Below the pieces are notes generated by a model. It had not been told where the DNA came from, searched no databases, and worked only from the letters and a program-made list of their open reading frames with translations. Positions 1 through 64,000 of a DNA stretch of 64,000 nt are shown here, one piece after another. This DNA comes from an endosymbiont of unidentified scaly snail isolate Monju (lineage in GTDB: Bacteria; Pseudomonadota; Gammaproteobacteria; Chromatiales; Chromatiaceae): the NCBI RefSeq assembly GCF_000801295.1, contig NZ_AP012978.1, forward strand, positions 1,922,001 to 1,986,000, written 5' to 3'. The translations under genes and the position numbers were made by a program. How positions within the stretch are numbered: the first letter of the stretch is position 1; every line of letters begins with the position of its first letter.

Positions 1-158
1 CGATCGCCCGCATGCCGCCACTGCGCCACATCGACACCCGTCAGGTCTGCCGCCAGCCCGCGACAAAAGCTCACCCGCGGATCCTCCTGCGGCCCGCTGC
101 AAGCGGCAAGCATGCCCGATATGGCCAGCCCCGCTGCCCACCTGCGAATAAACTCCAT
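1..158 (-). CDS. Putative lipoprotein, N-terminal part (runs off the window)
   Basis: The reading frame starts with ATG at 158, preceded by a GAGGGAG-type ribosome site, and continues past base 1, so about 52 residues are visible. They begin with a charged n-region (MEFIRRW), a short hydrophobic stretch and a lipobox LAAC, so Cys20 is the expected lipidated residue. The mature part starts SGPQEDPR and has another cysteine shortly after. It lies downstream of xthA on the same strand. Function cannot be read from the visible part. Confidence 0.6.
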   Translation of the reverse strand, partial: MEFIRRWAAGLAISGMLAACSGPQEDPRVSFCRGLAADLTGVDVAQWRHAGD

Positions 159-181
159 TCCCCGGATCTCCCTCTTGTTGT

Positions 182-997
182 CTACACCGCAATATCCACC
201 CATACCGGCGCGTGGTCGGAAGGCTTGGGCATGGCACGAATCTCGTAGGAGATGCCCGCATCGCGTACCCGCTCGTTGAGCGGCGCGGTGGCCAGTTCCA
301 GGTCGATGCGCAACCCACGCCTGGGTTCGCGCTCGAAACCGCGCGAGCGGTAGTCGAACCAGCTGAAACAGTCATCCACCTCGGGATGCACGGTGCGGAA
401 GGTATCGTGCAGTCCCCAGTCGAACAGGCGTTGCAACCATTCGCGCTCTTCGGGCAGGAAGCTGCACTTGCCCTCGCGCAGCCAGCGCTTTGCGTTGGCC
501 TCGCCGATGCCGATGTCGCGGTCCTGCGGGGCGATATTCATGTCACCGATGACAACCAGGTTCTGCGTAGGCTCGTATTGCTCCTCGAGCATGGCCTGCA
601 GCTCGGCGTAGAAGCGCCGCTTGGCCGGAAACTTGGTCTCGTGGGAGCGGTTCTCGCCCTGCGGAAAATAGCCGTTGACGACGGTGATGCGCTCGCCGCC
701 CGGGGTGGCATAAGTGGCGGTGATCAGGCGTCGCTGCGCGTCCTCGCCATCGTCTGGCAGACCCAGGCGACAGTCCAGCGGCTCACTCTTCGACAACAGT
801 GCCACGCCGTAATGACCCTTCTGACCGTGAAACACCACGTGATAGCCCAGGGCCTCGACCATCTCGCGCGGGAACTCGCTGTCCTGCACCTTGGTCTCCT
901 GCAGGCCGATGATGTCGGGATCGAGCCGGTCGCGCAGGGCTTCGAGCTGGTGCGGGCGCGCGCGGATGCCGTTGACGTTGAAGGATACGATGCGCAT
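182..997 (-). CDS. xthA: Exodeoxyribonuclease III
   Basis: A 271-residue AP endonuclease/3'-5' exonuclease for base excision repair, of normal length for the ExoIII family. It has the endonuclease/exonuclease/phosphatase fold signatures: [10 protein letters not shown] at the N-terminus (Asn7), LQETK with the metal-binding Glu34, IGDMNIAP in the middle (catalytic Asp/Asn) and a C-terminal SDHAPVW with the catalytic His. The upstream gene at 998-1297 ends directly next to its start, so the two are probably cotranscribed. Nothing is missing from the active site. Confidence 0.95.
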
Positions 998-1297
998 TCA
1001 GGTATTCCCCGTGATCTCGTGGGTCTCGCGTTCGCCCATCGCCTCGCCGTGACCGTAGGCCTTGCCCCAGGCCATGACACGGTGGGGCTGGAGCTCGGCC
1101 TCGTCGTCGAGTGCCTCACCGCAGGGACAGTCTTCGCCCAGCAGATCGCGCAGGGCACGCAGCATGCCGTTGGCATAACCCCGGTTGTACCAGTGCTGGC
1201 CATCCTCGTGGTGTTCGAGAAAGTCGGCACTGCCGGTGCGCAGTTCGCGCACCAGGGCACAGAGTTGTTCCAGCAGTTCGGACGGAATCGCGGACAT
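998..1297 (-). CDS. Conserved hypothetical protein, 99 aa
   Basis: A small acidic soluble protein directly upstream of xthA with no gap, suggesting a two-gene unit. It is rich in Glu, His and Leu, contains a CPC motif near residue 57 and several histidines (HHEDGQHWYNRGYANGM), and has no signal peptide or membrane segment. Similar small proteins sit beside exonuclease III in other gammaproteobacteria, but I do not recognise a named family. The Cys/His content could bind metal; that is inference. Confidence 0.6.
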   Translation of the reverse strand: MSAIPSELLEQLCALVRELRTGSADFLEHHEDGQHWYNRGYANGMLRALRDLLGEDCPCGEALDDEAELQPHRVMAWGKAYGHGEAMGERETHEITGNT

Positions 1298-1364
1298 CGG
1301 TATAATGTCGTAAAAGCAGCAAGCCTAGCAGGCCCGGCCTGCCTCAGTCATCTCGGAAAACGCC

Positions 1365-1688
1365 ATGCCTCTGTCTTCTCTCCTTGCCGGCCTCGGTCCC
1401 ATGCGCATGATGCTGCTGGCGCTGGCCCTCCTCTGCAGCCCCCTGGTCTGGCTGGCCGACAGCGAACCGGAAGGTATCGGCGTGCTCTTCGCCTATGTCG
1501 TACCAGCGCTGGTAGTGATCCTGTTCTTCATCCTCATGCTCGATACCCTGATGAACCGGGTGTTCATGATCGAACAGGACAGCGACACGGTAGCGCGACA
1601 TCGCTTGCGCCTGCGCGCCGACCTGCTCGTTGCCGCCGTGCTGGTGGCCAGCTGGTTCGGCTGGTTCCGCGACATCGGCGCCCTTTGA
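1365..1688 (+). CDS. Small membrane protein, 107 aa, unknown function
   Basis: Three hydrophobic segments are visible: about residues 14-31, 38-60 and 87-101. The charged stretch between the second and third (IEQDSDTVARHRLRLRADL) would be a cytoplasmic loop. It is transcribed away from the 998-1297 gene and convergent with dsrS, with a repeat locus between them. No catalytic motif is present and I do not recognise the family. Confidence 0.55.
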   Translation: MPLSSLLAGLGPMRMMLLALALLCSPLVWLADSEPEGIGVLFAYVVPALVVILFFILMLDTLMNRVFMIEQDSDTVARHRLRLRADLLVAAVLVASWFGWFRDIGAL

Positions 1689-1692
1689 CCCC

Positions 1693-1827
1693 GTAGGAGG
1701 CCCGTCCCCGGGCCGAATGAACATGCGCCACCAGGAGTCCCGAACAACCTGCCGGTTCGTGGCGGGGGCGGCGCTCCTACGGTCTGCGCCGGTCGGTAGC
1801 ATGCAGGAAGCCCGTCCGCGGGCCGAA
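1693..1827. repeat. Dispersed hairpin repeat, locus 1 (three units)
   Basis: Units lie at 1693-1717, 1756-1780 (opposite orientation, degenerate) and 1804-1827. The first has the form GTAGGAG-GCCCG-TCCC-CGGGC-CGAA, a hairpin with a four-base loop. The locus fills the gap between two convergent genes, the small membrane protein and dsrS. Confidence 0.8.
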
Positions 1828-1838
1828 GAAACCACCGA

Positions 1839-2946
1839 TCAGCCTTGAAGGGCCTTCAGGTGTTCGTGCAGCGGCTCCATGACCGGCGCCAGTTTCTTGC
1901 GCATCAGGCTGCCGATGGCGGTGGTGCCCTTGAAGACGGGGCGGACTACGCCATATCCCATGCCCGAGAGCAGACGCACTGCGATCAGCGGGGCTGCGAA
2001 GGCCGTATCCAGGGCCAGCACCGCCTGCGCCCCGGCATCGGCCGCCAGCCAGTCGTGCGCCTCGGCCTCGAGTTCCTCGGGGGTGGCATCCACGGGGGGT
2101 CTCGCGCAACATCGAGAAGTAATGCGCGATCAGGTCCAGGCTGATATTGACCACGTCCTGGTTGGATGGCTTCTTGAAGATGCGGAACACCGTGGCCAGC
2201 CAGGACTGGCCGGCGGGAAAGAACACCCGCGCCAAAGCGCTGGCCGCGGCATTGCCCGAATCAGCGAGCCCGCGTAACGCTGCCTGATGCGTCTCCCAGA
2301 GCGGATGGGCAGCCTGCTCGTCCGGGATCGCATCCGGCAGGGTGGCGATGAAACCGACATAGTATGGCGGCTTGCGTGCGGCGCGGCGCCACAGGTCGAG
2401 GCGCTCCTGCTCATCGAGCAGGCCGGGCTGCAACACCAGGCGGATGGTCTCGATCTGCTTTTCAGGCTCGCTCTCGAAGGGCAGGAACTCGACCAGGTAT
2501 TCGGCCAGCACGCGCCCCATGCGGCCTTCGACCACCGCCGGCTTGCGCAACATCTGGCGGGCATTCTCGGCATCTTCCATGGCCCACCAGGCACGCCGCG
2601 CCAGTTCGTCGGTCAGCCCCGGCGCGCAGACCGCCGCCACCACCGCCTCGGGCTCACCGAGCAACAGCAGTTGCTCGAGGCTGTCGTCCTTCATCTGGCC
2701 CATGCGGGTCCAGCGTTGCAGATACACGGGGTAGCCGCCGGGCGACCCCAGCACGTGGCCGGAGATCAGCTCCTTGACCTTCTTGATGTACTGCTCGTCA
2801 CGACAGGTCGGCTTGAGGCGGATGCAGGCCTCGCCCTCCTCGGTGAGGCCGTGCACTTCCATCGCAGATTCCTTGATGCGGATGGCCACCGGCTTGTTGG
2901 CCAGCAGCACGTTGAGACGCAGCGCGTCTTCGGGAGACAGGTCCAT
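1839..2946 (-). CDS. dsrS: DsrS, last gene of the dsr operon; frame interrupted once
   Basis: DsrS is a soluble protein found at the 3' end of dsr operons in sulfur oxidisers such as Allochromatium; its exact role is unsettled. Here the frame starts at 2946 and breaks at the six-G run at 2094-2099 (minus strand CCCCCC). Removing one base joins LRETP to VDATPEELEAEA and gives about 368 residues ending HLKALQG at 1839. Without correction the first frame runs on to about 1777 with an unrelated tail. Identification rests mainly on position after dsrR. A sequencing error is the simplest cause of the break. Confidence 0.75.
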
Positions 2947-2964
2947 GGTGCGCTGGAAAGGCCT

Positions 2965-3276
2965 TCAGTTGGCCGGGGGAGTGTAGTTGGCGTCGTCGGG
3001 ATTGATGAAGACGAACTGGGCATCGCCGTCGTCGAGCTGCACGAAATCCAGCGTGGTGTTGTCCAGCAGGGGCACGTACTCGGGTGCCATCACGATCTCG
3101 ATGCCCTTGCTGGTAATGCGGATGTCATCCTCGCTGGCCTCGTCGAAACCCATGCGGTAGTCGTAGGTGTCATCGGCATGTTTCTGCGCGGCGAGACGCA
3201 GGGCCATGCCTTCGGTTCCGCCCTGTTTCGCTGCATTTCTGACCTGTTCGGCCGCGGCCGGGGTTACCTTGAACAT
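2965..3276 (-). CDS. dsrR: DsrR, A-type iron-sulfur carrier-like protein without cysteines
   Basis: A 103-residue IscA-fold protein. The start at 3276 (MFKVTPAAAEQVRNAAKQ) matches the beginning of A-type carriers; upstream in-frame codons look like readthrough. The sequence has no cysteine, so the three cluster ligands of IscA are absent. This is the known hallmark of DsrR, which is thought to act after transcription on dsr expression rather than as a cluster carrier. It lies between dsrN and dsrS with short gaps. Confidence 0.88.
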   Translation of the reverse strand: MFKVTPAAAEQVRNAAKQGGTEGMALRLAAQKHADDTYDYRMGFDEASEDDIRITSKGIEIVMAPEYVPLLDNTTLDFVQLDDGDAQFVFINPDDANYTPPAN

Positions 3277-3323
3277 GCTCTTCACCCTCTGGTGTATTGA
3301 TTCTCGTGATGGCCCGGTGTCGG

Positions 3324-4688
3324 TCAAGGCTGGCAACGCCTGACGAAGTCAACGAACCTGCCCGCCCAGTGGTTGCGCCGCGTATCCCGCAGGTGGGTAT
3401 AGCTGGCGAGCAGGTTACGGTAGCGCACGCCATCGTGCGCGCCGTCGATGCCCTGCCCGCGCAGGACGCGGTAGGCGAAGTCCACCTCCGAGTCCAGGTT
3501 CTCGAGCGCCGAGTAATGAAACTCGTGCGCTGCAACCTCATCGCCACCCGGCCAGGGATGTTCGGCCGTCTCCACCAGGCGGACATAGCCCCTGCCCTGC
3601 GGGCGCTCGTGCATGACCACATCAGCAGGAATGATACCGACCATTTTACCCTGCTTTCCCTGCCAGGTCAGGCGGCGGCACAAGTACATCAGGCCGCCAC
3701 ATTCCGCGTAGGCCGGACCACCCCGTTCGATGAAATCCCTTATCTGGCCGGCCATTGCGGTATTGGCTGCCAGCTGGTCAAGGTGCGTCTCGGGGAATCC
3801 CCCGCCAATCAGGAGCGCATCGGCTTCAGGCAGCCCGCCATCGCGCAACGGGCTGAACGGAACCAGCTCGGCGCCGGCACGACGCAGCGCGGCCAGATCG
3901 TCGGTGTAATAGAAGCCGAAGGCCTCGTCACGCGCATAGGCGATGCGAACCTTCTCCCCGGCTTCGACGGCGGGCGCGGCAATCCGCCCCGGCCTCTCGA
4001 CCGCCGGGGCGGTGGCTGCGAGCGCCAGCAGGGCATCGAGATCGACCTGTTCGGCGACCCGCCTGGCCATGCGTGCTATCTGCTCGCGACTGCGCGCCAG
4101 CTCGTTGCTGGGCACCAGGCCCAGGTGACGTTCGCTGATGTGCATATCCGGGTGCCGCTGGACCGCGCCGAGCACCGGCACGCCGGTGTAGTGCTCGATA
4201 ACCTGTCGCAGCTTGGCCTCGTGCCGGGCACCGCCCACCTTGTTGAGGATCACGCCACCGATGCGGATATTCGGGTCGAATTGCTGGTAGCCAAGGATCA
4301 GCGGTGCCACGCCCCGGGTCATGCCCTGGGTGTCGAGCACCAGCACAACCGGGGCGTCGAGCTGGGCCGCGAGTGCCGCATTGCTGTTGCTGCCATCGAG
4401 GTCCAGGCCGTCATACAGACCCTTGTTGCCCTCGATCAGGCCGATGTCGGCGCCCTGCATGGCCTGCGCGAACACATCGCTGATCTCGTCGCGCGCCATG
4501 GTGTAGAAGTCGAGATTGACACAGGGACGGCCGGCGGCCTGGCCGAGCCAGAGCGGGTCGATATAGTCCGGCCCCTTCTTGAACGGTTGCACCACCAGGC
4601 CCCGCTGCACGAGGGCACCGCACAGGGCCAGCGAGACCGAGGTCTTGCCAGAGGACTTGTGGGCGGCGGAAAGATAGAGGTATGCCAT
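3324..4688 (-). CDS. dsrN: DsrN, cobyrinic acid a,c-diamide synthase-like amidotransferase
   Basis: A 454-residue CobB/CbiA-family protein. The N-terminal P-loop (SAAHKSSGKTSVS, residues 7-19) is the ATP-binding dethiobiotin-synthase-like domain. The C-terminal half is a class I glutaminase-like domain with PAYAECGGLMYLC carrying the nucleophilic Cys. In the dsr context it is believed to amidate sirohydrochlorin-derived cofactor to siroamide for DsrAB. It starts 58 bases after dsrP, and a terminator-like hairpin sits in that gap. Confidence 0.92.
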   Translation of the reverse strand: MAYLYLSAAHKSSGKTSVSLALCGALVQRGLVVQPFKKGPDYIDPLWLGQAAGRPCVNLDFYTMARDEISDVFAQAMQGADIGLIEGNKGLYDGLDLDGSNSNAALAAQLDAPVVLVLDTQGMTRGVAPLILGYQQFDPNIRIGGVILNKVGGARHEAKLRQVIEHYTGVPVLGAVQRHPDMHISERHLGLVPSNELARSREQIARMARRVAEQVDLDALLALAATAPAVERPGRIAAPAVEAGEKVRIAYARDEAFGFYYTDDLAALRRAGAELVPFSPLRDGGLPEADALLIGGGFPETHLDQLAANTAMAGQIRDFIERGGPAYAECGGLMYLCRRLTWQGKQGKMVGIIPADVVMHERPQGRGYVRLVETAEHPWPGGDEVAAHEFHYSALENLDSEVDFAYRVLRGQGIDGAHDGVRYRNLLASYTHLRDTRRNHWAGRFVDFVRRCQP

Positions 4689-4698
4689 GTTTGCCGAC

Positions 4699-4723
4699 GA
4701 AAAAGGCGGCTCGTGGCCGCCTT
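4699..4723 (-). terminator. Terminator-like hairpin between dsrP and dsrN
   Basis: Read on the minus strand, an 8-bp perfect stem (AAGGCGGC / GCCGCCTT) with a five-base loop is followed by a run of five T. It lies after the dsrP stop (4747) and before the dsrN start (4688). It could attenuate transcription into dsrNRS. The T run is short, so partial termination is more likely than complete. Confidence 0.6.
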
Positions 4724-4746
4724 CTTCTTTTCTGCTGTCGCGGCGC

Positions 4747-5964
4747 TCAGCCGTGATGTGGATCGACGACCTCGTCGGCCAGCGACTCAGGCAGGAACTT
4801 GAGCAAGCGCACGCCGACGAAGGTGGCGGTCAACGCCACGGCGATCCCGCCCAGGCCGAGAAGGAACTCGGGCAGCGAAGGCACGTAGTGCAGCGGCTGG
4901 CCATTCACGCCATCGTGGAAGCCGGACTCAATGATGATCTTGTCCGGGAAGATGGCCATCGGGAAGGCCTGTCCCCCGATGACGATCACGTACATGGCAG
5001 CGATGCCACCGAGAATTACCAGAACGCTGGCGGCAACGATGGCACCGCGCGAGCGGCCCAGTCCCGGGTGGAACAGGATGCCCATGGGCACCAGCATGCC
5101 CAGCAGCACCCAGCCGACCCAGAACAGGGTGGTGTAGATGCCGCCATCACGCAGGATGAAGGCCTCGTACTCGTGGTTCTCGGTGCCGTAGAGATTGGTC
5201 AGGTGATAGACCACCACGAAGTAGAACACCGCAGCCACGAAGATCCCCAGCAGGTTCTTCAAGCGCAAGAGCAACTTGTCGCCGATCGGGCGGCCATCCA
5301 GCTTGAAGGTGAACATCAGCACCAGCAGGTAGATGGCCATGCCATAGGCGAAGGACATGATGATGAACATCGGCGCCATGAGGGCCGCGTCATACCCCTG
5401 GCGCGCAACCAGGAAGCCAAAAATGGAGCCGGTACCGGTGGTCAGGATCAGGCGCCAGACGAAGGCCACCAGGCCGGCGGCCGGATAATACTTGTTCGCC
5501 TTGCGTTCCATCATGGTGAACAGGTAGACCGCGACGATCGCCAGGAAGCCCACGTAGAGATAGATGTTCCAGGCAAAGATCGACTTGAAGTTGTAAGTGG
5601 TCATGGCCACGATCAGGCGGCTGGGCTGGCCGAGGTCGAGCACCAGCACCAGCAGGCCGCCGACCAGCAACGCCATCGCCAGCAGGCCCGAGAGCCGACC
5701 CAGCGACTTGTAGATCTTCTTGCCGAACACCGAGCCAAAGGCGGCGATGTTCAGGGCGCCGGATGCGGCCACGATCAGGAAGATGGCGAACACGTGCGGG
5801 ACGCCCCAGACGATCTGGTTGTTCATCCCGGTGACCCAGTGGCCCTCGTGCTCCATGTACAGGGTGGCCAGGCCGCCAACGGCCAGCAACACCCCCAGTA
5901 CGGCCAGCAGCCCCCAGTAACGTGGACTCTCGATGCCCCATTCGCGATAGTGAATCTTTTTCAT
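4747..5964 (-). CDS. dsrP: DsrP, NrfD-like integral membrane quinone-interacting subunit
   Basis: A 405-residue polytopic protein of the NrfD/PsrC family with about ten hydrophobic segments spread over the whole length, opening with MKKIHYREWGIESPRYWGLL. In the DsrMKJOP transmembrane complex it is the quinone-binding membrane anchor that works with the periplasmic DsrO and DsrJ. It follows dsrO by 26 bases. Length and hydrophobic pattern are normal. Confidence 0.95.
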   Translation of the reverse strand: MKKIHYREWGIESPRYWGLLAVLGVLLAVGGLATLYMEHEGHWVTGMNNQIVWGVPHVFAIFLIVAASGALNIAAFGSVFGKKIYKSLGRLSGLLAMALLVGGLLVLVLDLGQPSRLIVAMTTYNFKSIFAWNIYLYVGFLAIVAVYLFTMMERKANKYYPAAGLVAFVWRLILTTGTGSIFGFLVARQGYDAALMAPMFIIMSFAYGMAIYLLVLMFTFKLDGRPIGDKLLLRLKNLLGIFVAAVFYFVVVYHLTNLYGTENHEYEAFILRDGGIYTTLFWVGWVLLGMLVPMGILFHPGLGRSRGAIVAASVLVILGGIAAMYVIVIGGQAFPMAIFPDKIIIESGFHDGVNGQPLHYVPSLPEFLLGLGGIAVALTATFVGVRLLKFLPESLADEVVDPHHG

Positions 5965-5990
5965 AGCTGCTTCACATGTCCGGAAACTGA

Positions 5991-6761
5991 TCAGATGCCG
6001 CGATAGCGCACACCGGTGTTCAACTTCAGGTCGGCACGCAGTTGCGTGTTGGCCTTCTCGCGCAAGGCCTTCGAGACCTCGCTGTTCGGGTCATTGAGAT
6101 CACCGAAGACGATGGCATCGTGCGGGCAGGCATCCTGGCACGCCGTGGTGGTCTCGCCGTTGTCGCGCCGGTGAACGCAGAAGTTGCAGCTTTCCACGCA
6201 GCCCTTGCCACGCGGCGCAATGCTCAGCTGCCGGTCGATGTTCTCATGGATGAAGGAGCGTGCCTTGTAGGGGCAAGCCATCATGCAGTAACGGCAACCG
6301 ATGCAGATGTGCCGGTCGACCATGACGATGCCATCGGCGCGGCGGAAGGAGGCCCCGGTTGGGCAGACGTCCGTGCAGGGCGGATACTCGCAGTGTTGGC
6401 ACATCATCGGCAGGGTGGAGACCCGACCGGTGAGGCGATCCTTGACCTTGACGGTGCGAATCCAGCGCGGGCGCTGGCGATCCCATTCCTCGGGGTCGGC
6501 CCCCTCGGGCATGCGCAGCAGGTCGAGACCGTTTTCCTTTTCGCAACCGGTGACACACTCGGAACAGCCGTCGGCACACTTGGTGGTGTCGATGAGCATG
6601 CCGTAGCGCACCTTGTCGGTGACCGGTTCCTTGCGCGGCTCGGCCTCGGCACGAGCACCCAGCAGGAAGACGCCGGGGGCCACGGCCGTGGCAGCGGCGG
6701 CGACCCCAGCCACCGAAACGAATTGTCGACGCTCTTGATCGATCTTCTGGCTCATGATCAC
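5991..6761 (-). CDS. dsrO: DsrO, periplasmic ferredoxin-like iron-sulfur protein
   Basis: A 256-residue iron-sulfur electron-transfer subunit of DsrMKJOP. The N-terminus has a twin-arginine-type signal (QERRQFVSVAGVAAAATAV), so the folded protein is exported by Tat. Four cysteine groups follow: CADGCSECVTGC, CQHCEYPPCTDVCP, CIGCRYCMMACP and CVESCNFC, enough for four [4Fe-4S] clusters as in HybA/DmsB-type proteins. Its start overlaps the end of dsrJ by 4 bases, indicating translational coupling. Confidence 0.95.
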   Translation of the reverse strand: MIMSQKIDQERRQFVSVAGVAAAATAVAPGVFLLGARAEAEPRKEPVTDKVRYGMLIDTTKCADGCSECVTGCEKENGLDLLRMPEGADPEEWDRQRPRWIRTVKVKDRLTGRVSTLPMMCQHCEYPPCTDVCPTGASFRRADGIVMVDRHICIGCRYCMMACPYKARSFIHENIDRQLSIAPRGKGCVESCNFCVHRRDNGETTTACQDACPHDAIVFGDLNDPNSEVSKALREKANTQLRADLKLNTGVRYRGI

Positions 6762-7150
6762 TCCCCGCTACGGCCGGTGGGCGTGGTGGCATGACAGCTG
6801 AAGCACGGGATCTCGACGCCAGCATACTCGTGGCAGCTGTCGCAGAACTGGCCGGGCGCATTCACTGGCGTGTACTTGCCCTGCGCGTCCTTGGCGGCGT
6901 GGCAGTCCACGCAGCCGGACAGGCTGTGCTTGGCGCCACGGATGCCCTGATGCACCGTGATGTCACGCTGATGCTTGATGAAGGTCGGGTGCAGCTTGCG
7001 CATCACCGGCGTGGGTTCCACGCAGCTGTCGAGTTCGTAGGCTTTCGAACCCTTCACCACCGAACGGTCGGACTGCTCGGCTGCGTTCACCCCCAGGGCG
7101 AGCACCAGAGCCCCCGTCACCACCAATAGCCTCGTGCCAAATCTAAACAT
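6758..7150 (-). CDS. dsrJ: DsrJ, periplasmic triheme cytochrome c
   Basis: A 130-residue cytochrome subunit of DsrMKJOP. The start at 7150 (MFRFGTRLL) gives a Sec signal peptide ending near VNAA; upstream in-frame codons lack one. Three haem c motifs are visible: CVDCH, CDSCH and CFSCH. A further cysteine in ELDSCVEP near the mature N-terminus matches the residue that gives DsrJ its unusual His/Cys-ligated haem. The gene overlaps dsrO and follows dsrL by 71 bases. Confidence 0.94.
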   Translation of the reverse strand: MFRFGTRLLVVTGALVLALGVNAAEQSDRSVVKGSKAYELDSCVEPTPVMRKLHPTFIKHQRDITVHQGIRGAKHSLSGCVDCHAAKDAQGKYTPVNAPGQFCDSCHEYAGVEIPCFSCHATTPTGRSGE

Positions 7151-7221
7151 GTCTTGCGTCTGACTCGCTGCGTTAAGCGCAATCCGGCAGGCCGGCACGA
7201 GGCCGGCCGCCGGCACCTTGT

Positions 7222-9177
7222 TTACTCACCCAGGCCCATCTTGATGTAACCGGTCGGGCATACATCAGAGCAGATGTGGCAACCGATGCAACGGGCGTAG
7301 TCGGTCGCCACATAGCGGCCGGTGGTCGCCTCGCTCTTGGGCACACGATAGACGGCGTCCTGCGGGCAGAAGATCACGCAGTTGTCGCACTCGAAGCACA
7401 GGCCGCAGCTCATGCAGCGCTTGGCTTCCTCGACCGCCTGTTCGGTGCTCAGGCCGATCACCCGCTCCTTGAAGTGGCCCAGTACCTCGTCGGCGGTGGG
7501 AACCTCTTCCTTGCGCTTGACGCGCGGGGTGTACTCGAAGTGACCCAGGAACAGCTCATCAGCCGGAATGATCTCGGCGAAGGAGCGGTCCTCGTAGTTG
7601 TGCACCGCGTAGTTGGCGAACGCGGTACCGCGCTGGTCGCCAGCGTTCGGATCGAAGTGCTCGGGCTCCAGGCCGGCTTCCTTGAGCTTCTTCTCCAGGT
7701 CGAAGTGATGCACGTCGACCTTCGGGCGCTTCTTGTGCTCCTGCTGATTCAGGTACTCGTCGATGGTGTCGGCAGCAATGGCTGCCTGACCGATCGCGGT
7801 GGTCAGCAGGTGCGGACGGATGATGTCGCCGGCGACGAAGTGCTTCTCGCGACCCGGCACCTGGTAGAAGGAATCGGAGTCGATCAGGCCGCGGCCGTTG
7901 TCGAAGTCTTCCAGGCCGGCCAGGTCACCCCCCTGACCGATGGCGGCCACGATCAGATCGGCCTCGACCACCTGCTCGGTGCCCTCGACCGGGACCGGAC
8001 GACCGCCGTCCATGGTGCACTTGGCCAGCTTGAGGCCGGTAGCACGACCGTTCTCGTCGCGCACGATCTCGATCGGCATGACCTCGTCGAGGATGGTGAC
8101 GCCTTCCTGCAGCGCATCGTTCACTTCGTGCTCGGAAGCGGTCATGTTGTTCTTGGGGAACAGCGAGGTCAGGGTCACCTCGGCGTTCTGCTTGGCCGAC
8201 TCGTCGACCTCGTGGCTCACGCTGTCGTCGAGGATGACCTTCTCGGGGTTCTCGGTACCTTCGTGGCCCGGAATGCAACCCAGGCGGCGGGCCACCGAGA
8301 CCACGTCGATGGAGGTGTCACCACCACCCACGCAGACCACCTTCTTGGCAGTGACCTTCATGCGGTCTTCGTTGAAGGCCTTGAGGAAGGCGACGCCGGA
8401 AACGCAGTTGGGGGTCTCGTCCCAACCCTCGACGGGCAGGCCACGACCAGTCCAGCAACCGACAGCCCAGAGGATGGCGTCGAAGTCCTTTTCCAGATCC
8501 TCGACCTTGACGTCCTGACCGACACGCACACCGCACTTCACTTCCACCTCGCCCATGTCGAGGATGCGCTGGATCTCGCCGGCCAGCTTGTCGCGCGGGA
8601 TACGGTAGTTGGGGATGCCATAACGCATCATGCCGCCCAGCTCCGGCTGCGATTCGAAGATGGTCACGCCATGCCCCTTGCGGCGCAGCTGATAGGCCGC
8701 GGCCAGGCCGGCAGGACCACCGCCGATGACGGCGACTTTCTTGCCAGTACTGGGGCCAGCCTCGAACTTGTAGCCGTTCTCCAGGGCATTGTCGCCGATC
8801 CACTGCTCGACCGAGTTGATCCCGACGAAGTCCTCGACCTCGTTACGATTGCAGCCGTCCTGGCAAGGAGCCGGGCATACACGGCCCATCATGGACGGGA
8901 AGGGGTTGGCGTCGGTGGAGCGACGGAAGGCGTATTCGCCCATCTCCACGCCCTCGGCCGGCTTCTCCTGGCCACGCACGATGGCCAGCCACCCGCGGAT
9001 GTCCTCACCCGAGGGGCAGGAGCCCTGGCAAGGCGGCGTCTTGTGGACATAGGTCGGACACTTGTAGGAGGTGTCGGCAATGAAGATCTTGTCGGTAAAC
9101 GAATCCCACTGATTGTTACCGTCTTCAAAACGACGCCATGTGAGCTTGTTGGTCATTTCATCGCTCGGAGTAGCCAT
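7222..9177 (-). CDS. dsrL: DsrL, NAD(P)H:acceptor oxidoreductase iron-sulfur flavoprotein
   Basis: A 651-residue GltD-like flavoprotein that couples to DsrAB and passes electrons to NAD+ in sulfur oxidisers. In order: an N-terminal Fe-S region (CQGSCPSGEDIRGWL, then CPAPCQDGCNR), an FAD Rossmann motif (VAVIGGGPAGLAAA), an NAD(P) motif (VVCVGGGDTSIDVV), and a C-terminal two-cluster ferredoxin module (CMSCGLCFECDNCVIFCP and CIGCHICSDVCP). The linker before the ferredoxin part and the full ferredoxin are as expected for the oxidative type. It lies between dsrK and dsrJ as in Allochromatium. Confidence 0.95.
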   Translation of the reverse strand: MATPSDEMTNKLTWRRFEDGNNQWDSFTDKIFIADTSYKCPTYVHKTPPCQGSCPSGEDIRGWLAIVRGQEKPAEGVEMGEYAFRRSTDANPFPSMMGRVCPAPCQDGCNRNEVEDFVGINSVEQWIGDNALENGYKFEAGPSTGKKVAVIGGGPAGLAAAYQLRRKGHGVTIFESQPELGGMMRYGIPNYRIPRDKLAGEIQRILDMGEVEVKCGVRVGQDVKVEDLEKDFDAILWAVGCWTGRGLPVEGWDETPNCVSGVAFLKAFNEDRMKVTAKKVVCVGGGDTSIDVVSVARRLGCIPGHEGTENPEKVILDDSVSHEVDESAKQNAEVTLTSLFPKNNMTASEHEVNDALQEGVTILDEVMPIEIVRDENGRATGLKLAKCTMDGGRPVPVEGTEQVVEADLIVAAIGQGGDLAGLEDFDNGRGLIDSDSFYQVPGREKHFVAGDIIRPHLLTTAIGQAAIAADTIDEYLNQQEHKKRPKVDVHHFDLEKKLKEAGLEPEHFDPNAGDQRGTAFANYAVHNYEDRSFAEIIPADELFLGHFEYTPRVKRKEEVPTADEVLGHFKERVIGLSTEQAVEEAKRCMSCGLCFECDNCVIFCPQDAVYRVPKSEATTGRYVATDYARCIGCHICSDVCPTGYIKMGLGE

Positions 9178-9248
9178 CTTAACGCTCCTTACCTGTATGC
9201 CTTGGATCCCCGCGGGATCGATTGATGTCTATCTGACGGAAGCCGCGA

Positions 9249-10793
9249 TCAGGCCGCGTCTTCGGTCGAATCTTCCTGTTCGTCGTCGTCACCGGTGTCC
9301 TGACCGGTCAGGACGATGGCCTCGGAGACCAGTTGGTGCACGCTGACGATCATGTCCATGCCCATGCCGTAATAGGGCAGCACCTTGGTGAACTGCGACT
9401 TGCAGATAGCGCAGATCGCCGCCATGTTGGTCACGCCGTGTTCCTCGATGACGTTCTTCAACGCCTCCATCCGCGGCTTGGCGCCCTTGACGCGCAGTTC
9501 CGTCAGGTCGTCGGTCAGGAGACCGCCGCCGCCACCGCAGCAGAAGGTCTTTTCGTGGATGGTATCGGGGTCCATGTCCACGAAGTTGTTGCACACCGCC
9601 TTGATGACGTTGCGCGGGATGGTGAACTGCCCGCCCGGCTCGTCGCCCATGCGCGTGGCACGTGCCACGTTGCACGAATCGTGGAAGGTCACGACCATGT
9701 GGTCGTTGGCCGACTTGTCGATCTTGAGCGTGCCTTTCTGGATCTCGCCCCAGGTGAACTCCAGGATGTGCTGGGGCACCGGATATTTCGGGTCCAGGAA
9801 GTCGAACGGGCCGGCCAGGGTGTTCAGGAAGCTGTAGGCCACCCGCCAGGCATGACCGCACTCACCGAAGATGATGCGCTTCACACCCAGTTCCAGCGCG
9901 GCCTCGCGGATGCGCAGGGAAATGCGGCGCATGTTCTCGTACGAACCGATGAACATACCGAAGTTGGCCGCCTCCGACGCCTTGGAGCTGAGCGTCCAGG
10001 ACACGCCGGCCTCGTGGAACACCTTGCCGTAGCCGATCAGGCCGTCCACGTGCGGTTCGGCGAAGAAGTCCGCCGAGGGAGTGACCAGCAGGATCTCGGC
10101 ACCCTTCTGGTCCAACGGATACTTGACCTCCACGCCGGTATCGTCGAGCACGTCTTCCTCGAGCCCCTCGAGGGTGTCGGCCAGTGCCGGCTCGGGCAGG
10201 CCCAGATTGTTGCCGACCTTGAATACCTTGCCGATGATCTCGTTGCAGTACTTCTGGCCCAGGCCGATGCGATCCATGATCTCGCGCGCGGCCATGGAGA
10301 TCTCGGCGGTGTCGATGCCGTAGGGGCAGAACACCGAGCAGCGACGGCACTGCGAGCACTGGTGGAAGTAGCTGTACCAGTCCTCGAGCACTTCCTCGGT
10401 GAGATCGGTGGCACCGACCAGCTTGGGGAAGTACTTGCCGGCAAAGGTGAAGTAGCGGCGATAGACCTTGCGCAGAAGATCCTGGCGCGCCACCGGCATG
10501 TTCTTGGGATCCTGGGTACCGAGATAGTAGTGGCACTTGTCGGTGCAGGCGCCGCATTTCACGCAGGCGTCGAGGAACACCTGCAGCGAACGGTACTTGC
10601 CGAGCAGGTCGCCCATGTGCTCGATGGCCTTCTCCTGCCAGTCGTCGACCAGTTCGGCGGGATAGCCCAGGGGTTCCATGAACTCCGGGTTCTTCGCCAC
10701 GAACGGCTTGCTGTGCGCCATCGAGCCCGGCTGAATCGGCGGGATCTCGGGATACTCTTTCAGCTCCGGAATTTCAAATTCTGCTTTTGCCAT
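9249..10793 (-). CDS. dsrK: DsrK, HdrD-like iron-sulfur catalytic subunit
   Basis: A 514-residue cytoplasmic subunit of DsrMKJOP related to heterodisulfide reductase HdrD; its proposed substrate is the DsrC trisulfide/disulfide. Two [4Fe-4S] motifs lie near residues 77-170 (CVKCGACTDKCHYY and CSQCRRCSVFCP). The C-terminal half has cysteine-rich motifs for the catalytic cluster (FHDSCNVARA, FCCGGGGGLL, CAICKSQF). The tail is very acidic (TGDDDEQEDSTEDAA). It follows dsrM by 21 bases. Confidence 0.95.
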   Translation of the reverse strand: MAKAEFEIPELKEYPEIPPIQPGSMAHSKPFVAKNPEFMEPLGYPAELVDDWQEKAIEHMGDLLGKYRSLQVFLDACVKCGACTDKCHYYLGTQDPKNMPVARQDLLRKVYRRYFTFAGKYFPKLVGATDLTEEVLEDWYSYFHQCSQCRRCSVFCPYGIDTAEISMAAREIMDRIGLGQKYCNEIIGKVFKVGNNLGLPEPALADTLEGLEEDVLDDTGVEVKYPLDQKGAEILLVTPSADFFAEPHVDGLIGYGKVFHEAGVSWTLSSKASEAANFGMFIGSYENMRRISLRIREAALELGVKRIIFGECGHAWRVAYSFLNTLAGPFDFLDPKYPVPQHILEFTWGEIQKGTLKIDKSANDHMVVTFHDSCNVARATRMGDEPGGQFTIPRNVIKAVCNNFVDMDPDTIHEKTFCCGGGGGLLTDDLTELRVKGAKPRMEALKNVIEEHGVTNMAAICAICKSQFTKVLPYYGMGMDMIVSVHQLVSEAIVLTGQDTGDDDEQEDSTEDAA

Positions 10794-10814
10794 GCCAGCT
10801 AACCTTGCTCCGGA

Positions 10815-11555
10815 TTATTGTTCCAGCTTGCGCGCCCACTCGACGATGTGACGCTGCTCGCGGGGGTTGTCCACCTGGTTGCGGGTCGGGCTGAAGAACA
10901 CGCCCAGCGCATGCAACAGCTTGCTGATGGGGAAGATGATCATCAGCAGCGCGACCAGCCCAAGGTGCACGATCATCAGCGGATCGCTCGGCAGGTTGGG
11001 CATGGTCTCGAAATTGAAGGTCATCAGGTGACGGAAGAAGGACTTCACCGCCACCACGTCGGTATGCGCGACGAAAGTGGTCAGCGCACCGCTGGTGCCG
11101 ATGCCCAGCAGCAGGAACAGCATCAGGTAGTCAGAAGGCGCCGAGATGTAGCGCACGCGATCGACGAAGATGCGGCGACCGAGCAGGCCCAGCAGACCGA
11201 TGATCATGGCGAAGGCCAGGTATTTTTTGATGAGCGGACTGGTCCAGGACACGATACCCCACACCGGCTCCTGGAAGTAGCGCAGGTGCCGGAACAGCAC
11301 CGCGAACAGTGCCATGTGGAAGATCCAGCCGAACAGCCAGGTCCATTTGGCGCCCTTGAAAAGGCTTTCGAAAAACACCACTTCGCGGAACATGCGCAGC
11401 ACCACGCCACCGGTGGTGGTCGGTGCGGGCGTCGTGGGAATCTTCAGCGGCGCCGGGGTCTTCCAGTAGAGACGTATGCGACGCGCCAACCCTACCACCA
11501 GCAACAGCGTGGCGGCGTAGAACAATGCTGCAAATGCGACCGTCAGAAACGACAT
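10815..11555 (-). CDS. dsrM: DsrM, NarI-like membrane cytochrome b subunit
   Basis: A 246-residue membrane protein of the respiratory nitrate reductase gamma-subunit fold with about six hydrophobic segments, among them residues 3-24 and 72-90. Histidines in membrane segments (WIFHMALFAVLFRHLRY and IVHLGLVAL) are candidate haem b ligands. It anchors DsrK and exchanges electrons with the quinone pool. It begins 73 bases after dsrC, with a strong GC hairpin in the gap. Confidence 0.93.
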   Translation of the reverse strand: MSFLTVAFAALFYAATLLLVVGLARRIRLYWKTPAPLKIPTTPAPTTTGGVVLRMFREVVFFESLFKGAKWTWLFGWIFHMALFAVLFRHLRYFQEPVWGIVSWTSPLIKKYLAFAMIIGLLGLLGRRIFVDRVRYISAPSDYLMLFLLLGIGTSGALTTFVAHTDVVAVKSFFRHLMTFNFETMPNLPSDPLMIVHLGLVALLMIIFPISKLLHALGVFFSPTRNQVDNPREQRHIVEWARKLEQ

Positions 11556-11589
11556 GTTTCCGAAAACCTCTTGAATAGGGTTGCAGGTC

Positions 11590-11611
11590 CGGGGGGCGCG
11601 AGCGCCCCCCG
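11590..11611. other. GC-rich stem-loop between dsrC and dsrM
   Basis: A near-perfect palindrome with a 9-10-bp stem of CGGGGGGCGC against its complement and almost no loop. On the minus strand it is followed by GACCTGCA rather than a T run, so it is not a classical terminator. Placed just after dsrC, it would protect the upstream message or mark a processing point. Confidence 0.6.
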
Positions 11612-11628
11612 TTTGTCACCGGATGCGA

Positions 11629-11961
11629 TCAGACGCAACCGGTCGGCTTCGGCAGACCAGCGTAGCGGCAGGCCTGCTTGCCGGGACCGTAGGGGAACAG
11701 ACCGTACAGGTACTTGGAGTTGCCCTTGTCCTTGCCCAGCTTCTTGCCGACGGCCTTGGTCAGCACGCGCACGGCGGGAGCGATCTGGTACTCCTCGTAG
11801 TACTCGCGCAGGAAGTTGATGATGTCCCAGTGCTCGTCGGTCAGCTCCAGGTCGTCTTCCTTGGCCATGGCCTCGGCGACGGCCGGCTCCCATTCGTTGA
11901 TGTTTGCCAGGTAACCCTCTTCGTCGGTCTCGAAGACCTTACCATTTGCTTCGATAGGCAT
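11629..11961 (-). CDS. dsrC: DsrC, sulfur-carrier protein
   Basis: A 110-residue DsrC/TusE-family protein that carries sulfane sulfur to DsrAB and leaves as the trisulfide. Both functional cysteines of the flexible C-terminal arm are present: Cys98 (KQACRYAG) and penultimate Cys109 (PTGCV), ten residues apart in between, as in true DsrC. The conserved core (WEPAVAEAMA, HWDIINFLREYY) is intact. It follows dsrH by 47 bases and precedes a stem-loop. Confidence 0.97.
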   Translation of the reverse strand: MPIEANGKVFETDEEGYLANINEWEPAVAEAMAKEDDLELTDEHWDIINFLREYYEEYQIAPAVRVLTKAVGKKLGKDKGNSKYLYGLFPYGPGKQACRYAGLPKPTGCV

Positions 11962-12008
11962 TTCGCTATCTCCTGTTACAGTTCAATGTTTGACAATCAG
12001 ACCAGGCC

Positions 12009-12314
12009 TCAGAGCCAGGCCTGGACCTTGTCGTGGTTCACGACGAGATCAACAAAACCGGCGTAATCGACCAGTTCGACGCCGTCGATCAGGCGATCTT
12101 CGGCAATTCCACGCGCCTTCAGGTCGGCCCGGAGTGCGTAGAACTTCCGGCCGGCGGCATTGGCCACCAGGTCGGAAACGGCGGTGCCCGCCATGGCACC
12201 ATAGACACCGTCCTCGATCAGCAGGATGGACGCGCCCTCGCTCGAAAAGCGGATGGCGTCCTCCAGCGAGTTCTTCTCGAACGGTGATTTGCTCACGGTA
12301 TACAGATCGGCCAT
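12009..12314 (-). CDS. dsrH: DsrH, TusB-like subunit of the DsrEFH sulfur relay, cysteine-free
   Basis: A 101-residue DsrH/TusB-family protein, part of the hexameric DsrE2F2H2 sulfurtransferase. It opens MADLYTVSKSPFEKNSLEDAIRF. As I recall the Allochromatium protein, a cysteine (Cys20) lies in the stretch after NSLE; here that stretch reads DAIRFSSEG and the protein contains no cysteine at all. DsrE alone would then hold the relay cysteine. The gene follows dsrF by 9 bases. Confidence 0.92.
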   Translation of the reverse strand: MADLYTVSKSPFEKNSLEDAIRFSSEGASILLIEDGVYGAMAGTAVSDLVANAAGRKFYALRADLKARGIAEDRLIDGVELVDYAGFVDLVVNHDKVQAWL

Positions 12315-12323
12315 TTCGCCACC

Positions 12324-12731
12324 TCAGAAGCTGAATACGACGTCGGATTCCTCGAGCTTCTTCGCAATCTCTTCGGAATCCAGGATCTCGACGATGTTGT
12401 CCACCTCTTCCTCGGTCTCCCAGTCTTCCCAGGCGACTTCGATGAGGTCGTCCTGGGTCAAGCCGCGAGCCTCGAGCGAGGCCTTGTCGACATACATGTG
12501 CCGTACGCCATAGTCGCCAAGGGTGCGATAGGTGGGGGTGAAGTTCTTCATGTCGGATTCGGAGGTGTCACTCCCCTTCACCAGCTGAGAAACCCCGTCG
12601 TCCACGAACATCAGGCTGACCTCCTGGTCGAAGGCCGCGCCGATCAGCACGACTTCCAGCGACTCCCAGGCATAGATGGTGCCGTAGGGAGCACGACGAT
12701 TCAGATACATGAACTTCTTGACATCGGACAT
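12324..12731 (-). CDS. dsrF: DsrF, TusC-like subunit of the DsrEFH complex
   Basis: A 135-residue DsrE/F-fold protein with the TusC-type start MSDVKKFMYLNRRAPYGT. Known DsrF proteins lack a catalytic cysteine and serve a structural role; this one also has none. A strongly acidic C-terminal part (WEDWETEEEVDNIVEILDSEE) is visible. It lies 13 bases after dsrE and 9 bases before dsrH. Confidence 0.93.
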   Translation of the reverse strand: MSDVKKFMYLNRRAPYGTIYAWESLEVVLIGAAFDQEVSLMFVDDGVSQLVKGSDTSESDMKNFTPTYRTLGDYGVRHMYVDKASLEARGLTQDDLIEVAWEDWETEEEVDNIVEILDSEEIAKKLEESDVVFSF

Positions 12732-12744
12732 CGTTGTTCTCCCC

Positions 12745-13137
12745 TCAGTCGCCGAACACGACCAGACGGTCGCACTGGATGGCTGCCTCGATCAGCTGCC
12801 CGAGGCCGGAGATGCGAAACTTCGGCGCGATGTTGGTCGCGTCCTTGCCGTTGCGCTCGGCCTCGCCGTCGTCCACGATGCCGCGGCGCTGGGCCGCGGC
12901 AACGCAGAGGACGAGATCCAGGTCGTATTTCTCTGCCAGTTCCACCCAGCGGTTGACGATGTTGCGATCGTCCTGGGGCGGCGTGGTCAGGCGGGTCCCG
13001 TTCAGCACGCCGTCGTGATAGAAGAACACGCGGAACACCTCGTGGCCCTTCTCCAGCGCAGCCTTGGTGAAGTGGTACGCCGAGTCGGTAGCCTGATGCT
13101 GATAGGGCCCCTCGTTTACCTGTACTGCCAGTTTCAT
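12745..13137 (-). CDS. dsrE: DsrE, TusD-like sulfurtransferase subunit with active-site Cys78
   Basis: A 130-residue subunit of the cytoplasmic DsrEFH complex that receives sulfane sulfur and hands it to DsrC. The active-site cysteine falls at residue 78 in DLVLCVAAAQRRG, the same number as the essential cysteine of the Allochromatium protein. The middle loop (FYHDGVLNGTRL) is typical of TusD/DsrE. It starts 26 bases after dsrB. Confidence 0.96.
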   Translation of the reverse strand: MKLAVQVNEGPYQHQATDSAYHFTKAALEKGHEVFRVFFYHDGVLNGTRLTTPPQDDRNIVNRWVELAEKYDLDLVLCVAAAQRRGIVDDGEAERNGKDATNIAPKFRISGLGQLIEAAIQCDRLVVFGD

Positions 13138-13163
13138 GACTTGACCTCGTCGTTACAGGCCGC

Positions 13164-14237
13164 TCAGAAGCGGATGTAGGCGGAAGAGTTCAGGCTCTTG
13201 CGCGAACCACGCCAGTTGTCGATGTGGTACTTGGTGAACGGCAGCTCGACCTCTTCGAAGAAGCGCGGCCAGCCGATACGCTCGATCCACTCGTTGATAC
13301 GCTCCCAGTCCTTTGCGCCTTCATTGTAGGCCTTGAGGATACGCTTGACGATCGCGGTCGCCTCGGGCCAGCGCGGCGGGTTGTTGGGGATACCGGAAGC
13401 CACCAGCTTCTGGAAGGTGGGCTTGCCACGGGCGTTGGAGTGGTTGCCGCCAACCCAGATGGACAGCTTGGTGTGCTCGGCGTCGTTGATCTGCATCGGC
13501 GGGCAGGGCGGGAAGCAGGCGCCGCAGCAGATGCACTTCTTCTCGTCCACTTCCAGCGAGGGCTTGCCGTTCACCATGGCCGGACGGATGGCGGCCACCG
13601 GGCAGCGGGCCACGACGGAAGGACGTTCGCAGACGTTGGCCACCAAGTCGTGGTTGATCTTCGGCGGCTTGGTGTGCTGCACGTTGATGGCGATATCGCC
13701 CTGGCCGCCGCAGTTGATCTGGCAGCAGGAGGTGGTGATGTGCACGCGGTTGGGCATGTCGGCGTTGCGGAACTCGTCGATGAGTTCGTCCATCATCGCC
13801 TTCACCACGCCGGAGGCGTCGGTGCCCGGGATGTCACAGTGCAGCCAGCCCTGGGTGTGCGACAGGGTGGTCACCGAGTTCTGGGTACCACCAACGATGA
13901 AGCCGGCTTCTTCGAGCGCATTGATCAGCGGCTCGACACGTTCCTCCTCGGTCACGAAGAACTCGGGGTTGGAACGCAGGGTAAAGCGGATGTAGCCGTC
14001 GGAGTACTCGTCGGCAATGTCGCACAGCTTGCGCAGGCTGAACAGGTCGAGGATACGCTGGGTACCGGCCTTCACGGTCCACAGCTTGTCACCGTTCTTG
14101 GCGACGTGCAGCAGCACGCCCGGACGCGGGTGCTCGTGATACGCCCACATGCCGAAGTTGCGGCGCATGGTCGGGTGCATGTACTGGAACGGATCGGGAC
14201 AACCGGACTCGATCGGTTCACGCATTTCTTTAGCCAT
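13164..14237 (-). CDS. dsrB: DsrB, reverse dissimilatory sulfite reductase beta subunit
   Basis: A 357-residue siroheme sulfite reductase subunit that, with DsrA, oxidises DsrC-bound sulfur to sulfite in the cytoplasm. The ferredoxin-like insertion is clear (CICCGACFPPCP, residues 235-245), and the sulfite reductase half carries the cluster region around TSCCQINCGG (171-176) and further cysteines at about 203 and 212. Length is normal. It lies 93 bases after dsrA, with a hairpin in the gap. Confidence 0.97.
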   Translation of the reverse strand: MAKEMREPIESGCPDPFQYMHPTMRRNFGMWAYHEHPRPGVLLHVAKNGDKLWTVKAGTQRILDLFSLRKLCDIADEYSDGYIRFTLRSNPEFFVTEEERVEPLINALEEAGFIVGGTQNSVTTLSHTQGWLHCDIPGTDASGVVKAMMDELIDEFRNADMPNRVHITTSCCQINCGGQGDIAINVQHTKPPKINHDLVANVCERPSVVARCPVAAIRPAMVNGKPSLEVDEKKCICCGACFPPCPPMQINDAEHTKLSIWVGGNHSNARGKPTFQKLVASGIPNNPPRWPEATAIVKRILKAYNEGAKDWERINEWIERIGWPRFFEEVELPFTKYHIDNWRGSRKSLNSSAYIRF

Positions 14238-14275
14238 TTTTACCTCCAGAAATCGGGTAAATGCCTCCCCGAATT

Positions 14276-14299
14276 CCCCGCCGGAAACAGTTGGCGGGG
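14276..14299. other. Intercistronic hairpin between dsrA and dsrB
   Basis: A 7-bp perfect stem (CCCCGCC / GGCGGGG) with a ten-base loop lies in the dsrA-dsrB gap. No T run follows on the minus strand, so it is more likely an mRNA stability or processing element than a terminator. Confidence 0.45.
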
Positions 14300-14330
14300 C
14301 CAGGGAAAGTCATATTCGGTTTGTGAACGA

Positions 14331-15581
14331 TTAAGAAGCTTCGGCCTGACGGTCGAACCACTTGATGGCCTCCTCGTCCCAACCGTCCATGCGCACGTAG
14401 GAGCACTCGCGGGGGTGATTGACCATGTTCGGATCAACCTCGACGCCGATGCCCTCGAGGAAGTTCACCAGGCCGATACGCTCGATCATCTCGCCGCAGC
14501 GCTCGTGCTCCAGGGCATTCTCGGCCCAGAAGTCGATGATCTCTTCGGCCAGCTCGACCAGGGACTCCCAGTCTTCCTCGGTTTCAAGCTTCTTGAACGG
14601 CACCACCACGGTACCCATCAGGTCACCGATCTTGAGGGTGCGCTTGCCGCCGATCAGGATGGTGACGCCCTTGTCGTCACCCACACCCAGCGCCTTGGGC
14701 ATGACGTTCAGGCAGTGCATGCAGCGCACACAGTCCTTGTTGTTCACAGTGATGGTGTCGTCATCGTTCAGCGAAATGGCATTGGTCGGACAACGGGTGA
14801 TGACGTTGTCAATGACGTACTGACGACCCTTCTTCTCGACGAATGCCTTGACCTCGTCCTGGTTGACCTTCATGTCGTCGCGCCAGGTACCGATCACGGC
14901 GAAGTCAGCACGCTCGATAGCGTTCTGGCAGTCGTTCGGGCAGCCCGAGATCTTGAATTTGAACTTGTAGGGGAGCGCCGGACGGTGCACGTCATCGGTG
15001 AAGTTGTTCACCAGCAGACGGTGCGCCTTCTGCTCGTTGGTGCAGGACATTTCGCAACGGGCGGCGCCCACGCAGGACATGGCGGTGCGCACGCAGGGGC
15101 CGGCACCACCGAGGTCCCAACCGTAGTCGTTGATCTCGTCGAAGAAGTGCTGATACTGGTCGGAGTCGGCGCCGATGAACATGATGTTACCGGTCTGGCC
15201 GTGGAAGGTGATCAGACCCGAACCGTACTTCTCCCAGCTGTCGGCCAGCTGGCGCAGCATGGCGGTGCTGTAGTGGTTGCCCGCCGGCGGCTGCACGCGC
15301 AGCGTATGGAATTCCTTGGACTCGGGGAAGGCGTGACCGACTTCGGAGAAACGCGGGATGATGCCGCCACCGTAGCCGTACACGGAGATGGTGCCACCCT
15401 TCCAGTAGCCCTTGCGGGTCTCGTAGGAGTGCTCGAGCTGACCCAGCAGCGAGTTGGCCACCTTGTTGATCTTTTCGTTCGGGTGCTCGTCACGCAGGCG
15501 CTTGATGCCGCTGATGAAGCTCGGCCACGGACCTTCTTCGAGCTGGTCCAGCATGGGTGTGGGATACTTGTCGATCGCCAT
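14331..15581 (-). CDS. dsrA: DsrA, reverse dissimilatory sulfite reductase alpha subunit
   Basis: A 416-residue subunit; the start at 15581 (MAIDKYPTPMLDQLEEGPWP) follows an AGGAGAG ribosome site, and a longer in-frame start has no support. The siroheme/[4Fe-4S] cysteines are all present: Cys170 and Cys176 (CVGAARC) and Cys214 and Cys218 (GCPNDC). A ferredoxin domain is inserted with Cys264, 284, 287 and 290 (CVRCMHC). First gene of the operon; its promoter must lie in the 15582-15964 divergent region. Confidence 0.98.
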   Translation of the reverse strand: MAIDKYPTPMLDQLEEGPWPSFISGIKRLRDEHPNEKINKVANSLLGQLEHSYETRKGYWKGGTISVYGYGGGIIPRFSEVGHAFPESKEFHTLRVQPPAGNHYSTAMLRQLADSWEKYGSGLITFHGQTGNIMFIGADSDQYQHFFDEINDYGWDLGGAGPCVRTAMSCVGAARCEMSCTNEQKAHRLLVNNFTDDVHRPALPYKFKFKISGCPNDCQNAIERADFAVIGTWRDDMKVNQDEVKAFVEKKGRQYVIDNVITRCPTNAISLNDDDTITVNNKDCVRCMHCLNVMPKALGVGDDKGVTILIGGKRTLKIGDLMGTVVVPFKKLETEEDWESLVELAEEIIDFWAENALEHERCGEMIERIGLVNFLEGIGVEVDPNMVNHPRECSYVRMDGWDEEAIKWFDRQAEAS

Positions 15582-15964
15582 GTCGTTATCTCTCCTGACT
15601 AATCGGTTTTGACTTGAATCCGCTCTCGCGTGGTCGAATCCGGCCACACAAAAAGTGCTTCGGTGATCCGTGACGGAATCGCGCCGCAGACGCAAACCCC
15701 ATCAATAGCCGCTAATATAGTCGAGTGCCACGCCCCCCAGAACCACACTAAGGAGGGAGGAGGTCAGCCCCAACCTATCCCTTTGGGGATAGACTGGCGC
15801 CACCCTGTACCGAAGGACTGGCCAAGTGACTGAAAATCAGGAAAACTCTCCCTTGGACAGTATTTCAGCGTATACCGATACAGCGAATTGCGGGCGATAC
15901 TAGGCCTAATTCCCACACTCCGTCAACAGGTGTCGGTTACAGAAGACGATCCGGGAGCCACTCA
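15582..15964. promoter_or_regulatory. Divergent control region between dsrA and the dioxygenase cluster
   Basis: This 383-base region holds no gene. On the minus strand, towards dsrA, two sigma70-like candidates are TTGACG (15926-15921) with TAGTAT 18 bases on, and TATATT at 15719-15714 with a weak TTCTGG upstream. On the plus strand, TTGGAC (15853-15858) is 18 bases before GATACA (15877-15882), a candidate for the dioxygenase cluster. An inverted repeat lies between them. None is strong enough to be certain. Confidence 0.4.
15775..15792. promoter_or_regulatory. Inverted repeat, candidate operator upstream of dsrA
   Basis: CTATCCC and GGGATAG form a perfect 7-bp dyad around a TTTG spacer. 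It lies in the divergent intergenic region about 195 bases upstream of dsrA. It could bind a dimeric regulator or form a hairpin in the dsrA leader; no regulator gene is in the window. Confidence 0.4.
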
Positions 15965-16861
15965 ATGAACACCAGTGCCAGTCCGTTTTCCCTGCACGAC
16001 GACCGGACTTACCGGGAATGGCGCGCCCGCAAGCTCGCCGAACCACCGCACCCACCGGTGGTCGAGATCGACGACCCGGCCGCCCCTTCGACATCCGATC
16101 TGGCGACCCTCGCCGACCACTGCGAGCGCCACAACTTTGCCCTCTTCCGCTTCTGCGAGCCGCCGGCCGACCCGCAACCGGCCCTGCGGCAGCTCGGCCT
16201 GCATTTCGGACTGAACGACCTGGATGCCAATCTCTGCGCCGAGGACAGTGGAGTGACCGAGATCACGGTCAAGGACACCGGTACCGACAATCGCTACATC
16301 CCCTACACCGATCACCCCATCGGCTGGCATACCGACGGCTACTACAACCCCATGCACCAGCAGATCCACGGCATGCTGCTCTATTGCCACCGCCCGGCGA
16401 TGGAGGGCGGCGTCAACGGCCTGCTGGACCACGAGATCGCCTATATCCGCCTGCGCGACCAAAACCCGGAATGGATCAGGGCATTGATGGCTCCGGATGC
16501 CTTTACCATTCCTCCGAACATCGAGGGCGGCGTGGAGATCCGTCCGGCGACGGTGGGGCCAGTGTTTACCGTGTCGCCCGACGGCAGACATCTGCACATG
16601 CGCTACTCGGCCCGGTCGCGCAATGTGGAATGGAAGGACGATACCGCCACGCGCGAGGCCGCTGCGGCGCTGCTGGAACTGTTCGCCAGCGACGACCCTT
16701 TCCTGCTCGAACGCCGACTGGCCGCCGGCGAGGGCGTGATCAGCAACAACATCCTGCACCGTCGCACCGGTTTCAACGATTCACCCGACCCCGCCCGCAA
16801 GCGCGTGTACTTCCGCGCGCGCTACCATGACCGAGTACGCTACATTCGCGACACACAATAA
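15965..16861 (+). CDS. TauD/TfdA-family Fe(II)/2-oxoglutarate dioxygenase
   Basis: A 298-residue protein of the taurine dioxygenase superfamily. The iron-binding HxD is in GWHTDGYY and the distal His in NILHRRTGF, followed by Arg residues for 2-oxoglutarate (PARKRVYFRARY). It is the first gene of a plus-strand cluster leading to the Cas6-like gene and rspA, divergent from dsrA. TauD enzymes release sulfite from sulfonates, which would fit the location, but the substrate cannot be read from the sequence. Confidence 0.82.
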   Translation: MNTSASPFSLHDDRTYREWRARKLAEPPHPPVVEIDDPAAPSTSDLATLADHCERHNFALFRFCEPPADPQPALRQLGLHFGLNDLDANLCAEDSGVTEITVKDTGTDNRYIPYTDHPIGWHTDGYYNPMHQQIHGMLLYCHRPAMEGGVNGLLDHEIAYIRLRDQNPEWIRALMAPDAFTIPPNIEGGVEIRPATVGPVFTVSPDGRHLHMRYSARSRNVEWKDDTATREAAAALLELFASDDPFLLERRLAAGEGVISNNILHRRTGFNDSPDPARKRVYFRARYHDRVRYIRDTQ

Positions 16862-16875
16862 CAAAGGAGCCCGCC

Positions 16876-17064
16876 ATGCTGTATCTCAGCCAGGTCATGA
16901 TCAGCAACCCCGAGCTGGAGAGCTTCGACGACCTCAAGCTGGTCATCAAGGAACTCGCTGCCCAAGGCGAGATGTTCCTGCGCTTCGACGTGAAACCTAC
17001 CTACCCCGATACCCCACCCGATTGGGAAGATCAGCTGGAGGCGACCTTCAGCAGTCGCTACTGA
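16876..17064 (+). CDS. Small hypothetical protein, 62 aa
   Basis: Starts 14 bases after the dioxygenase with a good AAGGAG ribosome site and ends 12 bases before the next gene, so it is part of the cluster. The sequence (MLYLSQVMISNPELESFDDL...) is acidic and soluble without cysteines or membrane segments. I do not recognise a family. Confidence 0.65.
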   Translation: MLYLSQVMISNPELESFDDLKLVIKELAAQGEMFLRFDVKPTYPDTPPDWEDQLEATFSSRY

Positions 17065-17076
17065 GGACCTATTTAA

Positions 17077-17793
17077 ATGGTAGATTATCTCGACCCCAAC
17101 CAGCTCGAAGACACAGCCGCCGCCTCACTGCGCAAGCAGCTCGGACAGCATGCCGAGCTGGAAGGCCGCCTGGTGGAACTGCGCCAGCAACTCGAGCGCC
17201 TGCCCGAACATGCCCCGGCCAGCGAACGCGCGCGCCTGCAACTGGAGATGGCACGCGCCCTGCAGATCCTCGAGCGCGGCACCGAGGCCTGGCCGCTGGG
17301 TCACACCGCCTTCGGCATCTTCGCCCAGGTCCGCGACTGGGAAAACGCCGCCGATGCCTGCGACATCCTCTATCAGACCGGCGAGCCCGACGCCCTGGTG
17401 GCGCTGGGCCACGGCATCTGGATCGGCGTGACCTTCCCCATCGACCCCGAGATCACGGTACACCTGCTCAGCCACGTGGTGGACGACACCCCGGACGACT
17501 CTGACGGTGCCGCGGTAGCGGCGGCCACCGCCTGCTTCATCACCGACATCCGCGCCGAGGAAGGCCCCGACAAGGAACGCATCGCCTTCTTCTCGCAACA
17601 GCTGCTGGGCCGGGTGGCGCGACGTCATAGCCAGGTCGAGACCCAGCAGCAGTTCGAGGCGTGGATCGAGCGCCTGGAACTGAACGACCCCGACAAGTTC
17701 CTGGTGCGCCTGCGCAACGTGGTGGACGTACTGGTACAGGACCAGTGGTGGGTCGACCGCGAGGCCATACAGGCCGAGATCCCCGCCGACTGA
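17077..17793 (+). CDS. Hypothetical protein, 238 aa, between dioxygenase and Cas6-like gene
   Basis: An acidic, mainly helical soluble protein. Residues 12-75 look like a coiled-coil or helical hairpin rich in Leu, Glu and Arg (LEGRLVELRQQLERL). The middle part (WPLGHTAFGIFAQVRDWENAADACDILYQTGEP) resembles a helical repeat. No catalytic motif, signal or membrane segment is visible. It lies 12 bases after the 62-aa gene and 15 bases before the Cas6-like gene, so the four are likely one operon. I do not recognise the family. Confidence 0.7.
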   Translation: MVDYLDPNQLEDTAAASLRKQLGQHAELEGRLVELRQQLERLPEHAPASERARLQLEMARALQILERGTEAWPLGHTAFGIFAQVRDWENAADACDILYQTGEPDALVALGHGIWIGVTFPIDPEITVHLLSHVVDDTPDDSDGAAVAAATACFITDIRAEEGPDKERIAFFSQQLLGRVARRHSQVETQQQFEAWIERLELNDPDKFLVRLRNVVDVLVQDQWWVDREAIQAEIPAD

Positions 17794-17808
17794 ACGAGGA
17801 AGCCAACA

Positions 17809-18507
17809 ATGTTCTGGGAAGACGACGACACCCCGCAGGAGTTCCAGGTCCCCGACGACGTGATCGACCTGGCCTTCAGCATCCAGTGCCGGGAACTGCC
17901 GGTCGATCACCTGTACGCACTGGGCAGCGCCCTGTGCGAGGCCGCCCCGGTGCTCACCGAGGACCCGCGCGTGGCCATCCACGAGATCCACCTGGCTGGC
18001 TCGCAGAACGGCTGGGAACGCCCTGACCCGCAAATGGGCCAGAAGCTGGTGCTCTCGCGACGCACCAAACTGCACATCCGGGCGCCCAAGGAACTGCGCG
18101 AGCGCATCGAGCAGGCGCTCGACGGGCTCACCATCGAGATCGATGGCCACCCGATGACCATCGGCAAGGCCCGGGTGAAGACACTCTCCAGGCAGGGCAC
18201 CCTGTTTGCCCGCCACATCGTGCTCGAGCCCGGTGAGGAAGACGACGAAAACACCTTTCTGATGCGCCTGGCAAAGCTCCTCCAGGCTCGCGGCATCCGC
18301 GTCAAGAAGGCCCTGTGTGACACCACGCAGAAGATCGCCACCCCCGAGGGACCGCTCACGACCCGCAGCCTGCTCCTGGCCGACCTCAGGCCCGAGGATT
18401 CAATTGCCCTGCAACAGGACGGGCTGGGCAGCCACCGGCACTTCGGCTGCGGCATCTTCCTGCCGCACAAGGGTATCGATCCAGTAAAAACGGCCGAAGA
18501 TGAATGA
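17809..18507 (+). CDS. Cas6/Cmx6-like RAMP-fold protein outside any CRISPR locus
   Basis: A 232-residue protein whose layout fits the Cas6 family of the MYXAN type (Cmx6). The N-terminal part has DVIDLAFSIQCRELPVDHLYALGSAL in pieces typical of that family (LPxDHxYAL with His34). The C-terminus has the glycine-rich loop DGLGSHRHFGCGIF (residues 204-217) after a SIALQQ helix. Cas6 enzymes cut CRISPR precursor RNA, but no repeat array or other cas gene is in the window, so the RNA target is unknown. The assignment is by motif memory and needs a profile search. Confidence 0.6.
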   Translation: MFWEDDDTPQEFQVPDDVIDLAFSIQCRELPVDHLYALGSALCEAAPVLTEDPRVAIHEIHLAGSQNGWERPDPQMGQKLVLSRRTKLHIRAPKELRERIEQALDGLTIEIDGHPMTIGKARVKTLSRQGTLFARHIVLEPGEEDDENTFLMRLAKLLQARGIRVKKALCDTTQKIATPEGPLTTRSLLLADLRPEDSIALQQDGLGSHRHFGCGIFLPHKGIDPVKTAEDE

Positions 18508-18528
18508 ATAACAATATTTGAATATAAT
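18500..18528 (+). promoter_or_regulatory. Candidate promoter for rspA
   Basis: A perfect TATAAT (18523-18528) lies about 80 bases before the rspA start, just after the Cas6-like gene ends. The -35 position (ATGAAT) is weak. It suggests that rspA can be transcribed apart from the upstream cluster. Confidence 0.4.
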
Positions 18529-18609
18529 CCCACATGTTTTTGCCTCTCGGCCACCCTCACGGGCCGCGGAGAATCCTGAAAATTCGCTTGCGAGAAGAGG
18601 AGCAACGAC

Positions 18610-18960
18610 ATGTCGACAATCGAAGTCAACGGCAAGACCATCGAGCTGGACGAGCACGGCAATATGGTCGACCCCACCCTCTGGGACGAAGACGTGGCCC
18701 GCACCCTGGCCGATATGGACGAGAAGTTCATCGGCGAACTCACCCAGGAGCATTTCGACGTGCTCAACTACCTGCGTGACCAGTACTTCAACAACAACCA
18801 GAACCAGCCCATGGAGCGCCAGATCCTCAAGGACATGGGCAAGATCTGGGGCAAGAAGATCAGCAGCAAGGACATGTACAAGCTGTTTCCCTTCGCACCG
18901 TCCAAGCAGGGCAACCGCATCGCCGGCCTGCCCTACATCGCGCGCAAGGGCGGTTACTGA
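18610..18960 (+). CDS. rspA: RspA, DsrC-family protein lacking both functional cysteines
   Basis: A 116-residue DsrC/TusE-fold protein (WDEDVARTLADMDE, HFDVLNYLRDQYFNN). The C-terminal arm ends RIAGLPYIARKGGY, so neither arm cysteine of DsrC nor the single one of TusE is present, and there are no cysteines anywhere. This is the RspA class (regulatory sulfur-related protein), which cannot carry sulfur and is proposed to have a regulatory role. It has a GAAGAGGAG ribosome site and is followed by a strong terminator. Confidence 0.85.
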   Translation: MSTIEVNGKTIELDEHGNMVDPTLWDEDVARTLADMDEKFIGELTQEHFDVLNYLRDQYFNNNQNQPMERQILKDMGKIWGKKISSKDMYKLFPFAPSKQGNRIAGLPYIARKGGY

Positions 18961-18974
18961 TCCCACCGCTTCGA

Positions 18975-19010
18975 CGCAAAAGGCCCCGCCCAGGTGCGGG
19001 GCCTTTTGCG
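18975..19010 (+). terminator. Rho-independent terminator after rspA
   Basis: A perfect 15-bp inverted repeat (CGCAAAAGGCCCCGC and its complement) around a six-base loop, 14 bases after the rspA stop. The A and T runs on the two flanks make it usable in both directions. Confidence 0.9.
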
Positions 19011-19037
19011 TTGAGGGGCCGGTTCTCTCGATGGCCC

Positions 19038-19089
19038 GCAGGAACGACCTCCTCGCCACGAATCTTCGGCCCGGGGACGGGCCTCCTAC
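19038..19089. repeat. Dispersed hairpin repeat, locus 2 (two units)
   Basis: Two units face each other: a degenerate one at 19038-19062 and a full one at 19065-19089 (TTCG-GCCCG-GGGA-CGGGC-CTCCTAC). The second overlaps the end of piuC, so the TAG inside GTAGGAG is the piuC stop codon. The locus lies between convergent rspA and piuC. Confidence 0.85.
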
Positions 19090-19753
19090 AACTCGGCCCA
19101 CATGCGCAGCAGGTTGGCGTAGCTGCGATCCACCCGCTTTGCATGTTCGCTGTCGGGTTCGGTACGCAACAGGTGCTCGCGGGCCTGGTCCAGCTCGAAC
19201 AGCAGCTCGCGGCGGTCCGGCTCGCGCACGAAGCTCTGGATCCAGGTCAGCGCCACCAGACGTTCGCCGCGCGTGACGTCAGCCACGTGGTGAACGCTGC
19301 GCGAGGGATAGACTACCGCGCTGCCGGCAGCCAGCTTCACTTTCTGGTCTCCGAAGGGGGTGCGGATCACCAGCTCGCCGCCCTCGTAACTGTCGGGTTC
19401 GTTGAGAAAGATGGTCATGGACACGTCGGTACGGAACTTGCCGCCACCCATGATGGGATCGTCCACGTGATCACCGTAGCGCATCCCCGGCTGGTAGCGG
19501 GCAAAGATGAAATCGGCCAGCCGATGCGGCAGTACCGCGCTGCGGAAACGGGCGTTCTGCCCCACGCTGGCCATCACGATGCGGTTCAGGCGTGCTGGAT
19601 CTGCGGATCCTGTGCCAGCTCTTCGTTGGCCTTGACCCGGCGCGCAGCCATGCCGGCGGTGAGCCGCCCATCGACGAATTCGGCGCCTTCGAGGATCTCG
19701 CGGATCTTGTCGATCTGCGCGGGGTTGAGCAGTTCGGGGATCTCGATCAGCAC
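19086..19753 (-). CDS. piuC: PiuC-type Fe(II)-dependent prolyl-hydroxylase-like dioxygenase; one frame break
   Basis: PKHD-type hydroxylases of this family are usually near iron-siderophore uptake genes. The GTG start at 19753 follows a GGGAGAA site (VLIEIPELLNPAQIDKI). The frame breaks at the GG at 19589-19590; adding one base joins QDPQIQHA to LNRIVMASVGQNARF and gives about 222 residues, close to the usual 226. The iron HxD is in YGDHVDDP, the distal His in SRSVHHVADVTRGER with the 2-oxoglutarate Arg. The C-terminus ends inside a dispersed repeat. Confidence 0.85.
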
Positions 19754-19850
19754 AGTACTTCTCCCTGGAGACAACCCCGACGAACGCCCGGGGCATTGGC
19801 GGGACGCTCCCGCTAGAATGTGGCGCAAACCGCAACGCAGGAGCCTCGCC

Positions 19851-20450
19851 ATGATACTCAAGGTCACCATCGCCGACCAATTGCTGGAGCTCAACGTCCC
19901 CGATGCGCTGATCGAGCAGGCGAGCGAGTTCTTCGACCGCATGGACGCCGACATGGACCAGGGCTGGCAGGTCAACCGCGAGTGGATCGACCAGGTCGAC
20001 CTGCCACTGCGTGGCCAGATCGTGGCCAACAAGCTGCTCACCGCCATCGAGAACCGCGACGACAACCTGGGCCGCCTGATGGCCGGCTACCTGCTCTCGC
20101 GTTTTCCCGGCCTTGAACTGATCGAACTCTCCGAGGCCGGCGAGATCCGTGACCACGTGCTGATCATGAAATCCGGCGCCGAGGTACAGGCCAACCGGCC
20201 CAGCCTGTCGTTCAGCCACTCTGGCCTGCCCAGCGGCCTGAGCGAAGGCGAGGCCATGATGCAGGCCGACAAGGACATCAGCGGCGTGTTCAAGATGGGC
20301 CGACAGTACCGCTTTTCGGTCTACGACCATGCCAGCGGGGAATGGCAGCAGTCGCCTGCCTTCGGCAGCCAGGAAGACGCCGAGGCGGCACGCATGGAAG
20401 CCTACCGCCAGCGCTTCGAGGCCCTGCTGCGCGCTCCACAGATCCACTGA
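19851..20450 (+). CDS. Conserved hypothetical protein, 199 aa
   Basis: Starts at 19851 after an AGGAG ribosome site (MILKVTIADQLLELNVPDAL). The protein is acidic and soluble. Residues 30-85 are helical; the C-terminal half has a Gly/Ser-rich part (PSLSFSHSGLPSGLSEGEAMM) and a helix rich in Ala, Glu and Arg. No signal, membrane segment or catalytic motif is seen. Its stop overlaps the next start (TGATG), so the two are translationally coupled. Family not recognised. Confidence 0.7.
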   Translation: MILKVTIADQLLELNVPDALIEQASEFFDRMDADMDQGWQVNREWIDQVDLPLRGQIVANKLLTAIENRDDNLGRLMAGYLLSRFPGLELIELSEAGEIRDHVLIMKSGAEVQANRPSLSFSHSGLPSGLSEGEAMMQADKDISGVFKMGRQYRFSVYDHASGEWQQSPAFGSQEDAEAARMEAYRQRFEALLRAPQIH

Positions 20451-20833
20451 TGGCGATCATCGACGAGGTCACTGCCCCGCTGGTACTGCGCGAGCCGGAC
20501 GGCCGCGAGAAACTCATCGCCTGTGCCTTCACCCACCCGCAGGGCCTGCTGTATCTCGACCTCTGGTGGCATCTCTCCACTCCCGCCGAGGCAGCCCACC
20601 TGGTCCGCGGCGAGCTGCGTGGCGAGGGTCCCTGGCGCATCGGCAATCACCGGCTGCGCGTGCTCGGCTGCCACAACACCGACCCGCATCTGGCCGATGA
20701 ATTCGCGCGCTGCCAGGAATATCTGCAAACCCATCCCGACGACTACCCGCCGCGCACACAGATCCTCGAGATCGCCCGCCGGCTCGGCGCCACGCCGCGT
20801 ACCGGGGATGCCGGGTGTACAATGCCGTCATGA
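20450..20833 (+). CDS. Conserved hypothetical protein, 127 aa
   Basis: Overlaps the previous gene by one base and ispH by four (ATGA), so it sits in a tightly coupled three-gene unit. The sequence contains [22 protein letters not shown] and ends in [16 protein letters not shown]. It is soluble with no clear catalytic motif. I do not recognise the family; the coupling to ispH is the only context. Confidence 0.65.
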
Positions 20834-21765
20834 AGATCCTGCTCGCCAATCCCCGCGGCTTCTGCGCCGGCGTCGATCGCGCCATCGAGATCGTCGAACG
20901 CGCGCTGGAGAATTTCTGCGCCCCCATCTACGTGCGCCACGAGGTGGTGCACAACCGGTTCGTGGTCGAGGATCTGCGCAACCGCGGCGCGGTGTTCGTG
21001 GACGAACTGGCCGAAGTGCCGGATGGTGCCACCGTGATCTTCAGCGCGCACGGCGTCTCCCAGGCGGTGCGCAAGGAGGCCGAGGCGCGCGAACTGAGCG
21101 TCTTCGACGCCACCTGCCCGCTGGTCACCAAGGTCCATCTCGAGGTAGTGCGTCACTGCAAGGCCGGCAACGAGGTGATTCTGATCGGCCACCGGGGCCA
21201 TCCCGAGGTCGAGGGCACCATGGGCCAGTACCGTTGCCGAAACGGCGAGGGCATCCATCTGGTCGAAAAGCCCGAGGACGTCGAACGGCTGGTGGTGCGC
21301 GACCCTGAACGCTTGGCTTTCGTCACCCAGACCACGCTGTCGATGGACGACACCGCCCAGGTGATCGCCGCCCTGCGCACCCGCTTTCCGGCCATCCAGG
21401 GCCCGAAGAAGGACGACATCTGCTACGCCACCCAGAACCGGCAGGACGCGGTCAAGCGCCTGGCCGGCCAATGCGACATCGTGCTGGTGGTCGGGTCGCC
21501 CAACAGTTCCAATTCCAACCGCCTGCGCGAGATCGCCGAAAAGCAGGGGAAGCCCGCCTGGCTGATCGACCGCCCCGAGGACATCCGCCGCGAATGGCTC
21601 GACGGCGTGGACATCATCGGCGTAACCGCCGGAGCGTCGGCACCTGAAGTGCTCGTGGACAGCGTGATCGCCCAGCTCCGGGCGTGGGGAGCGTCACAAG
21701 TCGAGGAAGACGGCGGTCAACCCGAATCCGTGATCTTCGCCCTGCCCAAGGCCCTGCTGGGCTGA
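20830..21765 (+). CDS. ispH: IspH, 4-hydroxy-3-methylbut-2-enyl diphosphate reductase
   Basis: A 311-residue [4Fe-4S] enzyme for the last step of the methylerythritol phosphate pathway, giving IPP and DMAPP. The three cluster cysteines are in [12 protein letters not shown] (Cys12), [11 protein letters not shown] and [10 protein letters not shown]. Other conserved motifs are visible: [27 protein letters not shown] and [12 protein letters not shown]. The start overlaps the upstream stop. The partner ispG is at 61720-62937. Confidence 0.97.
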
Positions 21766-21836
21766 TCGTCTCGCGTTCCTCGGCGGAATCGACCCGCTCG
21801 TCGGGAACCGCACTCCACTGGACCAAAGTGGTCGCT

Positions 21837-22371
21837 ATGCTTCAGCACATGAAGAATTCAGGCGTGACCTTGATCGAATTGCTCATCGCCGTCGCTGTAC
21901 TCGCGATCGGCGCAGTGCTGGCCATCCCGTCGTTCACCGAGCTGGTCAAGAACAACCGGCTCACCTCCGCCAGCAACAACCTGGTTCGGGCCCTGCAGCT
22001 CGCCCGCTCCGAGGCCGTCAAGCGCAATGCGCCGGTCACCGTCTGCCGCAGCCAGGACCAGGCCCAGTGCAAGACGGGCTCGGGATGGACGGACGGATGG
22101 ATCGTGTTCGTGGAAGACCCGCTCCGCAGGCAACGCGATCGGCAAGGTGGACAACAGTGAAAGCGCCAATATCGTAAGTACTCAGCAGGCCCTGGCGGGG
22201 GGACTGCAGATCACGGTCTTCGCAGACACCATCACCTTCAACCCCAATGGGCGACCCGCCGCGGCTGGCGACATCAAGGTCTGCGACGATCGCAAGGGGG
22301 CATACGGCAATACCGTAACACTCAACGCCACCGGTCGTGTTCGTCTCGAAAAGGGAAGCAACTGCACATGA
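21837..22371 (+). CDS. FimT/GspH-family minor pilin; one frame break
   Basis: A pseudopilin with the prepilin motif G|VTLIELLIAVAVLAIGAVLAIPSF near the N-terminus. It primes type IV pilus assembly. The frame breaks at the CCC at 22118-22120; dropping one base joins WIVFVEDR to SAGNAIGKVDNSE and gives about 177 residues ending LEKGSNCT. Start could be 21837 or 21849. Its end overlaps the pilV start by 4 bases, the usual fimT-pilV arrangement. Confidence 0.75.
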
Positions 22372-22524
22372 ACCGCATCGTGCACCACGGACGCCTTCAG
22401 GCCGGCACCACCCTGATCGAGGTGCTGGTCTCCATCCTGGTCGTGAGCATCGGCCTGCTCGGCCTGGCCGGACTGTTCGCCAACAGCCTCAAGAGCACCA
22501 ACGAAGGCTACATGTACTCGCAGG
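22368..22524 (+). pseudogene. pilV: pilV minor pilin, truncated by an insertion sequence
   Basis: The first 52 codons are intact: a prepilin leader and the motif TLIEVLVSILVVSIGLLGLAGLFANSL in pieces, as in PilV. At 22525 the frame runs into the left end of an IS3-family element and stops soon afterwards (22562). The rest of pilV is not on the other side of the element, where pilY1 sequence follows instead. Confidence 0.85.
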
Positions 22525-22563
22525 TGAACCGCCCCGGATATTCCGGAGACTGTTTTGTTTGAG

Positions 22564-23783
<1,220 letters not shown>

Positions 23784-23834
23784 AGACTCTATCCTCTCAA
23801 GAAATGGAGTCTCCGGGAAACCCGGGGCGGTTCA

Positions 23835-25082
23835 ATCACGCATGGCGGGGAGATCTGGTCCAACGAGATCAACCTGCTGACCGGAGGAAGTCCCTATCGC
23901 ATCGTCTACGACATGAATGGTGACGGCAGCCTAACCACCGCCGACAACGTGGACGGCAACGGAGATGGCGACTTGGTCGATGCCGAAGACCAGATCACCG
24001 GCCTGCAACTGGGCTATGGTATCGTGGCCTCGACGCCAACCACTGCCACCCTGAGCAGTACCAGTGGCACCTTCTTCGTCAACCGTCAGTTCCACTCACA
24101 GCCGGTCACGCCTCCCAATACAGGGACTCCCAACGATCCCGGCTTGCTCGGCGGTCACTTCGATGTGGACACTACTCAGCTATTGTCCACCGCCCTGCCA
24201 CAAGGCAGTGCAACCACCGATGGCCACATTCACCAGTACGACGACAAGCACAACGTCAAGGGTGTGGACTATTTCAATCTGCTGGACACCAAGCTGCATA
24301 ACATCGATCTCGACATCACCAATCGGCAACAGAAGTTCAAGCTGATCATCGTCAATGCCGACAAGTCTCCGGGCGGCCGCTTGTCGATCAACCAGGCCTA
24401 TGCCGAAACGAATTCGGCAACCTACGAACCGGTGACCAGCTATGCCGCGAAGCCGATCAGTTCGTTGCCGGTCTACTCCTTGGGTGGGGTATCAGGCAGC
24501 ATCCCGTTGTCACAGCTGAGTATCTATTTCGATGTCAATGCCATCATCGATCGACAGCTGATCCCGACGCAAACCGGGTGCGTCAAGAAAAACATCCCGT
24601 CATCCGACGGCCGCTGGCGCAATGCCGCCCTGACCATCTGGGCAGTCAGGGTCAACGCCGACGGCAGCGACGCCTTTACCTTGACCCGGGACACTGCAGG
24701 GAACATCACGGGCATTACGGATGGTCTGCTATGGGAATCCACGTTGTTCTGGCACTGGAAGGGCCCCTGCGCCCACGAGTACAGTTCACTGGACGCCACC
24801 TATACGGACAGCAGTGGCAATACCGTGATCAATCCGAAAACCGGCAAACCCTATACCGTGTTCGAATACTGGCGCGACCAGACCATCCTGCAAGGCGAGA
24901 AAAAGAAAAAGAAAGACAAGAAGCGGGGAAAGAAAAAAGACAAAAAGAAAGATCACGATAAAAATAAAGATAAAGATGAGGAGGAAGATAATGGAACTAT
25001 CGCGCCTGGCGGCACAACCGGCGGCAGCAGCGGCGGTGTTGGCGGCTGCAATGGCTGCCCCCCACCCCCCCGGGCTGGCTGA
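23835..25082 (+). pseudogene. PilY1-like tip adhesin, C-terminal fragment
   Basis: About 415 codons open from the right end of the insertion sequence, with no start of their own. Near the beginning are two EF-hand/dockerin-like calcium loops (DMNGDGSLTTAD and DGNGDGDLVDAED). The rest reads as secreted beta-rich protein and ends in a highly charged Lys/Asp/Glu tail, then Gly/Ser and GGCNGCPPPP. Position before pilE fits PilY1 of the fimT-pilV-W-X-Y1-E order. Homology is inferred from place and composition; the large N-terminal part is missing. Confidence 0.6.
24899..24989 (+). repeat. Purine-rich low-complexity tract coding for a charged tail
   Basis: About 90 bases are almost only A and G on the plus strand, built from AAA/AAG/GAT-type codons. 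They encode the Lys-Asp-Glu tail of the PilY1 fragment. The tract is strikingly AT-rich against its surroundings. Confidence 0.7.
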
Positions 25083-25207
25083 CCGACCCGTCGCGAGCCT
25101 CGTGGAACGAGCTGCAAGACTGAATGACGACAACGGTGCAGATTTGCCGAGCCTGGCAGATCTGCACCCGTCGTCAGGCATCCGCATCTGAACGGAGAAC
25201 ACCTCTC

Positions 25208-25649
25208 GTGCGATCAAACTGGCAGATCTTTACAGGCAGATCATCGGGCTTCACCCTGATCGAACTCATGATCGTGGTAGCCATCGTCGCCATCCTGGCG
25301 GTGATCGCCATTCCAGCATATACCGATTATGTATTGCGCTCGAACCGGGTTGTGGCCAAGAGCTTTCTCAACAAGGTAGCGCTGGACGAGCAACGTTATT
25401 ACATCAGCAACCGCAGCTACGGAAAGCTGAGCGCCCTGGGATATGGAGCCGATACCGTCGGCGTCGACGAGAACCAGAACATCGTAACCAAGGGAACGGG
25501 GCTGTATGATGTGACCGTCGCCGCCACGGCGACAGGCTTCACGGCCACGGCATAAGCCAAGAACCGTCAAACCTCGGACACCGGCTGCCTCACCCTCACA
25601 CTGGATAACAACGGCAGCAAATCACCGGCCGCCTGCTGGAACAAGTAGC
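25208..25649 (+). pseudogene. pilE: PilE-type type IV pilin with an internal stop codon
   Basis: A GTG start at 25208 gives a leader ending in G, then [21 protein letters not shown]-type pilin helix and a normal globular part ([22 protein letters not shown]). TAA at 25553-25555 ends the frame after 115 residues. The same frame stays open beyond it and encodes QTSDTGCLTLTLDNNGSKSP and ACW, the expected C-terminal disulfide region, to a stop at 25647-25649. So it looks like a nonsense mutation (or base error) in an otherwise complete pilin. Confidence 0.75.
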
Positions 25650-25770
25650 CTCGAGGCCTCGTCTGCAGGTGGCGTGGCAGGCCAGCATTCCAATCGACTT
25701 ACCAGATTGACGCCGGAACAGGATGTTAGACTGTCGCTCTCCCGACAGTAGTTTCCGGCGAAGGCGACTC

Positions 25771-26871
25771 TTGAAATCGGATCGACACATCCTGGTCATC
25801 GGTGGCGGGGCCATCGGCCTGCTTACCGCGCGTGAACTGGCGAGTGCCGGCGCGCAAGTCACTGTGCTCGAACGCGGCCAACCCGGTCGCGAGTCGAGCT
25901 GGGCCGGCGGTGGCATCGTCTCGCCGCTGTTTCCCTGGCGCTATCTCGACAGCATCACCGCACTAGCGAGCTGGAGCCAGACGCGATATCCCGAGGCCTG
26001 CGCGCAACTGGCACGCGATACCGGCATCGACCCCGAGTTCACCGTCAACGGCATGCTGATGGTGGCCGAAGACGAGATCGACACGGCCCTGGCCTGGGCC
26101 GCCCGACATGGCCGCCGACTGGAGACGGTCGATGCCGCCACCTTTCGTGCACTGGAGCCCGCTGCAGCCCGCCCGCCAGAGACCGGGCTGTGGATGCCCG
26201 AGGTGGGCCAGCTGCGAAATCCCCGACTGCTGGCCGCCCTGCTCGCTGATTTACAGGCCCGGGGCGTTACGCTGCGCTCTGACACGCCGGTGAACGGACT
26301 GTGGATACGCAACGGCGTCTGCCGGGGCGTGACCACGCCCAGGGGCCATGTCGAGGCCGACCGGGTGATCGTCTGCGCCGGCGCCTGGAGTGGCGAGCTG
26401 CTGGGCGATCTTCCCGCTCCGCCGGCGGTGCGTCCGGTACGCGGCCAGATGCTGCTGTTCCAGACCACGCCAGACACCATCTCGCGCATCGTGCTCGAAG
26501 ACCAGCGCTACATCATCCCACGCCGCGACGGCCACGTGCTGTTCGGCTCCAGCATGGAAGAAGTCGGCTTCGACAAATCCACCACCGAGGCCATGCGCGA
26601 GGAACTGCTGGCGCTGGTGCGCGAACGTTTCCCGGTGATGCGCGACGCCCCGCTGGTAAAACACTGGGCCGGCCTGCGTCCCGGCTCACCGGCAGGTGTG
26701 CCCTACATCTCGGCGCATCCCGAGATCGGGGGGCTGTACGTCAACGCGGGACAGTTCCGCAACGGGATCGTCATCGGTCTGGCTTCGGCGCGACTGGCTG
26801 CCGACCTGGTGCTGGAACGCCCGCCCATTCTCGATCCGGCACCCTACGGCTGGAACGCACCCCGGGGCTAG
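25771..26871 (+). CDS. thiO: FAD-dependent glycine oxidase-like protein (ThiO)
   Basis: A 366-residue DAO-family flavoprotein with the FAD motif HILVIGGGAIGLLTARELA at the N-terminus and the glycine oxidase feature RESSWAGGGIVSPLFPWRY. The C-terminal end (KHWAGLRPGSPAGVPYISAH, YVNAGQFRNGIVIGLAS) fits ThiO, which makes the imine used for the thiazole of thiamine. The likely start is TTG at 25771. No other thi gene is in the window, so another D-amino-acid substrate is possible. Confidence 0.85.
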   Translation: MKSDRHILVIGGGAIGLLTARELASAGAQVTVLERGQPGRESSWAGGGIVSPLFPWRYLDSITALASWSQTRYPEACAQLARDTGIDPEFTVNGMLMVAEDEIDTALAWAARHGRRLETVDAATFRALEPAAARPPETGLWMPEVGQLRNPRLLAALLADLQARGVTLRSDTPVNGLWIRNGVCRGVTTPRGHVEADRVIVCAGAWSGELLGDLPAPPAVRPVRGQMLLFQTTPDTISRIVLEDQRYIIPRRDGHVLFGSSMEEVGFDKSTTEAMREELLALVRERFPVMRDAPLVKHWAGLRPGSPAGVPYISAHPEIGGLYVNAGQFRNGIVIGLASARLAADLVLERPPILDPAPYGWNAPRG

Positions 26872-26889
26872 CCTATAATTGCCGCCCGC

Positions 26890-26965
<76 letters not shown>

Positions 26966-26986
26966 TTTTCCCCCGACGGTCTGCCC

Positions 26987-27874
26987 ATGCCCCAGCTCTT
27001 CGTCAATCGGCTGACCATCCTCGACTTCTCTTATCTGCATGCCGAGCGCGGCCTGCTGGGCGAAAGCTGGCTGCTCGACGTGGTGCTCGAAGGCGGCCTC
27101 GACGAGCAAGGCATGGTGCTCGACTTCGCCGAGGTCAAGCGCTCCATCAAGGCGCTGGTGGACGAACGCTTCGACCACCGGCTTCTGCTGCCGATGCGCT
27201 ACGAGGGGCTGGTGGAGCAGCCACGACGCGGCATGTCGCACCTCAACTTCCACACCCGTGCGGGCTGGATGCTGCAACACAGCAGCCCCGAAGAAGCGAT
27301 TTGCCGCATCGATGCCGAAGCGATCACTCCCGATACCGTGGCCGAGGCCATCGTCGCCGCCCTGTTGCCCGGCATGCCGAGCAATGTCGAGTCGTTGAGC
27401 ATCCGCCTGCGCCCAGAAAGCATCGACGGCGCCTTCTACCACTACAGCCACGGCCTCAAGCACCACTGCGGCAACTGTCAACGCATCGCGCACGGACACC
27501 GTTCGCGGCTGATCATCGAGCGTGACGGCATACGCGCCCCCGAACTGGAGGCCGACTGGTGCGAACGCTGGCGCGACATCTACATCGCCACCCGCGCAGA
27601 TCTCTGCAAGGAAGAAGACGGCCAGTACCTGTTCGGCTATGAAAGCGCCCAGGGACGCTTCCTGCTGCGCATGCCGGTCGAGCGCTGCTACCTGGTCGAT
27701 ACCGACTCCACCGTCGAGAACCTCGCCGCCCACATCGCCGAGACACTGGCTGGCGAACACCACGGCCACCATTTCCGCGTGCACGCCTTCGAAGGTGTGG
27801 ACAAGGGGGCCATCGCCGAGGCGCGGCGTCCTCACCTCGAACGGTGCGGTTCGGGGACGGACCGCCTACGGTAG
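26987..27874 (+). CDS. Double-domain 6-pyruvoyl-tetrahydropterin synthase/QueD-like protein
   Basis: A 295-residue protein with two tandem PTPS/QueD-type halves. The second half has the Cys and His signature CGNCQRIAHGHRSRL (residues about 163-177), where the HGH supplies zinc ligands and the Cys can be catalytic; the end has HHFRVHAFEGVDKGAI. The first half keeps LDFAEVKRSIKALVDERFDHR but lacks clear zinc ligands, so it is probably structural. A preQ0/queuosine or pterin role fits tgt and queA in the window but is not proven. The last residues and the TAG stop come from a dispersed repeat. Confidence 0.82.
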   Translation: MPQLFVNRLTILDFSYLHAERGLLGESWLLDVVLEGGLDEQGMVLDFAEVKRSIKALVDERFDHRLLLPMRYEGLVEQPRRGMSHLNFHTRAGWMLQHSSPEEAICRIDAEAITPDTVAEAIVAALLPGMPSNVESLSIRLRPESIDGAFYHYSHGLKHHCGNCQRIAHGHRSRLIIERDGIRAPELEADWCERWRDIYIATRADLCKEEDGQYLFGYESAQGRFLLRMPVERCYLVDTDSTVENLAAHIAETLAGEHHGHHFRVHAFEGVDKGAIAEARRPHLERCGSGTDRLR

Positions 27875-27983
27875 GAGCGGCGTCCCCGTCGCGAACAACG
27901 TCCCCTCGCGAACGGTTCGGCCCGAGGACGAGCCTCCTACCGGTGGGAGCGGCGTCCCCGTCGCGAACGGCGTCCTCGCCGCC
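27848..27983. repeat. Dispersed hairpin repeat, locus 3 (four to five units)
   Basis: Units at 27848-27869, 27871-27896, 27916-27940 and 27942-27968 alternate in orientation, plus a half unit to 27983. The TAG in the unit at 27871 is the stop codon of the QueD-like gene. The locus fills the gap to convergent pyrC. Confidence 0.88.
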
Positions 27984-27995
27984 TTCAGCTCCGCT

Positions 27996-29330
27996 TCAGT
28001 CTGCCGCGAACTCGAGCCGCGCGCCGTTGGGCCCACCGAGGAAATGGCCCCGGTCGTACTTGAGTTCGCCATTGACGAAGGTGGCGATCACGCTGGAACG
28101 CAGGGTACGCCCCTCCAGCGGGCTCCAGCCACACTTGTAGAGCACATCCTCGCGACGCACGCTCTGCGGGGCATCGAGGTCGACCAGCACCAGGTCGGCG
28201 TGATAGCCCTCGCGCAGGAAGCCGCGGTCGCGGATGCCGAACAGGCGCGCCGGAGCGTGCGCCACCTTGTGCACCAGTTGCGGCAGGCCAAGCAGGCCGT
28301 CGTGTACCAGTTCGAGCGCCATGCACAAGGCATGCTGCACCAGTGGCAGGCCGGCGGGGGCCTTGAAGTAGGAAGGGTCCTGTTTCTCTTCCCAGGTGTG
28401 GGGCGCGTGATCGGTGGCGATCACGTCCAGACGGTCCTCGGCCAGGGCGGCGCGCAGGGCAGCGCGGTCTTCGGCGGTCTTGATCGCGGGATTGCACTTG
28501 ATCTGGCTGCCCAGCGCCTCGTAATCGGCATCGCTGAAGTACAGGTGATGCACGCAGGCCTCGGCGGTGATGCGCTTGCCTTCCAGGGGACCGGCCTCGA
28601 ACAGCGCCAGCTCGCGCGCGGTGGTCAGGTGCAGCACATGCAGGCGGGTACCGTGACGCCGCGCCAGGTCCACCGCCATCGAAGACGATTTCCAGCAGGC
28701 CGCCTCGCTGCGGATGGCCGGGTGGAAACGCATCGGAATCTGCTCGCCGTACTGCTCGCGGTAACGCGCCTCGTTGGCAAGGATGGTGGGCGTGTCCTCG
28801 CAGTGGGTAGCGATCAGGGTCGGACAGTCGCGGAAGATGGCCTCGAGGGTGGCCGGGTCGTCCACCAGCATGTTGCCGGTGGAGGCACCCATGAACACCT
28901 TCACGCCGCAGGTCTGGCCCGGCGCCAGGCGGCGAATCTCTTCGATGTTGTCGTTGGTGCCTCCGAGATAGAAGGCGAAATTGCCCCAGGCACGCCCCGC
29001 GGCCAGGCGGAACTTGTCTTCCAGGGCCTCGAGGGTGACCGTCTGCGGGCGGGTATTGGGCATATCGAAGAAACTGGTGATGCCGCCGGCCAGCGCCGCC
29101 TTCGACTCGCTGGCGATGTCCGCCTTGTGGGTCACCCCCGGCTCGCGGAAGTGCACCTGGTCGTCGATCATACCGGGCATCAGCACCCGGCCGGCGGCAT
29201 CGATCACCTCGGCACCATCGGCCAGGATCTCGCCACCGATGCGCGCGATACGCCCGTCACGCATCAGCAGGTCACCTTCGCGCACCTCGCCCTCGTTCAC
29301 CAGCCGGGCGTTCTTGATCAGGATATTCAT
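27996..29330 (-). CDS. pyrC: Dihydroorotase (PyrC, 444-residue type)
   Basis: A cyclic amidohydrolase for the third step of pyrimidine synthesis. Motifs: MIDDQVHFREPGVTHKADI, the carboxylated-lysine region GVKVFMGAST, IATHCED, and ATDHAPHTWEEK with the catalytic Asp. In DQVHFREP the first His of the usual HxH is Gln, which is normal for this subclass of dihydroorotases as I know it from other bacteria. It ends 1 base into the overlap with gloB (start/stop at 29330), so the pyrC-gloB-hisI genes are packed. Confidence 0.92.
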   Translation of the reverse strand: MNILIKNARLVNEGEVREGDLLMRDGRIARIGGEILADGAEVIDAAGRVLMPGMIDDQVHFREPGVTHKADIASESKAALAGGITSFFDMPNTRPQTVTLEALEDKFRLAAGRAWGNFAFYLGGTNDNIEEIRRLAPGQTCGVKVFMGASTGNMLVDDPATLEAIFRDCPTLIATHCEDTPTILANEARYREQYGEQIPMRFHPAIRSEAACWKSSSMAVDLARRHGTRLHVLHLTTARELALFEAGPLEGKRITAEACVHHLYFSDADYEALGSQIKCNPAIKTAEDRAALRAALAEDRLDVIATDHAPHTWEEKQDPSYFKAPAGLPLVQHALCMALELVHDGLLGLPQLVHKVAHAPARLFGIRDRGFLREGYHADLVLVDLDAPQSVRREDVLYKCGWSPLEGRTLRSSVIATFVNGELKYDRGHFLGGPNGARLEFAAD

Positions 29331-30118
29331 CAGTCGTAGTCCTTGTCTTTCCAGGTGCGCAGGGCGGTGAACACCGCGCTGGGATCATCCAGCGTCTGCC
29401 CTGCCCAGCGCTCGGCGGCGGCGATCACCGTGGGCTCCCCGGTGCGCAGGAAAGGATTGGTCGCCAGCTCTTCGGCCAGCGTGGACGGCACGCTGGGCTC
29501 GCCGCGCTCGCGCAATACACGCACCTGCTGCTCGCGCGCGGCCAGATCGGGGTTGTCGGGTTCGACCCACTTCGCGAAGCCGATGTTGTCCAGGGTGTAT
29601 TCATGGGCGCAGTAGACGCGCGTCGCCGGCGGCAGGGCCGCCAGCGCGCGCAGCGAGGCGGCCAGCTGCTCGAAGGTGCCGGAGAACACTCGCCCGCAGC
29701 CACAGGCGAACAGGGTGTCGCCGCAGAACAGGACACCGTCCCCAAGGTAGGCGATGTGGCCCTCTGTATGGCCGGGCACGTCCAGCACCTCGAACGTGAC
29801 GCCAGGCCCCTCGAGCACCACCCGCTCGCCGCCGCGCAGACGCCGCTCCAGGGCACGGATGGGTTCGTCGGCAGGGCCATAGACCACAGCCTGCGGCCAG
29901 ACGGCCTTGAGCGCGGCAATACCGCCGACATGGTCTCCGTGCTTGTGCGTGATCAGGATGCTCTCCAGCCGTAGGCCACGTTCGGCCAGGGCCTCGCGCA
30001 CCGGTTCATCGTCACCCGGGTCGACTACAGTGCAACCGGCGTGACCCTCGCGCCACAACAGCCAGATGTAGTTGTCGTCGAAGGCAGGGATGGGCTCGAT
30101 GTGCAGTTCAGCGGCCAT
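29330..30118 (-). CDS. gloB: Hydroxyacylglutathione hydrolase (glyoxalase II)
   Basis: A 262-residue metallo-beta-lactamase-fold enzyme that hydrolyses S-lactoylglutathione. The binuclear metal motif THKHGDHVGG, the downstream His in GHTEGHIAYL, the Asp in LFCGDTLFACGCGR and CAHEYTLDN are all typical of GloB. The C-terminal substrate-binding part (EELATNPFLRTGEP) is present. Its start overlaps hisI by 11 bases. Confidence 0.95.
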   Translation of the reverse strand: MAAELHIEPIPAFDDNYIWLLWREGHAGCTVVDPGDDEPVREALAERGLRLESILITHKHGDHVGGIAALKAVWPQAVVYGPADEPIRALERRLRGGERVVLEGPGVTFEVLDVPGHTEGHIAYLGDGVLFCGDTLFACGCGRVFSGTFEQLAASLRALAALPPATRVYCAHEYTLDNIGFAKWVEPDNPDLAAREQQVRVLRERGEPSVPSTLAEELATNPFLRTGEPTVIAAAERWAGQTLDDPSAVFTALRTWKDKDYD

Positions 30119-30542
30119 AGAGGGTCTCCGGGTCGATCAGCGGGGCCTTGTCGATCACCAGTCGGTCACCATCGACCTTCAGGTAGAAGCAGTCGCGCCG
30201 CCCGGTGTGGCAGGCCGGCCCGGTCTGGTCGACCTTGCACAGGATGGTGTCGCCGTCGCAGTCGAGCCGCAGCTCCACCAGCCGCTGCACCTGTCCCGAG
30301 GACTCGCCCTTGCGCCACAGCCGCTGGCGCGAACGCGACCAGTAACAGACCCGGCCGGTCGCCAGCGTCTCGCGCAGTGCGGTCTCGTTCATCCAGGCCA
30401 GCATCAGCACTTCGCCACTGTCGTACTGCTGGGCGACCGCCGGCAGCAGGCCGTCGGCGTTCCATGGCAACGCAGCGATGGCGTCTTCCAGCGGTACCGT
30501 CTCGCCGGCAGGGCGTTTTTCCAGTTCCTTGAACAGGCTCAT
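30108..30542 (-). CDS. hisI: Phosphoribosyl-AMP cyclohydrolase (HisI)
   Basis: A 144-residue enzyme for the third step of histidine synthesis, without a HisE domain. The metal cysteines are in LDCDGDTILCKVDQTGPACHTGRRDCFY, read in pieces; the N-terminal half has QQYDSGEVLMLAWMNETALRET and the WSRSR motif. Placement next to gloB rather than in a his operon is common for stand-alone hisI. Confidence 0.96.
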   Translation of the reverse strand: MSLFKELEKRPAGETVPLEDAIAALPWNADGLLPAVAQQYDSGEVLMLAWMNETALRETLATGRVCYWSRSRQRLWRKGESSGQVQRLVELRLDCDGDTILCKVDQTGPACHTGRRDCFYLKVDGDRLVIDKAPLIDPETLYGR

Positions 30543-30780
30543 GTCACCACCATTGTCTTAAAGAACCTCTGAGTAGTATTTTCCCTTCCCCGATGCGTGG
30601 AGGAGGCCGGGAGGATCCTGCATCAGAGGGGCCGCATCGACGTACATTCTCCTCCCCCGCAAGCAACGGAGGAAGCTGAGCGGAGATTCCTTCAAGTCAC
30701 GCTCATCATAGCGCAGCGACAGTTTCCGCTGCACTGCCTGTCATCCAGCCGTAAAACAGCGGTGTTATCCTGAGGTCACC

Positions 30781-31098
30781 ATGCAGATATTCCGTATCCT
30801 GTTCCACAACAACGGCAAGCTCTACCAGTTGCACGCACGCCAGGTGTCGCAAGGCGACATCTATGGCTTCGTCGAGATCCGGGACCTGCTGTTCGGCGAA
30901 CACACCGCGCTGGTCATCGACCCGGCCGAAGAGAAGCTCAAGGCCGAATTCGAGGGCGTGGAGCGCATCCTCCTGCCCATGCACGCGGTGGTGCGTATCG
31001 ACCAGGTCGCAGCCCAGGGCCAGAACAAGATCCTCGACATCGACGGCATCGGCAGCAACGTCACCCCCTTCCCGCTGCCGGGAAAACGCACGGACTGA
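30781..31098 (+). CDS. DUF1820-family protein, 105 aa
   Basis: A small cytoplasmic protein conserved in gammaproteobacteria with a typical start (MQIFRILFHNNGKLYQLHAR) and the block EEKLKAEFEGVERILLPMHAVVRID. No biochemical role is known to me. It lies 3 bases before the Cache/PDC gene, so they form an operon. The 238-base gap before it shows only a GC-rich imperfect dyad. Confidence 0.88.
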   Translation: MQIFRILFHNNGKLYQLHARQVSQGDIYGFVEIRDLLFGEHTALVIDPAEEKLKAEFEGVERILLPMHAVVRIDQVAAQGQNKILDIDGIGSNVTPFPLPGKRTD

Positions 31099-31101
31099 AC
31101 C

Positions 31102-32055
31102 ATGAACGCCCCGACCGAATCGCCCCTGCAACAACGCATACGTCGCCAGCGCGCCATGCTGCACAACATGCTGGTAGACCCCATGCACCGGGCCGCCAAC
31201 CGGGTGGCGCAGGTGTGGGACGACCGCACAGCCCTGGATACCGAACTGCAAGACTCGATGCGCAAGGTGCCCTATGTCGCCTACCTGTATGCGCTGGAAA
31301 CCAGCGGTGTGCAAATCAGCGCCAACGCCTCCGAGGACGGTCTGATGCCCGAGGACCTCGGACGCGACCGCTCCACCCGGCCCTATTTCCAGCAAATCGA
31401 CCCCGAATTGGACATGACGCTCTCCGAGGCCTACATCAGCCTGCGCGCCAACCGCCCTTCGGTCACTGCGCTGCAGAAGGTCTGGCAGGACGGTGAGCAC
31501 ATCGGCTGGCTGGGCGCAGACTTCGACCTGCGCAAGCTGCCGATCACCAAGGACATGTACAGCGACCCCTCGCGCTGGCGTCAGATCAAGGGCGACCCCG
31601 CGATCCGCGGCCAGGTGTTCCAGCAGACCCGGATACCCAGCCGGCTCGACCGGCACATCAACCAGATCCTGCCCGTGGTCGAGGAACTGATCACCGACAA
31701 CGGCATCTTCCACCTCAAGCTGCATTTCTCCAGCAGCCGGGCCACGGTATGGACCCTGGACGACCCCTACCGCTACCAGGTCATCGAGTTCGAGGACCTG
31801 GTCGATCCCGATATCTGCCTGGCTTTCCCGCACCGGGACTACCCGGCCGACGCGGTGGTTCCGAAGGAATCAATCAAGCCCATCTTCGAGACCTTCCGGC
31901 AACTGCGCTTCGCCGACGAGACCATCTACCTGCGCGCCGGCTCGATCAACATCTTCAACGGCATCGTGGGGCTGAACTTCTCCTGCGACGGCTCGCACTA
32001 CATCCCCTTCGACCAGTTCCTGGCCAAGGATTCGGAGTTCTGGGAAGGGATGTGA
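31102..32055 (+). CDS. PDC/Cache sensor-like protein, 317 aa
   Basis: Soluble protein without a signal or membrane segment. Residues 10-130 resemble a PDC (Cache) ligand-sensing domain (RDRSTRPYFQQIDPELDMTLSEAYIS), with the RPYF motif typical of such domains. The rest is a conserved module seen with it (ELITDNGIFHLKLHF, VIEFEDLVDPDICLAFPHRDYP). No output domain is attached, so it may sense or bind a small molecule. It follows the DUF1820 gene directly. Confidence 0.75.
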   Translation: MNAPTESPLQQRIRRQRAMLHNMLVDPMHRAANRVAQVWDDRTALDTELQDSMRKVPYVAYLYALETSGVQISANASEDGLMPEDLGRDRSTRPYFQQIDPELDMTLSEAYISLRANRPSVTALQKVWQDGEHIGWLGADFDLRKLPITKDMYSDPSRWRQIKGDPAIRGQVFQQTRIPSRLDRHINQILPVVEELITDNGIFHLKLHFSSSRATVWTLDDPYRYQVIEFEDLVDPDICLAFPHRDYPADAVVPKESIKPIFETFRQLRFADETIYLRAGSINIFNGIVGLNFSCDGSHYIPFDQFLAKDSEFWEGM

Positions 32056-32061
32056 TGTCCG

Positions 32062-32086
32062 TTCGGCCCGGGGACGGGCCTCCTGC
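32062..32086. repeat. Dispersed hairpin repeat, locus 4 (one unit)
   Basis: One unit, TTCG-GCCCG-GGGA-CGGGC-CTCCTGC, starts 7 bases after the stop of the Cache/PDC gene. It is followed by an unrelated long inverted repeat before convergent bolA. Confidence 0.85.
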
Positions 32087-32115
32087 AGGCAGCACCGCGA
32101 ACGATCTGCACAGCC

Positions 32116-32238
32116 CGCAGGATGGGCAAAGCGCAGCGTGCCCATCCCGTTCCCCGATCCGACTGGCCTTGATGGGTGCGATCGATGAAGGTTTGACTAT
32201 CGATGGGCACGGCCCTTCGGGCCTTTGCCCATCCTGCG
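32116..32238. repeat. Long nested inverted repeat (GATGGGCA type)
   Basis: The outer arms CGCAGGATGGGCAAAG (32116-32131) and CTTTGCCCATCCTGCG (32223-32238) are exact complements. Each side also holds its own hairpin built on GATGGGCA/TGCCCATC. The whole is about 120 bases, carries no gene and lies between convergent genes. It has the look of a MITE or a REP-type element. Confidence 0.8.
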
Positions 32239-32263
32239 ATGTCGGGTATATCGATAAAAACGC

Positions 32264-32494
32264 TCAACCCGCCTCGGCCGGCGTCTTCGCCTTGATCGAC
32301 AGGGCGTGGAGCTCGTCGCTGGCGATCTGTTCGTTGACCGTATTCATCACCATGCGGTGACGCTGGACCAGGCTCTTGCCTTCAAAGGCCTCGGAGACCA
32401 CCAGGGCCTCGAAATGGCGGCCGTCACCAGTGACCTCGACCCGCGCGCCGGGCAGACCGGCCTCGATGAATTGCTTGACCTTCTCGGGTTCCAT
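32264..32494 (-). CDS. BolA-family protein (IbaG/BolA type)
   Basis: A 76-residue BolA-like protein that typically partners monothiol glutaredoxin in iron-sulfur handling. The family motif SLVQRHRMVMNTVNEQI carries the conserved His; the beta strands VEVTGDGRHFEALVVS are also typical. It is shorter than BolA itself and closer to IbaG. Confidence 0.9.
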   Translation of the reverse strand: MEPEKVKQFIEAGLPGARVEVTGDGRHFEALVVSEAFEGKSLVQRHRMVMNTVNEQIASDELHALSIKAKTPAEAG

Positions 32495-32586
32495 CGGTTT
32501 CCTCCAGGAATCGAATGCCTGCGTGGCTCAAGTTTTTTCGCCACGCAACGACATGAAAGGCATCATTGTAGCGAGAGAAACCGCCG

Positions 32587-32682
32587 ATGAAGCCATTTCC
32601 ACGCAAATTGCCCGAGTGGTGGCACCTGATCGTGACCCTCGGGGTGATCGCCCTGCACCTGAGCGGTTACGCCGGCACCTGA
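32587..32682 (+). CDS. Possible 31-aa single-pass membrane peptide
   Basis: Starts with ATG at 32587 after a GAGAG ribosome-like site and encodes a basic N-terminus (MKPFPRKLPEWW) followed by one hydrophobic segment (HLIVTLGVIALHLSGYAG). It lies alone between bolA and prfC. The size makes coding status uncertain. Confidence 0.3.
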   Translation: MKPFPRKLPEWWHLIVTLGVIALHLSGYAGT

Positions 32683-32735
32683 ACGGACAGGCGCCGGAGC
32701 CAGACCCTACCCAGTCCGGGACACCGGGCAGCCCC

Positions 32736-34316
<1,581 letters not shown>

Positions 34317-34357
34317 GACAACGGATACGGCAAAGGGCGGCAGATTATAGCGTGATG

Positions 34358-34464
34358 TTCGGCCCGGGGACCGACCTCCTACGTGTAGGAGCGGCGTTCC
34401 CGACGCGAACATTCGGCCCGGGGACGGGCCTCCCACCTGTGGGAGCGGCGTCCTCGCCGCGAAC
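34358..34464. repeat. Dispersed hairpin repeat, locus 5 (four units)
   Basis: Units at 34358-34382, 34385-34410, 34412-34436 and 34439-34464 alternate in orientation, forming two large inverted pairs. It is the most regular of the seven loci. It lies just downstream of the SQR-like gene, between it and the start of prfC. Confidence 0.92.
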
Positions 34465-34491
34465 GATCCGCACAGGGGGGTACGATGCCGC

Positions 34492-35621
34492 TCAGCGATA
34501 CTGCCGCAAATACCACCACTCGAAGAAACGCTTGGCCCAGTGGAACACCACGCTGCTCGGCAGCACCACCCCCCCCTTCTCGCTGCGACTGATGAACATG
34601 CCCTTGTCGCGGCTGTCCACGATGCACATCAGCTCGGCCTTGAAAGTCTTGTCAGGCTCGCGACCGGCCAGTTCGGCCAGCAGATTGTGCGCTGCCGCTT
34701 CGGCCTGGAGATCAGCCATATGCGCCTGCTTGGGCAGCCAGTCCGGCCCTGGGAAGCTGCCAGAATCGCCCGCCACGTAGACTCGCTCGGCCCCCTCTGC
34801 CTGGCACAGGGTATTGGCCTTGAGCAGCCCGCCCTCGGAGCGAGCCAGTGCGGTATTGTCGAACCACTTGTTGCCGGTCATGCCGGGCATGAACAGGATC
34901 AGGTCGGCCTCGAACTCACCACCTTCGGTGATCACCTTGTTGGCCTCGAAGCCCTTCATCTTGTGGCCCAGGTGGGTCTCGATGTCGCGCTTTGCCATCT
35001 CGCGCAACAGGCCCTCCACGGCCTTGGGCCCCAGGCGCGCGCCGGGCTTGGGGGGCGGGGTGAAGAAGATCAGCTTGAAACGATCACGCCGTCCCTGCTT
35101 GCGCAGCCAGGTATCGATGCCGAACAGGAACTCGAACACCGGGCCGCCACGCATCGCGGCCGGCTCCTTCGGGTTGCCGGCAAAGCCGAAGGCCAGGGTG
35201 CCACCTTCCAGCGCGGCCAGGCGGTCGCGGATGGCGGTGGTGGCGGGGATGCCGCCGCACGGTACGATGGCGTGCTCGATACCCGGCAGCTTGCGCATGA
35301 ACTGCCCCCCGAGGCGATGATGATGCCGTCGTTGGGGATATCCCCGGCGCTGGTGCGCAGGGTGCGCCCGTCCTCGCTCAGGCCGGTGGTCTCGGCCTGG
35401 TGGTAATCCACCCGCATGCGCCGGAAGAAGTTGTCCAGCGGGATCACCAGGTCTTCGGGCTGGCGCAGGCCGGTGGGAATCCAGATGGTGCCGGGGTAAT
35501 ACACAAACTCGGGACGGGGGGCGACCAGATCGATCCGCAGGGCGGCGTCCAGGGCACGCAGCTTGCGGATGGCCGTCAGGGCGCCGAAACCGGCACCAAC
35601 CACGGTGACTCTGTTGCTCAT
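34492..35621 (-). CDS. SQR/NDH-2 superfamily FAD-dependent oxidoreductase; one frame break
   Basis: A flavoprotein with the FAD motif [17 protein letters not shown] at the N-terminus and a second one near the C-terminus ([20 protein letters not shown]). The frame breaks in the six-C run at 35305-35310; adding one base joins IIIASGG to [11 protein letters not shown] and gives about 376 residues. A Cys in [13 protein letters not shown] and one in LMCIVDSRD could be redox-active. In a sulfur oxidiser a sulfide:quinone reductase role is likely, but subtype and substrate are uncertain. Divergent from the HerA-like gene. Confidence 0.75.
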
Positions 35622-35838
35622 GACGCTTCTCCGGAACAGGAACTCGTTGCATTCTAACCTCTACGGCACAGACTGTAGTGCCGGCATCCGGTAAGGAAAT
35701 GCCTTTTCCTGCCGTCATGCCGAAACGAGGACACGTCACGTGAAACTGTGATGAATGGCCTTTGCCCGACACGCGACCAACGGCTTATGATCACGGCAGA
35801 ACAATCATACGTCGCCATAGCCAAGGGAGTATCGAGGA

Positions 35839-37455
35839 TTGATCAACAGCGACCCTGACCTGATCGGTCGAGTCACCGACGTCTCCGCCCGCCACCTGAC
35901 GGTTACCCTGAACGCCGATCTGGAGGACAGCCCCGCCGCGCGGGACAACAGCAGCATCACCCATTCAGGTGCCCACCTCATCATCCGCTCACGGGGGATG
36001 CAGTTGCTGGTGCGCGTGGTGCGCTCCTGGTCCGAAAGCGACCGTACCCTGTTGCAACTGATGCCCCTGGGCAATATCACCAGCGACGGCAGCTTCAGCC
36101 GGGGAGTCAACCAGTTTCCCTCGCTGGGCGCCGGAGTCTATACCATCAACACCAACCAGCTGGCGGCCTTGTTCGACACCTTCCGGCGCTACGGCGTCCA
36201 TCTTGGACGCCACAGTCAACATCCCGAGCTGAAGGTCTATTTTGACCCCAACCCCCTGTTCGGACGCCACCTGGCCATCCTCGGCCAGTCCGGCGCGGGC
36301 AAGTCGTGGACAGTCGCCAGCATCCTGCAGCGTACCGTGGAGGCCCTGCCAAAGGCACATATCGTACTGCTGGACATCCACGGCGAATATGGCTGGCGCG
36401 ACGCCGACGGCAAGCTGCACAGCGCCTTTCCCGAGGACATGGCACGGCACGTGGACGCACGTGCGCTGGAGATCCCCTACTGGCTGCTGACCTATGCCGA
36501 ACTGATCGACCTGCTCATCGACCGCTCGGACCCCAATGCCTCGCTGCAGATGGCCTTCATGCGCGAGGTGCTCTACAGCCTGCGCAAGAAGGCCAACCGC
36601 GACCTGGGTATCGACAGCCTCTCGGTGGACTCGCCGGTGTACTTCTCGATCAAGGAGATGTACCTGCAGTTCAAGAAGGCCAACGAACAACAGTCCGATT
36701 TCGGCAAGACGCGCGGCCCCCTGTTCGGCACCTTCGACGAGTTCCTGGTGCGCTTTCAAGCGATGTTCAACGACTCGCGCTACAGCTTCCTCTTCAAGCC
36801 GAAACGGCGTACCGAATCCGCCCACCTGGAATCGCTGCTGCGGGACTTCGTCGGCCTGGGCGAGCCCAAACGCCCGATCACCGTGATCGACCTGAGCGTG
36901 GTCCCGCACGACGTGCGCCCGACCATCACCGCGCAGATCGCCCGCCTCGCTTTCGAGTTCAACTACTGGAACCCGCAGCGACGCGAATTCCCGTTGCTGC
37001 TGGTCTGCGAGGAGGCCCACCAGTACATCCCCCGCGAGAACGATGTGCAGCATTCGGCCACCCGTCGCGCGGTGGAACGCATCGCCAAGGAAGGCCGCAA
37101 GTACGGCGTGGGGTTGTGCGTGGTCAGCCAGCGCCCGCTGGAGCTTTCCGAGACGGTGCTGGCACAGTGCAGCAACTTCATCTGTCTGCGCATCACCAAC
37201 CCGGACGACCAGGCGTATGTGCGCCGCCTGATGCCGGAAGGAGAACAGGACCTGACCGACACTCTGGCCTCGCTGCGCCGGGGCGAGGCGCTGGCGGTCG
37301 GCGAGGCCATTCCGCTGCCCACCCGCCTCCAGGTCTACAAGCCCGACCCGGCACCCTCGAGCCAGGACGCACCGGTGCACCAGGCCTGGCGTGGCGGACC
37401 CGACGACCTCGACGTGGGCAACATCGTGCAGCGCTGGTGGCGGCAGCAGCGTTGA
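35839..37455 (+). CDS. HerA-like (DUF87) ATPase
   Basis: A 538-residue P-loop ATPase of the HerA/FtsK superfamily with the Walker A motif ILGQSGAGKSWT (residues 147-158), Walker B LLLVCEEAHQY, and the downstream sensor and Arg-finger region (GRKYGVGLCVVSQRP). The N-terminal beta-barrel (HAS-barrel-like) precedes it. The start is TTG at 35839. HerA proteins act as DNA translocases with NurA or in defence pairs; neither NurA nor a Sir2/nuclease partner is next to it, so the role is open. Confidence 0.85.
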   Translation: MINSDPDLIGRVTDVSARHLTVTLNADLEDSPAARDNSSITHSGAHLIIRSRGMQLLVRVVRSWSESDRTLLQLMPLGNITSDGSFSRGVNQFPSLGAGVYTINTNQLAALFDTFRRYGVHLGRHSQHPELKVYFDPNPLFGRHLAILGQSGAGKSWTVASILQRTVEALPKAHIVLLDIHGEYGWRDADGKLHSAFPEDMARHVDARALEIPYWLLTYAELIDLLIDRSDPNASLQMAFMREVLYSLRKKANRDLGIDSLSVDSPVYFSIKEMYLQFKKANEQQSDFGKTRGPLFGTFDEFLVRFQAMFNDSRYSFLFKPKRRTESAHLESLLRDFVGLGEPKRPITVIDLSVVPHDVRPTITAQIARLAFEFNYWNPQRREFPLLLVCEEAHQYIPRENDVQHSATRRAVERIAKEGRKYGVGLCVVSQRPLELSETVLAQCSNFICLRITNPDDQAYVRRLMPEGEQDLTDTLASLRRGEALAVGEAIPLPTRLQVYKPDPAPSSQDAPVHQAWRGGPDDLDVGNIVQRWWRQQR

Positions 37456-37478
37456 CCCCCTCCCCCGCCTGAACGACG

Positions 37479-37508
37479 AAGGGCCGACAGCGCACGCTGC
37501 CGGCCCTT
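37479..37508. terminator. Bidirectional terminator between HerA-like gene and secF
   Basis: An interrupted 12-bp stem (AAGGGCCG-A-CAGCG paired with CGCTG-C-CGGCCCTT) with a short CAC-type loop lies between convergent genes; on the plus strand it runs into TTGTCTTT. Confidence 0.7.
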
Positions 37509-37534
37509 GTCTTTGAGCGCCTGCACCGGCGGGA

Positions 37535-38467
37535 TCAGGGCATGTCGTCTACCACGCCCTCCTTCTTGACCGGCATCAGGTCAGCCTTGCTCACACCGAG
37601 CATGAGCGCGGCGGTGCTGGCCACGTAGATCGACGAATAGGTACCAATGAAGATGCCGACCAGCAGGGCGAAGGCAAAGGCGTGGATGATCTCGCCGCCC
37701 AGGAAGAACAGCGCCAGCAGCACCAGGATGGTGGTGAAGGAGGTCATCAAGGTACGGCTGAGCGTCTGGTTGAGCGAGATGTTGATAACCTCTTCCGGCG
37801 TGCCCTTCCGCAGCTTGCGGAAGTTCTCGCGTACCCGGTCGAACACCACGATGGTGTCGTTGAGCGAGTAGCCGATCACCGCCAGCACCGCGGCCAGCAC
37901 CGTGAGGTCGAATTCGATCTGCAACAGGGCGAACAGGCCCAGGGTGAACAGCACGTCGTGGACCAGGGCAATCACCGAGCCGAGGGCGAAACGCCACTCG
38001 AAACGCAACGCCACGTAGATCAGGATGGCCATCAGCGCCACCAGCACTGCCAACGCGCCATCCTCGGTGAGCTCATCCCCCACCTGCGGTCCGACGAACT
38101 CCACCCGTCGCAGTTCGACCTGGCCACCAGCTGCCTTCGACAGGCTGGCGAACACCTGGTCGCTGACCTTGTTCTGGCCGCTGTCCTGCTGTTGCAAGCG
38201 GATGAGGATGTCCCGCGGGGTGCCGAACCGCTGTACCGAGGCGTTCTCGAAACCGGCCTCGGCCAGCACCTTGCGCACCTGGGCGATATCCACGTCCTGG
38301 CGATAGCTCACCTCGATGAGCGTGCCACCGGTGAAGTCGATGCCGAGATTCAGGCCACGCAGCACGATGGCGATCACCGCCACCACCATCGCCGCACCCG
38401 AGAACACCAGGGCCAGCCGCCGCTTGCCCATGAAGTCGATGGTCGACCCACTCTTGATGAAACGCAT
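37535..38467 (-). CDS. secF: SecF, protein export membrane protein
   Basis: A 310-residue RND-type subunit of the SecDF-YajC complex that uses the proton gradient to help export. Six membrane segments flank one periplasmic domain. Typical features are GLNLGIDFTGGTLIEV near the N-terminus, VIGYSLNDTIVVFDRVREN, and NQTLSRTLMTSFTTILVLLAL. It follows secD by 16 bases. Confidence 0.97.
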   Translation of the reverse strand: MRFIKSGSTIDFMGKRRLALVFSGAAMVVAVIAIVLRGLNLGIDFTGGTLIEVSYRQDVDIAQVRKVLAEAGFENASVQRFGTPRDILIRLQQQDSGQNKVSDQVFASLSKAAGGQVELRRVEFVGPQVGDELTEDGALAVLVALMAILIYVALRFEWRFALGSVIALVHDVLFTLGLFALLQIEFDLTVLAAVLAVIGYSLNDTIVVFDRVRENFRKLRKGTPEEVINISLNQTLSRTLMTSFTTILVLLALFFLGGEIIHAFAFALLVGIFIGTYSSIYVASTAALMLGVSKADLMPVKKEGVVDDMP

Positions 38468-38483
38468 GCCTGCTGTCCTCGGG

Positions 38484-40337
38484 TCAGATAGCGAGCGCCT
38501 TGACGCGCTTGTTGCCGTAGATCAGGTTGATGAGTGCGCGGGTACCGACGATGGCGGTGAACATCGAGGTCACGATGCCGATCGCCAGGGTGACCGCGAA
38601 ACCGCGCACCGGCCCGCTGCCGATGGCGAACAGCACCACTGCCGCGATCAGGGTGGTGATGTTGGCGTCCATGATGGTGCTGAAGGCCTTGGCGTAACCC
38701 GCATGGATGCTGGCTTGCGGCGTGCTGCCATTACGGATCTCCTCGCGGATGCGCTCGAAGATCAGCACGTTGGCATCCACCGCCATACCCACGGTGAGCA
38801 CGATACCCGCGATGCCAGGCATGGTCAGCGTGGCCTGGAGAATGGACAGAGCCGCGACGATGAGTACCAGGTTGGCGAGCAGTGCCAGATCGGCGATCAG
38901 ACCGAACACCTTGTAATAGACGGCCATGAAGATCACCACCAGCGCCAGGCCGACCATCACCGAACGGAAGCCCTGGTCGATGTTGTCCTGGCCCAGGCTG
39001 GGCCCGATGGTACGTTCCTCGACGATGTCGATGGGTGCGGCGAGCGCCCCGGCCTTGAGCAGCAGCGCCAGTTCGTGGGCCTCGGCCGGGCTGTCCAGGC
39101 CGGTGGTCTGGAATCGCCGCCCGAAGGGCTCGCGGATGGTGGCCACGTTGATGACCTCCTCGACCCACTTCTTGATGGGCTTGCCGTTCTCGTCACGCCC
39201 CACAGTACGCTTTTCCTTGAACACGACCGCCATCGGCTTGCCGACGTTTTCGTTGGTGACGTTGCGCATGCGCCGCGCACCCTTGCCGTCGAGGGTGACG
39301 AACACCGCCGGGGTGCCGGACTGCTGGTCGAAGCCCGACGAGGCGTTGATCATCTGGTCACCGGTGACGATCAGCTGGCGCTTGAGCAGGATGGGCTGCC
39401 CCTGACGATCGTGGTACAGGCGGGTGCCCGGCGGGACCTTGCCGGTGCGCTCGGCCTGCAGGGCCTGCGCCGGATCGCCCGCCACCAGTCGGTATTCGAG
39501 GGTGGCGGTCGCGCTCAGCAGGTCCTTGACCTTGCCCGGGTCCTGCACGCCGGGCAGTTCCACCACGATCCGCCGCTCACCCTGTTGCTGGATGATCGGC
39601 TCGGCCACGCCCAGGGCATTCACCCGGTTGCGCAGGGTGGTGATGTTCTGCGACAGGGCCTGCTTGCGGATCTCGCGCTCCGCCGCCTTGGTAATCTGGG
39701 CGCGGAAGTAGTGGGCATCGCCTTCGTCACGCGCGCTGAAGTCGAGATCGCGGAATTCCTCGGCGGCCGCGGCCATGGCCTTGTCACGCACCTCCGGATC
39801 GCGGAAACGCACTTCCACACCATTGCCGACGGCCTTGGCGGTCACGTAGCGGAAGCGGTTCTCGCGCAGAAAAGTGCGCATGCTGCCCACCTGCAACTCC
39901 ATGTGCTTCTTCAGCGCCGCGTCCATGTCCACGTCGATCAAGACGTGGATGCCACCCCGCAGGTCCAGGCCCAGGCTCATGGGCCTGCCACCCAGCGCGC
40001 GCAACCAGTCGGGCAGGTCGGGCGAGAGCGTCAGGGCATGGGTAAAGCCTCCCGGCAGCTTGCGCGCGATCACGTCCTGACCACGCAGCTGATCTTCGGG
40101 ACGTTCAAAGCGAATCCGCAGACGCCCCTGCTGGCGCTCGATACGCTTGTAGGGCGCCTTGGCCTCGTCCAGCGCCTTGCGCAGCGTATCCACCAGGCTG
40201 TCGCTGACCGTGGCCCCACGGGTGCCCGTAACTTCGACCACCGGATCCTGGGGAAAGACATTGGGCAGGGCGTAGAGCAGGCCGCCCAGGATGACGAGGA
40301 TGACCAGCAGGTTCTTCCAGAGGGGATATCGGTTCAT
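38484..40337 (-). CDS. secD: SecD, protein export membrane protein
   Basis: A 617-residue partner of SecF. The D1 motif LGLDLRGGIHVLIDVDM is near residue 140. The C-terminal half has TM4-type GMAVDANVLIFERIREE, with the proton-pathway Asp, and SIHAGYAKAFSTIMDANITTL. The large periplasmic P1 domain between TM1 and TM2 is complete. yajC lies upstream. Confidence 0.97.
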   Translation of the reverse strand: MNRYPLWKNLLVILVILGGLLYALPNVFPQDPVVEVTGTRGATVSDSLVDTLRKALDEAKAPYKRIERQQGRLRIRFERPEDQLRGQDVIARKLPGGFTHALTLSPDLPDWLRALGGRPMSLGLDLRGGIHVLIDVDMDAALKKHMELQVGSMRTFLRENRFRYVTAKAVGNGVEVRFRDPEVRDKAMAAAAEEFRDLDFSARDEGDAHYFRAQITKAAEREIRKQALSQNITTLRNRVNALGVAEPIIQQQGERRIVVELPGVQDPGKVKDLLSATATLEYRLVAGDPAQALQAERTGKVPPGTRLYHDRQGQPILLKRQLIVTGDQMINASSGFDQQSGTPAVFVTLDGKGARRMRNVTNENVGKPMAVVFKEKRTVGRDENGKPIKKWVEEVINVATIREPFGRRFQTTGLDSPAEAHELALLLKAGALAAPIDIVEERTIGPSLGQDNIDQGFRSVMVGLALVVIFMAVYYKVFGLIADLALLANLVLIVAALSILQATLTMPGIAGIVLTVGMAVDANVLIFERIREEIRNGSTPQASIHAGYAKAFSTIMDANITTLIAAVVLFAIGSGPVRGFAVTLAIGIVTSMFTAIVGTRALINLIYGNKRVKALAI

Positions 40338-40377
40338 GGTGTCGGTCTGTCTGGGGCCGCGGGCAGACGCGGCAGGC

Positions 40378-40707
40378 TCACATTTCCTTGAGGCTGCCCT
40401 TGGGCAGTACGGTCTCGACCGCAGTACGGCGGATGGTCACCACGGTGTTGTCGGCAATCTCGACCTTGACGAAGTTCTCGCCGACCTCGGTGATGCGTCC
40501 AACCAAGCCGCCCATGGTCTGCACCTCGTCACCCTTCTTGAGCGCCTCGACCAGCTTCTTGTGCTCCTTCTGACGCTTGACCTGGGGACGGATCATGAAG
40601 AAATACATGATCACGAACATGCCGATCAGGAACAGCAGCGGCAGGCCGCCGGGGTCGGCCGGGGCAGGCGTCGGGGCGGCCAGGGCATCGGATATCAGAA
40701 AACTCAT
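40378..40707 (-). CDS. yajC: YajC, Sec translocon accessory subunit
   Basis: A 109-residue protein with one membrane segment (LPLLFLIGMFVIMYFFMIRP), the conserved RPQVKRQKEHKKLVEALKKGDEV stretch read in pieces, and a C-terminal beta domain. The start at 40707 (MSFLISDALA) is preferred; longer in-frame starts extend into non-homologous sequence. It forms tgt-yajC-secD-secF as in most gammaproteobacteria. Confidence 0.96.
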   Translation of the reverse strand: MSFLISDALAAPTPAPADPGGLPLLFLIGMFVIMYFFMIRPQVKRQKEHKKLVEALKKGDEVQTMGGLVGRITEVGENFVKVEIADNTVVTIRRTAVETVLPKGSLKEM

Positions 40708-40811
40708 CGAAACACTCCAAACCAGGATCGGAATCGGAAAATCGACCGCCGGATCAGATACGGCGGACATTACTGGCCGCGCATTATGCCACAGGCAGCC
40801 GCACCCCGGCT

Positions 40812-41936
<1,125 letters not shown>

Positions 41937-41949
41937 TTATGAGTGAGTG

Positions 41950-41978
41950 TTGACATCTTTTTTAGAATATTAGAGAAT
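41950..41978 (+). promoter_or_regulatory. Candidate sigma70 promoter for a small RNA
   Basis: A perfect TTGACA (41950-41955) is followed 15-17 bases later by TAGAGA/GAGAAT in an AT-rich stretch (41956-41980). It faces away from tgt, towards a terminator 75 bases further on. Confidence 0.5.
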
Positions 41979-41981
41979 AAA

Positions 41982-42060
41982 CGTGTGCTGAGACCTAGCA
42001 CATCTCCTCCATCCTCCTTTGGTGGTATTTGGCGCGGCGCCCCCTGCCGCGCCTTTTTTT
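41982..42060 (+). ncRNA. Candidate small RNA between tgt and queA
   Basis: About 80 bases between the promoter above and a strong terminator. A 6-bp hairpin (TGTGCT/AGCACA) comes first, then an unpaired C-rich stretch with two anti-Shine-Dalgarno-like blocks (CTCCTCC, TCCTCC), then the terminator hairpin. There is no open frame with a ribosome site. It runs antisense to the tgt/queA direction. Family not recognised. Confidence 0.5.
42031..42060 (+). terminator. Strong Rho-independent terminator of the candidate small RNA
   Basis: A perfect 8-bp GC stem (GGCGCGGC / GCCGCGCC) with a seven-base loop is followed by seven T. The T run is on the plus strand only, so it does not serve queA or tgt, which are on the minus strand. 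Confidence 0.85.
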
Positions 42061-42119
42061 GTCCGCCTCCGGCAGACAGGCCGAACATGTCAGGCGACAC
42101 CGCCGATCCCCGGACGGGC

Positions 42120-43172
42120 TCACCTCCACCTCTCCCTCTCGGTCAGGGCATCGGCCGCCCTCTCCAGCAACATGGCATCACCATAGCTGTAAAAGCGGTA
42201 ACGCCGGGCAACGGCATGTCGATAGGCGGCCATGACCCGCTGATGCCCGGCAAAGGCAGAGACCAGCATCAGCAGGGTCGATTTCGGGAGATGAAAGTTG
42301 GTGAGCAACACATCCACGATCCGAAAGCGGTAGCCCGGACGAATGAACAGGCGGGTGTCACCACGAAAGGGTCGCAATTCGCCATCGGCGGCGGCCGACT
42401 CCAGGCTGCGCACACTGGTCGTGCCCACGGCGACCACCCGACCACCACGCGCCCGGGTCTGGCTTACCTGCTCGCAGACCGCCTCATCCACCTCCAGCCA
42501 CTCGCTGTGCATGACATGCTCATCGAGATTCTCCACGCGCACCGGCTGGAAGGTGCCCGCCCCGACGTGCAGGGTGACACGCGCGGTCTCCACGCCCATC
42601 GCCTCCAGGCGCTCGAGCATGGCCTCGTCAAAGTGCAGGCCGGCGGTCGGAGCCGCCACTGCACCCGGGCGACGTGCATAGACCGTCTGATAGCGCGTCT
42701 CATCCTCCGGCGCGTCTTCCCGGCGAATATAGGGAGGCAACGGCATGTGGCCATGCGCGGCCATCAACGCATGGAAATCGCCCCCCATCTCGATCTGCAG
42801 CAGAAACAGACCCTCCTGGCGTTCGATCACTCGCAGACGCCATTCGCCGATCGTCAGCGCCCCACCCGGCTTCGGCGATTTGCTCGCGCGAACATGGGCC
42901 AGCGCGCGATCGGCACCCACCACCCGCTCGATCAGGATCTCGACCTGTCCTCCCGTGACCTTGCGACCATACAGGCGGGCCGGCATCACCCGGGTGTCGT
43001 TGAATACCAGCAGATCCCCACGACGCAACAGACCGGGCAGCTCGCCGAACCGGCGATCGACAGGCTCACCGTTCGCTGGCAGATGCAACAGACGGCTGTC
43101 GCCGCGCCGTGCGCAGGGGCGCTGGGCGATCAGCTCCTCGGGAAGGTCGTAGTCGAAATCGGATAATTGCAT
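42120..43172 (-). CDS. queA: S-adenosylmethionine:tRNA ribosyltransferase-isomerase (QueA)
   Basis: A 350-residue enzyme that turns preQ1-tRNA into epoxyqueuosine-tRNA. Typical start [19 protein letters not shown], then [36 protein letters not shown], and the C-terminal [21 protein letters not shown]. It precedes tgt by 192 bases; the candidate small RNA is in the gap. Confidence 0.97.
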
Positions 43173-43368
43173 GGGCGCGCGATCTTAGCACAGCCCCCAG
43201 GATGGGCAGTTCGCCAGGGGCGGGCTCCTTGCCCCATTCCCATCGGCCACAGGGATTCATCACCCCCCCAAGGCAACGCAATCGGCGTGGAGTTAACCCC
43301 CTGGCCCCTGGCGCGACATCCGAGCTGGTTGCGTCCTGACCGGGTGGCGTTATACTCGTGCGGCCCAT

Positions 43369-43456
43369 GCCGGGGTGGTGAAACTGGTAGACACAGGGGA
43401 TTCAAAATCCCCCGCCCTCACAGGCTTGCGGGTTCGAGTCCCGCCCCCGGTACCAC
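43369..43456 (+). tRNA. tRNA-Leu (anticodon CAA)
   Basis: An 88-base tRNA with acceptor GCCGGGG, long variable arm (CCCTCACAGGCTTGCGGG) and anticodon loop TTCAAAA, and encoded CCA. The promoter TTGCGT-16-TATACT (43329-43356) lies just upstream. Its last 20 bases are repeated at 48430-48449, so it is the integration site of a genomic island. Confidence 0.97.
43437..43456 (+). other. attL: island attachment core at the tRNA-Leu 3' end
   Basis: The 20 bases GAGTCCCGCCCCCGGTACCA form the T-arm and acceptor end of tRNA-Leu and recur exactly at 48430-48449. Flanks differ on both sides of the two copies. Confidence 0.88.
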
Positions 43457-43555
43457 AAGCAATCCAGCCAGTTACGCCATACCCGTAACTGGCTGTTTTT
43501 TTTGAATTTTTGTTTTTGCTTATCCGCGCACATTCGCTATTATCCGCCCATATCT

Positions 43556-43594
43556 GTCACAAATTGTCGTCACAAATTGTCATAAATTTGTCAC
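43556..43594. repeat. Tandem 13-bp iterons before the integrase
   Basis: GTCACAAATTGTC occurs twice head to tail (43556-43568, 43569-43581), followed by an inverted partial copy (ATAAATTTGTCAC, 43582-43594). A looser pair, TATCCGC at 43521 and 43541, lies just before. They are AT-rich and placed 15-55 bases before the integrase start, which suits arm-type integrase or regulator binding sites. Confidence 0.7.
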
Positions 43595-43608
43595 GCGGAG
43601 CGGTGGAG

Positions 43609-43866
43609 ATGGCCACGATCTGGAAGCGGAAAACAGGCCAGAAAACGGGCTGGACAGCCCGTGTTCGGCGAGCTGGTCACAGCGTCTCGAAAACCTTCCG
43701 AACCCGGCGCGAAGCCGAGGCCTGGGCGGCCAACATCGAGCGCGACATCGAGACGCGCCGCGCCGGTATCGCACACACAGTGCGCCAACCTTTCGCCGAC
43801 GCGGTCCATCGCTATCGCAGCGAGGTATCCGAGCCCCCCCACCTTCTCGCCGCTGGCACTTGCTAA
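43609..43866 (+). pseudogene. Tyrosine integrase, N-terminal fragment
   Basis: Only about 75-85 residues remain: the arm-binding domain with MATIWKRKTGQKTGWTARVRRAGH, then FRTRREAEAWAANIERDIETR read in pieces, and the start of the core-binding domain (FADAVHRYRSEVSE). It then runs into sequence next to the IS5-like element; the catalytic RHRHY part is absent. It lies 152 bases after tRNA-Leu, as expected for a tRNA-targeted integrase. Confidence 0.8.
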
Positions 43867-45170
43867 CAGGCTGTTGAAAAACTCCCGGATTTCCGCAAGA
43901 TCACCCCAGACCCCGATGCGTAAGTTGGATTGACGATGCGAGGCCCCGACATACAGCAAGAGACGCTGTTCAGCACGGTAAGCCCGGAACAGCGGGTCCC
44001 GAAGGACCATCCGCTGCGCCCCATCCGACGGATGGTCGATGAAGCCCTCAAGGCGCTGGACGGAGAATTCAATGCCCTGTACGCCGACAGGGGGCGGGAC
44101 TCGATCCCGCCTTCGATGCTGCTGCGGGCGCAGCTGCTGATGGCGCTCTATACCATCCGCAGCGAACGGCAGCTGGTCGAGCAGATCGACTACAACCTGC
44201 TGTTCCGCTGGTTCGTGGGTTTCTCCATGGACGACGAGGTTTGGCACCACTCGATCTTCACCAAGAACCGGGATCGGTTGCTCGAAGGCGAGGTAGTGCA
44301 CAAGTTCTTTGCCCAGGTGCTGGAACAGGCCCGTGCCGCCGATCTGCTCTCGAAGGAACACTTCAGCGTGGACGGCACGCTGATCGAGGCCCTGGCTTCG
44401 CTCAAGAGCTATCGTCCGAAGGACGAAGACGCCCCCCCACCCAGGGCGGCGGGCGCAATCCCACAGTGGACTTCCGTGGCGAGAAGCGCCATCGGGAAAC
44501 ACATGAATCCAAGACCGCCCCGGATGCCCTGTTGTTCAGGAAGAGCAAAGGCACCACCGCCAAGCTAAGCTACATGAGGCACCTGCTGATGGAGAACCGC
44601 CATGGGCTGGTGGTTGATGCCCAGGTGACCCAGGCGACCGGCACAGCTGAACGGGAGGCCGCCATCGCCATGGTCGAAGCGCTCGCCGGCACGCACTGGG
44701 CGACGGGGCCGGCGCGGACAAGAACTACGACACGAAGGGCTTCGTGGAGGCGATGCGCTGTACCAACGCTACCCCTCACGTCGCCCAGAACGACACCAAC
44801 CGCTCATCGGCCATCGATGGACGCACCACCCGCCACGCCGGTTACCGAACCAGCCAAACTACCGCCAAGCGGATCGAAGAATGCTTCGGCTGGCTCAAGA
44901 CCATCGGCGGGTTGCGCAAGAGCCGGTTTGTGGGACGTGAAAAGCTGGACTTCCACTTTGTGCTGGGAGCAGCCGCCTACAACCTGGTTCGGATGCGCAA
45001 TCTGGGGGTGGCGGCATGTTGATGGCCGCGATCCGAGGGGTTGGTGTGCCTGGAAACGGACAAATCGGACGAAATTGGCCAATTTCTTGCCAGAGGGCGG
45101 GAATCGCCGTGCTTCGTCCGCTGCTCACCACCAGGAAGGCTGCATCAGTCGGGTTGTTTTCAACGGCCTG
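43867..45170 (+). mobile_element. IS5-like insertion sequence, full length
   Basis: A 1304-bp element with inverted ends (CAGGCTGTTGAAAA on the left, the complement of CAGGCCGTTGAAAA on the right) and flanked by CTAA and CTAG, the YTAR-type target of IS5 elements. It interrupts the integrase. A 215-bp copy of its right end lies at 48072-48286 in the opposite orientation. Confidence 0.85.
43936..45022 (+). pseudogene. IS5-like transposase, two frame breaks
   Basis: A DDE transposase of about 362 residues once two breaks are mended. It starts MRGPDIQQETLFSTVSPEQ, keeps the first Asp in HFSVDGTLIEA, and the last third has LGAAAYNLVRMRNLGVAAC. The breaks are at the seven-C run 44432-44438 and the GGGG at 44705-44708; one added base at each joins the frames (DAPPTQGGGRNPTVDFRG and TGAGADKNYDTKGF). 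Both lie in homopolymers, so error is possible. Confidence 0.85.
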
Positions 45171-45310
45171 CTAGCAAATATCCCGCTGCGGAAGGTCGCG
45201 AACGTCTGGGATCCATCGATATCGAGTGGCGGTTTTGAAAGACGGGCCTGGCATGGTTTGAGGAAGGTTTCATTGTTGCAGGGCAGATTACTCAGAGGAG
45301 ACTGAAAACG

Positions 45311-46657
45311 ATGATTACAGCACTGGTATTGATCAAAGCGGAAAAGGGTGAGGCATCGAATCTCGCGGCCAGGCTTGGAGAGATCGATGAAGTGGTCGAG
45401 GTTCTTTCAGTTGCGGGCGACTACGATCTGACTGCCAAGTTGCAGGTGAAGGAATATGAGCACCTCTCCGATATCGTGTCGGATGAGATCCAGCAACTCG
45501 ATGGCATCGCATCCACCAGGACCATGATGGCCTTCAAGACCTACAAATTCAGCGGGCTGGAAGAAAGCGCGCCTGTCACTTCCGAGGCAGCACCTGCCCA
45601 AAGCGGTCCGGCCGCGGTATTGGAGGACGGGAAGAAGATCATCAAGCCCGTTTTGTCCCAGTTGACGCAGGGGTTCGACCTGGAAAAGAACGAAATCCAT
45701 TCCCTGATCGATGCCATTGGAAAAGATCAACTCTCCGATGTTCAGATCGCAGGCTTTCTGGTCTCGCTGCTTTCCAAGGGCCCCAGTATCAAGGAGGTGG
45801 CCCATATTGCGCAGGCCATGCGTAACAACTGCATCCCGTTCCAGCCCCAAGTGGAAGGAGAAATCACCGACACCTGCGGCACCGGGGGCGGGTTGACCAC
45901 CTTCAACATCAGCACGGCGAACTCGATACTCGCGGCCTCGGCAGGCATCCCTGTCGCCAAGCATGGCAGTCGTTCGATTGCTTCATCGTCTGGGAGCGCA
46001 GACGTGCTGGAAGCGCTGGGTGTAAAGATCGACCTGTCCATCCCACAGGCGACGCGTCTGATTGAGGAAATCGGCATCAGTTTTCTTTATGCGCCCAATT
46101 TCCACCCGATCATGTTGAAGGTGTTCGGGCCCGAGAACCAACTGGGGATCAAGACCATCTTCTTCACCATCATCGGCCCCCTGATCAATCCGGCAGGCGC
46201 TCGCAACCATACGATGGGCGTATACAAGCCCGAGCTCGTACACATGGTGGCTGAAGTTGTGAAGGAGATGGACTTCAATCACGTCATCGTGGCGCATGGC
46301 CTCGACGGCCTCGACGAGATCTCCCTGCTGGGCAAGACCGCCATCGCCGAAGCCAAGGACGGCACCATCAAACGCTATGAAATCAGCCCGGAAGATTTTG
46401 GCATGAAGCGCTGCTCCATCGAGGACATTGCAGGCGGATCACCGGAGTTCAATGCGCAGGTCATCAGGGATATCTTCTCCGGCGCCGACAAGGGACCGCG
46501 AAGGGATGCGGTGGTCCTCAACAATGCAGCGACTTTGTATGTGAGTGGCCTGGTTCCCAGTATTCAGGAGGGTATCGAGATGGCCAACTCGCTGCTGGAT
46601 TCCGGTGCCGCCATGAACAAGCTCGAAGAGCTTATCCGGGTATCCAATCAGGTGTGA
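45311..46657 (+). CDS. trpD: Lrp/AsnC ligand-binding (RAM) domain fused to anthranilate phosphoribosyltransferase
   Basis: A 448-residue fusion. Residues 1-80 match a stand-alone RAM domain (MITALVLIKAEKGEASNL; EVLSVAGDYDLTAKLQVKE), the amino-acid effector module of Lrp regulators. An Ala/Pro/Ser linker (81-105) leads to a full TrpD: CGTGGGLTTFNISTA (189-203), VAKHGSR (215-221), SSSGSADVLEALG and HGLDGLDEIS (329-338). GTGGG replaces the common GTGGDG, as in some archaeal-type TrpDs. TrpD joins anthranilate to PRPP. The frame is unbroken with an AGAGGAG site upstream. Allosteric control by an amino acid is inference. Confidence 0.9.
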   Translation: MITALVLIKAEKGEASNLAARLGEIDEVVEVLSVAGDYDLTAKLQVKEYEHLSDIVSDEIQQLDGIASTRTMMAFKTYKFSGLEESAPVTSEAAPAQSGPAAVLEDGKKIIKPVLSQLTQGFDLEKNEIHSLIDAIGKDQLSDVQIAGFLVSLLSKGPSIKEVAHIAQAMRNNCIPFQPQVEGEITDTCGTGGGLTTFNISTANSILAASAGIPVAKHGSRSIASSSGSADVLEALGVKIDLSIPQATRLIEEIGISFLYAPNFHPIMLKVFGPENQLGIKTIFFTIIGPLINPAGARNHTMGVYKPELVHMVAEVVKEMDFNHVIVAHGLDGLDEISLLGKTAIAEAKDGTIKRYEISPEDFGMKRCSIEDIAGGSPEFNAQVIRDIFSGADKGPRRDAVVLNNAATLYVSGLVPSIQEGIEMANSLLDSGAAMNKLEELIRVSNQV

Positions 46658-46662
46658 CGAAC

Positions 46663-47379
46663 ATGCCCATCAATAAAAGACCGTCTTTGGCGGCCTCCAT
46701 CAGGGAACGTCAGAAGCAGGGTCACTTCCCTGTCATCTCCGAGTTGAAACCGAGATCGCCGAAAGAAGGCGATCTGTTTCGGGGTCGGGACCCCCTGACC
46801 CTGGTTTCGGAGATGGGCACCTGCCCGGTCGCCGGCATCAGTGTGGTTACGGAACCGCTGCATTTCGGGGGGAGTATGGATCTGTTGCGGGATGTGATAT
46901 CTCATGTTTCGCTGCCGGTTCTGCACAAGGATTTTGTCACCGATCCAGAGCAGGTGAAGGAATCAGCGAAGGCTGGAGCTTCAGCCATACTGATCATCAC
47001 CTCCATGTTGGATGATGCACAGATCGAGCTCCTCGTCGCAGCGTCAAGAAGGCATGGCATAGAGTCCCTGGTTGAGGTGCATACGGCTTCCGAAATGGAG
47101 CGGGTGGCGGATCTCGATTACGACCTGCTCGGGATCAACAACCGGGATATCACGGTGCTTGAAGTGGACGACATGGATGTCAGTTGGACCGAAACCCTGG
47201 CGCCGCTGAAAGGAGTAGACAGGCCGCTGATCAGCGAGAGCTCCATTTCCGGCCCTGAAGATATCGTCCGTGCCGGCAGGGCGGGGGCGGACGCCGCGCT
47301 GGTTGGCACTGCCGTGTTGCGGGCACCGGATATTTCGCAGTTCCTGAATCAGCTCATCGGGGTCGGCTGGCCGGTATGA
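46663..47379 (+). CDS. trpC: Indole-3-glycerol phosphate synthase
   Basis: A 238-residue (beta/alpha)8-barrel enzyme for the ring closure to indole glycerol phosphate. Conserved motifs: ISELKPRSPKEGD (Glu27, Lys29), VLHKDFVTD with the catalytic Lys89, LLGINNRDI, and ISESSISGPEDI. A GTG at 46654 overlapping the trpD stop is an alternative start. It overlaps trpF by 4 bases. It is shorter and more divergent than chromosomal gammaproteobacterial TrpC. Confidence 0.93.
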   Translation: MPINKRPSLAASIRERQKQGHFPVISELKPRSPKEGDLFRGRDPLTLVSEMGTCPVAGISVVTEPLHFGGSMDLLRDVISHVSLPVLHKDFVTDPEQVKESAKAGASAILIITSMLDDAQIELLVAASRRHGIESLVEVHTASEMERVADLDYDLLGINNRDITVLEVDDMDVSWTETLAPLKGVDRPLISESSISGPEDIVRAGRAGADAALVGTAVLRAPDISQFLNQLIGVGWPV

Positions 47380-48071
47380 CTCGAATCAAGATCTGCGGCC
47401 TGACAAACGAACAGGACGTTCACCTGTGCGCCTCGGCTGGTGCAGATGCACTCGGTTTCGTGGTGGAGTACCCGGTGGAGGTTCCTTGGAATCTGAATCG
47501 TGAAACCGCCCGCAGACTCATGGCCCGGATGCCGCCCTTTGTCACCAGTGTTGCGGTGGTGGGTGACGACCCAGACCAGGTTCTCGGCATTGCCGAAACA
47601 GTGAAACCGAACGTGGTGCAACTGCATGGTCGGGAGCCGTTTGCGGTCACCGCAGAGATGATCCGGGGGCTGAAATCACTCGGGATCGGGGTTATAAAGG
47701 CCCTGCGCTTTTCAACCGACAGCGGTGAGCTCGATTACGACCTGGCCGATCCGATCGAGGCCTGTCACGCCCTTGCCGAAGCGGGTGCCGACGCCATCGT
47801 CGCCGATTCCTTCACCAGGTCCCGGCCGGCGGGAACAGGCAAGCGCTTCGACTGGAAGGTGGCGCGTTTTCTTGGCGACAAGACACCGATTCCCCTGATC
47901 CTCGCTGGCGGCCTGACCGCAGAGAACGTGGGCAGGGCCATTGTTGAGGTGAACCCCTACGGGGTGGACGTCATATCGGGCGTCGAAGGCAGGGATCATA
48001 AAAAGGACCCTGACAAGGTGAGGGCATTTGTCCAGGCGGTAAAATCAACGCGTTGTCGAGCCGGTGATTAA
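47376..48071 (+). CDS. trpF: Phosphoribosylanthranilate isomerase
   Basis: A 231-residue barrel enzyme for the step between TrpD and TrpC. The catalytic Cys7 is in RIKICGLTNE; VVQLHGREP and the Asp in IVADSFTRSRPAGTGKRFDW are present, as is LILAGGLTAENV. The block VEYPVEVPWNLNRETARRLM is unlike the usual FxxxSPRxV region of bacterial TrpF. The TAA stop abuts the first base of an IS5 fragment, which may have trimmed the C-terminus. Confidence 0.93.
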   Translation: MTRIKICGLTNEQDVHLCASAGADALGFVVEYPVEVPWNLNRETARRLMARMPPFVTSVAVVGDDPDQVLGIAETVKPNVVQLHGREPFAVTAEMIRGLKSLGIGVIKALRFSTDSGELDYDLADPIEACHALAEAGADAIVADSFTRSRPAGTGKRFDWKVARFLGDKTPIPLILAGGLTAENVGRAIVEVNPYGVDVISGVEGRDHKKDPDKVRAFVQAVKSTRCRAGD

Positions 48072-48286
48072 CAGGCCGTTGAAAACAACCCGACTGATGC
48101 AGCCTTCCTGGCGGTGAGCAGCGGATGAAGCACGGCGATTCCCGCCCTCTGGCAAGAAATTGGCCAATTTCGTCCGATTTGTCCGTTTCCAGGCACACCA
48201 ACCCCTCGGATCGCGGCCATCAACATGCCGCCACCCCCAGATTGCGCATCCGAACCAGGTTGTAGGCGGCTGCTCCCAGCACAAAG
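48072..48286 (-). mobile_element. Truncated, inverted copy of the IS5-like element (right end)
   Basis: These 215 bases are the complement of the last 215 bases of the element at 43867-45170, with only about two differences seen by eye. TTAA, an acceptable YTAR target, precedes it. The copy ends abruptly at CAGCACAAAG, followed by about 140 bases of unrecognised sequence up to attR. Confidence 0.88.
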
Positions 48287-48429
48287 AGGCTGAAGCTGGG
48301 GCGAGAACACCACATCGGATTGAGCAAATGCCGATTCGTCAAAGGCAGCAAGAAGCTGAAATAGAGCTCTGACAGTGTCGCAGGCGTGTCACAAGATATG
48401 ATTAAGTGATTGATTTGACGTGAATAGAT

Positions 48430-48449
48430 GAGTCCCGCCCCCGGTACCA
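48430..48449 (+). other. attR: second copy of the tRNA-Leu 3' end
   Basis: An exact 20-base copy of the tRNA-Leu 3' end including CCA, without the rest of a tRNA. It marks the right end of the island. Confidence 0.88.
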
Positions 48450-48478
48450 ATCTCTGGCCGCATCCAGGCCGCCTCGCA

Positions 48479-48509
48479 AGAAAACGCCCGGGATTCCCGG
48501 GCGTTTTCT
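48479..48509. terminator. Bidirectional terminator after tolC / tRNA-Leu
   Basis: A perfect 14-bp inverted repeat (AGAAAACGCCCGGG and complement) with an ATT loop. On the minus strand it ends tolC; before island integration it would also have ended the tRNA-Leu transcript. Confidence 0.92.
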
Positions 48510-48527
48510 GAGTGGGCTTGCCGAGCC

Positions 48528-50315
48528 TCAACGATTGCTCTCGGATACGATCATCCAGCGACCGTTCTCGCGACGCAGGCGCAACACCTTGTTACTGACG
48601 TCACGGTAGTTGTGCGCCCGGTAACGCTGGCGGAACCGTGCAGTCGCATTGTCTCCCTGCACGCTCACCTCGATATCGTCAATATCCACCTGGATATTGT
48701 GAGCACGGCCAATGACGCGACGCCGGGCCGTGCGCCAGGCCGAACGACTGCCCTTCGCTGGCTTGAAGGCACTGGAATAGAAACTGAAATAGTTGTCCAC
48801 GTTACCCGAGGCCCAGGCTGCGGCCCAGTCCTGGATCCTGTTGACCACTTCTCCCCCCGGCGTGATGTCCGCCTTGACTGTCGTCGGTGCTGCCGATTCC
48901 GTGACCTGTTGACGGGGGATAGCCGGCCCAAAATCCTCCACCTTGAGATCGTAGGCAGCGTATTGTCCGAAGGACTTCAGCTCTTCATCGCCCCGACCCG
49001 GTCCCTGGGGCATCTCGGCACCCAGCACACCGAGCAACCGTCCCATGCCGGCCAGAATACGGTACTGGGCATAGAGGTTGTCATATCGGGTCTCGACCAG
49101 GGACCGCTTGGCCTCGAACAGCTCGTTCTCGATGTTGAGCAGATCGACCAGGGTTCGCTTGCCGATATTGAATTGCTTCTCGTAGGCCTTGCGGGTGGCA
49201 GTGGTCGCCCGGACATAATCGATCAACGAACCCAGTTGCGAACGAGTCGCCTGGTAGGCTGACCAGGCCAGGCGCAGGCTCTCGACGACTTCCCGGTAGG
49301 TCTGGTTGCGCACTTCCTTGGCTTCGTTGAGCAGGTGTGCCGTCTGTGCCTTGCGGGCCCTGTCACGCCCCCCGGAGTAGAGGTTGTAGCGCAACCGGAT
49401 CAGGGCACTCAGGTCCTTGTTGGTCCCCTTCAATCCGTTCTGGTCGTCACCCCAGTTGCTACCCAGTTCCAGATCGAGCTTCGGGTAGTCGTTCTGGCGG
49501 GCAGCCTCATGCTGGGCCAGCGCGGCCTTCACGTCGGCCTTGGCCGATCGGAGCGTGGGGTGTTCGGCCAGCGCAATCTCCATGGCCTCGGCCAACGACA
49601 TCGGCAGATTGCGCTCCAGACCCGAAACCGGCTGCAATTCGGCGGGGGCTGGCATGCCGACAGTACGCAGATAACGGGTCTCGACGTCTTTCAGGTTGAC
49701 CAGGTCGGAGAGACGACTGGCCTCGGCATTGGAGCGCCGGCCACTCACCTGGTCGAGGTCGACCGAGCTGCCGATACCGGCCTTGTAACGTAGGCGAATC
49801 TGGCTCTCGGTGCGCCGATGCGCCTGCAGGTTGTCTTCCGACAGGCGCAGAAGCTCACGATGCCGCAGCACATCGAGATAGGCCTTGATGGCATCCAGCG
49901 CCACATTCTGGCTCACACCCTCGGGCCGCCGGGCTACCGACTCGTAACGGGCCTGCTGACGCGCCACCTCGCTGTCGGTGGCATAGCCATCGAACAGCAT
50001 CTGGGAAAGCCTGGCCCCCGCCTCCTTGCGGATCAGACTGCGACCGTCCTTGTAACCGGCATTACGGGTGGCCGCGTTATCGTTCCACTCCCACCCCCCG
50101 GCGGCCGTGATGTCGATTCGCGGCTTGTAACCGGCCTTCGCCTGCTCTATCTGCTGCGCGCGCGCCTGCAATTCGTTGCTCTGTACGCGAACATCGGGAT
50201 GCGTTGCCAACGCCTCGCGCACCGCGTCATTCAGCGTCACCATCTCGCTACCCATGGCGGCATCCGTGCCAGCCAATCCCGCGCACAAGAACAGGACGAT
50301 TAGAACCCTACGCAT
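48528..50315 (-). CDS. TolC-family outer membrane efflux protein with C-terminal NTF2-like (Cds6-type) domain
   Basis: A 595-residue outer membrane channel for type I secretion or efflux. The start at 50315 (MRRVLIVLFLCAGLAGTDAA) gives a signal peptide; upstream codons do not. Two TolC repeats follow (LNDAVREALATHPDV; LAEAMEIALAEHPTL), with NIGKRTLVDLLNIENELFEAK typical of the secretion type. After about residue 475 comes an extra domain (INRIQDW-type: RIQDWAAAWASGNVDNYF, ending WMIVSESNR) of the SnoaL/Cds6 fold. No inner membrane partners are next to it. Confidence 0.88.
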   Translation of the reverse strand: MRRVLIVLFLCAGLAGTDAAMGSEMVTLNDAVREALATHPDVRVQSNELQARAQQIEQAKAGYKPRIDITAAGGWEWNDNAATRNAGYKDGRSLIRKEAGARLSQMLFDGYATDSEVARQQARYESVARRPEGVSQNVALDAIKAYLDVLRHRELLRLSEDNLQAHRRTESQIRLRYKAGIGSSVDLDQVSGRRSNAEASRLSDLVNLKDVETRYLRTVGMPAPAELQPVSGLERNLPMSLAEAMEIALAEHPTLRSAKADVKAALAQHEAARQNDYPKLDLELGSNWGDDQNGLKGTNKDLSALIRLRYNLYSGGRDRARKAQTAHLLNEAKEVRNQTYREVVESLRLAWSAYQATRSQLGSLIDYVRATTATRKAYEKQFNIGKRTLVDLLNIENELFEAKRSLVETRYDNLYAQYRILAGMGRLLGVLGAEMPQGPGRGDEELKSFGQYAAYDLKVEDFGPAIPRQQVTESAAPTTVKADITPGGEVVNRIQDWAAAWASGNVDNYFSFYSSAFKPAKGSRSAWRTARRRVIGRAHNIQVDIDDIEVSVQGDNATARFRQRYRAHNYRDVSNKVLRLRRENGRWMIVSESNR

Positions 50316-50753
50316 TCCTCGCCCCCCAAGGTCGTTTTGTTTTCCGACCGACTCCCGGTCGAATCCATTACCGCGATGCATCCGATGCAAATGACACACC
50401 ACCTTTGCGGACACAAGCCGCCGGGAATGCCATCACGCACCCAGATGTGTGGCCACTGCCACAAAACCGCGCCACAAGGCGTGAAGGTCGTCACAAAACG
50501 ACAGTCATACCCTTCCCAAATTATCCAGACCCGGGAAACCAAAGGCACGGCCTCGACGACAGCGAAGAGACCGGTCCACGACTACCCACCTCAGGAGCCC
50601 GCAGCAAGACGGGCGCACGCAAAAAAAAACGCCACGTCATGCAACGGGGCGTTTCCATCCTCCTCCGGGCTTGTTCTACGCAAGTCTCGAAGTTGATACG
50701 GAGTATACCCGTTCCTCATCCTCGCGCAACACAAAATGTCGCCTGCGACAGGC
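50316..50753. other. Intergenic region between tolC and msrQ
   Basis: This 438-base stretch holds the tolC upstream region and the msrQ terminator (50621-50654). A plus-strand frame of 119 codons (50337-50696) lacks a ribosome site and reads as low-complexity sequence, so I see no gene here. Confidence 0.5.
50621..50654 (-). terminator. Terminator downstream of msrQ
   Basis: On the minus strand, a 7-bp stem (AAACGCC / GGCGTTT) with a 14-base loop runs into nine T in total. It is about 100 bases after the msrQ stop. Confidence 0.75.
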
Positions 50754-51374
50754 TCATCCGGGCGATTCTCTGCTCAGTTGCCGAACAAACCGGCTGCGCA
50801 GGTCCAGACGCGACAATATCAACGAGGCAAGGACCAGGCCGTAGAGACCCGGCTCCAGCCAATCGGCCTTGACCAGCCACCAGAAGTGCAACACGCCCAG
50901 CGCGGCCATCGGATAGACCAGCCGGTGCAGCCTGGCCCATCGTCGCCCCAGCCGGCGCATCGCCGCTCGCGTGGAGGTGAGCGCCAGCGGCACCAGCAGC
51001 AACCAGGCAGTGAAGCCAACGGTGACATAGGGTCGCTTGGCGATGTCTTCCCACATCGAGGTCCAGCGCAGTTCCTGGTCGAGCACCGTCCAGATCAAAA
51101 GGTGCACAGTGGCATAGAAGAATGCGTAGAGCCCCAGCAGGCGGCGCAGGCGCAGAGGCCAGGCCTGTCCCAGCAGACGCCGCAGGGGCGTCATGGCCAG
51201 GGTGATCAGCAGAAAACGCAAGGCCCAGTCGCCGGTGACATGGGTGACCGTCTCCAGCGGGTTGGGCCCCAGATCGTCGAGCACCGCGCCGCGCACCAGC
51301 AGCGCAAAGGGCAGCAGGCAGGCGACAAACAGCAGCGGCTTGAACAGCCAGCGGAACAACCAGCCGGGTCGCAT
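50754..51374 (-). CDS. msrQ: MsrQ, haem b membrane subunit of the periplasmic methionine sulfoxide reductase
   Basis: A 206-residue protein of the ferric-reductase-like transmembrane family with about six hydrophobic segments and haem-ligand histidines in LYAFFYATVHLLIW, RLHRLVYPMAALGVLHFWW. It takes electrons from quinol to MsrP. The ATG at 51374 overlaps the msrP stop by one base (TGATG), so translation is coupled. Confidence 0.94.
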   Translation of the reverse strand: MRPGWLFRWLFKPLLFVACLLPFALLVRGAVLDDLGPNPLETVTHVTGDWALRFLLITLAMTPLRRLLGQAWPLRLRRLLGLYAFFYATVHLLIWTVLDQELRWTSMWEDIAKRPYVTVGFTAWLLLVPLALTSTRAAMRRLGRRWARLHRLVYPMAALGVLHFWWLVKADWLEPGLYGLVLASLILSRLDLRSRFVRQLSRESPG

Positions 51375-52336
51375 CAGTAGAACCGCCGCAAATCCATTCC
51401 CTTGTAGAGGTGCGCGACCTCCTCGGCATAGCCGTTGAACATCAGGGTCTTGTGCTTGCGCGCGAACAGGCCCTCGCCGATGCGTCGCTCGTATTTCTGG
51501 CTCCAACGTGGGTGATCGACGTTCGGGTTCACGTTGGCATAGAAGCCATATTCCTCGGGCTGGAGCACCGCCCAGGTGTTGCGCGGCTGCTGCTCGGTGA
51601 AGCGGATGGCGACGATGGACTTGATGTTCTTGAAGCCATACTTCCACGGCACGATCAGGCGCAGCGGTGCCCCGTTCTGCCCCGGCAGCTCCACCCCGTA
51701 CACCCCCGTGACCAGCAAGGTCAGGGGATGCATGGCCTCATCGATGCGCAAGCCTTCGACATAGGGCCAGTCGACGATCGGGCGCCGCAGGCCGGGCATC
51801 TGCTCGGGATCGGCCAGGGTCTCGAAGACCACGTATTTCGCTTTGGAAGTGGGTTCGAAGCGTGCGAGGAGGCGCGCCAGCGGAAAACCGTCCCAGGGCA
51901 CGATCATGCTCCAGGCCTCGACGCAGCGAAAACGGTAGATGCGCTCCTCCTGCGGGATCTTCAGTACATCCTCGATATCGATCACCCCCGGCCTGGCGCA
52001 CTCACCTTCCACGCGAATCGACCAGGGTCGGGGACGCAAACGGTGGGCATTGCGCGCCGGTTCGCGCTTGCCCGAGCCCAGCTCGAGAAAGTTGTTGTAA
52101 TGGGTGATGTCGTCGAAATCGGTGGGCTCCAGGTCCTTGCCCCAATCCGTGTCCTTCAGGCCGGGCAGGCGCCGCCCCTCGGATGGCGGCGTCACCAGGG
52201 CGCGGGCCGAGGGCAATGCCGCGCCGATACCGGCCGCCGCAGCCATCGCCAGCAGCTGGCGACGCTGGCGGAAATACCGCTCGGGCGTGACGTCGGATTC
52301 CTTGAGATCGCCGGGGCGCCGGATACGAATCAGCAT
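51374..52336 (-). CDS. msrP: MsrP, periplasmic molybdopterin methionine sulfoxide reductase
   Basis: A 320-residue sulfite-oxidase-fold enzyme that repairs oxidised methionine in envelope proteins. A twin-arginine signal is visible ([20 protein letters not shown]). The molybdenum-binding Cys is in [11 protein letters not shown], and the C-terminal part ([18 protein letters not shown]) is typical of YedY/MsrP. The start at 52336 follows the usual [19 protein letters not shown] beginning. Confidence 0.95.
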
Positions 52337-52410
52337 GGGGTACCTCTGTGACGATGGACTTCGATTTCGTCCGGTTCTGACCGTCTGCCGACAGGAAATA
52401 TTGCAGGCGG

Positions 52411-52590
52411 TCAGCGCTGACGATCGCGCACGTACCACAACACCGGCAGCAAGGCGCCGAAGAAGGTCACCAGCATGGACAGGCCGCCAGGACCGAAGCG
52501 CATCGCCGTGGCATAGCCCCCGACCCCGCCGAGCAGGACCGAAAGCAGGAAGGTGCGCGCCAGCAGGCAGATTCGGCAGGAAGTTTTCAT
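52411..52590 (-). CDS. Small membrane protein, 59 aa, N-terminal CxxC
   Basis: ATG at 52590 opens [22 protein letters not shown], then a second hydrophobic segment ([17 protein letters not shown]) and a basic end RDRQR. The CRIC motif near the N-terminus could bind metal. It lies 74 bases upstream of msrP on the same strand, so the two may be cotranscribed. Family not recognised. Confidence 0.5.
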
Positions 52591-52695
52591 ATTTCTAGTC
52601 TAGCCGAAACACAGACAACCGAACGCTTTGTCAGACCACACGATACGGGCCAGGGTTCAGGGTATACACGCCTACGAAATCCACTGTTTTGTCCA

Positions 52696-52760
52696 GCGCT
52701 CCTACGGGTAGGAGGCCCGTCCCCGGGCCGAACCGTTCGCGGGAAGGACGCCGCTCCTGC
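52696..52760. repeat. Dispersed hairpin repeat, locus 6 (two units and a half)
   Basis: A half unit (GCGCTCCTAC) at 52696 is followed by a full unit at 52708-52732 and an opposite one at 52735-52760. It lies just downstream of slyX. Confidence 0.88.
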
Positions 52761-52779
52761 GGGTAGCGGGAAGTATGAA

Positions 52780-52980
52780 TCAATAATGCGGTGGCGGAGC
52801 GTCCTCGACCGCCTCGCCGACCTGCTCGGACAGCTCGCGCAGCTGCGTCTCGAGCTGGTCGATGCGCCGGATCAGTGCCGCGATGCGTTCGTCCTGCGCC
52901 AGCGACTGGCGGGTGAACTCGTCGATGGCCGCCTCCTGGTGGGCCAGCCGCTCCTGCAGATCGACGATCACCTGGTCCAT
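52780..52980 (-). CDS. slyX: SlyX-family coiled-coil protein
   Basis: A 66-residue protein, nearly all coiled coil (LQERLAHQEAAIDEFTRQSL, RRIDQLETQLRELSEQVG), ending in the typical PPPHY. Function is unknown. Its start overlaps the purL stop. Confidence 0.88.
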   Translation of the reverse strand: MDQVIVDLQERLAHQEAAIDEFTRQSLAQDERIAALIRRIDQLETQLRELSEQVGEAVEDAPPPHY

Positions 52981-55900
52981 CAGCCCACCCAGCGCCGGGC
53001 ATTGCGGAACAGGCGCATCCAGGGGCCGTCCTCACCCCACTCGTCGGGGTGCCAGCTGTTGGTCACGCTGCGGATCACCCGCTCGGGGTGCGGCATCATG
53101 ATGGTGACCCGGCCATCGGCATTGCACAGGCCGGTGATACCCTCGGGCGAGCCGTTGGGGTTGGCCGGATAGCGCACCGCCACCTGGCCGTCGTTATCGA
53201 TGTAACGCAGCGCCACCTGCCCCGCCACCGCCTCGAGCTGTGCCGGATCGGCGAACTCCGCACGACCCTCGCCGTGAGCCACGGCAATGGGCATGCGGCT
53301 GCCGGCCATGCCCTCGAGCAGGACAGACGGCGAGTCGGCCACCTCCACCATCACGAAACGCGCCTCGAACTGCTCGGAACGATTGCGCACGAAGTGCGGC
53401 CAGTGTTCGGTTCCAGGAATCAGCTCCTTGAGGTTGGAGAGCATCTGGCAGCCGTTGCACACACCCAGGGCGAAGCGGTCGTCCCGCTCGAAAAAGGCGG
53501 CGAACTGTTCACGTGCCCGCGCATTGAAAAGGATGGATTTGGCCCAACCCTCCCCGGCACCGAGCACGTCGCCATAGCTGAAGCCGCCGCAGGCGACCAG
53601 CCCTTGGAAATCCTCGAGGCCTGCGCGCCCGGCAAGGAGATCGGACATGTGCACATCCACCGCCTCGAAACCGGCCTTGTGGAAGGCCGCGGCCATCTCC
53701 ACCTGGCCGTTCACCCCCTGCTCGCGCAGGATGGCCACCCGCGGCCGGGCACGCTCGATCCAGGGCGCGGCGATGTCGTCCTCGGGGTCGAAGGTGAGTT
53801 GCGCATGCAGCCCCGGATCCTCGGCGGTGATGCGCTCGAACTCCTCCTGCGCACAAGCCGGGTTGTCGCGCAGCGCCTGCATCTCGCGGGTGGTCTCCGA
53901 CCAGTACTGTTGGAGAACGGCGCGCGTGGAGTCGAACACCGGCCGCTCGCCATGACGGATGACGATGCGATCATCCTCGCGCAAGGTACCGATGATCTGC
54001 GAGCAATGCCCCAGCCCGGCCTGCTCGAGGCGCAGCAACACATCGTCGGCGCCCTCGTGGTGGACCTGGATCACCGCCCCCAGCTCCTCGTTGAACAGCA
54101 CCGCCAGATCGTCGGTGGACAGGCCCGCCAGGTCGATGTCCAGGCCGGCGCGACCGGCAAAGGCCATCTCACAGAGGGTGACGAACAGGCCGCCGTCGGA
54201 GCGGTCGTGATAGGCCAGCAGCAGGCCTTCGGCGTTCAGTTCCTGGATGGCCGCGAAGAAGCGCACGAGCAGTTGCGGGTCGTCGAGGTCGGGCCCCTGC
54301 TCGCCGATCTGCTCGAAGACCTGCGCCAGGGCGCTGGCGCCGAGGCGGTCGCGGCCCTCGCCCAGGTCGATCAGGATCAGGTCGGTATCGCCCCGGTCGC
54401 TGCGCAGCTGCGGGGTCAGGGTGGCGCGCGCATCGCGCACCGGGGCGAAGGCGGAGACGATCAGCGACAGCGGTGCGGTCATCTCCCGCGGCTGTCCATC
54501 CTGCTGCCAGACGGTCTTCATGGACATCGAATCCTTGCCCACCGGGATGGCGATACCCAGCTGCGGACAGAGTTCCAGTCCCACCGCCCGCACCGTGTCG
54601 TACAGGCGCGCGTCCTCGCCGGGATGGCCAGCAGCGGCCATCCAGTTGGCCGACAGCTTGATGTCACCCAGCCGCTCGATGGCCGCCGCGGCGATGTTGG
54701 TGATCGCCTCGCCGACCGCCATGCGCCCCGAGGCGGGCGCATCGAGCAGCGCCAGCGGGGTGCGCTCGCCCATGCTCATGGCCTCACCGGTGTAGCCGTT
54801 GTAGTCGCTCAGCGTGACCGCCACATCGGCCACCGGCACCTGCCAGGGCCCGACCATCTGGTCGCGCGCCACCATGCCGGTGATGGAACGGTCGCCGATG
54901 GTGATGAGGAAGGTCTTGTCCGCCACCGTGGGCAGGCGCAGCACGCGCGCAGCGGCCTCGGCCAGATCGACTCCCTCGCGCGCGAGCGGCGTGGCCGGAT
55001 AGGGCTCGTGCTGCACTTCGCGGGTCATCTTCGGCGGCTTGCCCAGCAGCAGCGAGAGCGGCATGTCGATGGGCCAGTTGTCGAAGTGCCGGTCGTGCAG
55101 GCGCAGCACCTGTTCTTCGGCGGCCTCGCCGACGATGGCATAGGGACAGCGTTCGCGCTCGCACAGGGCCTTGAACTGCTCGAGCCGCTGGGCATCGACC
55201 GCCAGCACGTAGCGCTCCTGCGACTCGTTGCACCAGATCTCCATCGGTGACATGCCCGGGTCGTCGCTGGGTACCTCGCGCAGTTCGAAGCGCCCGCCGC
55301 GACCGCCATCGTTCACCAGCTCGGGCAGGGCATTGGACAGGCCGCCGGCGCCCACGTCGTGAATGAACAGGATGGGATTGTCCTCGCCCATCTGCCAGCA
55401 GCGGTCGATGACCTCCTGGGCACGGCGCTCCATCTCGGGGTTGGCGCGCTGCACCGAGGCGAAGTCCAGGTCCTCGGCCGAGGTGCCCTGTGCCATCGAC
55501 GAGGCAGCGCCTCCCCCCAGACCGATGAGCATCGCCGGGCCGCCGAGCACCACCAAGGGCGTTCCCGCCGGGAAGGCGCCCTTCTCGATGTGTTCGGCAC
55601 GGATGTTGCCCAGGCCGCCGGCGAGCATGATGGGCTTGTGGTAGCCGCGCAGCTCCTCGCCCACCTGCTGTTCATAGGTGCGGAAATAGCCGCACAGGTT
55701 GGGGCGGCCGAACTCGTTGTTGAAGGCTGCCGCACCGATCGGCCCCTCGAGCATGATGTCCAGTGCCGAGACGATACGCCCCGGGCGACCGAAATCACGC
55801 TCCCAGGGGCGCTTGAGGCCGGGGATGCGCAAGTTGGAAACCGAGAAGCCGCACAGCCCGGCCTTGGGCTTGCCGCCACGCCCGGTGGCACCCTCGTCGC

Positions 55901-56849
55901 GGATCTCGCCGCCGGCGCCGGTGGCCGCCCCCGGATCGGGTGAGATCGCCGTGGGATGGTTGTGGGTCTCGACCTTCATGAGGATGTGGATGTCCTCGTC
56001 GTGGTCGGCATAGACGCCACTCTCGGGCATGGGAAAGAAACGCGAGCCCTCGTGGCCGGTGATCACCGCTGCGTTGTCCTTGTAGGCCGAGAGCACGTTG
56101 TCCGGCGAGGACTGCGTGGTGTGGCGGATCATGCGGAACAGCGAGTGCTCCTGTGGCTCGCCATCGATCACCCAGTCGGCGTTGAAGATCTTGTGCCGGC
56201 AATGTTCCGAGTTGGCCTGCGCGAACATCATCAACTCCACGTCGCTGGGATTGCGCCCCAGCGCGCGAAAACTGTCCACCAGGTAGTCGATCTCGTCGTC
56301 GGACAGCGCCAGCCCCAGCGCAGCATTGGCCTGCTCCAGCGCGGCACGCCCACCTTCGAGCACGTCCACGGTGGTCATGGGCCGCGGCTCGGCGCTCTCG
56401 AAGAGCACTTCGGCCTGCGCCAGATCATCGAGCACCACCTCGGTCATGCGATCATGCAGCAGCGATGCCACCTGCGTGCGTCGCCCGGCATCGAGTTCAG
56501 CATCCTCCAGGTAGTAGGCAATACCGCGCTCGATGCGATGCAACGCCGCCAGCCCGCAATTGTGCGCGATATCAGTGGCCTTGGAGGACCAGGGCGAGAT
56601 GGTGCCCGGGCGCGGCACTACCAGCAGCAGTTCGCCTCGCGGCTCGTGCGCAGGCAGTGCCGGACCATAGCGCAGCAGGCGATCAAGCACCTGGCGCTCG
56701 GCGTCCTCCAGTGGCCGCTCGAGATCGACGAAGTGCACGAACTCGGCATACAGCGACAACTCGATACCGGTCGCCTCGGCGATCCGCCGGGTCAGCTTCT
56801 GCAGGCGAAAGTCGGACAGCGCAGGCGCGCCACGCAGTGTGAGCATCAC
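52980..56849 (-). CDS. purL: Phosphoribosylformylglycinamidine synthase (large type)
   Basis: A 1289-residue enzyme for the fourth step of purine synthesis. In order: N-terminal FGAM-PurL domain, linker, two AIR-synthase-like domains ([27 protein letters not shown] in pieces; [19 protein letters not shown]), and a C-terminal class I glutaminase with [11 protein letters not shown] (nucleophilic Cys) and HGEGRAEF. The length is that of the single-chain gammaproteobacterial enzyme. Confidence 0.97.
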
Positions 56850-56902
56850 AGGGCCCTCGGGCGATCTTGTGGAAGGGCGCCATGATACCGCCGGCGGCTG
56901 TC

Positions 56903-58138
56903 TCAGAACAGGTCGATACCGCCGCTCTCGTGTTCAGCAGGCGAGGAGGTTTCCAACTGCACCGCCGGTTTCTCGAGGCGCGGACGCATGGACTCGTCCC
57001 AGCCGTCCTCGGAGAGCACGAAGTACGAAACCTTCTCGCGCAACGCCGCACCCAGCTTGCGCAGATCGGCCTCGGAGACGGCATGCACACCGTTTTCTGC
57101 CACCACGCTCTGGTTCAGTTCGACCAGGGCCAGAACATTCTGGCTGGCCTGGTCGGCCACCGCCTGCTGTTCCTGCATGGCCTGGGTAATGGCGTCCGAG
57201 AGCTTCTTGATCTGTGCCACGGCCGAGGCGATGTCCTCGATCTGGCTGCTGGCCACGGCCATCTGCTCGCGGGTACGTACGGCACTGTCACGGGTCTGGC
57301 GGATCTGCCCCACGGTGCGCTCGGATTCCGCTCCCACCGAGTCGGCCAGTTCACGGATCTGCGCCGCCGCCCCCTGGCTCTGTGCAGACAGCCGTCGCAC
57401 CTCGTCGGCCACCACCGCAAAGCCGCGACCGTGTTCACCGGCGCGCGCCGCCTCGATGGCCGCGTTCAGTGCCAGCAGGTTAGTGTTCTCGGCGATCTCG
57501 GTAATGGTCTGGGCGATGCTGCGGATCTCGGTGTTGACGTTCGCCAGCACGTCGATCTGGCTCGCCGCCTGGTCGGTGGCACTGGCCAGTTCTTCCATGC
57601 TGTCCGCTGTCAGCCGCACCGTCTCCAACGAGTCGTCAGCTGCCGCCACCGCCTCGCTGACCGCCTGGCCGATTTCCTGGTTCTGTTCGTGTACCCGGAT
57701 CCGCATCTGCTCCAGGGCTTCGACCGAAGCGGCAACCTCGCTGCCATATTGGTTCTGCAGGTGCGACTTCTGCTGGATCATCATGTAGCCATCGGCCAGC
57801 TCGCGCGACATGGGTACCAGGCGGCTTGCCGACCGGGCGATCTCGGTCAACTGGCGATCGGCCGCAGCCAGAAAGCGGTTGAAGCTCTCGGCCACCTGTC
57901 CAGTGAGGTGGCAACGACGATCGAGATACACACGTTCGCCGCGGTGCAGGCCGTCGATGAAACGAGCCAGCGGGGCCGGCACGTCCGGGCGCGGCAACAG
58001 CCAGCCCGAAAAGGTCGCCACCATCACCCAGGAGGCCAACGCAAGCGCCTGCCAGCCATCGACCAACCAGAAGGCCGGTGCTGCCAGCACCAACCCCACT
58101 CCGAAGGTTGCGATAACACGGTACGGCTTGTTCTTCAT
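56903..58138 (-). CDS. Methyl-accepting chemotaxis-type signalling protein
   Basis: A 411-residue protein with two adjoining N-terminal hydrophobic segments (residues 6-25 and 28-48) and no large periplasmic domain, so it probably senses from the cytoplasm or membrane. The signalling hairpin tip [35 protein letters not shown] is read in pieces around residue 245. Glu/Gln pairs around it could be methylation sites. The start at 58138 ([13 protein letters not shown]) is preferred over a longer frame. Confidence 0.92.
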
Positions 58139-58255
58139 TCTTCCGCTGCACTCCAGGAAAGGGACGCTCTTTGAAGCGGCCTGTCCGCCTGAAGCTTTAA
58201 CGAAAAGTCGAAAAAATCCATCGCTCACCGTCAACAGGCGTGCGAAGAAAGCGGT

Positions 58256-59029
58256 TCAGGGGCCTCCCAGCTCGAACCAGGCACTGACCTGATCCTGCGC
58301 CAGCAACGCCAGGCGAGCGGCAATATCGGGAACTGCCCGGCACAAGACCTGGCTGGCCAGCCCGGGGCGGTTGTTCTTTTCGCTCAGGTGACCCACGACC
58401 AGGTGTCGCAACGCGGCATGGTCGATGCGGCACAGAAAGTCCGCCGCCTGGGCGTTGTTCAGATGGCCGTAGTCGCCGCCGACGCGCGCCTGCAAGGCCG
58501 GCGGATAGGGACCGTTGGCCAACATCACCGGGTCGTGGTTGCATTCCAGCAGCAGGGCATCGAGTTGCCGGTAACGTGCGGCGACGTACGGTGTATGACT
58601 ACCGAGGTCGGTGAGCAGGCCGAGCCGCAGGTCACGGTGCTCGACGACGAACTGAGCCGGCTCGCGTGCATCGTGCGGGACCGGCACCGGCTCGATCCGC
58701 AGCTCACCCACGCGGATCGACCCGCCGTGGCTGTTGAACAGGTGCAGTTCGGGAAGCGCGCCATAGTCACGCGCGTGCCAGGTCCCATGACTCATCCACA
58801 CCGGCACGCCCAGGGCGCGCGCCACCGGCCCCACTCCCCGGGTGTGATCGCCATGCTCATGCGTCACGAACACGGCGTCGATGGCATCGGGATCGACCCC
58901 GAGCAGGGCGCAACGCCGGCGCAGTTCCTTTAGAGGGTATCCACAATCGACCAGCACCAGGGTGTCGCCACCCTGCACCAGGATGGCATTGCCCCGACTG
59001 CCACTGCCTAGCGAGGCGAAGCGCAGCAT
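58256..59029 (-). CDS. Metallo-beta-lactamase-fold hydrolase (YycJ/WalJ type)
   Basis: A 257-residue hydrolase starting MLRFASLGSGSRGNAILVQ with the metal motif VFVTHEHGDHTRGV, DLGSHTPYV and LLLECNHDPVML, and HLVVGHLSEKNNRP. These fit the YycJ subgroup, thought to act as nucleases on DNA or RNA. It ends up 13 bases from bamC. Confidence 0.88.
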   Translation of the reverse strand: MLRFASLGSGSRGNAILVQGGDTLVLVDCGYPLKELRRRCALLGVDPDAIDAVFVTHEHGDHTRGVGPVARALGVPVWMSHGTWHARDYGALPELHLFNSHGGSIRVGELRIEPVPVPHDAREPAQFVVEHRDLRLGLLTDLGSHTPYVAARYRQLDALLLECNHDPVMLANGPYPPALQARVGGDYGHLNNAQAADFLCRIDHAALRHLVVGHLSEKNNRPGLASQVLCRAVPDIAARLALLAQDQVSAWFELGGP

Positions 59030-59042
59030 ACCGGGCCGGTAC

Positions 59043-60191
59043 TCAGCGGATCTGTTCCTTCAGCAGGTTGAGAATGCGCTTGGCCGTGGGCGTGGCGTCG
59101 CGCTGCCCCTTGGCGTCGAGCACGACCACCTCGGTATTGCCACCCTGCTCACGCAGCTGCACCTGGTACTCGATGTTGCGATCCGGCTTGTCGTCACCCC
59201 AGAACTTGAGCCTGGAGAAGAAGCCCTTGCTCTCCTGCTCGGCCGCGGGGTCGTTGTAACGCACGTAGTAGATGCCAGCGGAGCGGTTGCGGTCCTCGAC
59301 AGCGAAGCCTACGCGATCCAGCGCCAGTCCGACCAGGCGCCAGGCACGGGTGAACTGGTCGCCGATGATCAGCTTCACCCCGTCACGTCCCTGAACCAGT
59401 TGCGACTGTGGCTTGTGACGGCGCGCCCGGGCCGCCACCCGCTCGCGCTCCTCGGTGGCGCCAAGGAAGACCTTGATTCGGCGCAGCATCACCGCCTCGA
59501 GGTTGGGATCGCGCGGGCGCGGTTTCCAGACGGTGTTCTCGGCATCGCCCCTCGAATCGGTGACCAGCTTCTCCTGCATGCCGTAGTGCGTCAGGTAGAT
59601 CTCGGTCTGGTTGTCGCCGGCCTTTTCCAGGCGCACCCGATACTGGTCGCGCAGGCTGGTCTCGTAGAGACCGTCGAAGGTCTTGCGGATGAAGTCGGTG
59701 ACAAAATCACGCGTGATGTTGGCCCGGTTCTCCAGCCAGGCGGTGCGCATGATGCCCAGTTCGGGGTCCTGCTCCTCGAGCAGAATGCCCTGGTCTTCCC
59801 AGAAGGCGAGCAGCTTGTCCCACACCGCGTCGGCCGGTCCTTCGACCACCAGCCAGCGCGCATCGCCATCACGCATCTCGCGCACCTTGGGATGCTCGGG
59901 CAACACCGCGTCACCGGCACGGCGACCACCTTCCACACCACGCAGCCTGCGGTCGGTAACATACTCGGAATAGTTTGTCGCCACCCCGGCCGTGTTGTCG
60001 GGCACGCTCATGAGGTCGTTCATCCGGGTCGAGGTGAGATCCGGCGGCACCTCCAGGTTCTTCGATGCCTGTTTTTCGCGCTTGTATTCCACGGCCTTGT
60101 CCGGCACCAGCTCCTCCGTATCGATGCTGCTGCAGGCAGTAACGACCAGGGAACACAGGGTCAGGACCAGGAGTCGGCGGGTATTGTTCAT
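59043..60191 (-). CDS. bamC: BamC, outer membrane assembly lipoprotein
   Basis: A 382-residue lipoprotein of the BAM complex. The signal MNNTRRLLVLTLCSLVVTAC ends in a lipobox with Cys20. The unstructured N-terminal segment that binds BamD (YKREKQASKNLEVPPDLTS) is conserved, followed by two helix-grip domains. dapA precedes it by 37 bases, the usual dapA-bamC order. Confidence 0.94.
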   Translation of the reverse strand: MNNTRRLLVLTLCSLVVTACSSIDTEELVPDKAVEYKREKQASKNLEVPPDLTSTRMNDLMSVPDNTAGVATNYSEYVTDRRLRGVEGGRRAGDAVLPEHPKVREMRDGDARWLVVEGPADAVWDKLLAFWEDQGILLEEQDPELGIMRTAWLENRANITRDFVTDFIRKTFDGLYETSLRDQYRVRLEKAGDNQTEIYLTHYGMQEKLVTDSRGDAENTVWKPRPRDPNLEAVMLRRIKVFLGATEERERVAARARRHKPQSQLVQGRDGVKLIIGDQFTRAWRLVGLALDRVGFAVEDRNRSAGIYYVRYNDPAAEQESKGFFSRLKFWGDDKPDRNIEYQVQLREQGGNTEVVVLDAKGQRDATPTAKRILNLLKEQIR

Positions 60192-60228
60192 GTCGAGTCT
60201 TTCTCCACGCGAGCCTTCGTCTCGCGCC

Positions 60229-61113
60229 TCAGGATTTCCGGGATAGGCCCGCCCGTTGCAAGGCCTCGGCGAGGGCCGCCTCGTGTTCGGAAGACAGCCA
60301 GGTGAGCGGCAGGCGAATGCCCTTGTCGATCATGCCCATCCACCACAATGCCCACTTCACGGGGATGGGGTTGGACTCGACGAACAGGGTGCGATGCAGG
60401 GCCGAGACCCCGGCGTCGAGCTCTGCCGCGCGCGCGGCATCGCCAGCCAGCGCGGCAGCGCACATGGCGTGCATGGCCGCCGGCGCCACGTTGACGGTAA
60501 CCGAGATGTCGCCGTCCGCACCGGCGAGGATGGCCTCGCGCGCGGTGGCGTCGTCCCCGCTGTAGATGGCGAAGCCCGGTCCGGTCAGCTCGCGGATGCG
60601 GGTGATGCGTGACAGGTCACCGGTGGCCTCCTTGATGCCCGTGATGTTGGGCACCTCCGCCAGGCGCGCCACCGTCTCGGCCAACATGTCCACCGCGGTA
60701 CGCCCGGGAACGTTGTAGAGGATCTGCGGAATATCCACCGCCTCGGCGACCGCCTTGTGATGCTGATACAGACCTTCCTGAGTCGGCTTGTTGTAATAGG
60801 GCGTGACCAGCAGGCAGGCATCGGCACCCGCGGCCTTGGCGCAGCGGGTGAGCGCGATGGCTTCGCTGGTGGAGTTGGCGCCGGTGCCGGCGATCACCGG
60901 GATACGCCCGTCCGCCAGCTCGACGGTACGACGGATCACGTGACAATGCTCTTCCTCGTCCAGCGTGGCCGACTCGCCGGTCGTGCCGACCGAGACAATG
61001 GCGTCGGTCCCCTGTTCGACGTGCCAGTCCACCAGGCGGGCGAGCGCCTGCTCATCGATGGCGCCGTCCGGCGTCATCGGGGTCACCAGCGCAACGATGC
61101 TGCCGCGGATCAT
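60229..61113 (-). CDS. dapA: 4-hydroxy-tetrahydrodipicolinate synthase
   Basis: A 294-residue aldolase for lysine and diaminopimelate synthesis. [46 protein letters not shown] with the catalytic Tyr, and the Schiff-base Lys in [11 protein letters not shown] are all present. Length is normal. Confidence 0.97.
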
Positions 61114-61177
61114 GAGCTACTCCGAATTCGATGCAAGGTCAGGATTCTAGCAGGGACGAAAGGCCGCGGGGAGCCGC

Positions 61178-61699
61178 TCAGCCATCGTCCATCTCCAGGT
61201 CCTCACGCACTGCCTCGATACCGGCACGCGCACAGGCCTCATCGGTCTTGCCGCTGGGCGCCCCAGAGACCCCCACCGCACCCAGCAGGACCCCGCCAAC
61301 CTGTACCGGCACCCCGCCGGCGGACATCACCAGGCCGGGCACCCGCCCAATGGGCGTATTGGCACGACTGCCGAGTTCCGACGTTGGCACACCGAACATG
61401 GCGGCCGCATAGGCATTGCCCTGGCTGATCTCCAGGGCAATGCGCGGCGCGATGCTGTCGCGCAGCACCACCTGGGGGATGCCGTCACGATCGACCACGG
61501 TGACGGCGACCTGAATGCCCTTGTCGCGACAATCGGCCAAGGCCGCATCGGCGATCTGTCTCGCCGTCTCCAGCGACAGACGCTTGAGCGATACTGTCAG
61601 ACCCTCCTCGGCTGTCACGCCTCCGGAGAACACCATCATCCCGGCCGCCAGGCCCGCAAGAAACCGTTTGATCATCTCCCCCTCGAAAGGTTTGCTCAT
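61178..61699 (-). CDS. Exported DUF336 (GlcG/HbpS-like) haem-binding-type protein
   Basis: A 173-residue protein. The start at 61699 has a GGAGGAG site and gives a short lead, then MIKRFLAGLAAGMMVFSGGVTAEE, a signal peptide; ATG at 61675 is an alternative start. The body (LETARQIADAALADCRDKG, VAVTVVDRDG, GVPVQVGGVLLGAVGVSGAP) is the HbpS/GlcG fold. Exported members bind haem or cobalamin-like ligands; the ligand here is unknown. It follows ispG by 20 bases. Confidence 0.85.
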   Translation of the reverse strand: MSKPFEGEMIKRFLAGLAAGMMVFSGGVTAEEGLTVSLKRLSLETARQIADAALADCRDKGIQVAVTVVDRDGIPQVVLRDSIAPRIALEISQGNAYAAAMFGVPTSELGSRANTPIGRVPGLVMSAGGVPVQVGGVLLGAVGVSGAPSGKTDEACARAGIEAVREDLEMDDG

Positions 61700-61719
61700 C
61701 TTCTTCTCCTCCTCAATGC

Positions 61720-62937
61720 TTACCGCTCGCCACCATAATGCGAACGTACATAGTCTTCGACAATCGCCTGGAACGCCTCGGCGATACCTTCCCCCTTGAG
61801 CGTCACGGCCTTCTCGCCGTCGATGTAGACCGGCGCGGCCGGACGCTCGCCAGTCCCCGGCAGGCTGATGCCGATATTGGCATGCTTGCTCTCGCCCGGA
61901 CCGTTGACCACGCAGCCCATCACCGCCACGTCCATGGTCTCGACCCCCGGATAGCGCTCGCGCCATACCGGCATCTGCTCGCGCAGGTAGGACTGGATGT
62001 CCTGCGCGAGCTGCTGGAAATAGGTGCTGGTGGTGCGTCCACACCCCGGACAGGCGATCACCGCCGGCATGAAGGCACGCAGCCCCATGGATTGCAGGAT
62101 CTCCTGTGCCACCCGCACCTCCTCGGCACGGTCACCGCCCGGCTCGGGCGTGAGCGAGATGCGGATGGTATCGCCGATGCCTTCCTGCAACAATACCGCC
62201 AGCGCGGCGGTGGAGGCAACGATGCCCTTGGAGCCCATGCCGGCCTCGGTGAGCCCCAGGTGCAGCGCATGATCGGTGCGCTCCGCGAGCAGGCGATAGA
62301 CCGCAATCAGGTCCTGCACACCGCTCATCTTGCACGAGAGGACGATATGGTCACGCGACAGGCCGAGCGCTTCGGCCTTGTGTGCGCTCTCCAACGCCGA
62401 GGCCACCATGATTTCGCGCATCACGGCATCGGCATCCAGCGGTTCAGCGCGCTGCGCGTTCTCGTCCATCATGCGCGCTACCAGTGCCTTGTCCAGCGAG
62501 CCCCAGTTGACGCCGATGCGTACCGCACGGTCATAGCGGATGGCCGTCTCGATCATGGACGCGAACTGGGCATCCTTCTTCTCACCACTGCCCACGTTGC
62601 CAGGATTGATACGGTACTTGGCCAGCGCCTCGGCGCAGGCCGGGTGTTCTGCCAGCAGGCGATGACCGTTGAAGTGGAAGTCCCCGATCAGCGGCACCTC
62701 GACCCCGGCCGCGTCCAGTGCATCACGAATCCGCGGCACTGCCTCGGCTGCTTCCGCCGTGTTGACAGTGAGTCGAACCAGTTCGGAGCCGGCGCGTGCC
62801 AGCGCCCTCACCTGTGCGACTGTGGCCTCGACATCCGCCGTGTCGGTGTTGGTCATCGATTGCACCACCACCGGCGCACCACCGCCCACCGCCACCTTGC
62901 CGATGCGCACCTGTACTGTCCTGTGACGCGAAATCAT
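61720..62937 (-). CDS. ispG: IspG, 4-hydroxy-3-methylbut-2-enyl diphosphate synthase
   Basis: A 405-residue [4Fe-4S] enzyme for the sixth step of the MEP pathway. [18 protein letters not shown] at the N-terminus, [15 protein letters not shown], and the cluster cysteines in [11 protein letters not shown] and [13 protein letters not shown] are all present. It feeds IspH (20830-21765). Confidence 0.97.
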
Positions 62938-63026
62938 GCCGAGTGCTCCCGAACGGGCTGGAAAGGGCGAAAAGTGTAGCAGCGACCCGCCCGGGGCGTC
63001 ACCGTGCTCTCCGTTTGTGTTGGGTT

Positions 63027-63079
63027 GTTCGCGGCGAGGACGCCGCTCCTGCGCATAGGAGACCCGTCCCCGGGCCGAA
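63027..63079. repeat. Dispersed hairpin repeat, locus 7 (two units)
   Basis: Two facing units at 63027-63052 (GTTCG-CGGCG-AGGA-CGCCG-CTCCTGC) and 63055-63079. Placed downstream of the sqr gene and its terminator, before ispG. Confidence 0.88.
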
Positions 63080-63096
63080 TGTTCGACAGGTCCAAT

Positions 63097-63130
63097 AAAA
63101 AACCCGGCGCCCTCGCGGGTCGCCGGGTTG
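63097..63130 (-). terminator. Terminator downstream of the partial sqr gene
   Basis: On the minus strand, a 9-bp stem (AACCCGGCG / CGCCGGGTT) is followed by a run of T. It begins about 20 bases after the sqr stop. Confidence 0.85.
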
Positions 63131-63150
63131 GATCATCGGGACGCGAACCG

Positions 63151-64000
<850 letters not shown>

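Follow-up and report, generated by a model that had tools for sequence, protein, structure and literature searches.

A Cas6-superfamily protein outside CRISPR, bound to the reverse dsr locus of gammaproteobacteria

The window, by which we mean the whole 64-kb stretch of DNA that was analysed, carries a short plus-strand gene cluster that diverges from the dsr operon. Its members are those that an earlier note on this DNA had described, a TauD-like gene, two unknown proteins (62 and 238 aa) and RspA around a suspected Cas6 gene, opposite dsrABEFHCMK:

9249..15581, minus strand: dsrABEFHCMK, part of the reverse dsr operon and divergent partner of the cluster
15965..16861, plus strand: TauD/TfdA-family 2-oxoglutarate dioxygenase-like protein (PF02668, E 6.3e-21)
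16876..17064, plus strand: S62, a conserved 62-aa protein with the motif DVKPPxxDTPxxWE
17077..17793, plus strand: U238, a 238-aa all-helical TPR-like protein (AF2 pLDDT 94.6)
17809..18507, plus strand: Cas6L, a CRISPR-independent Cas6-clade protein (232 aa, ATG start)
18610..18960, plus strand: RspA-type DsrC-family paralogue (PF04358, E 2.7e-28)

Cas6L is a clear member of the Cas6 superfamily. The open reading frame encodes both LPVDHLYAL and GLGSHRHFGCGIF, confirming the LPxDHxYAL motif and the glycine-rich C-terminal loop from which its kinship had originally been read. The sensitive profile search for Cas6/Cmx6 proposed as a check, in which the absence of any match would have spoken against the assignment, was positive, with 221 bits for the Pfam Cas6 family (PF09559, E 1.7e-65, cut-off 26.7) and 106.4 bits for TIGR02807 cas6_cmx6 (cut-off 98.85); the PADLOC Cas6 models also match, and TIGR02807 is matched by 59/59 aligned Cas6L members. 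The claim of homology is further borne out by the AlphaFold2 model, built with 59 relatives (pLDDT 90.9, pTM 0.86), which consists of two RRM-like domains and a C-terminal glycine-rich loop, the features by which the superfamily is recognised. The only solved relative that is clear by sequence is the Cas6 of a type I-B CRISPR transposon (8fcj), matched at E 1.4e-8 by the single Cas6L protein and at 6.8e-26 by the family profile; it is also the nearest among solved structures (Z 25.0; 199 residues aligned at rmsd 2.0), and the ranks that follow it in the structure search are taken by further Cas6 proteins. The 8fcj protein has only 23% identity to Cas6L and works within the transposon Cascade, whereas Pyrococcus furiosus Cas6 and Thermus Cse3/Cas6, which share the two RRM-like domains (Z about 10-17), are CRISPR-bound and about 10-14% identical.

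The usual gene order runs from dsrA to the divergent TauD-like gene, S62, U238, Cas6L and RspA; the TauD-like gene, often the first of the divergent cluster, and U238 are optional, with U238 found in about 60% of loci and S62 in 126/140. Among 369 gammaproteobacterial genomes, a Cas6L homologue is present in 118, essentially as a single copy, and dsrA, counting strong and partial matches, in 119. Both genes occur together in 111, that is, dsrA in 111/118 Cas6L carriers and Cas6L in 111/119 dsrA genomes (odds ratio 482, p about 7e-75), and where both lie on one contig Cas6L is upstream and divergent of dsrA in 82/84 genomes, at a spacing in this arrangement of 0.6-4.5 kb. These counts strongly support a conserved tie of Cas6L to dsr. 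Some exceptions to the pairing look like assembly breaks: in one genome (G123) the TauD-like and S62 genes stop at a contig edge, and in another (G127) the Cas6L cluster sits at a contig end. A scan of named genomes yielded 557 relatives, and the 80 that were kept include Allochromatium palmeri, Thiocapsa, Thiocystis, Marichromatium, Halochromatium and Cocleimonas. In a second genome set drawn from the phylum (249 genomes), Cas6L was present in 3/3 dsrA genomes of the same class and in 0/47 of other classes, where the pathway therefore works without it. Four reverse-dsr loci of other classes (L206-L209, L218-L221) have TauD-like and S62 genes adjoining dsrA, followed in three of the four by a CysG-like gene, and all four lack Cas6L, which seems to have been added in one lineage to a TauD-S62 arrangement of broader occurrence. 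A literature search outside subscription journals found no paper on Cas6 beside dsr or on this cluster.

No CRISPR-like array lies within the 64-kb window, as had been claimed, but a decayed type I-C CRISPR locus exists elsewhere in the genome (G000:C1, about 2,444,000-2,452,700), ~0.5 Mb from Cas6L. In this locus (L032, 4177-12719) cas8c is interrupted by an IS3 element, cas3 runs into a cas8c fragment, no intact cas5 is seen, cas7 carries an expanded glutamate-alanine repeat and just two repeats remain. Processing in type I-C systems is done by Cas5, and Cas6 is not used. An array near the cluster in relatives, which might have explained the presence of the gene, was sought in 140 Cas6L loci (2.2 Mb), and none of at least three CRISPR-like repeats was found there; two short tandem repeats were inspected and set aside, and the detector recovered a real array in a positive control (L252). 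Across the carriers, cas1 is present in 51/118 and absent from 67/118 (57%), eight of the latter being closed genomes, and the association of Cas6L with cas1 is weak (odds ratio 1.5, p 0.08). The neighbourhood, whose conservation with and without CRISPR had been put forward as a check, is dsr-linked in both settings. We hold with high confidence that Cas6L represents a CRISPR-independent, dsr-bound clade of Cas6 proteins.

Phylogeny and residue conservation bear on how this clade stands to its CRISPR relatives. In the tree, dsr-linked and CRISPR-linked proteins (35 and 8 rows) are split by one branch with support of 100/98, and Cas6L does not fall inside the CRISPR Cmx6 clade, of which the tree holds a small, mainly cyanobacterial sample. 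Type I-MYXAN Cas6/Cmx6 proteins (TIGR02807; for example those of cyanobacterial plasmids) share with Cas6L the fold, the profile, the DH motif, the arginines and the glycine-rich loop. Those checked, however, mostly adjoin cas3 or cmx8, whereas Cas6L has no CRISPR neighbours and is bound to dsr; at 25-30% identity to them, it forms a separate clade with invariant residues of its own. Common to Cas6L and CRISPR Cmx6 are D33, H34, L38, R91, L104, R135, Q202 and the glycine loop, and G205, G207, G213 and G215 are nearly invariant in the Cas6L alignment. Specific to the dsr group are W3, H58, N67-G68-W69 (of which G68 is shared), R71-P72, R85, E147, K167 and the C-terminal HKG, with W3, W69 and R85 among the invariant residues peculiar to it. 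Two histidines are candidates for the catalytic residue: H34 is retained in 98% of 60 sequences and H58, found in the dsr group only, in 93%; as a lead, the IHEI at H58 resembles by eye the LHEV at His46 of P. furiosus Cas6. The residues common to both groups suggest that Cas6L may have kept the ability to bind and cleave RNA, and the group-specific set suggests one conserved substrate or partner. With dN/dS of ~0.11-0.17 against close relatives, Cas6L is under purifying selection. Its distances track those of DsrA (r 0.57, against 0.22 for the best of 2000 permutations) and, after outlier removal, with those of DsrB (0.50; near zero with four faulty entries included). A search for Cas6L relatives in phages or viral contigs found none.

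Distribution, synteny and phylogeny show that a Cas6-superfamily protein has departed from CRISPR and been fixed in the reverse-dsr locus of gammaproteobacteria. Its fold and conserved core residues suggest that Cas6L would still bind and cut structured RNA, and we consider such an activity fairly probable. Given that it is a fixed dsr neighbour with or without CRISPR, Cas6L probably acts on a cellular RNA connected with sulfur metabolism; the likeliest substrate would be RNA of the sulfur-oxidation regulon, above all the long dsr mRNA. The conserved cluster suggests S62, RspA and U238 as putative partners or signal inputs. We lean slightly towards a single domestication of a CRISPR RNA-processing nuclease in gammaproteobacterial sulfur oxidisers, as a regulon RNA factor with S62, U238 and RspA as partners, and we judge the proposal as a whole, an ex-CRISPR Cas6L fixed at dsr that cuts regulon RNA and chiefly the dsr mRNA, to be evenly poised.

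An alternative, which we regard as unlikely though worth weighing, is that Cas6L is a non-cleaving binder of a specific RNA and serves, together with RspA and U238, as a translational or anti-terminator-type regulator of dsr. Such a role would suit the group-specific invariant residues, which point to one conserved partner, and the clustering with a DsrC-like protein, as well as the report that DsrC of A. vinosum binds DNA upstream of dsr (PMC5944118); the DH-motif histidine, shared with CRISPR Cas6 and kept so widely, counts against this reading.

If Cas6L does cut the dsr message, two intergenic hairpins are candidate sites:

11590..11611, minus strand: core CGGGGGGCGCTCGCGCCCCCCG of a hairpin between dsrC and dsrM in the dsr mRNA, candidate substrate
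14276..14299, minus strand: core of a hairpin between dsrA and dsrB in the dsr mRNA, candidate substrate

A cut at the base of either hairpin, the one that follows dsrC or the one separating dsrA from dsrB, would produce 3' ends closed by a stable hairpin and could thereby give the operon segments differing levels. In about 97% of 101 loci the dsrC-dsrM hairpin reaches -12 kcal/mol or below, and the dsrA-dsrB hairpin is present in about three quarters of loci; the gap between Cas6L and RspA folds little better than shuffles. A T tract seldom follows the dsr hairpins, and most are therefore not simple terminators. No common sequence was found among them, and the two hairpins of one genome have a slight excess of shared sequence (4.88 vs 4.59) that may reflect base-composition bias. 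The dsrC-dsrM hairpin was rejected as a mark specific to Cas6L, since it is also found in genomes that lack Cas6L (L172, L173, L175, L187) as well as at some dsr loci outside the class, so that its presence or absence gives no link to Cas6L. According to the passage of PMC3397948 that cites Grimm 2010, dsrEFH and dsrC transcripts of A. vinosum exceed those of dsrA. This difference is compatible with processing or stabilisation by segment, or with internal promoters. We put forward the dsr message, which the earlier note had named as an example, as the Cas6L substrate only tentatively.

S62 matched no known family. The profile matches of U238 are TPR-like alone; its C-terminal part gives weak, recurrent Cas11e/Cse2 matches in 13/53 members (best E 2.9e-4), and a relationship to Cas11/Cse2 gained no support from a profile comparison with a Cse2 alignment, which did no better than decoys. 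RspA ends in an invariant RKGGY that replaces the redox cysteines, with no C-terminal cysteine in an alignment of 52. That Cas6L acts on tRNA or another non-dsr RNA tied to sulfur relay, through relatives of DsrC/TusE and DsrEFH/TusBCD, would agree with its conserved neighbour being a TusE/DsrC-family protein, but RspA does not have the C-terminal cysteines that sulfur transfer requires, and we find this reading rather improbable.

A further conserved element lies between the divergent operons:

15776..15791, no strand assigned: conserved palindrome TATCCC-N4-GGGATA in the divergent promoter region

The window's genome holds a single exact copy of it. In most loci the consensus, TATCCC-NWWN-GGGATA, stands about 125-290 nt before dsrA; it is perfect in 52/112 loci and has at most two mismatches in 100/112, against 6/112 in a shuffled control. 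This conservation, and the position of the sole exact copy, would allow the palindrome to be the target of Cas6L as an RNA hairpin. We rejected it as an RNA substrate and consider such a role very improbable, since the site follows dsrA and not Cas6L, being found also upstream of second copies of dsrA and of dsrA genes remote from Cas6L, and since its mismatches look DNA-like, C.A being about as common as G.U. The palindrome is probably a dsr operator. A C-rich element lies about 17-22 nt downstream of it in the direction of dsrA. Several gammaproteobacteria (L178-L185) have a second dsrAB pair unaccompanied by the other genes of the operon, and in 5/8 of these an operator-like site stands upstream of the pair.

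The notion that Cas6L is an ordinary CRISPR Cas6 serving arrays in trans and near dsr by chance is barely credible, for although its score exceeds the curated TIGR02807 cut-off for Cas6/Cmx6 and a CRISPR locus exists elsewhere in the genome, it was rejected on account of the carriers without cas1, closed genomes among them, and by the decayed, two-repeat state and Cas5-processed type of that locus, and it sits ill with the separate clade and the near-perfect linkage to dsrA.

To our knowledge, Cas6 is known only as a CRISPR enzyme. If a locus of energy metabolism retains Cas6L for its own sake, this would be a clear example of a nuclease from defence redeployed on cellular RNA. The proposed reading, were it true, would give Cas6 a housekeeping role outside immunity and open the control of dsr transcript segments to direct testing, and the uncharacterised cluster occurs in genera that include model organisms, for example Allochromatium. 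The curated model names proteins of this type CRISPR Cas6, and hundreds of dsr loci are probably mislabelled as a result. On a Gloeobacter plasmid (L203, 1974-4546) a Cas6/Cmx6 gene adjoins PAPS-reductase-family and cupin genes, with no cas gene in the part shown, and is perhaps another non-CRISPR Cas6.

Two kinds of mobile or repeated sequence were also noted in the window. IS3-family transposase genes with an ALIL pseudoknot (RF01497) lie at 22564-23783, in an element closely similar to the one that interrupts cas8c in the type I-C locus. Dispersed REP-like repeats with the core GGAGCGGCG..CGCGAA occur at 27844-27969 and 34358-34465, and a related stretch is found near 19025-19095, after RspA.

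Follow-up and report, generated by a model that had tools for sequence, protein, structure and literature searches.

A RAM domain joined in one frame to a divergent TrpD in a gammaproteobacterial endosymbiont, and its relatives among bacteria and archaea

Feedback control of tryptophan synthesis is exerted at TrpE, on transcription or by attenuation. Enterobacteria carry TrpG-TrpD and TrpC-TrpF fusions, which also lie within the trp pathway but unite two catalytic parts, whereas the protein described here joins a sensor-type domain to an enzyme. The hallmarks of TrpD, as given in the available portions of two sources, are the GTGGD signature and the conserved KHGN motif (PMC5537072), together with an arginine on helix 8, Arg193 in M. 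tuberculosis and Arg164 in S. solfataricus, that holds the carboxylate of anthranilate (PMC9835598). For the RAM domain, a 2010 review describes amino acids bound at dimer interfaces in regulators and sees no clear role for RAM proteins that stand alone (PMC2995911). Finally, the trp operon of Chlamydia caviae, C. felis and C. pecorum lacks anthranilate synthase and starts at anthranilate, as is proposed for the module analysed below; besides its own tryptophan synthase genes it includes trpR and kynU, the latter for making anthranilate out of kynurenine. The accessible part of that account mentions no RAM domain in the operon (PMC3937554), whereas the present module has a sensor-type domain built in.

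The window, i.e., the whole 64,000-nucleotide stretch of endosymbiont DNA that was analysed, carries at 45311-46657 a single ATG-started open frame of 448 aa with no internal stop, in which a RAM domain, a flexible linker and a full TrpD follow one another (Table 1). The earlier note had read residues 1-80 as a complete Lrp/AsnC effector-binding domain and proposed a domain search as a check. That search detects RAM there: PF01037 (AsnC_trans_reg) matches residues 6-77 at 59.3 bits against a cut-off of 25 and spans the full profile (1-73 of 73). By sequence, the closest solved RAM chain is 2djw, a 92-aa AsnC-family protein that aligns over residues 1-82. An AlphaFold2 model built from 37 sequences has a mean pLDDT of 87.6 and predicts the beta-alpha-beta-beta-alpha-beta order (DSSP) for residues 2-76, a fold that agrees with the assignment. 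The full PF01037 profile and the order of strands and helices are shared with Lrp/AsnC proteins and with stand-alone RAM proteins (2djw; DM1 of Pyrococcus horikoshii); unlike the RAM of Lrp/AsnC proteins, the window RAM has no DNA-binding domain and is joined to an enzyme. Pfam matched no HTH family in the N terminus, where the RAM match begins at residue 6. The Ala/Pro/Ser linker that had been described is also there, in an open frame without a stop, and pLDDT falls below 50 only at residues 79-99, as expected of a disordered linker.

Table 1. Features of the tRNA-Leu segment and the trpD-trpC-trpF module (window coordinates).
Feature	Position	Strand	Evidence
tRNA-Leu (CAA), island integration site	43369..43455	+	ARAGORN, Rfam RF00005
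Left 20-bp direct repeat, att-like, equal to tRNA 3' end	43436..43455	+	Repeat search, 100%
Possible integrase N-terminal remnant (Arm-DNA-binding-like), tentative	43609..43866	+	PF14657, 17.7 bits, below cut-off 22.3
Broken insertion-sequence transposase, ORFs 43930-44568 and 44744-45022	43930..45022	+	DUF772, DDE_Tnp_1_6
RAM domain, fusion residues 1-80	45311..45550	+	Pfam PF01037, AlphaFold2 model
Ala/Pro/Ser-rich linker, fusion residues 81-108	45551..45634	+	Sequence; pLDDT <50 at 79-99
TrpD part, RAM type (GTGGG, KHGS with Ser220, Lys281)	45635..46657	+	TIGR01245, motifs
trpC, short form, 241 aa, overlaps trpD by 4 bases	46654..47379	+	PF00218 from profile position 36; alignment
trpF, VPWN replacing S-x-R motif of others, overlaps trpC by 4 bases	47376..48071	+	PF00697; motif counts
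Inverted 221-bp copy of insertion-sequence end 44953-45173, 98% complementary	48069..48289	-	Repeat search
Right 20-bp direct repeat, att-like	48430..48449	+	Repeat search; junction compared with G003

The remainder of the protein shares the full-length profile and the fold of TrpD, a class IV phosphoribosyltransferase. Pfam places Glycos_trans_3N on residues 112-174 and Glycos_transf_3 on residues 183-434, TIGR01245 (NCBIfam trpD) reaches 362.8 bits (cut-off 199), and the best Foldseek match of the modelled part among solved TrpDs is 9ucw_A, with a TM-score of 0.95 by target length. The TrpG-TrpD model NF007073 matches only the TrpD part (216.7 bits against a cut-off of 738). The earlier note knew of no described enzyme with this layout, and no description of a RAM-TrpD protein was found among the titles and opening abstract lines of open-licence papers; PMC1173090 offered nothing relevant on AsnC and TrpD, and an earlier mention elsewhere is possible.

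Relatives were collected by scanning one genome per species, 84,980 species in all, with two RAM peptide patterns, which gave 57 loci. A RAM gene accompanies a TrpD of the window's type, hereafter RAM-type, in 25 of them. The two are fused in 13 deltaproteobacterial records, one of which (L040) is truncated at its 5' end and two of which (L031 and L032) are closely related, with 93% DNA identity over the gene; RAM precedes a separate trpD in 10 loci (Planctomycetota, Chromatiaceae and others), and the order is reversed in two, both from the archaeon Methanosuratincola. The list of RAM-TrpD fusions that the earlier note had called for thus holds at least 13 other loci, with their trp gene neighbourhoods. 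In L036 (3181-4452), which branches as sister to the fused clade, a stop codon parts RAM from trpD within a common frame, a layout that looks like a forerunner of the fusion. The other 32 loci have a RAM gene and no trp match in the locus DNA; these genes (L050-L081) come from Bifidobacterium, Actinomycetota, Armatimonadota, Chloroflexi and others. On these sequences, the RAM-type TrpD family appears small, rare and scattered over bacteria and archaea.

Two further accounts of the window protein were considered. A fusion unique to the window was rejected in view of the 13 other fused contigs and the unfused RAM and trpD pairs in other phyla. A sequencing artefact or a chance joining of RAM to TrpD is unlikely, since the same in-frame fusion occurs in those 13 contigs.

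Chosen by RAM peptide patterns, the 25 loci alone cannot prove a linkage between RAM and TrpD. In RAM-blind searches with a TrpD query, RAM-type TrpDs were present, among the matches listed, in 3 of the 297 Desulfobacterota genomes, each time as a fusion; in 1 of 392 genomes of the planctomycete phylum (E ≤1e-105), namely the search centre, with a split RAM adjoining; and in 3 of 151 genomes of the archaeal phylum (E ≤1e-90), where RAM adjoins TrpD in two and not in the third, G819. In one TrpD-led search the RAM-type proteins were set apart by scores of 558 bits or more, the rest having 309 or less, and the next 27 matches proved ordinary when their motifs were checked. A whole-protein query among 93 relatives of the window found two. 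Together these searches returned nine genomes: seven shared with the RAM scan (G045 and L048 denote one locus), the window's own and one newcomer, G819.

RAM is present with all six bacterial RAM-type TrpDs from these searches, and no RAM was found within 20 kb of the RAM-type TrpD of G819; as judged from sequence, then, RAM is not strictly required for a TrpD of this type. With seven of the nine genomes already in the RAM scan and G819 lacking RAM, the linkage rests largely on the RAM-selected set and appears to be backed mainly by the variety of arrangements rather than by unbiased counts. No further archaea like G819 or G110 emerged from their closest groups: only G819 stands out of 44 genomes in its order (740 bits; the next match has 226.5), and only G110 and G109, of 40 genomes in the class of G110, match at more than 44% identity.

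In a tree of 90 TrpDs, made from 100 rows by leaving out nine duplicates of the same gene and L040 (a gap), the RAM-type proteins form one clade (26 rows, 100/100); the bootstrap of this tree was still short of convergence, and branches are long in five rows. The fused sequences and the window make up a single sub-clade (13 rows, 100/98), and the window is nested within it (12 rows, 99/95), nearest to L025, with 81% identity in the TrpD part. A single fused clade with the window inside it points to one fusion event and to a transfer into this gammaproteobacterium. Selection could be gauged in three pairs of fused relatives, where dN/dS is 0.017, 0 and 0.073 for RAM and 0.082, 0.028 and 0.123 for TrpD; the linker exceeds RAM in all three pairs and TrpD in two. 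The RAM domain is under strong purifying selection in these three measurable pairs. The figures cover relatives only, synonymous sites being saturated in pairs with the window copy, which gave no dN/dS value.

The genomic company of the RAM-type trpD is consistent. A trpC lies downstream in 23 of the 24 loci with downstream DNA (none was found in L049, and the L028 record ends), trpF is present in all 22 loci that reach far enough, and trpB-trpA adjoin the module in 6 of 25, confirmed by Pfam for L031/L032 and L042. Neither trpE nor trpG was detected beside the module in the window or in any of the 25 loci, within 0 to 10 kb of flanking DNA per side, some locus records stopping near the operon. 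An all-ORF comparison at 80 bits or more, which took in the 25 loci, L135 and 18 kb from the window, revealed no extra conserved neighbour beyond small groups: an ABC-transporter-type gene in three loci, a long minus-strand ORF group in four, and the remaining non-trp groups in two loci each of the same lineage. No riboswitch or leader was detected in window positions 43300-48600, where only the tRNA reached the Rfam gathering score.

The usual control point, TrpE, is thus outside the module, which would place control on TrpD. We propose that RAM subjects the opening step of a tryptophan module, with anthranilate as its starting point, to control by an effector, a reading whose chances we judge about even. 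The two chains of a TrpD dimer would bring their RAM domains together as RAM dimers; such a dimer would bind an amino acid, tryptophan being the simplest guess and others being possible; and binding would raise or lower TrpD activity, and with it phosphoribosyl transfer, the presumed first step of the trpD-trpC-trpF module. We infer the ligand binding, the direction of control, the coupling of the RAM and TrpD dimers and the use of anthranilate as substrate. If RAM does control the enzyme, it would be a new control point in tryptophan synthesis and would give RAM domains a concrete role outside transcription regulators.

RAM might instead be an oligomerisation or scaffold module that senses nothing and holds together TrpD chains, or TrpD with TrpC and TrpF, as the four-base overlaps of the window genes would suit. 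This is unlikely in our view: the loop S-x-x-G-x-Y/F-D, which we take to be the RAM ligand loop, is for the most part conserved across the RAM alignment, and a scaffold needs more assumptions where RAM is a separate gene. It does draw on the tendency of RAM domains to form dimers and higher assemblies and on several Lrp-type proteins being predicted not to bind amino acids, both taken from the available part of the 2010 review (PMC2995911). Against effector control, the preferred reading, stand the many RAM genes with no trp gene nearby (32 of 57 loci) and the changes in TrpD at signature residues that hold anthranilate in known TrpDs.

Residues were counted in 27 RAM-type TrpDs, the window and G819 included, and in 64 others after nine duplicate TrpD rows had been dropped; duplicates were likewise dropped from the TrpF and TrpC counts. 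GTGGG replaces GTGGD in all 27 RAM-type proteins, and the aspartate is present in 63 of the 64 others, GTGGG occurring in L123. KHGS replaces KHGN in 27 of 27, against an asparagine in 63 of 64, with L125 as the exception that has KHGS. At the site of the carboxylate-binding arginine, lysine (Lys281 in the window) stands in all 26 readable RAM-type sequences and in none of the 64 others, 57 of which have arginine and seven of which do not. One extra residue ahead of GPL is found in 26 of 26 RAM-type TrpDs. Known TrpDs thus have GTGGD, KHGN and Arg, whereas the window protein has GTGGG, KHGS and Lys, with RAM in front. The earlier note had spoken of a full anthranilate phosphoribosyltransferase: the TIGR01245 score and the TrpD fold uphold the architecture, but with three signature residues replaced we place the protein, as RAM-type, within the TrpD fold family and do not call it a proven anthranilate phosphoribosyltransferase. 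Among the seven ordinary TrpDs without the anthranilate-binding arginine are the second TrpDs of five planctomycete holders (L121, L122, L125, L126, L127), where proline or serine replaces it, so that both TrpDs of these genomes are unusual at this site.

The partners have diverged as well. Pfam and alignment agree that the window TrpC lacks its N-terminal extension. In TrpF, VPW[NG] is present in all 23 module sequences and VPW in none of 35 others, 33 of which have an S-x-R motif; the remaining two are a gap and the HKKA of G819. Arg36 of T. maritima TrpF, in its SPR motif, is presumably a substrate-binding residue, and the VPW change is here a fact of sequence only. The checked catalytic residues are retained in TrpC and TrpF of the modules; for TrpC, the positions, which we take to be the active-site ones of S. 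solfataricus IGP synthase, are kept in 24 of 24 or 23 of 23 readable RAM-type module sequences.

Such clade-specific sites in TrpD and TrpF, the short TrpC and the trpB-trpA genes beside 6 of 25 modules are what one would expect if RAM-type TrpD, TrpC and TrpF formed a parallel pathway that ran not on TrpE-made anthranilate but on salvaged anthranilate or a related arylamine, and whose RAM reported on that branch. We regard this as possible while leaning against it. TrpC and TrpF retain the catalytic residues that were checked; the arginine site is not strict, as the seven ordinary TrpDs without Arg indicate, and binding of a carboxylate is still within reach of Lys and Ser; and the three-enzyme pattern is incomplete in G819, whose TrpF has neither VPW nor S-x-R.

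The holder genomes bear on the same question. Chorismate_bind (PF00425) has no match in G109, G110 and G819, whereas 14 of 14 controls and the nine remaining genomes of the 12 searched are positive, yet each of the three has chorismate synthase and one TrpF. The G819 contig covers 1.68 Mb of a 1.7-Mb genome, so a gap can hardly account for the missing match; after its RAM-type trpD (L135/L143, C1:885437-886450) come trpC, trpF and a trpB-type gene, and then trpA in convergent orientation. Against a parallel pathway, two of the three, G109 and G110, are draft MAGs, and a further TrpD (251.8 bits) is present in G109; moreover, G097 and G099 each have a single, RAM-fused TrpD and one PF00425 protein, as ordinary anthranilate would have it, although PF00425 also covers enzymes other than TrpE.

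In its boldest form, the parallel pathway would be a TrpE-independent second entry to indole and tryptophan, in which RAM-type TrpD and co-diverged TrpC and TrpF would use an arylamine that does not come from anthranilate synthase, with a sensor on the first enzyme; it would have spread through archaea, Desulfobacterota, Planctomycetota and Gammaproteobacteria, might be the only route in Methanosuratincola (G110) and would have G819 as a RAM-less relative. This is doubtful. The archaeal holders without a detectable TrpE-family enzyme nevertheless make the source of the substrate directly testable, and a TrpE-independent source is possible there. A second TrpD above the cut-off is found in 18 of the 25 holder genomes, in several within a trpE-G-D-C run (L112, L113, L115, L116, L118), so the RAM-TrpD module may not be the main route in them.

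The window's own genome (G000; 2.6 Mb, one contig) has an ordinary trpE-G-D-C run with another trpD at 378 kb and a second trpF elsewhere. Here the module lies between direct repeats next to tRNA-Leu: 43436-43455 and 48430-48449 are identical at 20 of 20 bases, so that the tRNA 3' end is found at both borders. In G003, of the same genus, queA and tgt adjoin an identical tRNA-Leu, and the 98 bases that join on without interruption, the 20-bp repeat among them, agree at 86% with the window's right border; the 5-kb segment has no match in that tRNA-Leu stretch. The repeats and this empty site make it most likely that tRNA-Leu gained an insert of about 5 kb in this genome. Continuity of the tRNA into the right border is seen in one of six relatives (G003); in the remaining five, queA and the tRNA are in place and the downstream sequence is different. 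In G007, of the same genus, there is an 81% match to 78 bases immediately within the left border, perhaps a native tRNA terminator or a related element. The G+C content of the operon is 57.7%, against 63.4% for the window. A search for plasmid carriage gave five plasmid records with a TrpD (E ≤1e-60); all are below 41% identity, and none looks RAM-type.

A broken transposase, a possible integrase fragment and att-like repeats, set beside the canonical trpEGDC run and the second trpF, would also fit a passenger, i.e., relic island cargo with no physiological role in this genome. We hold this to be quite improbable, as trpD, trpC and trpF are all open and in frame with tight overlaps and have retained the RAM-type motifs and the checked catalytic positions.

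Two minor observations concern the surroundings of the segment. At 48528-50414 on the minus strand, the window encodes a TolC-like outer membrane efflux protein with a C-terminal Cds6_C (NTF2-like) domain; this gene has no match in the tRNA-Leu region of G003, where a ferric-reductase-like gene is close behind. In G007 (L177, 754-1186), pieces 75-85% alike to the window insertion sequence lie between tgt and queA, and by this resemblance the insertion-sequence family appears to be active now, or to have been formerly, in the genus.
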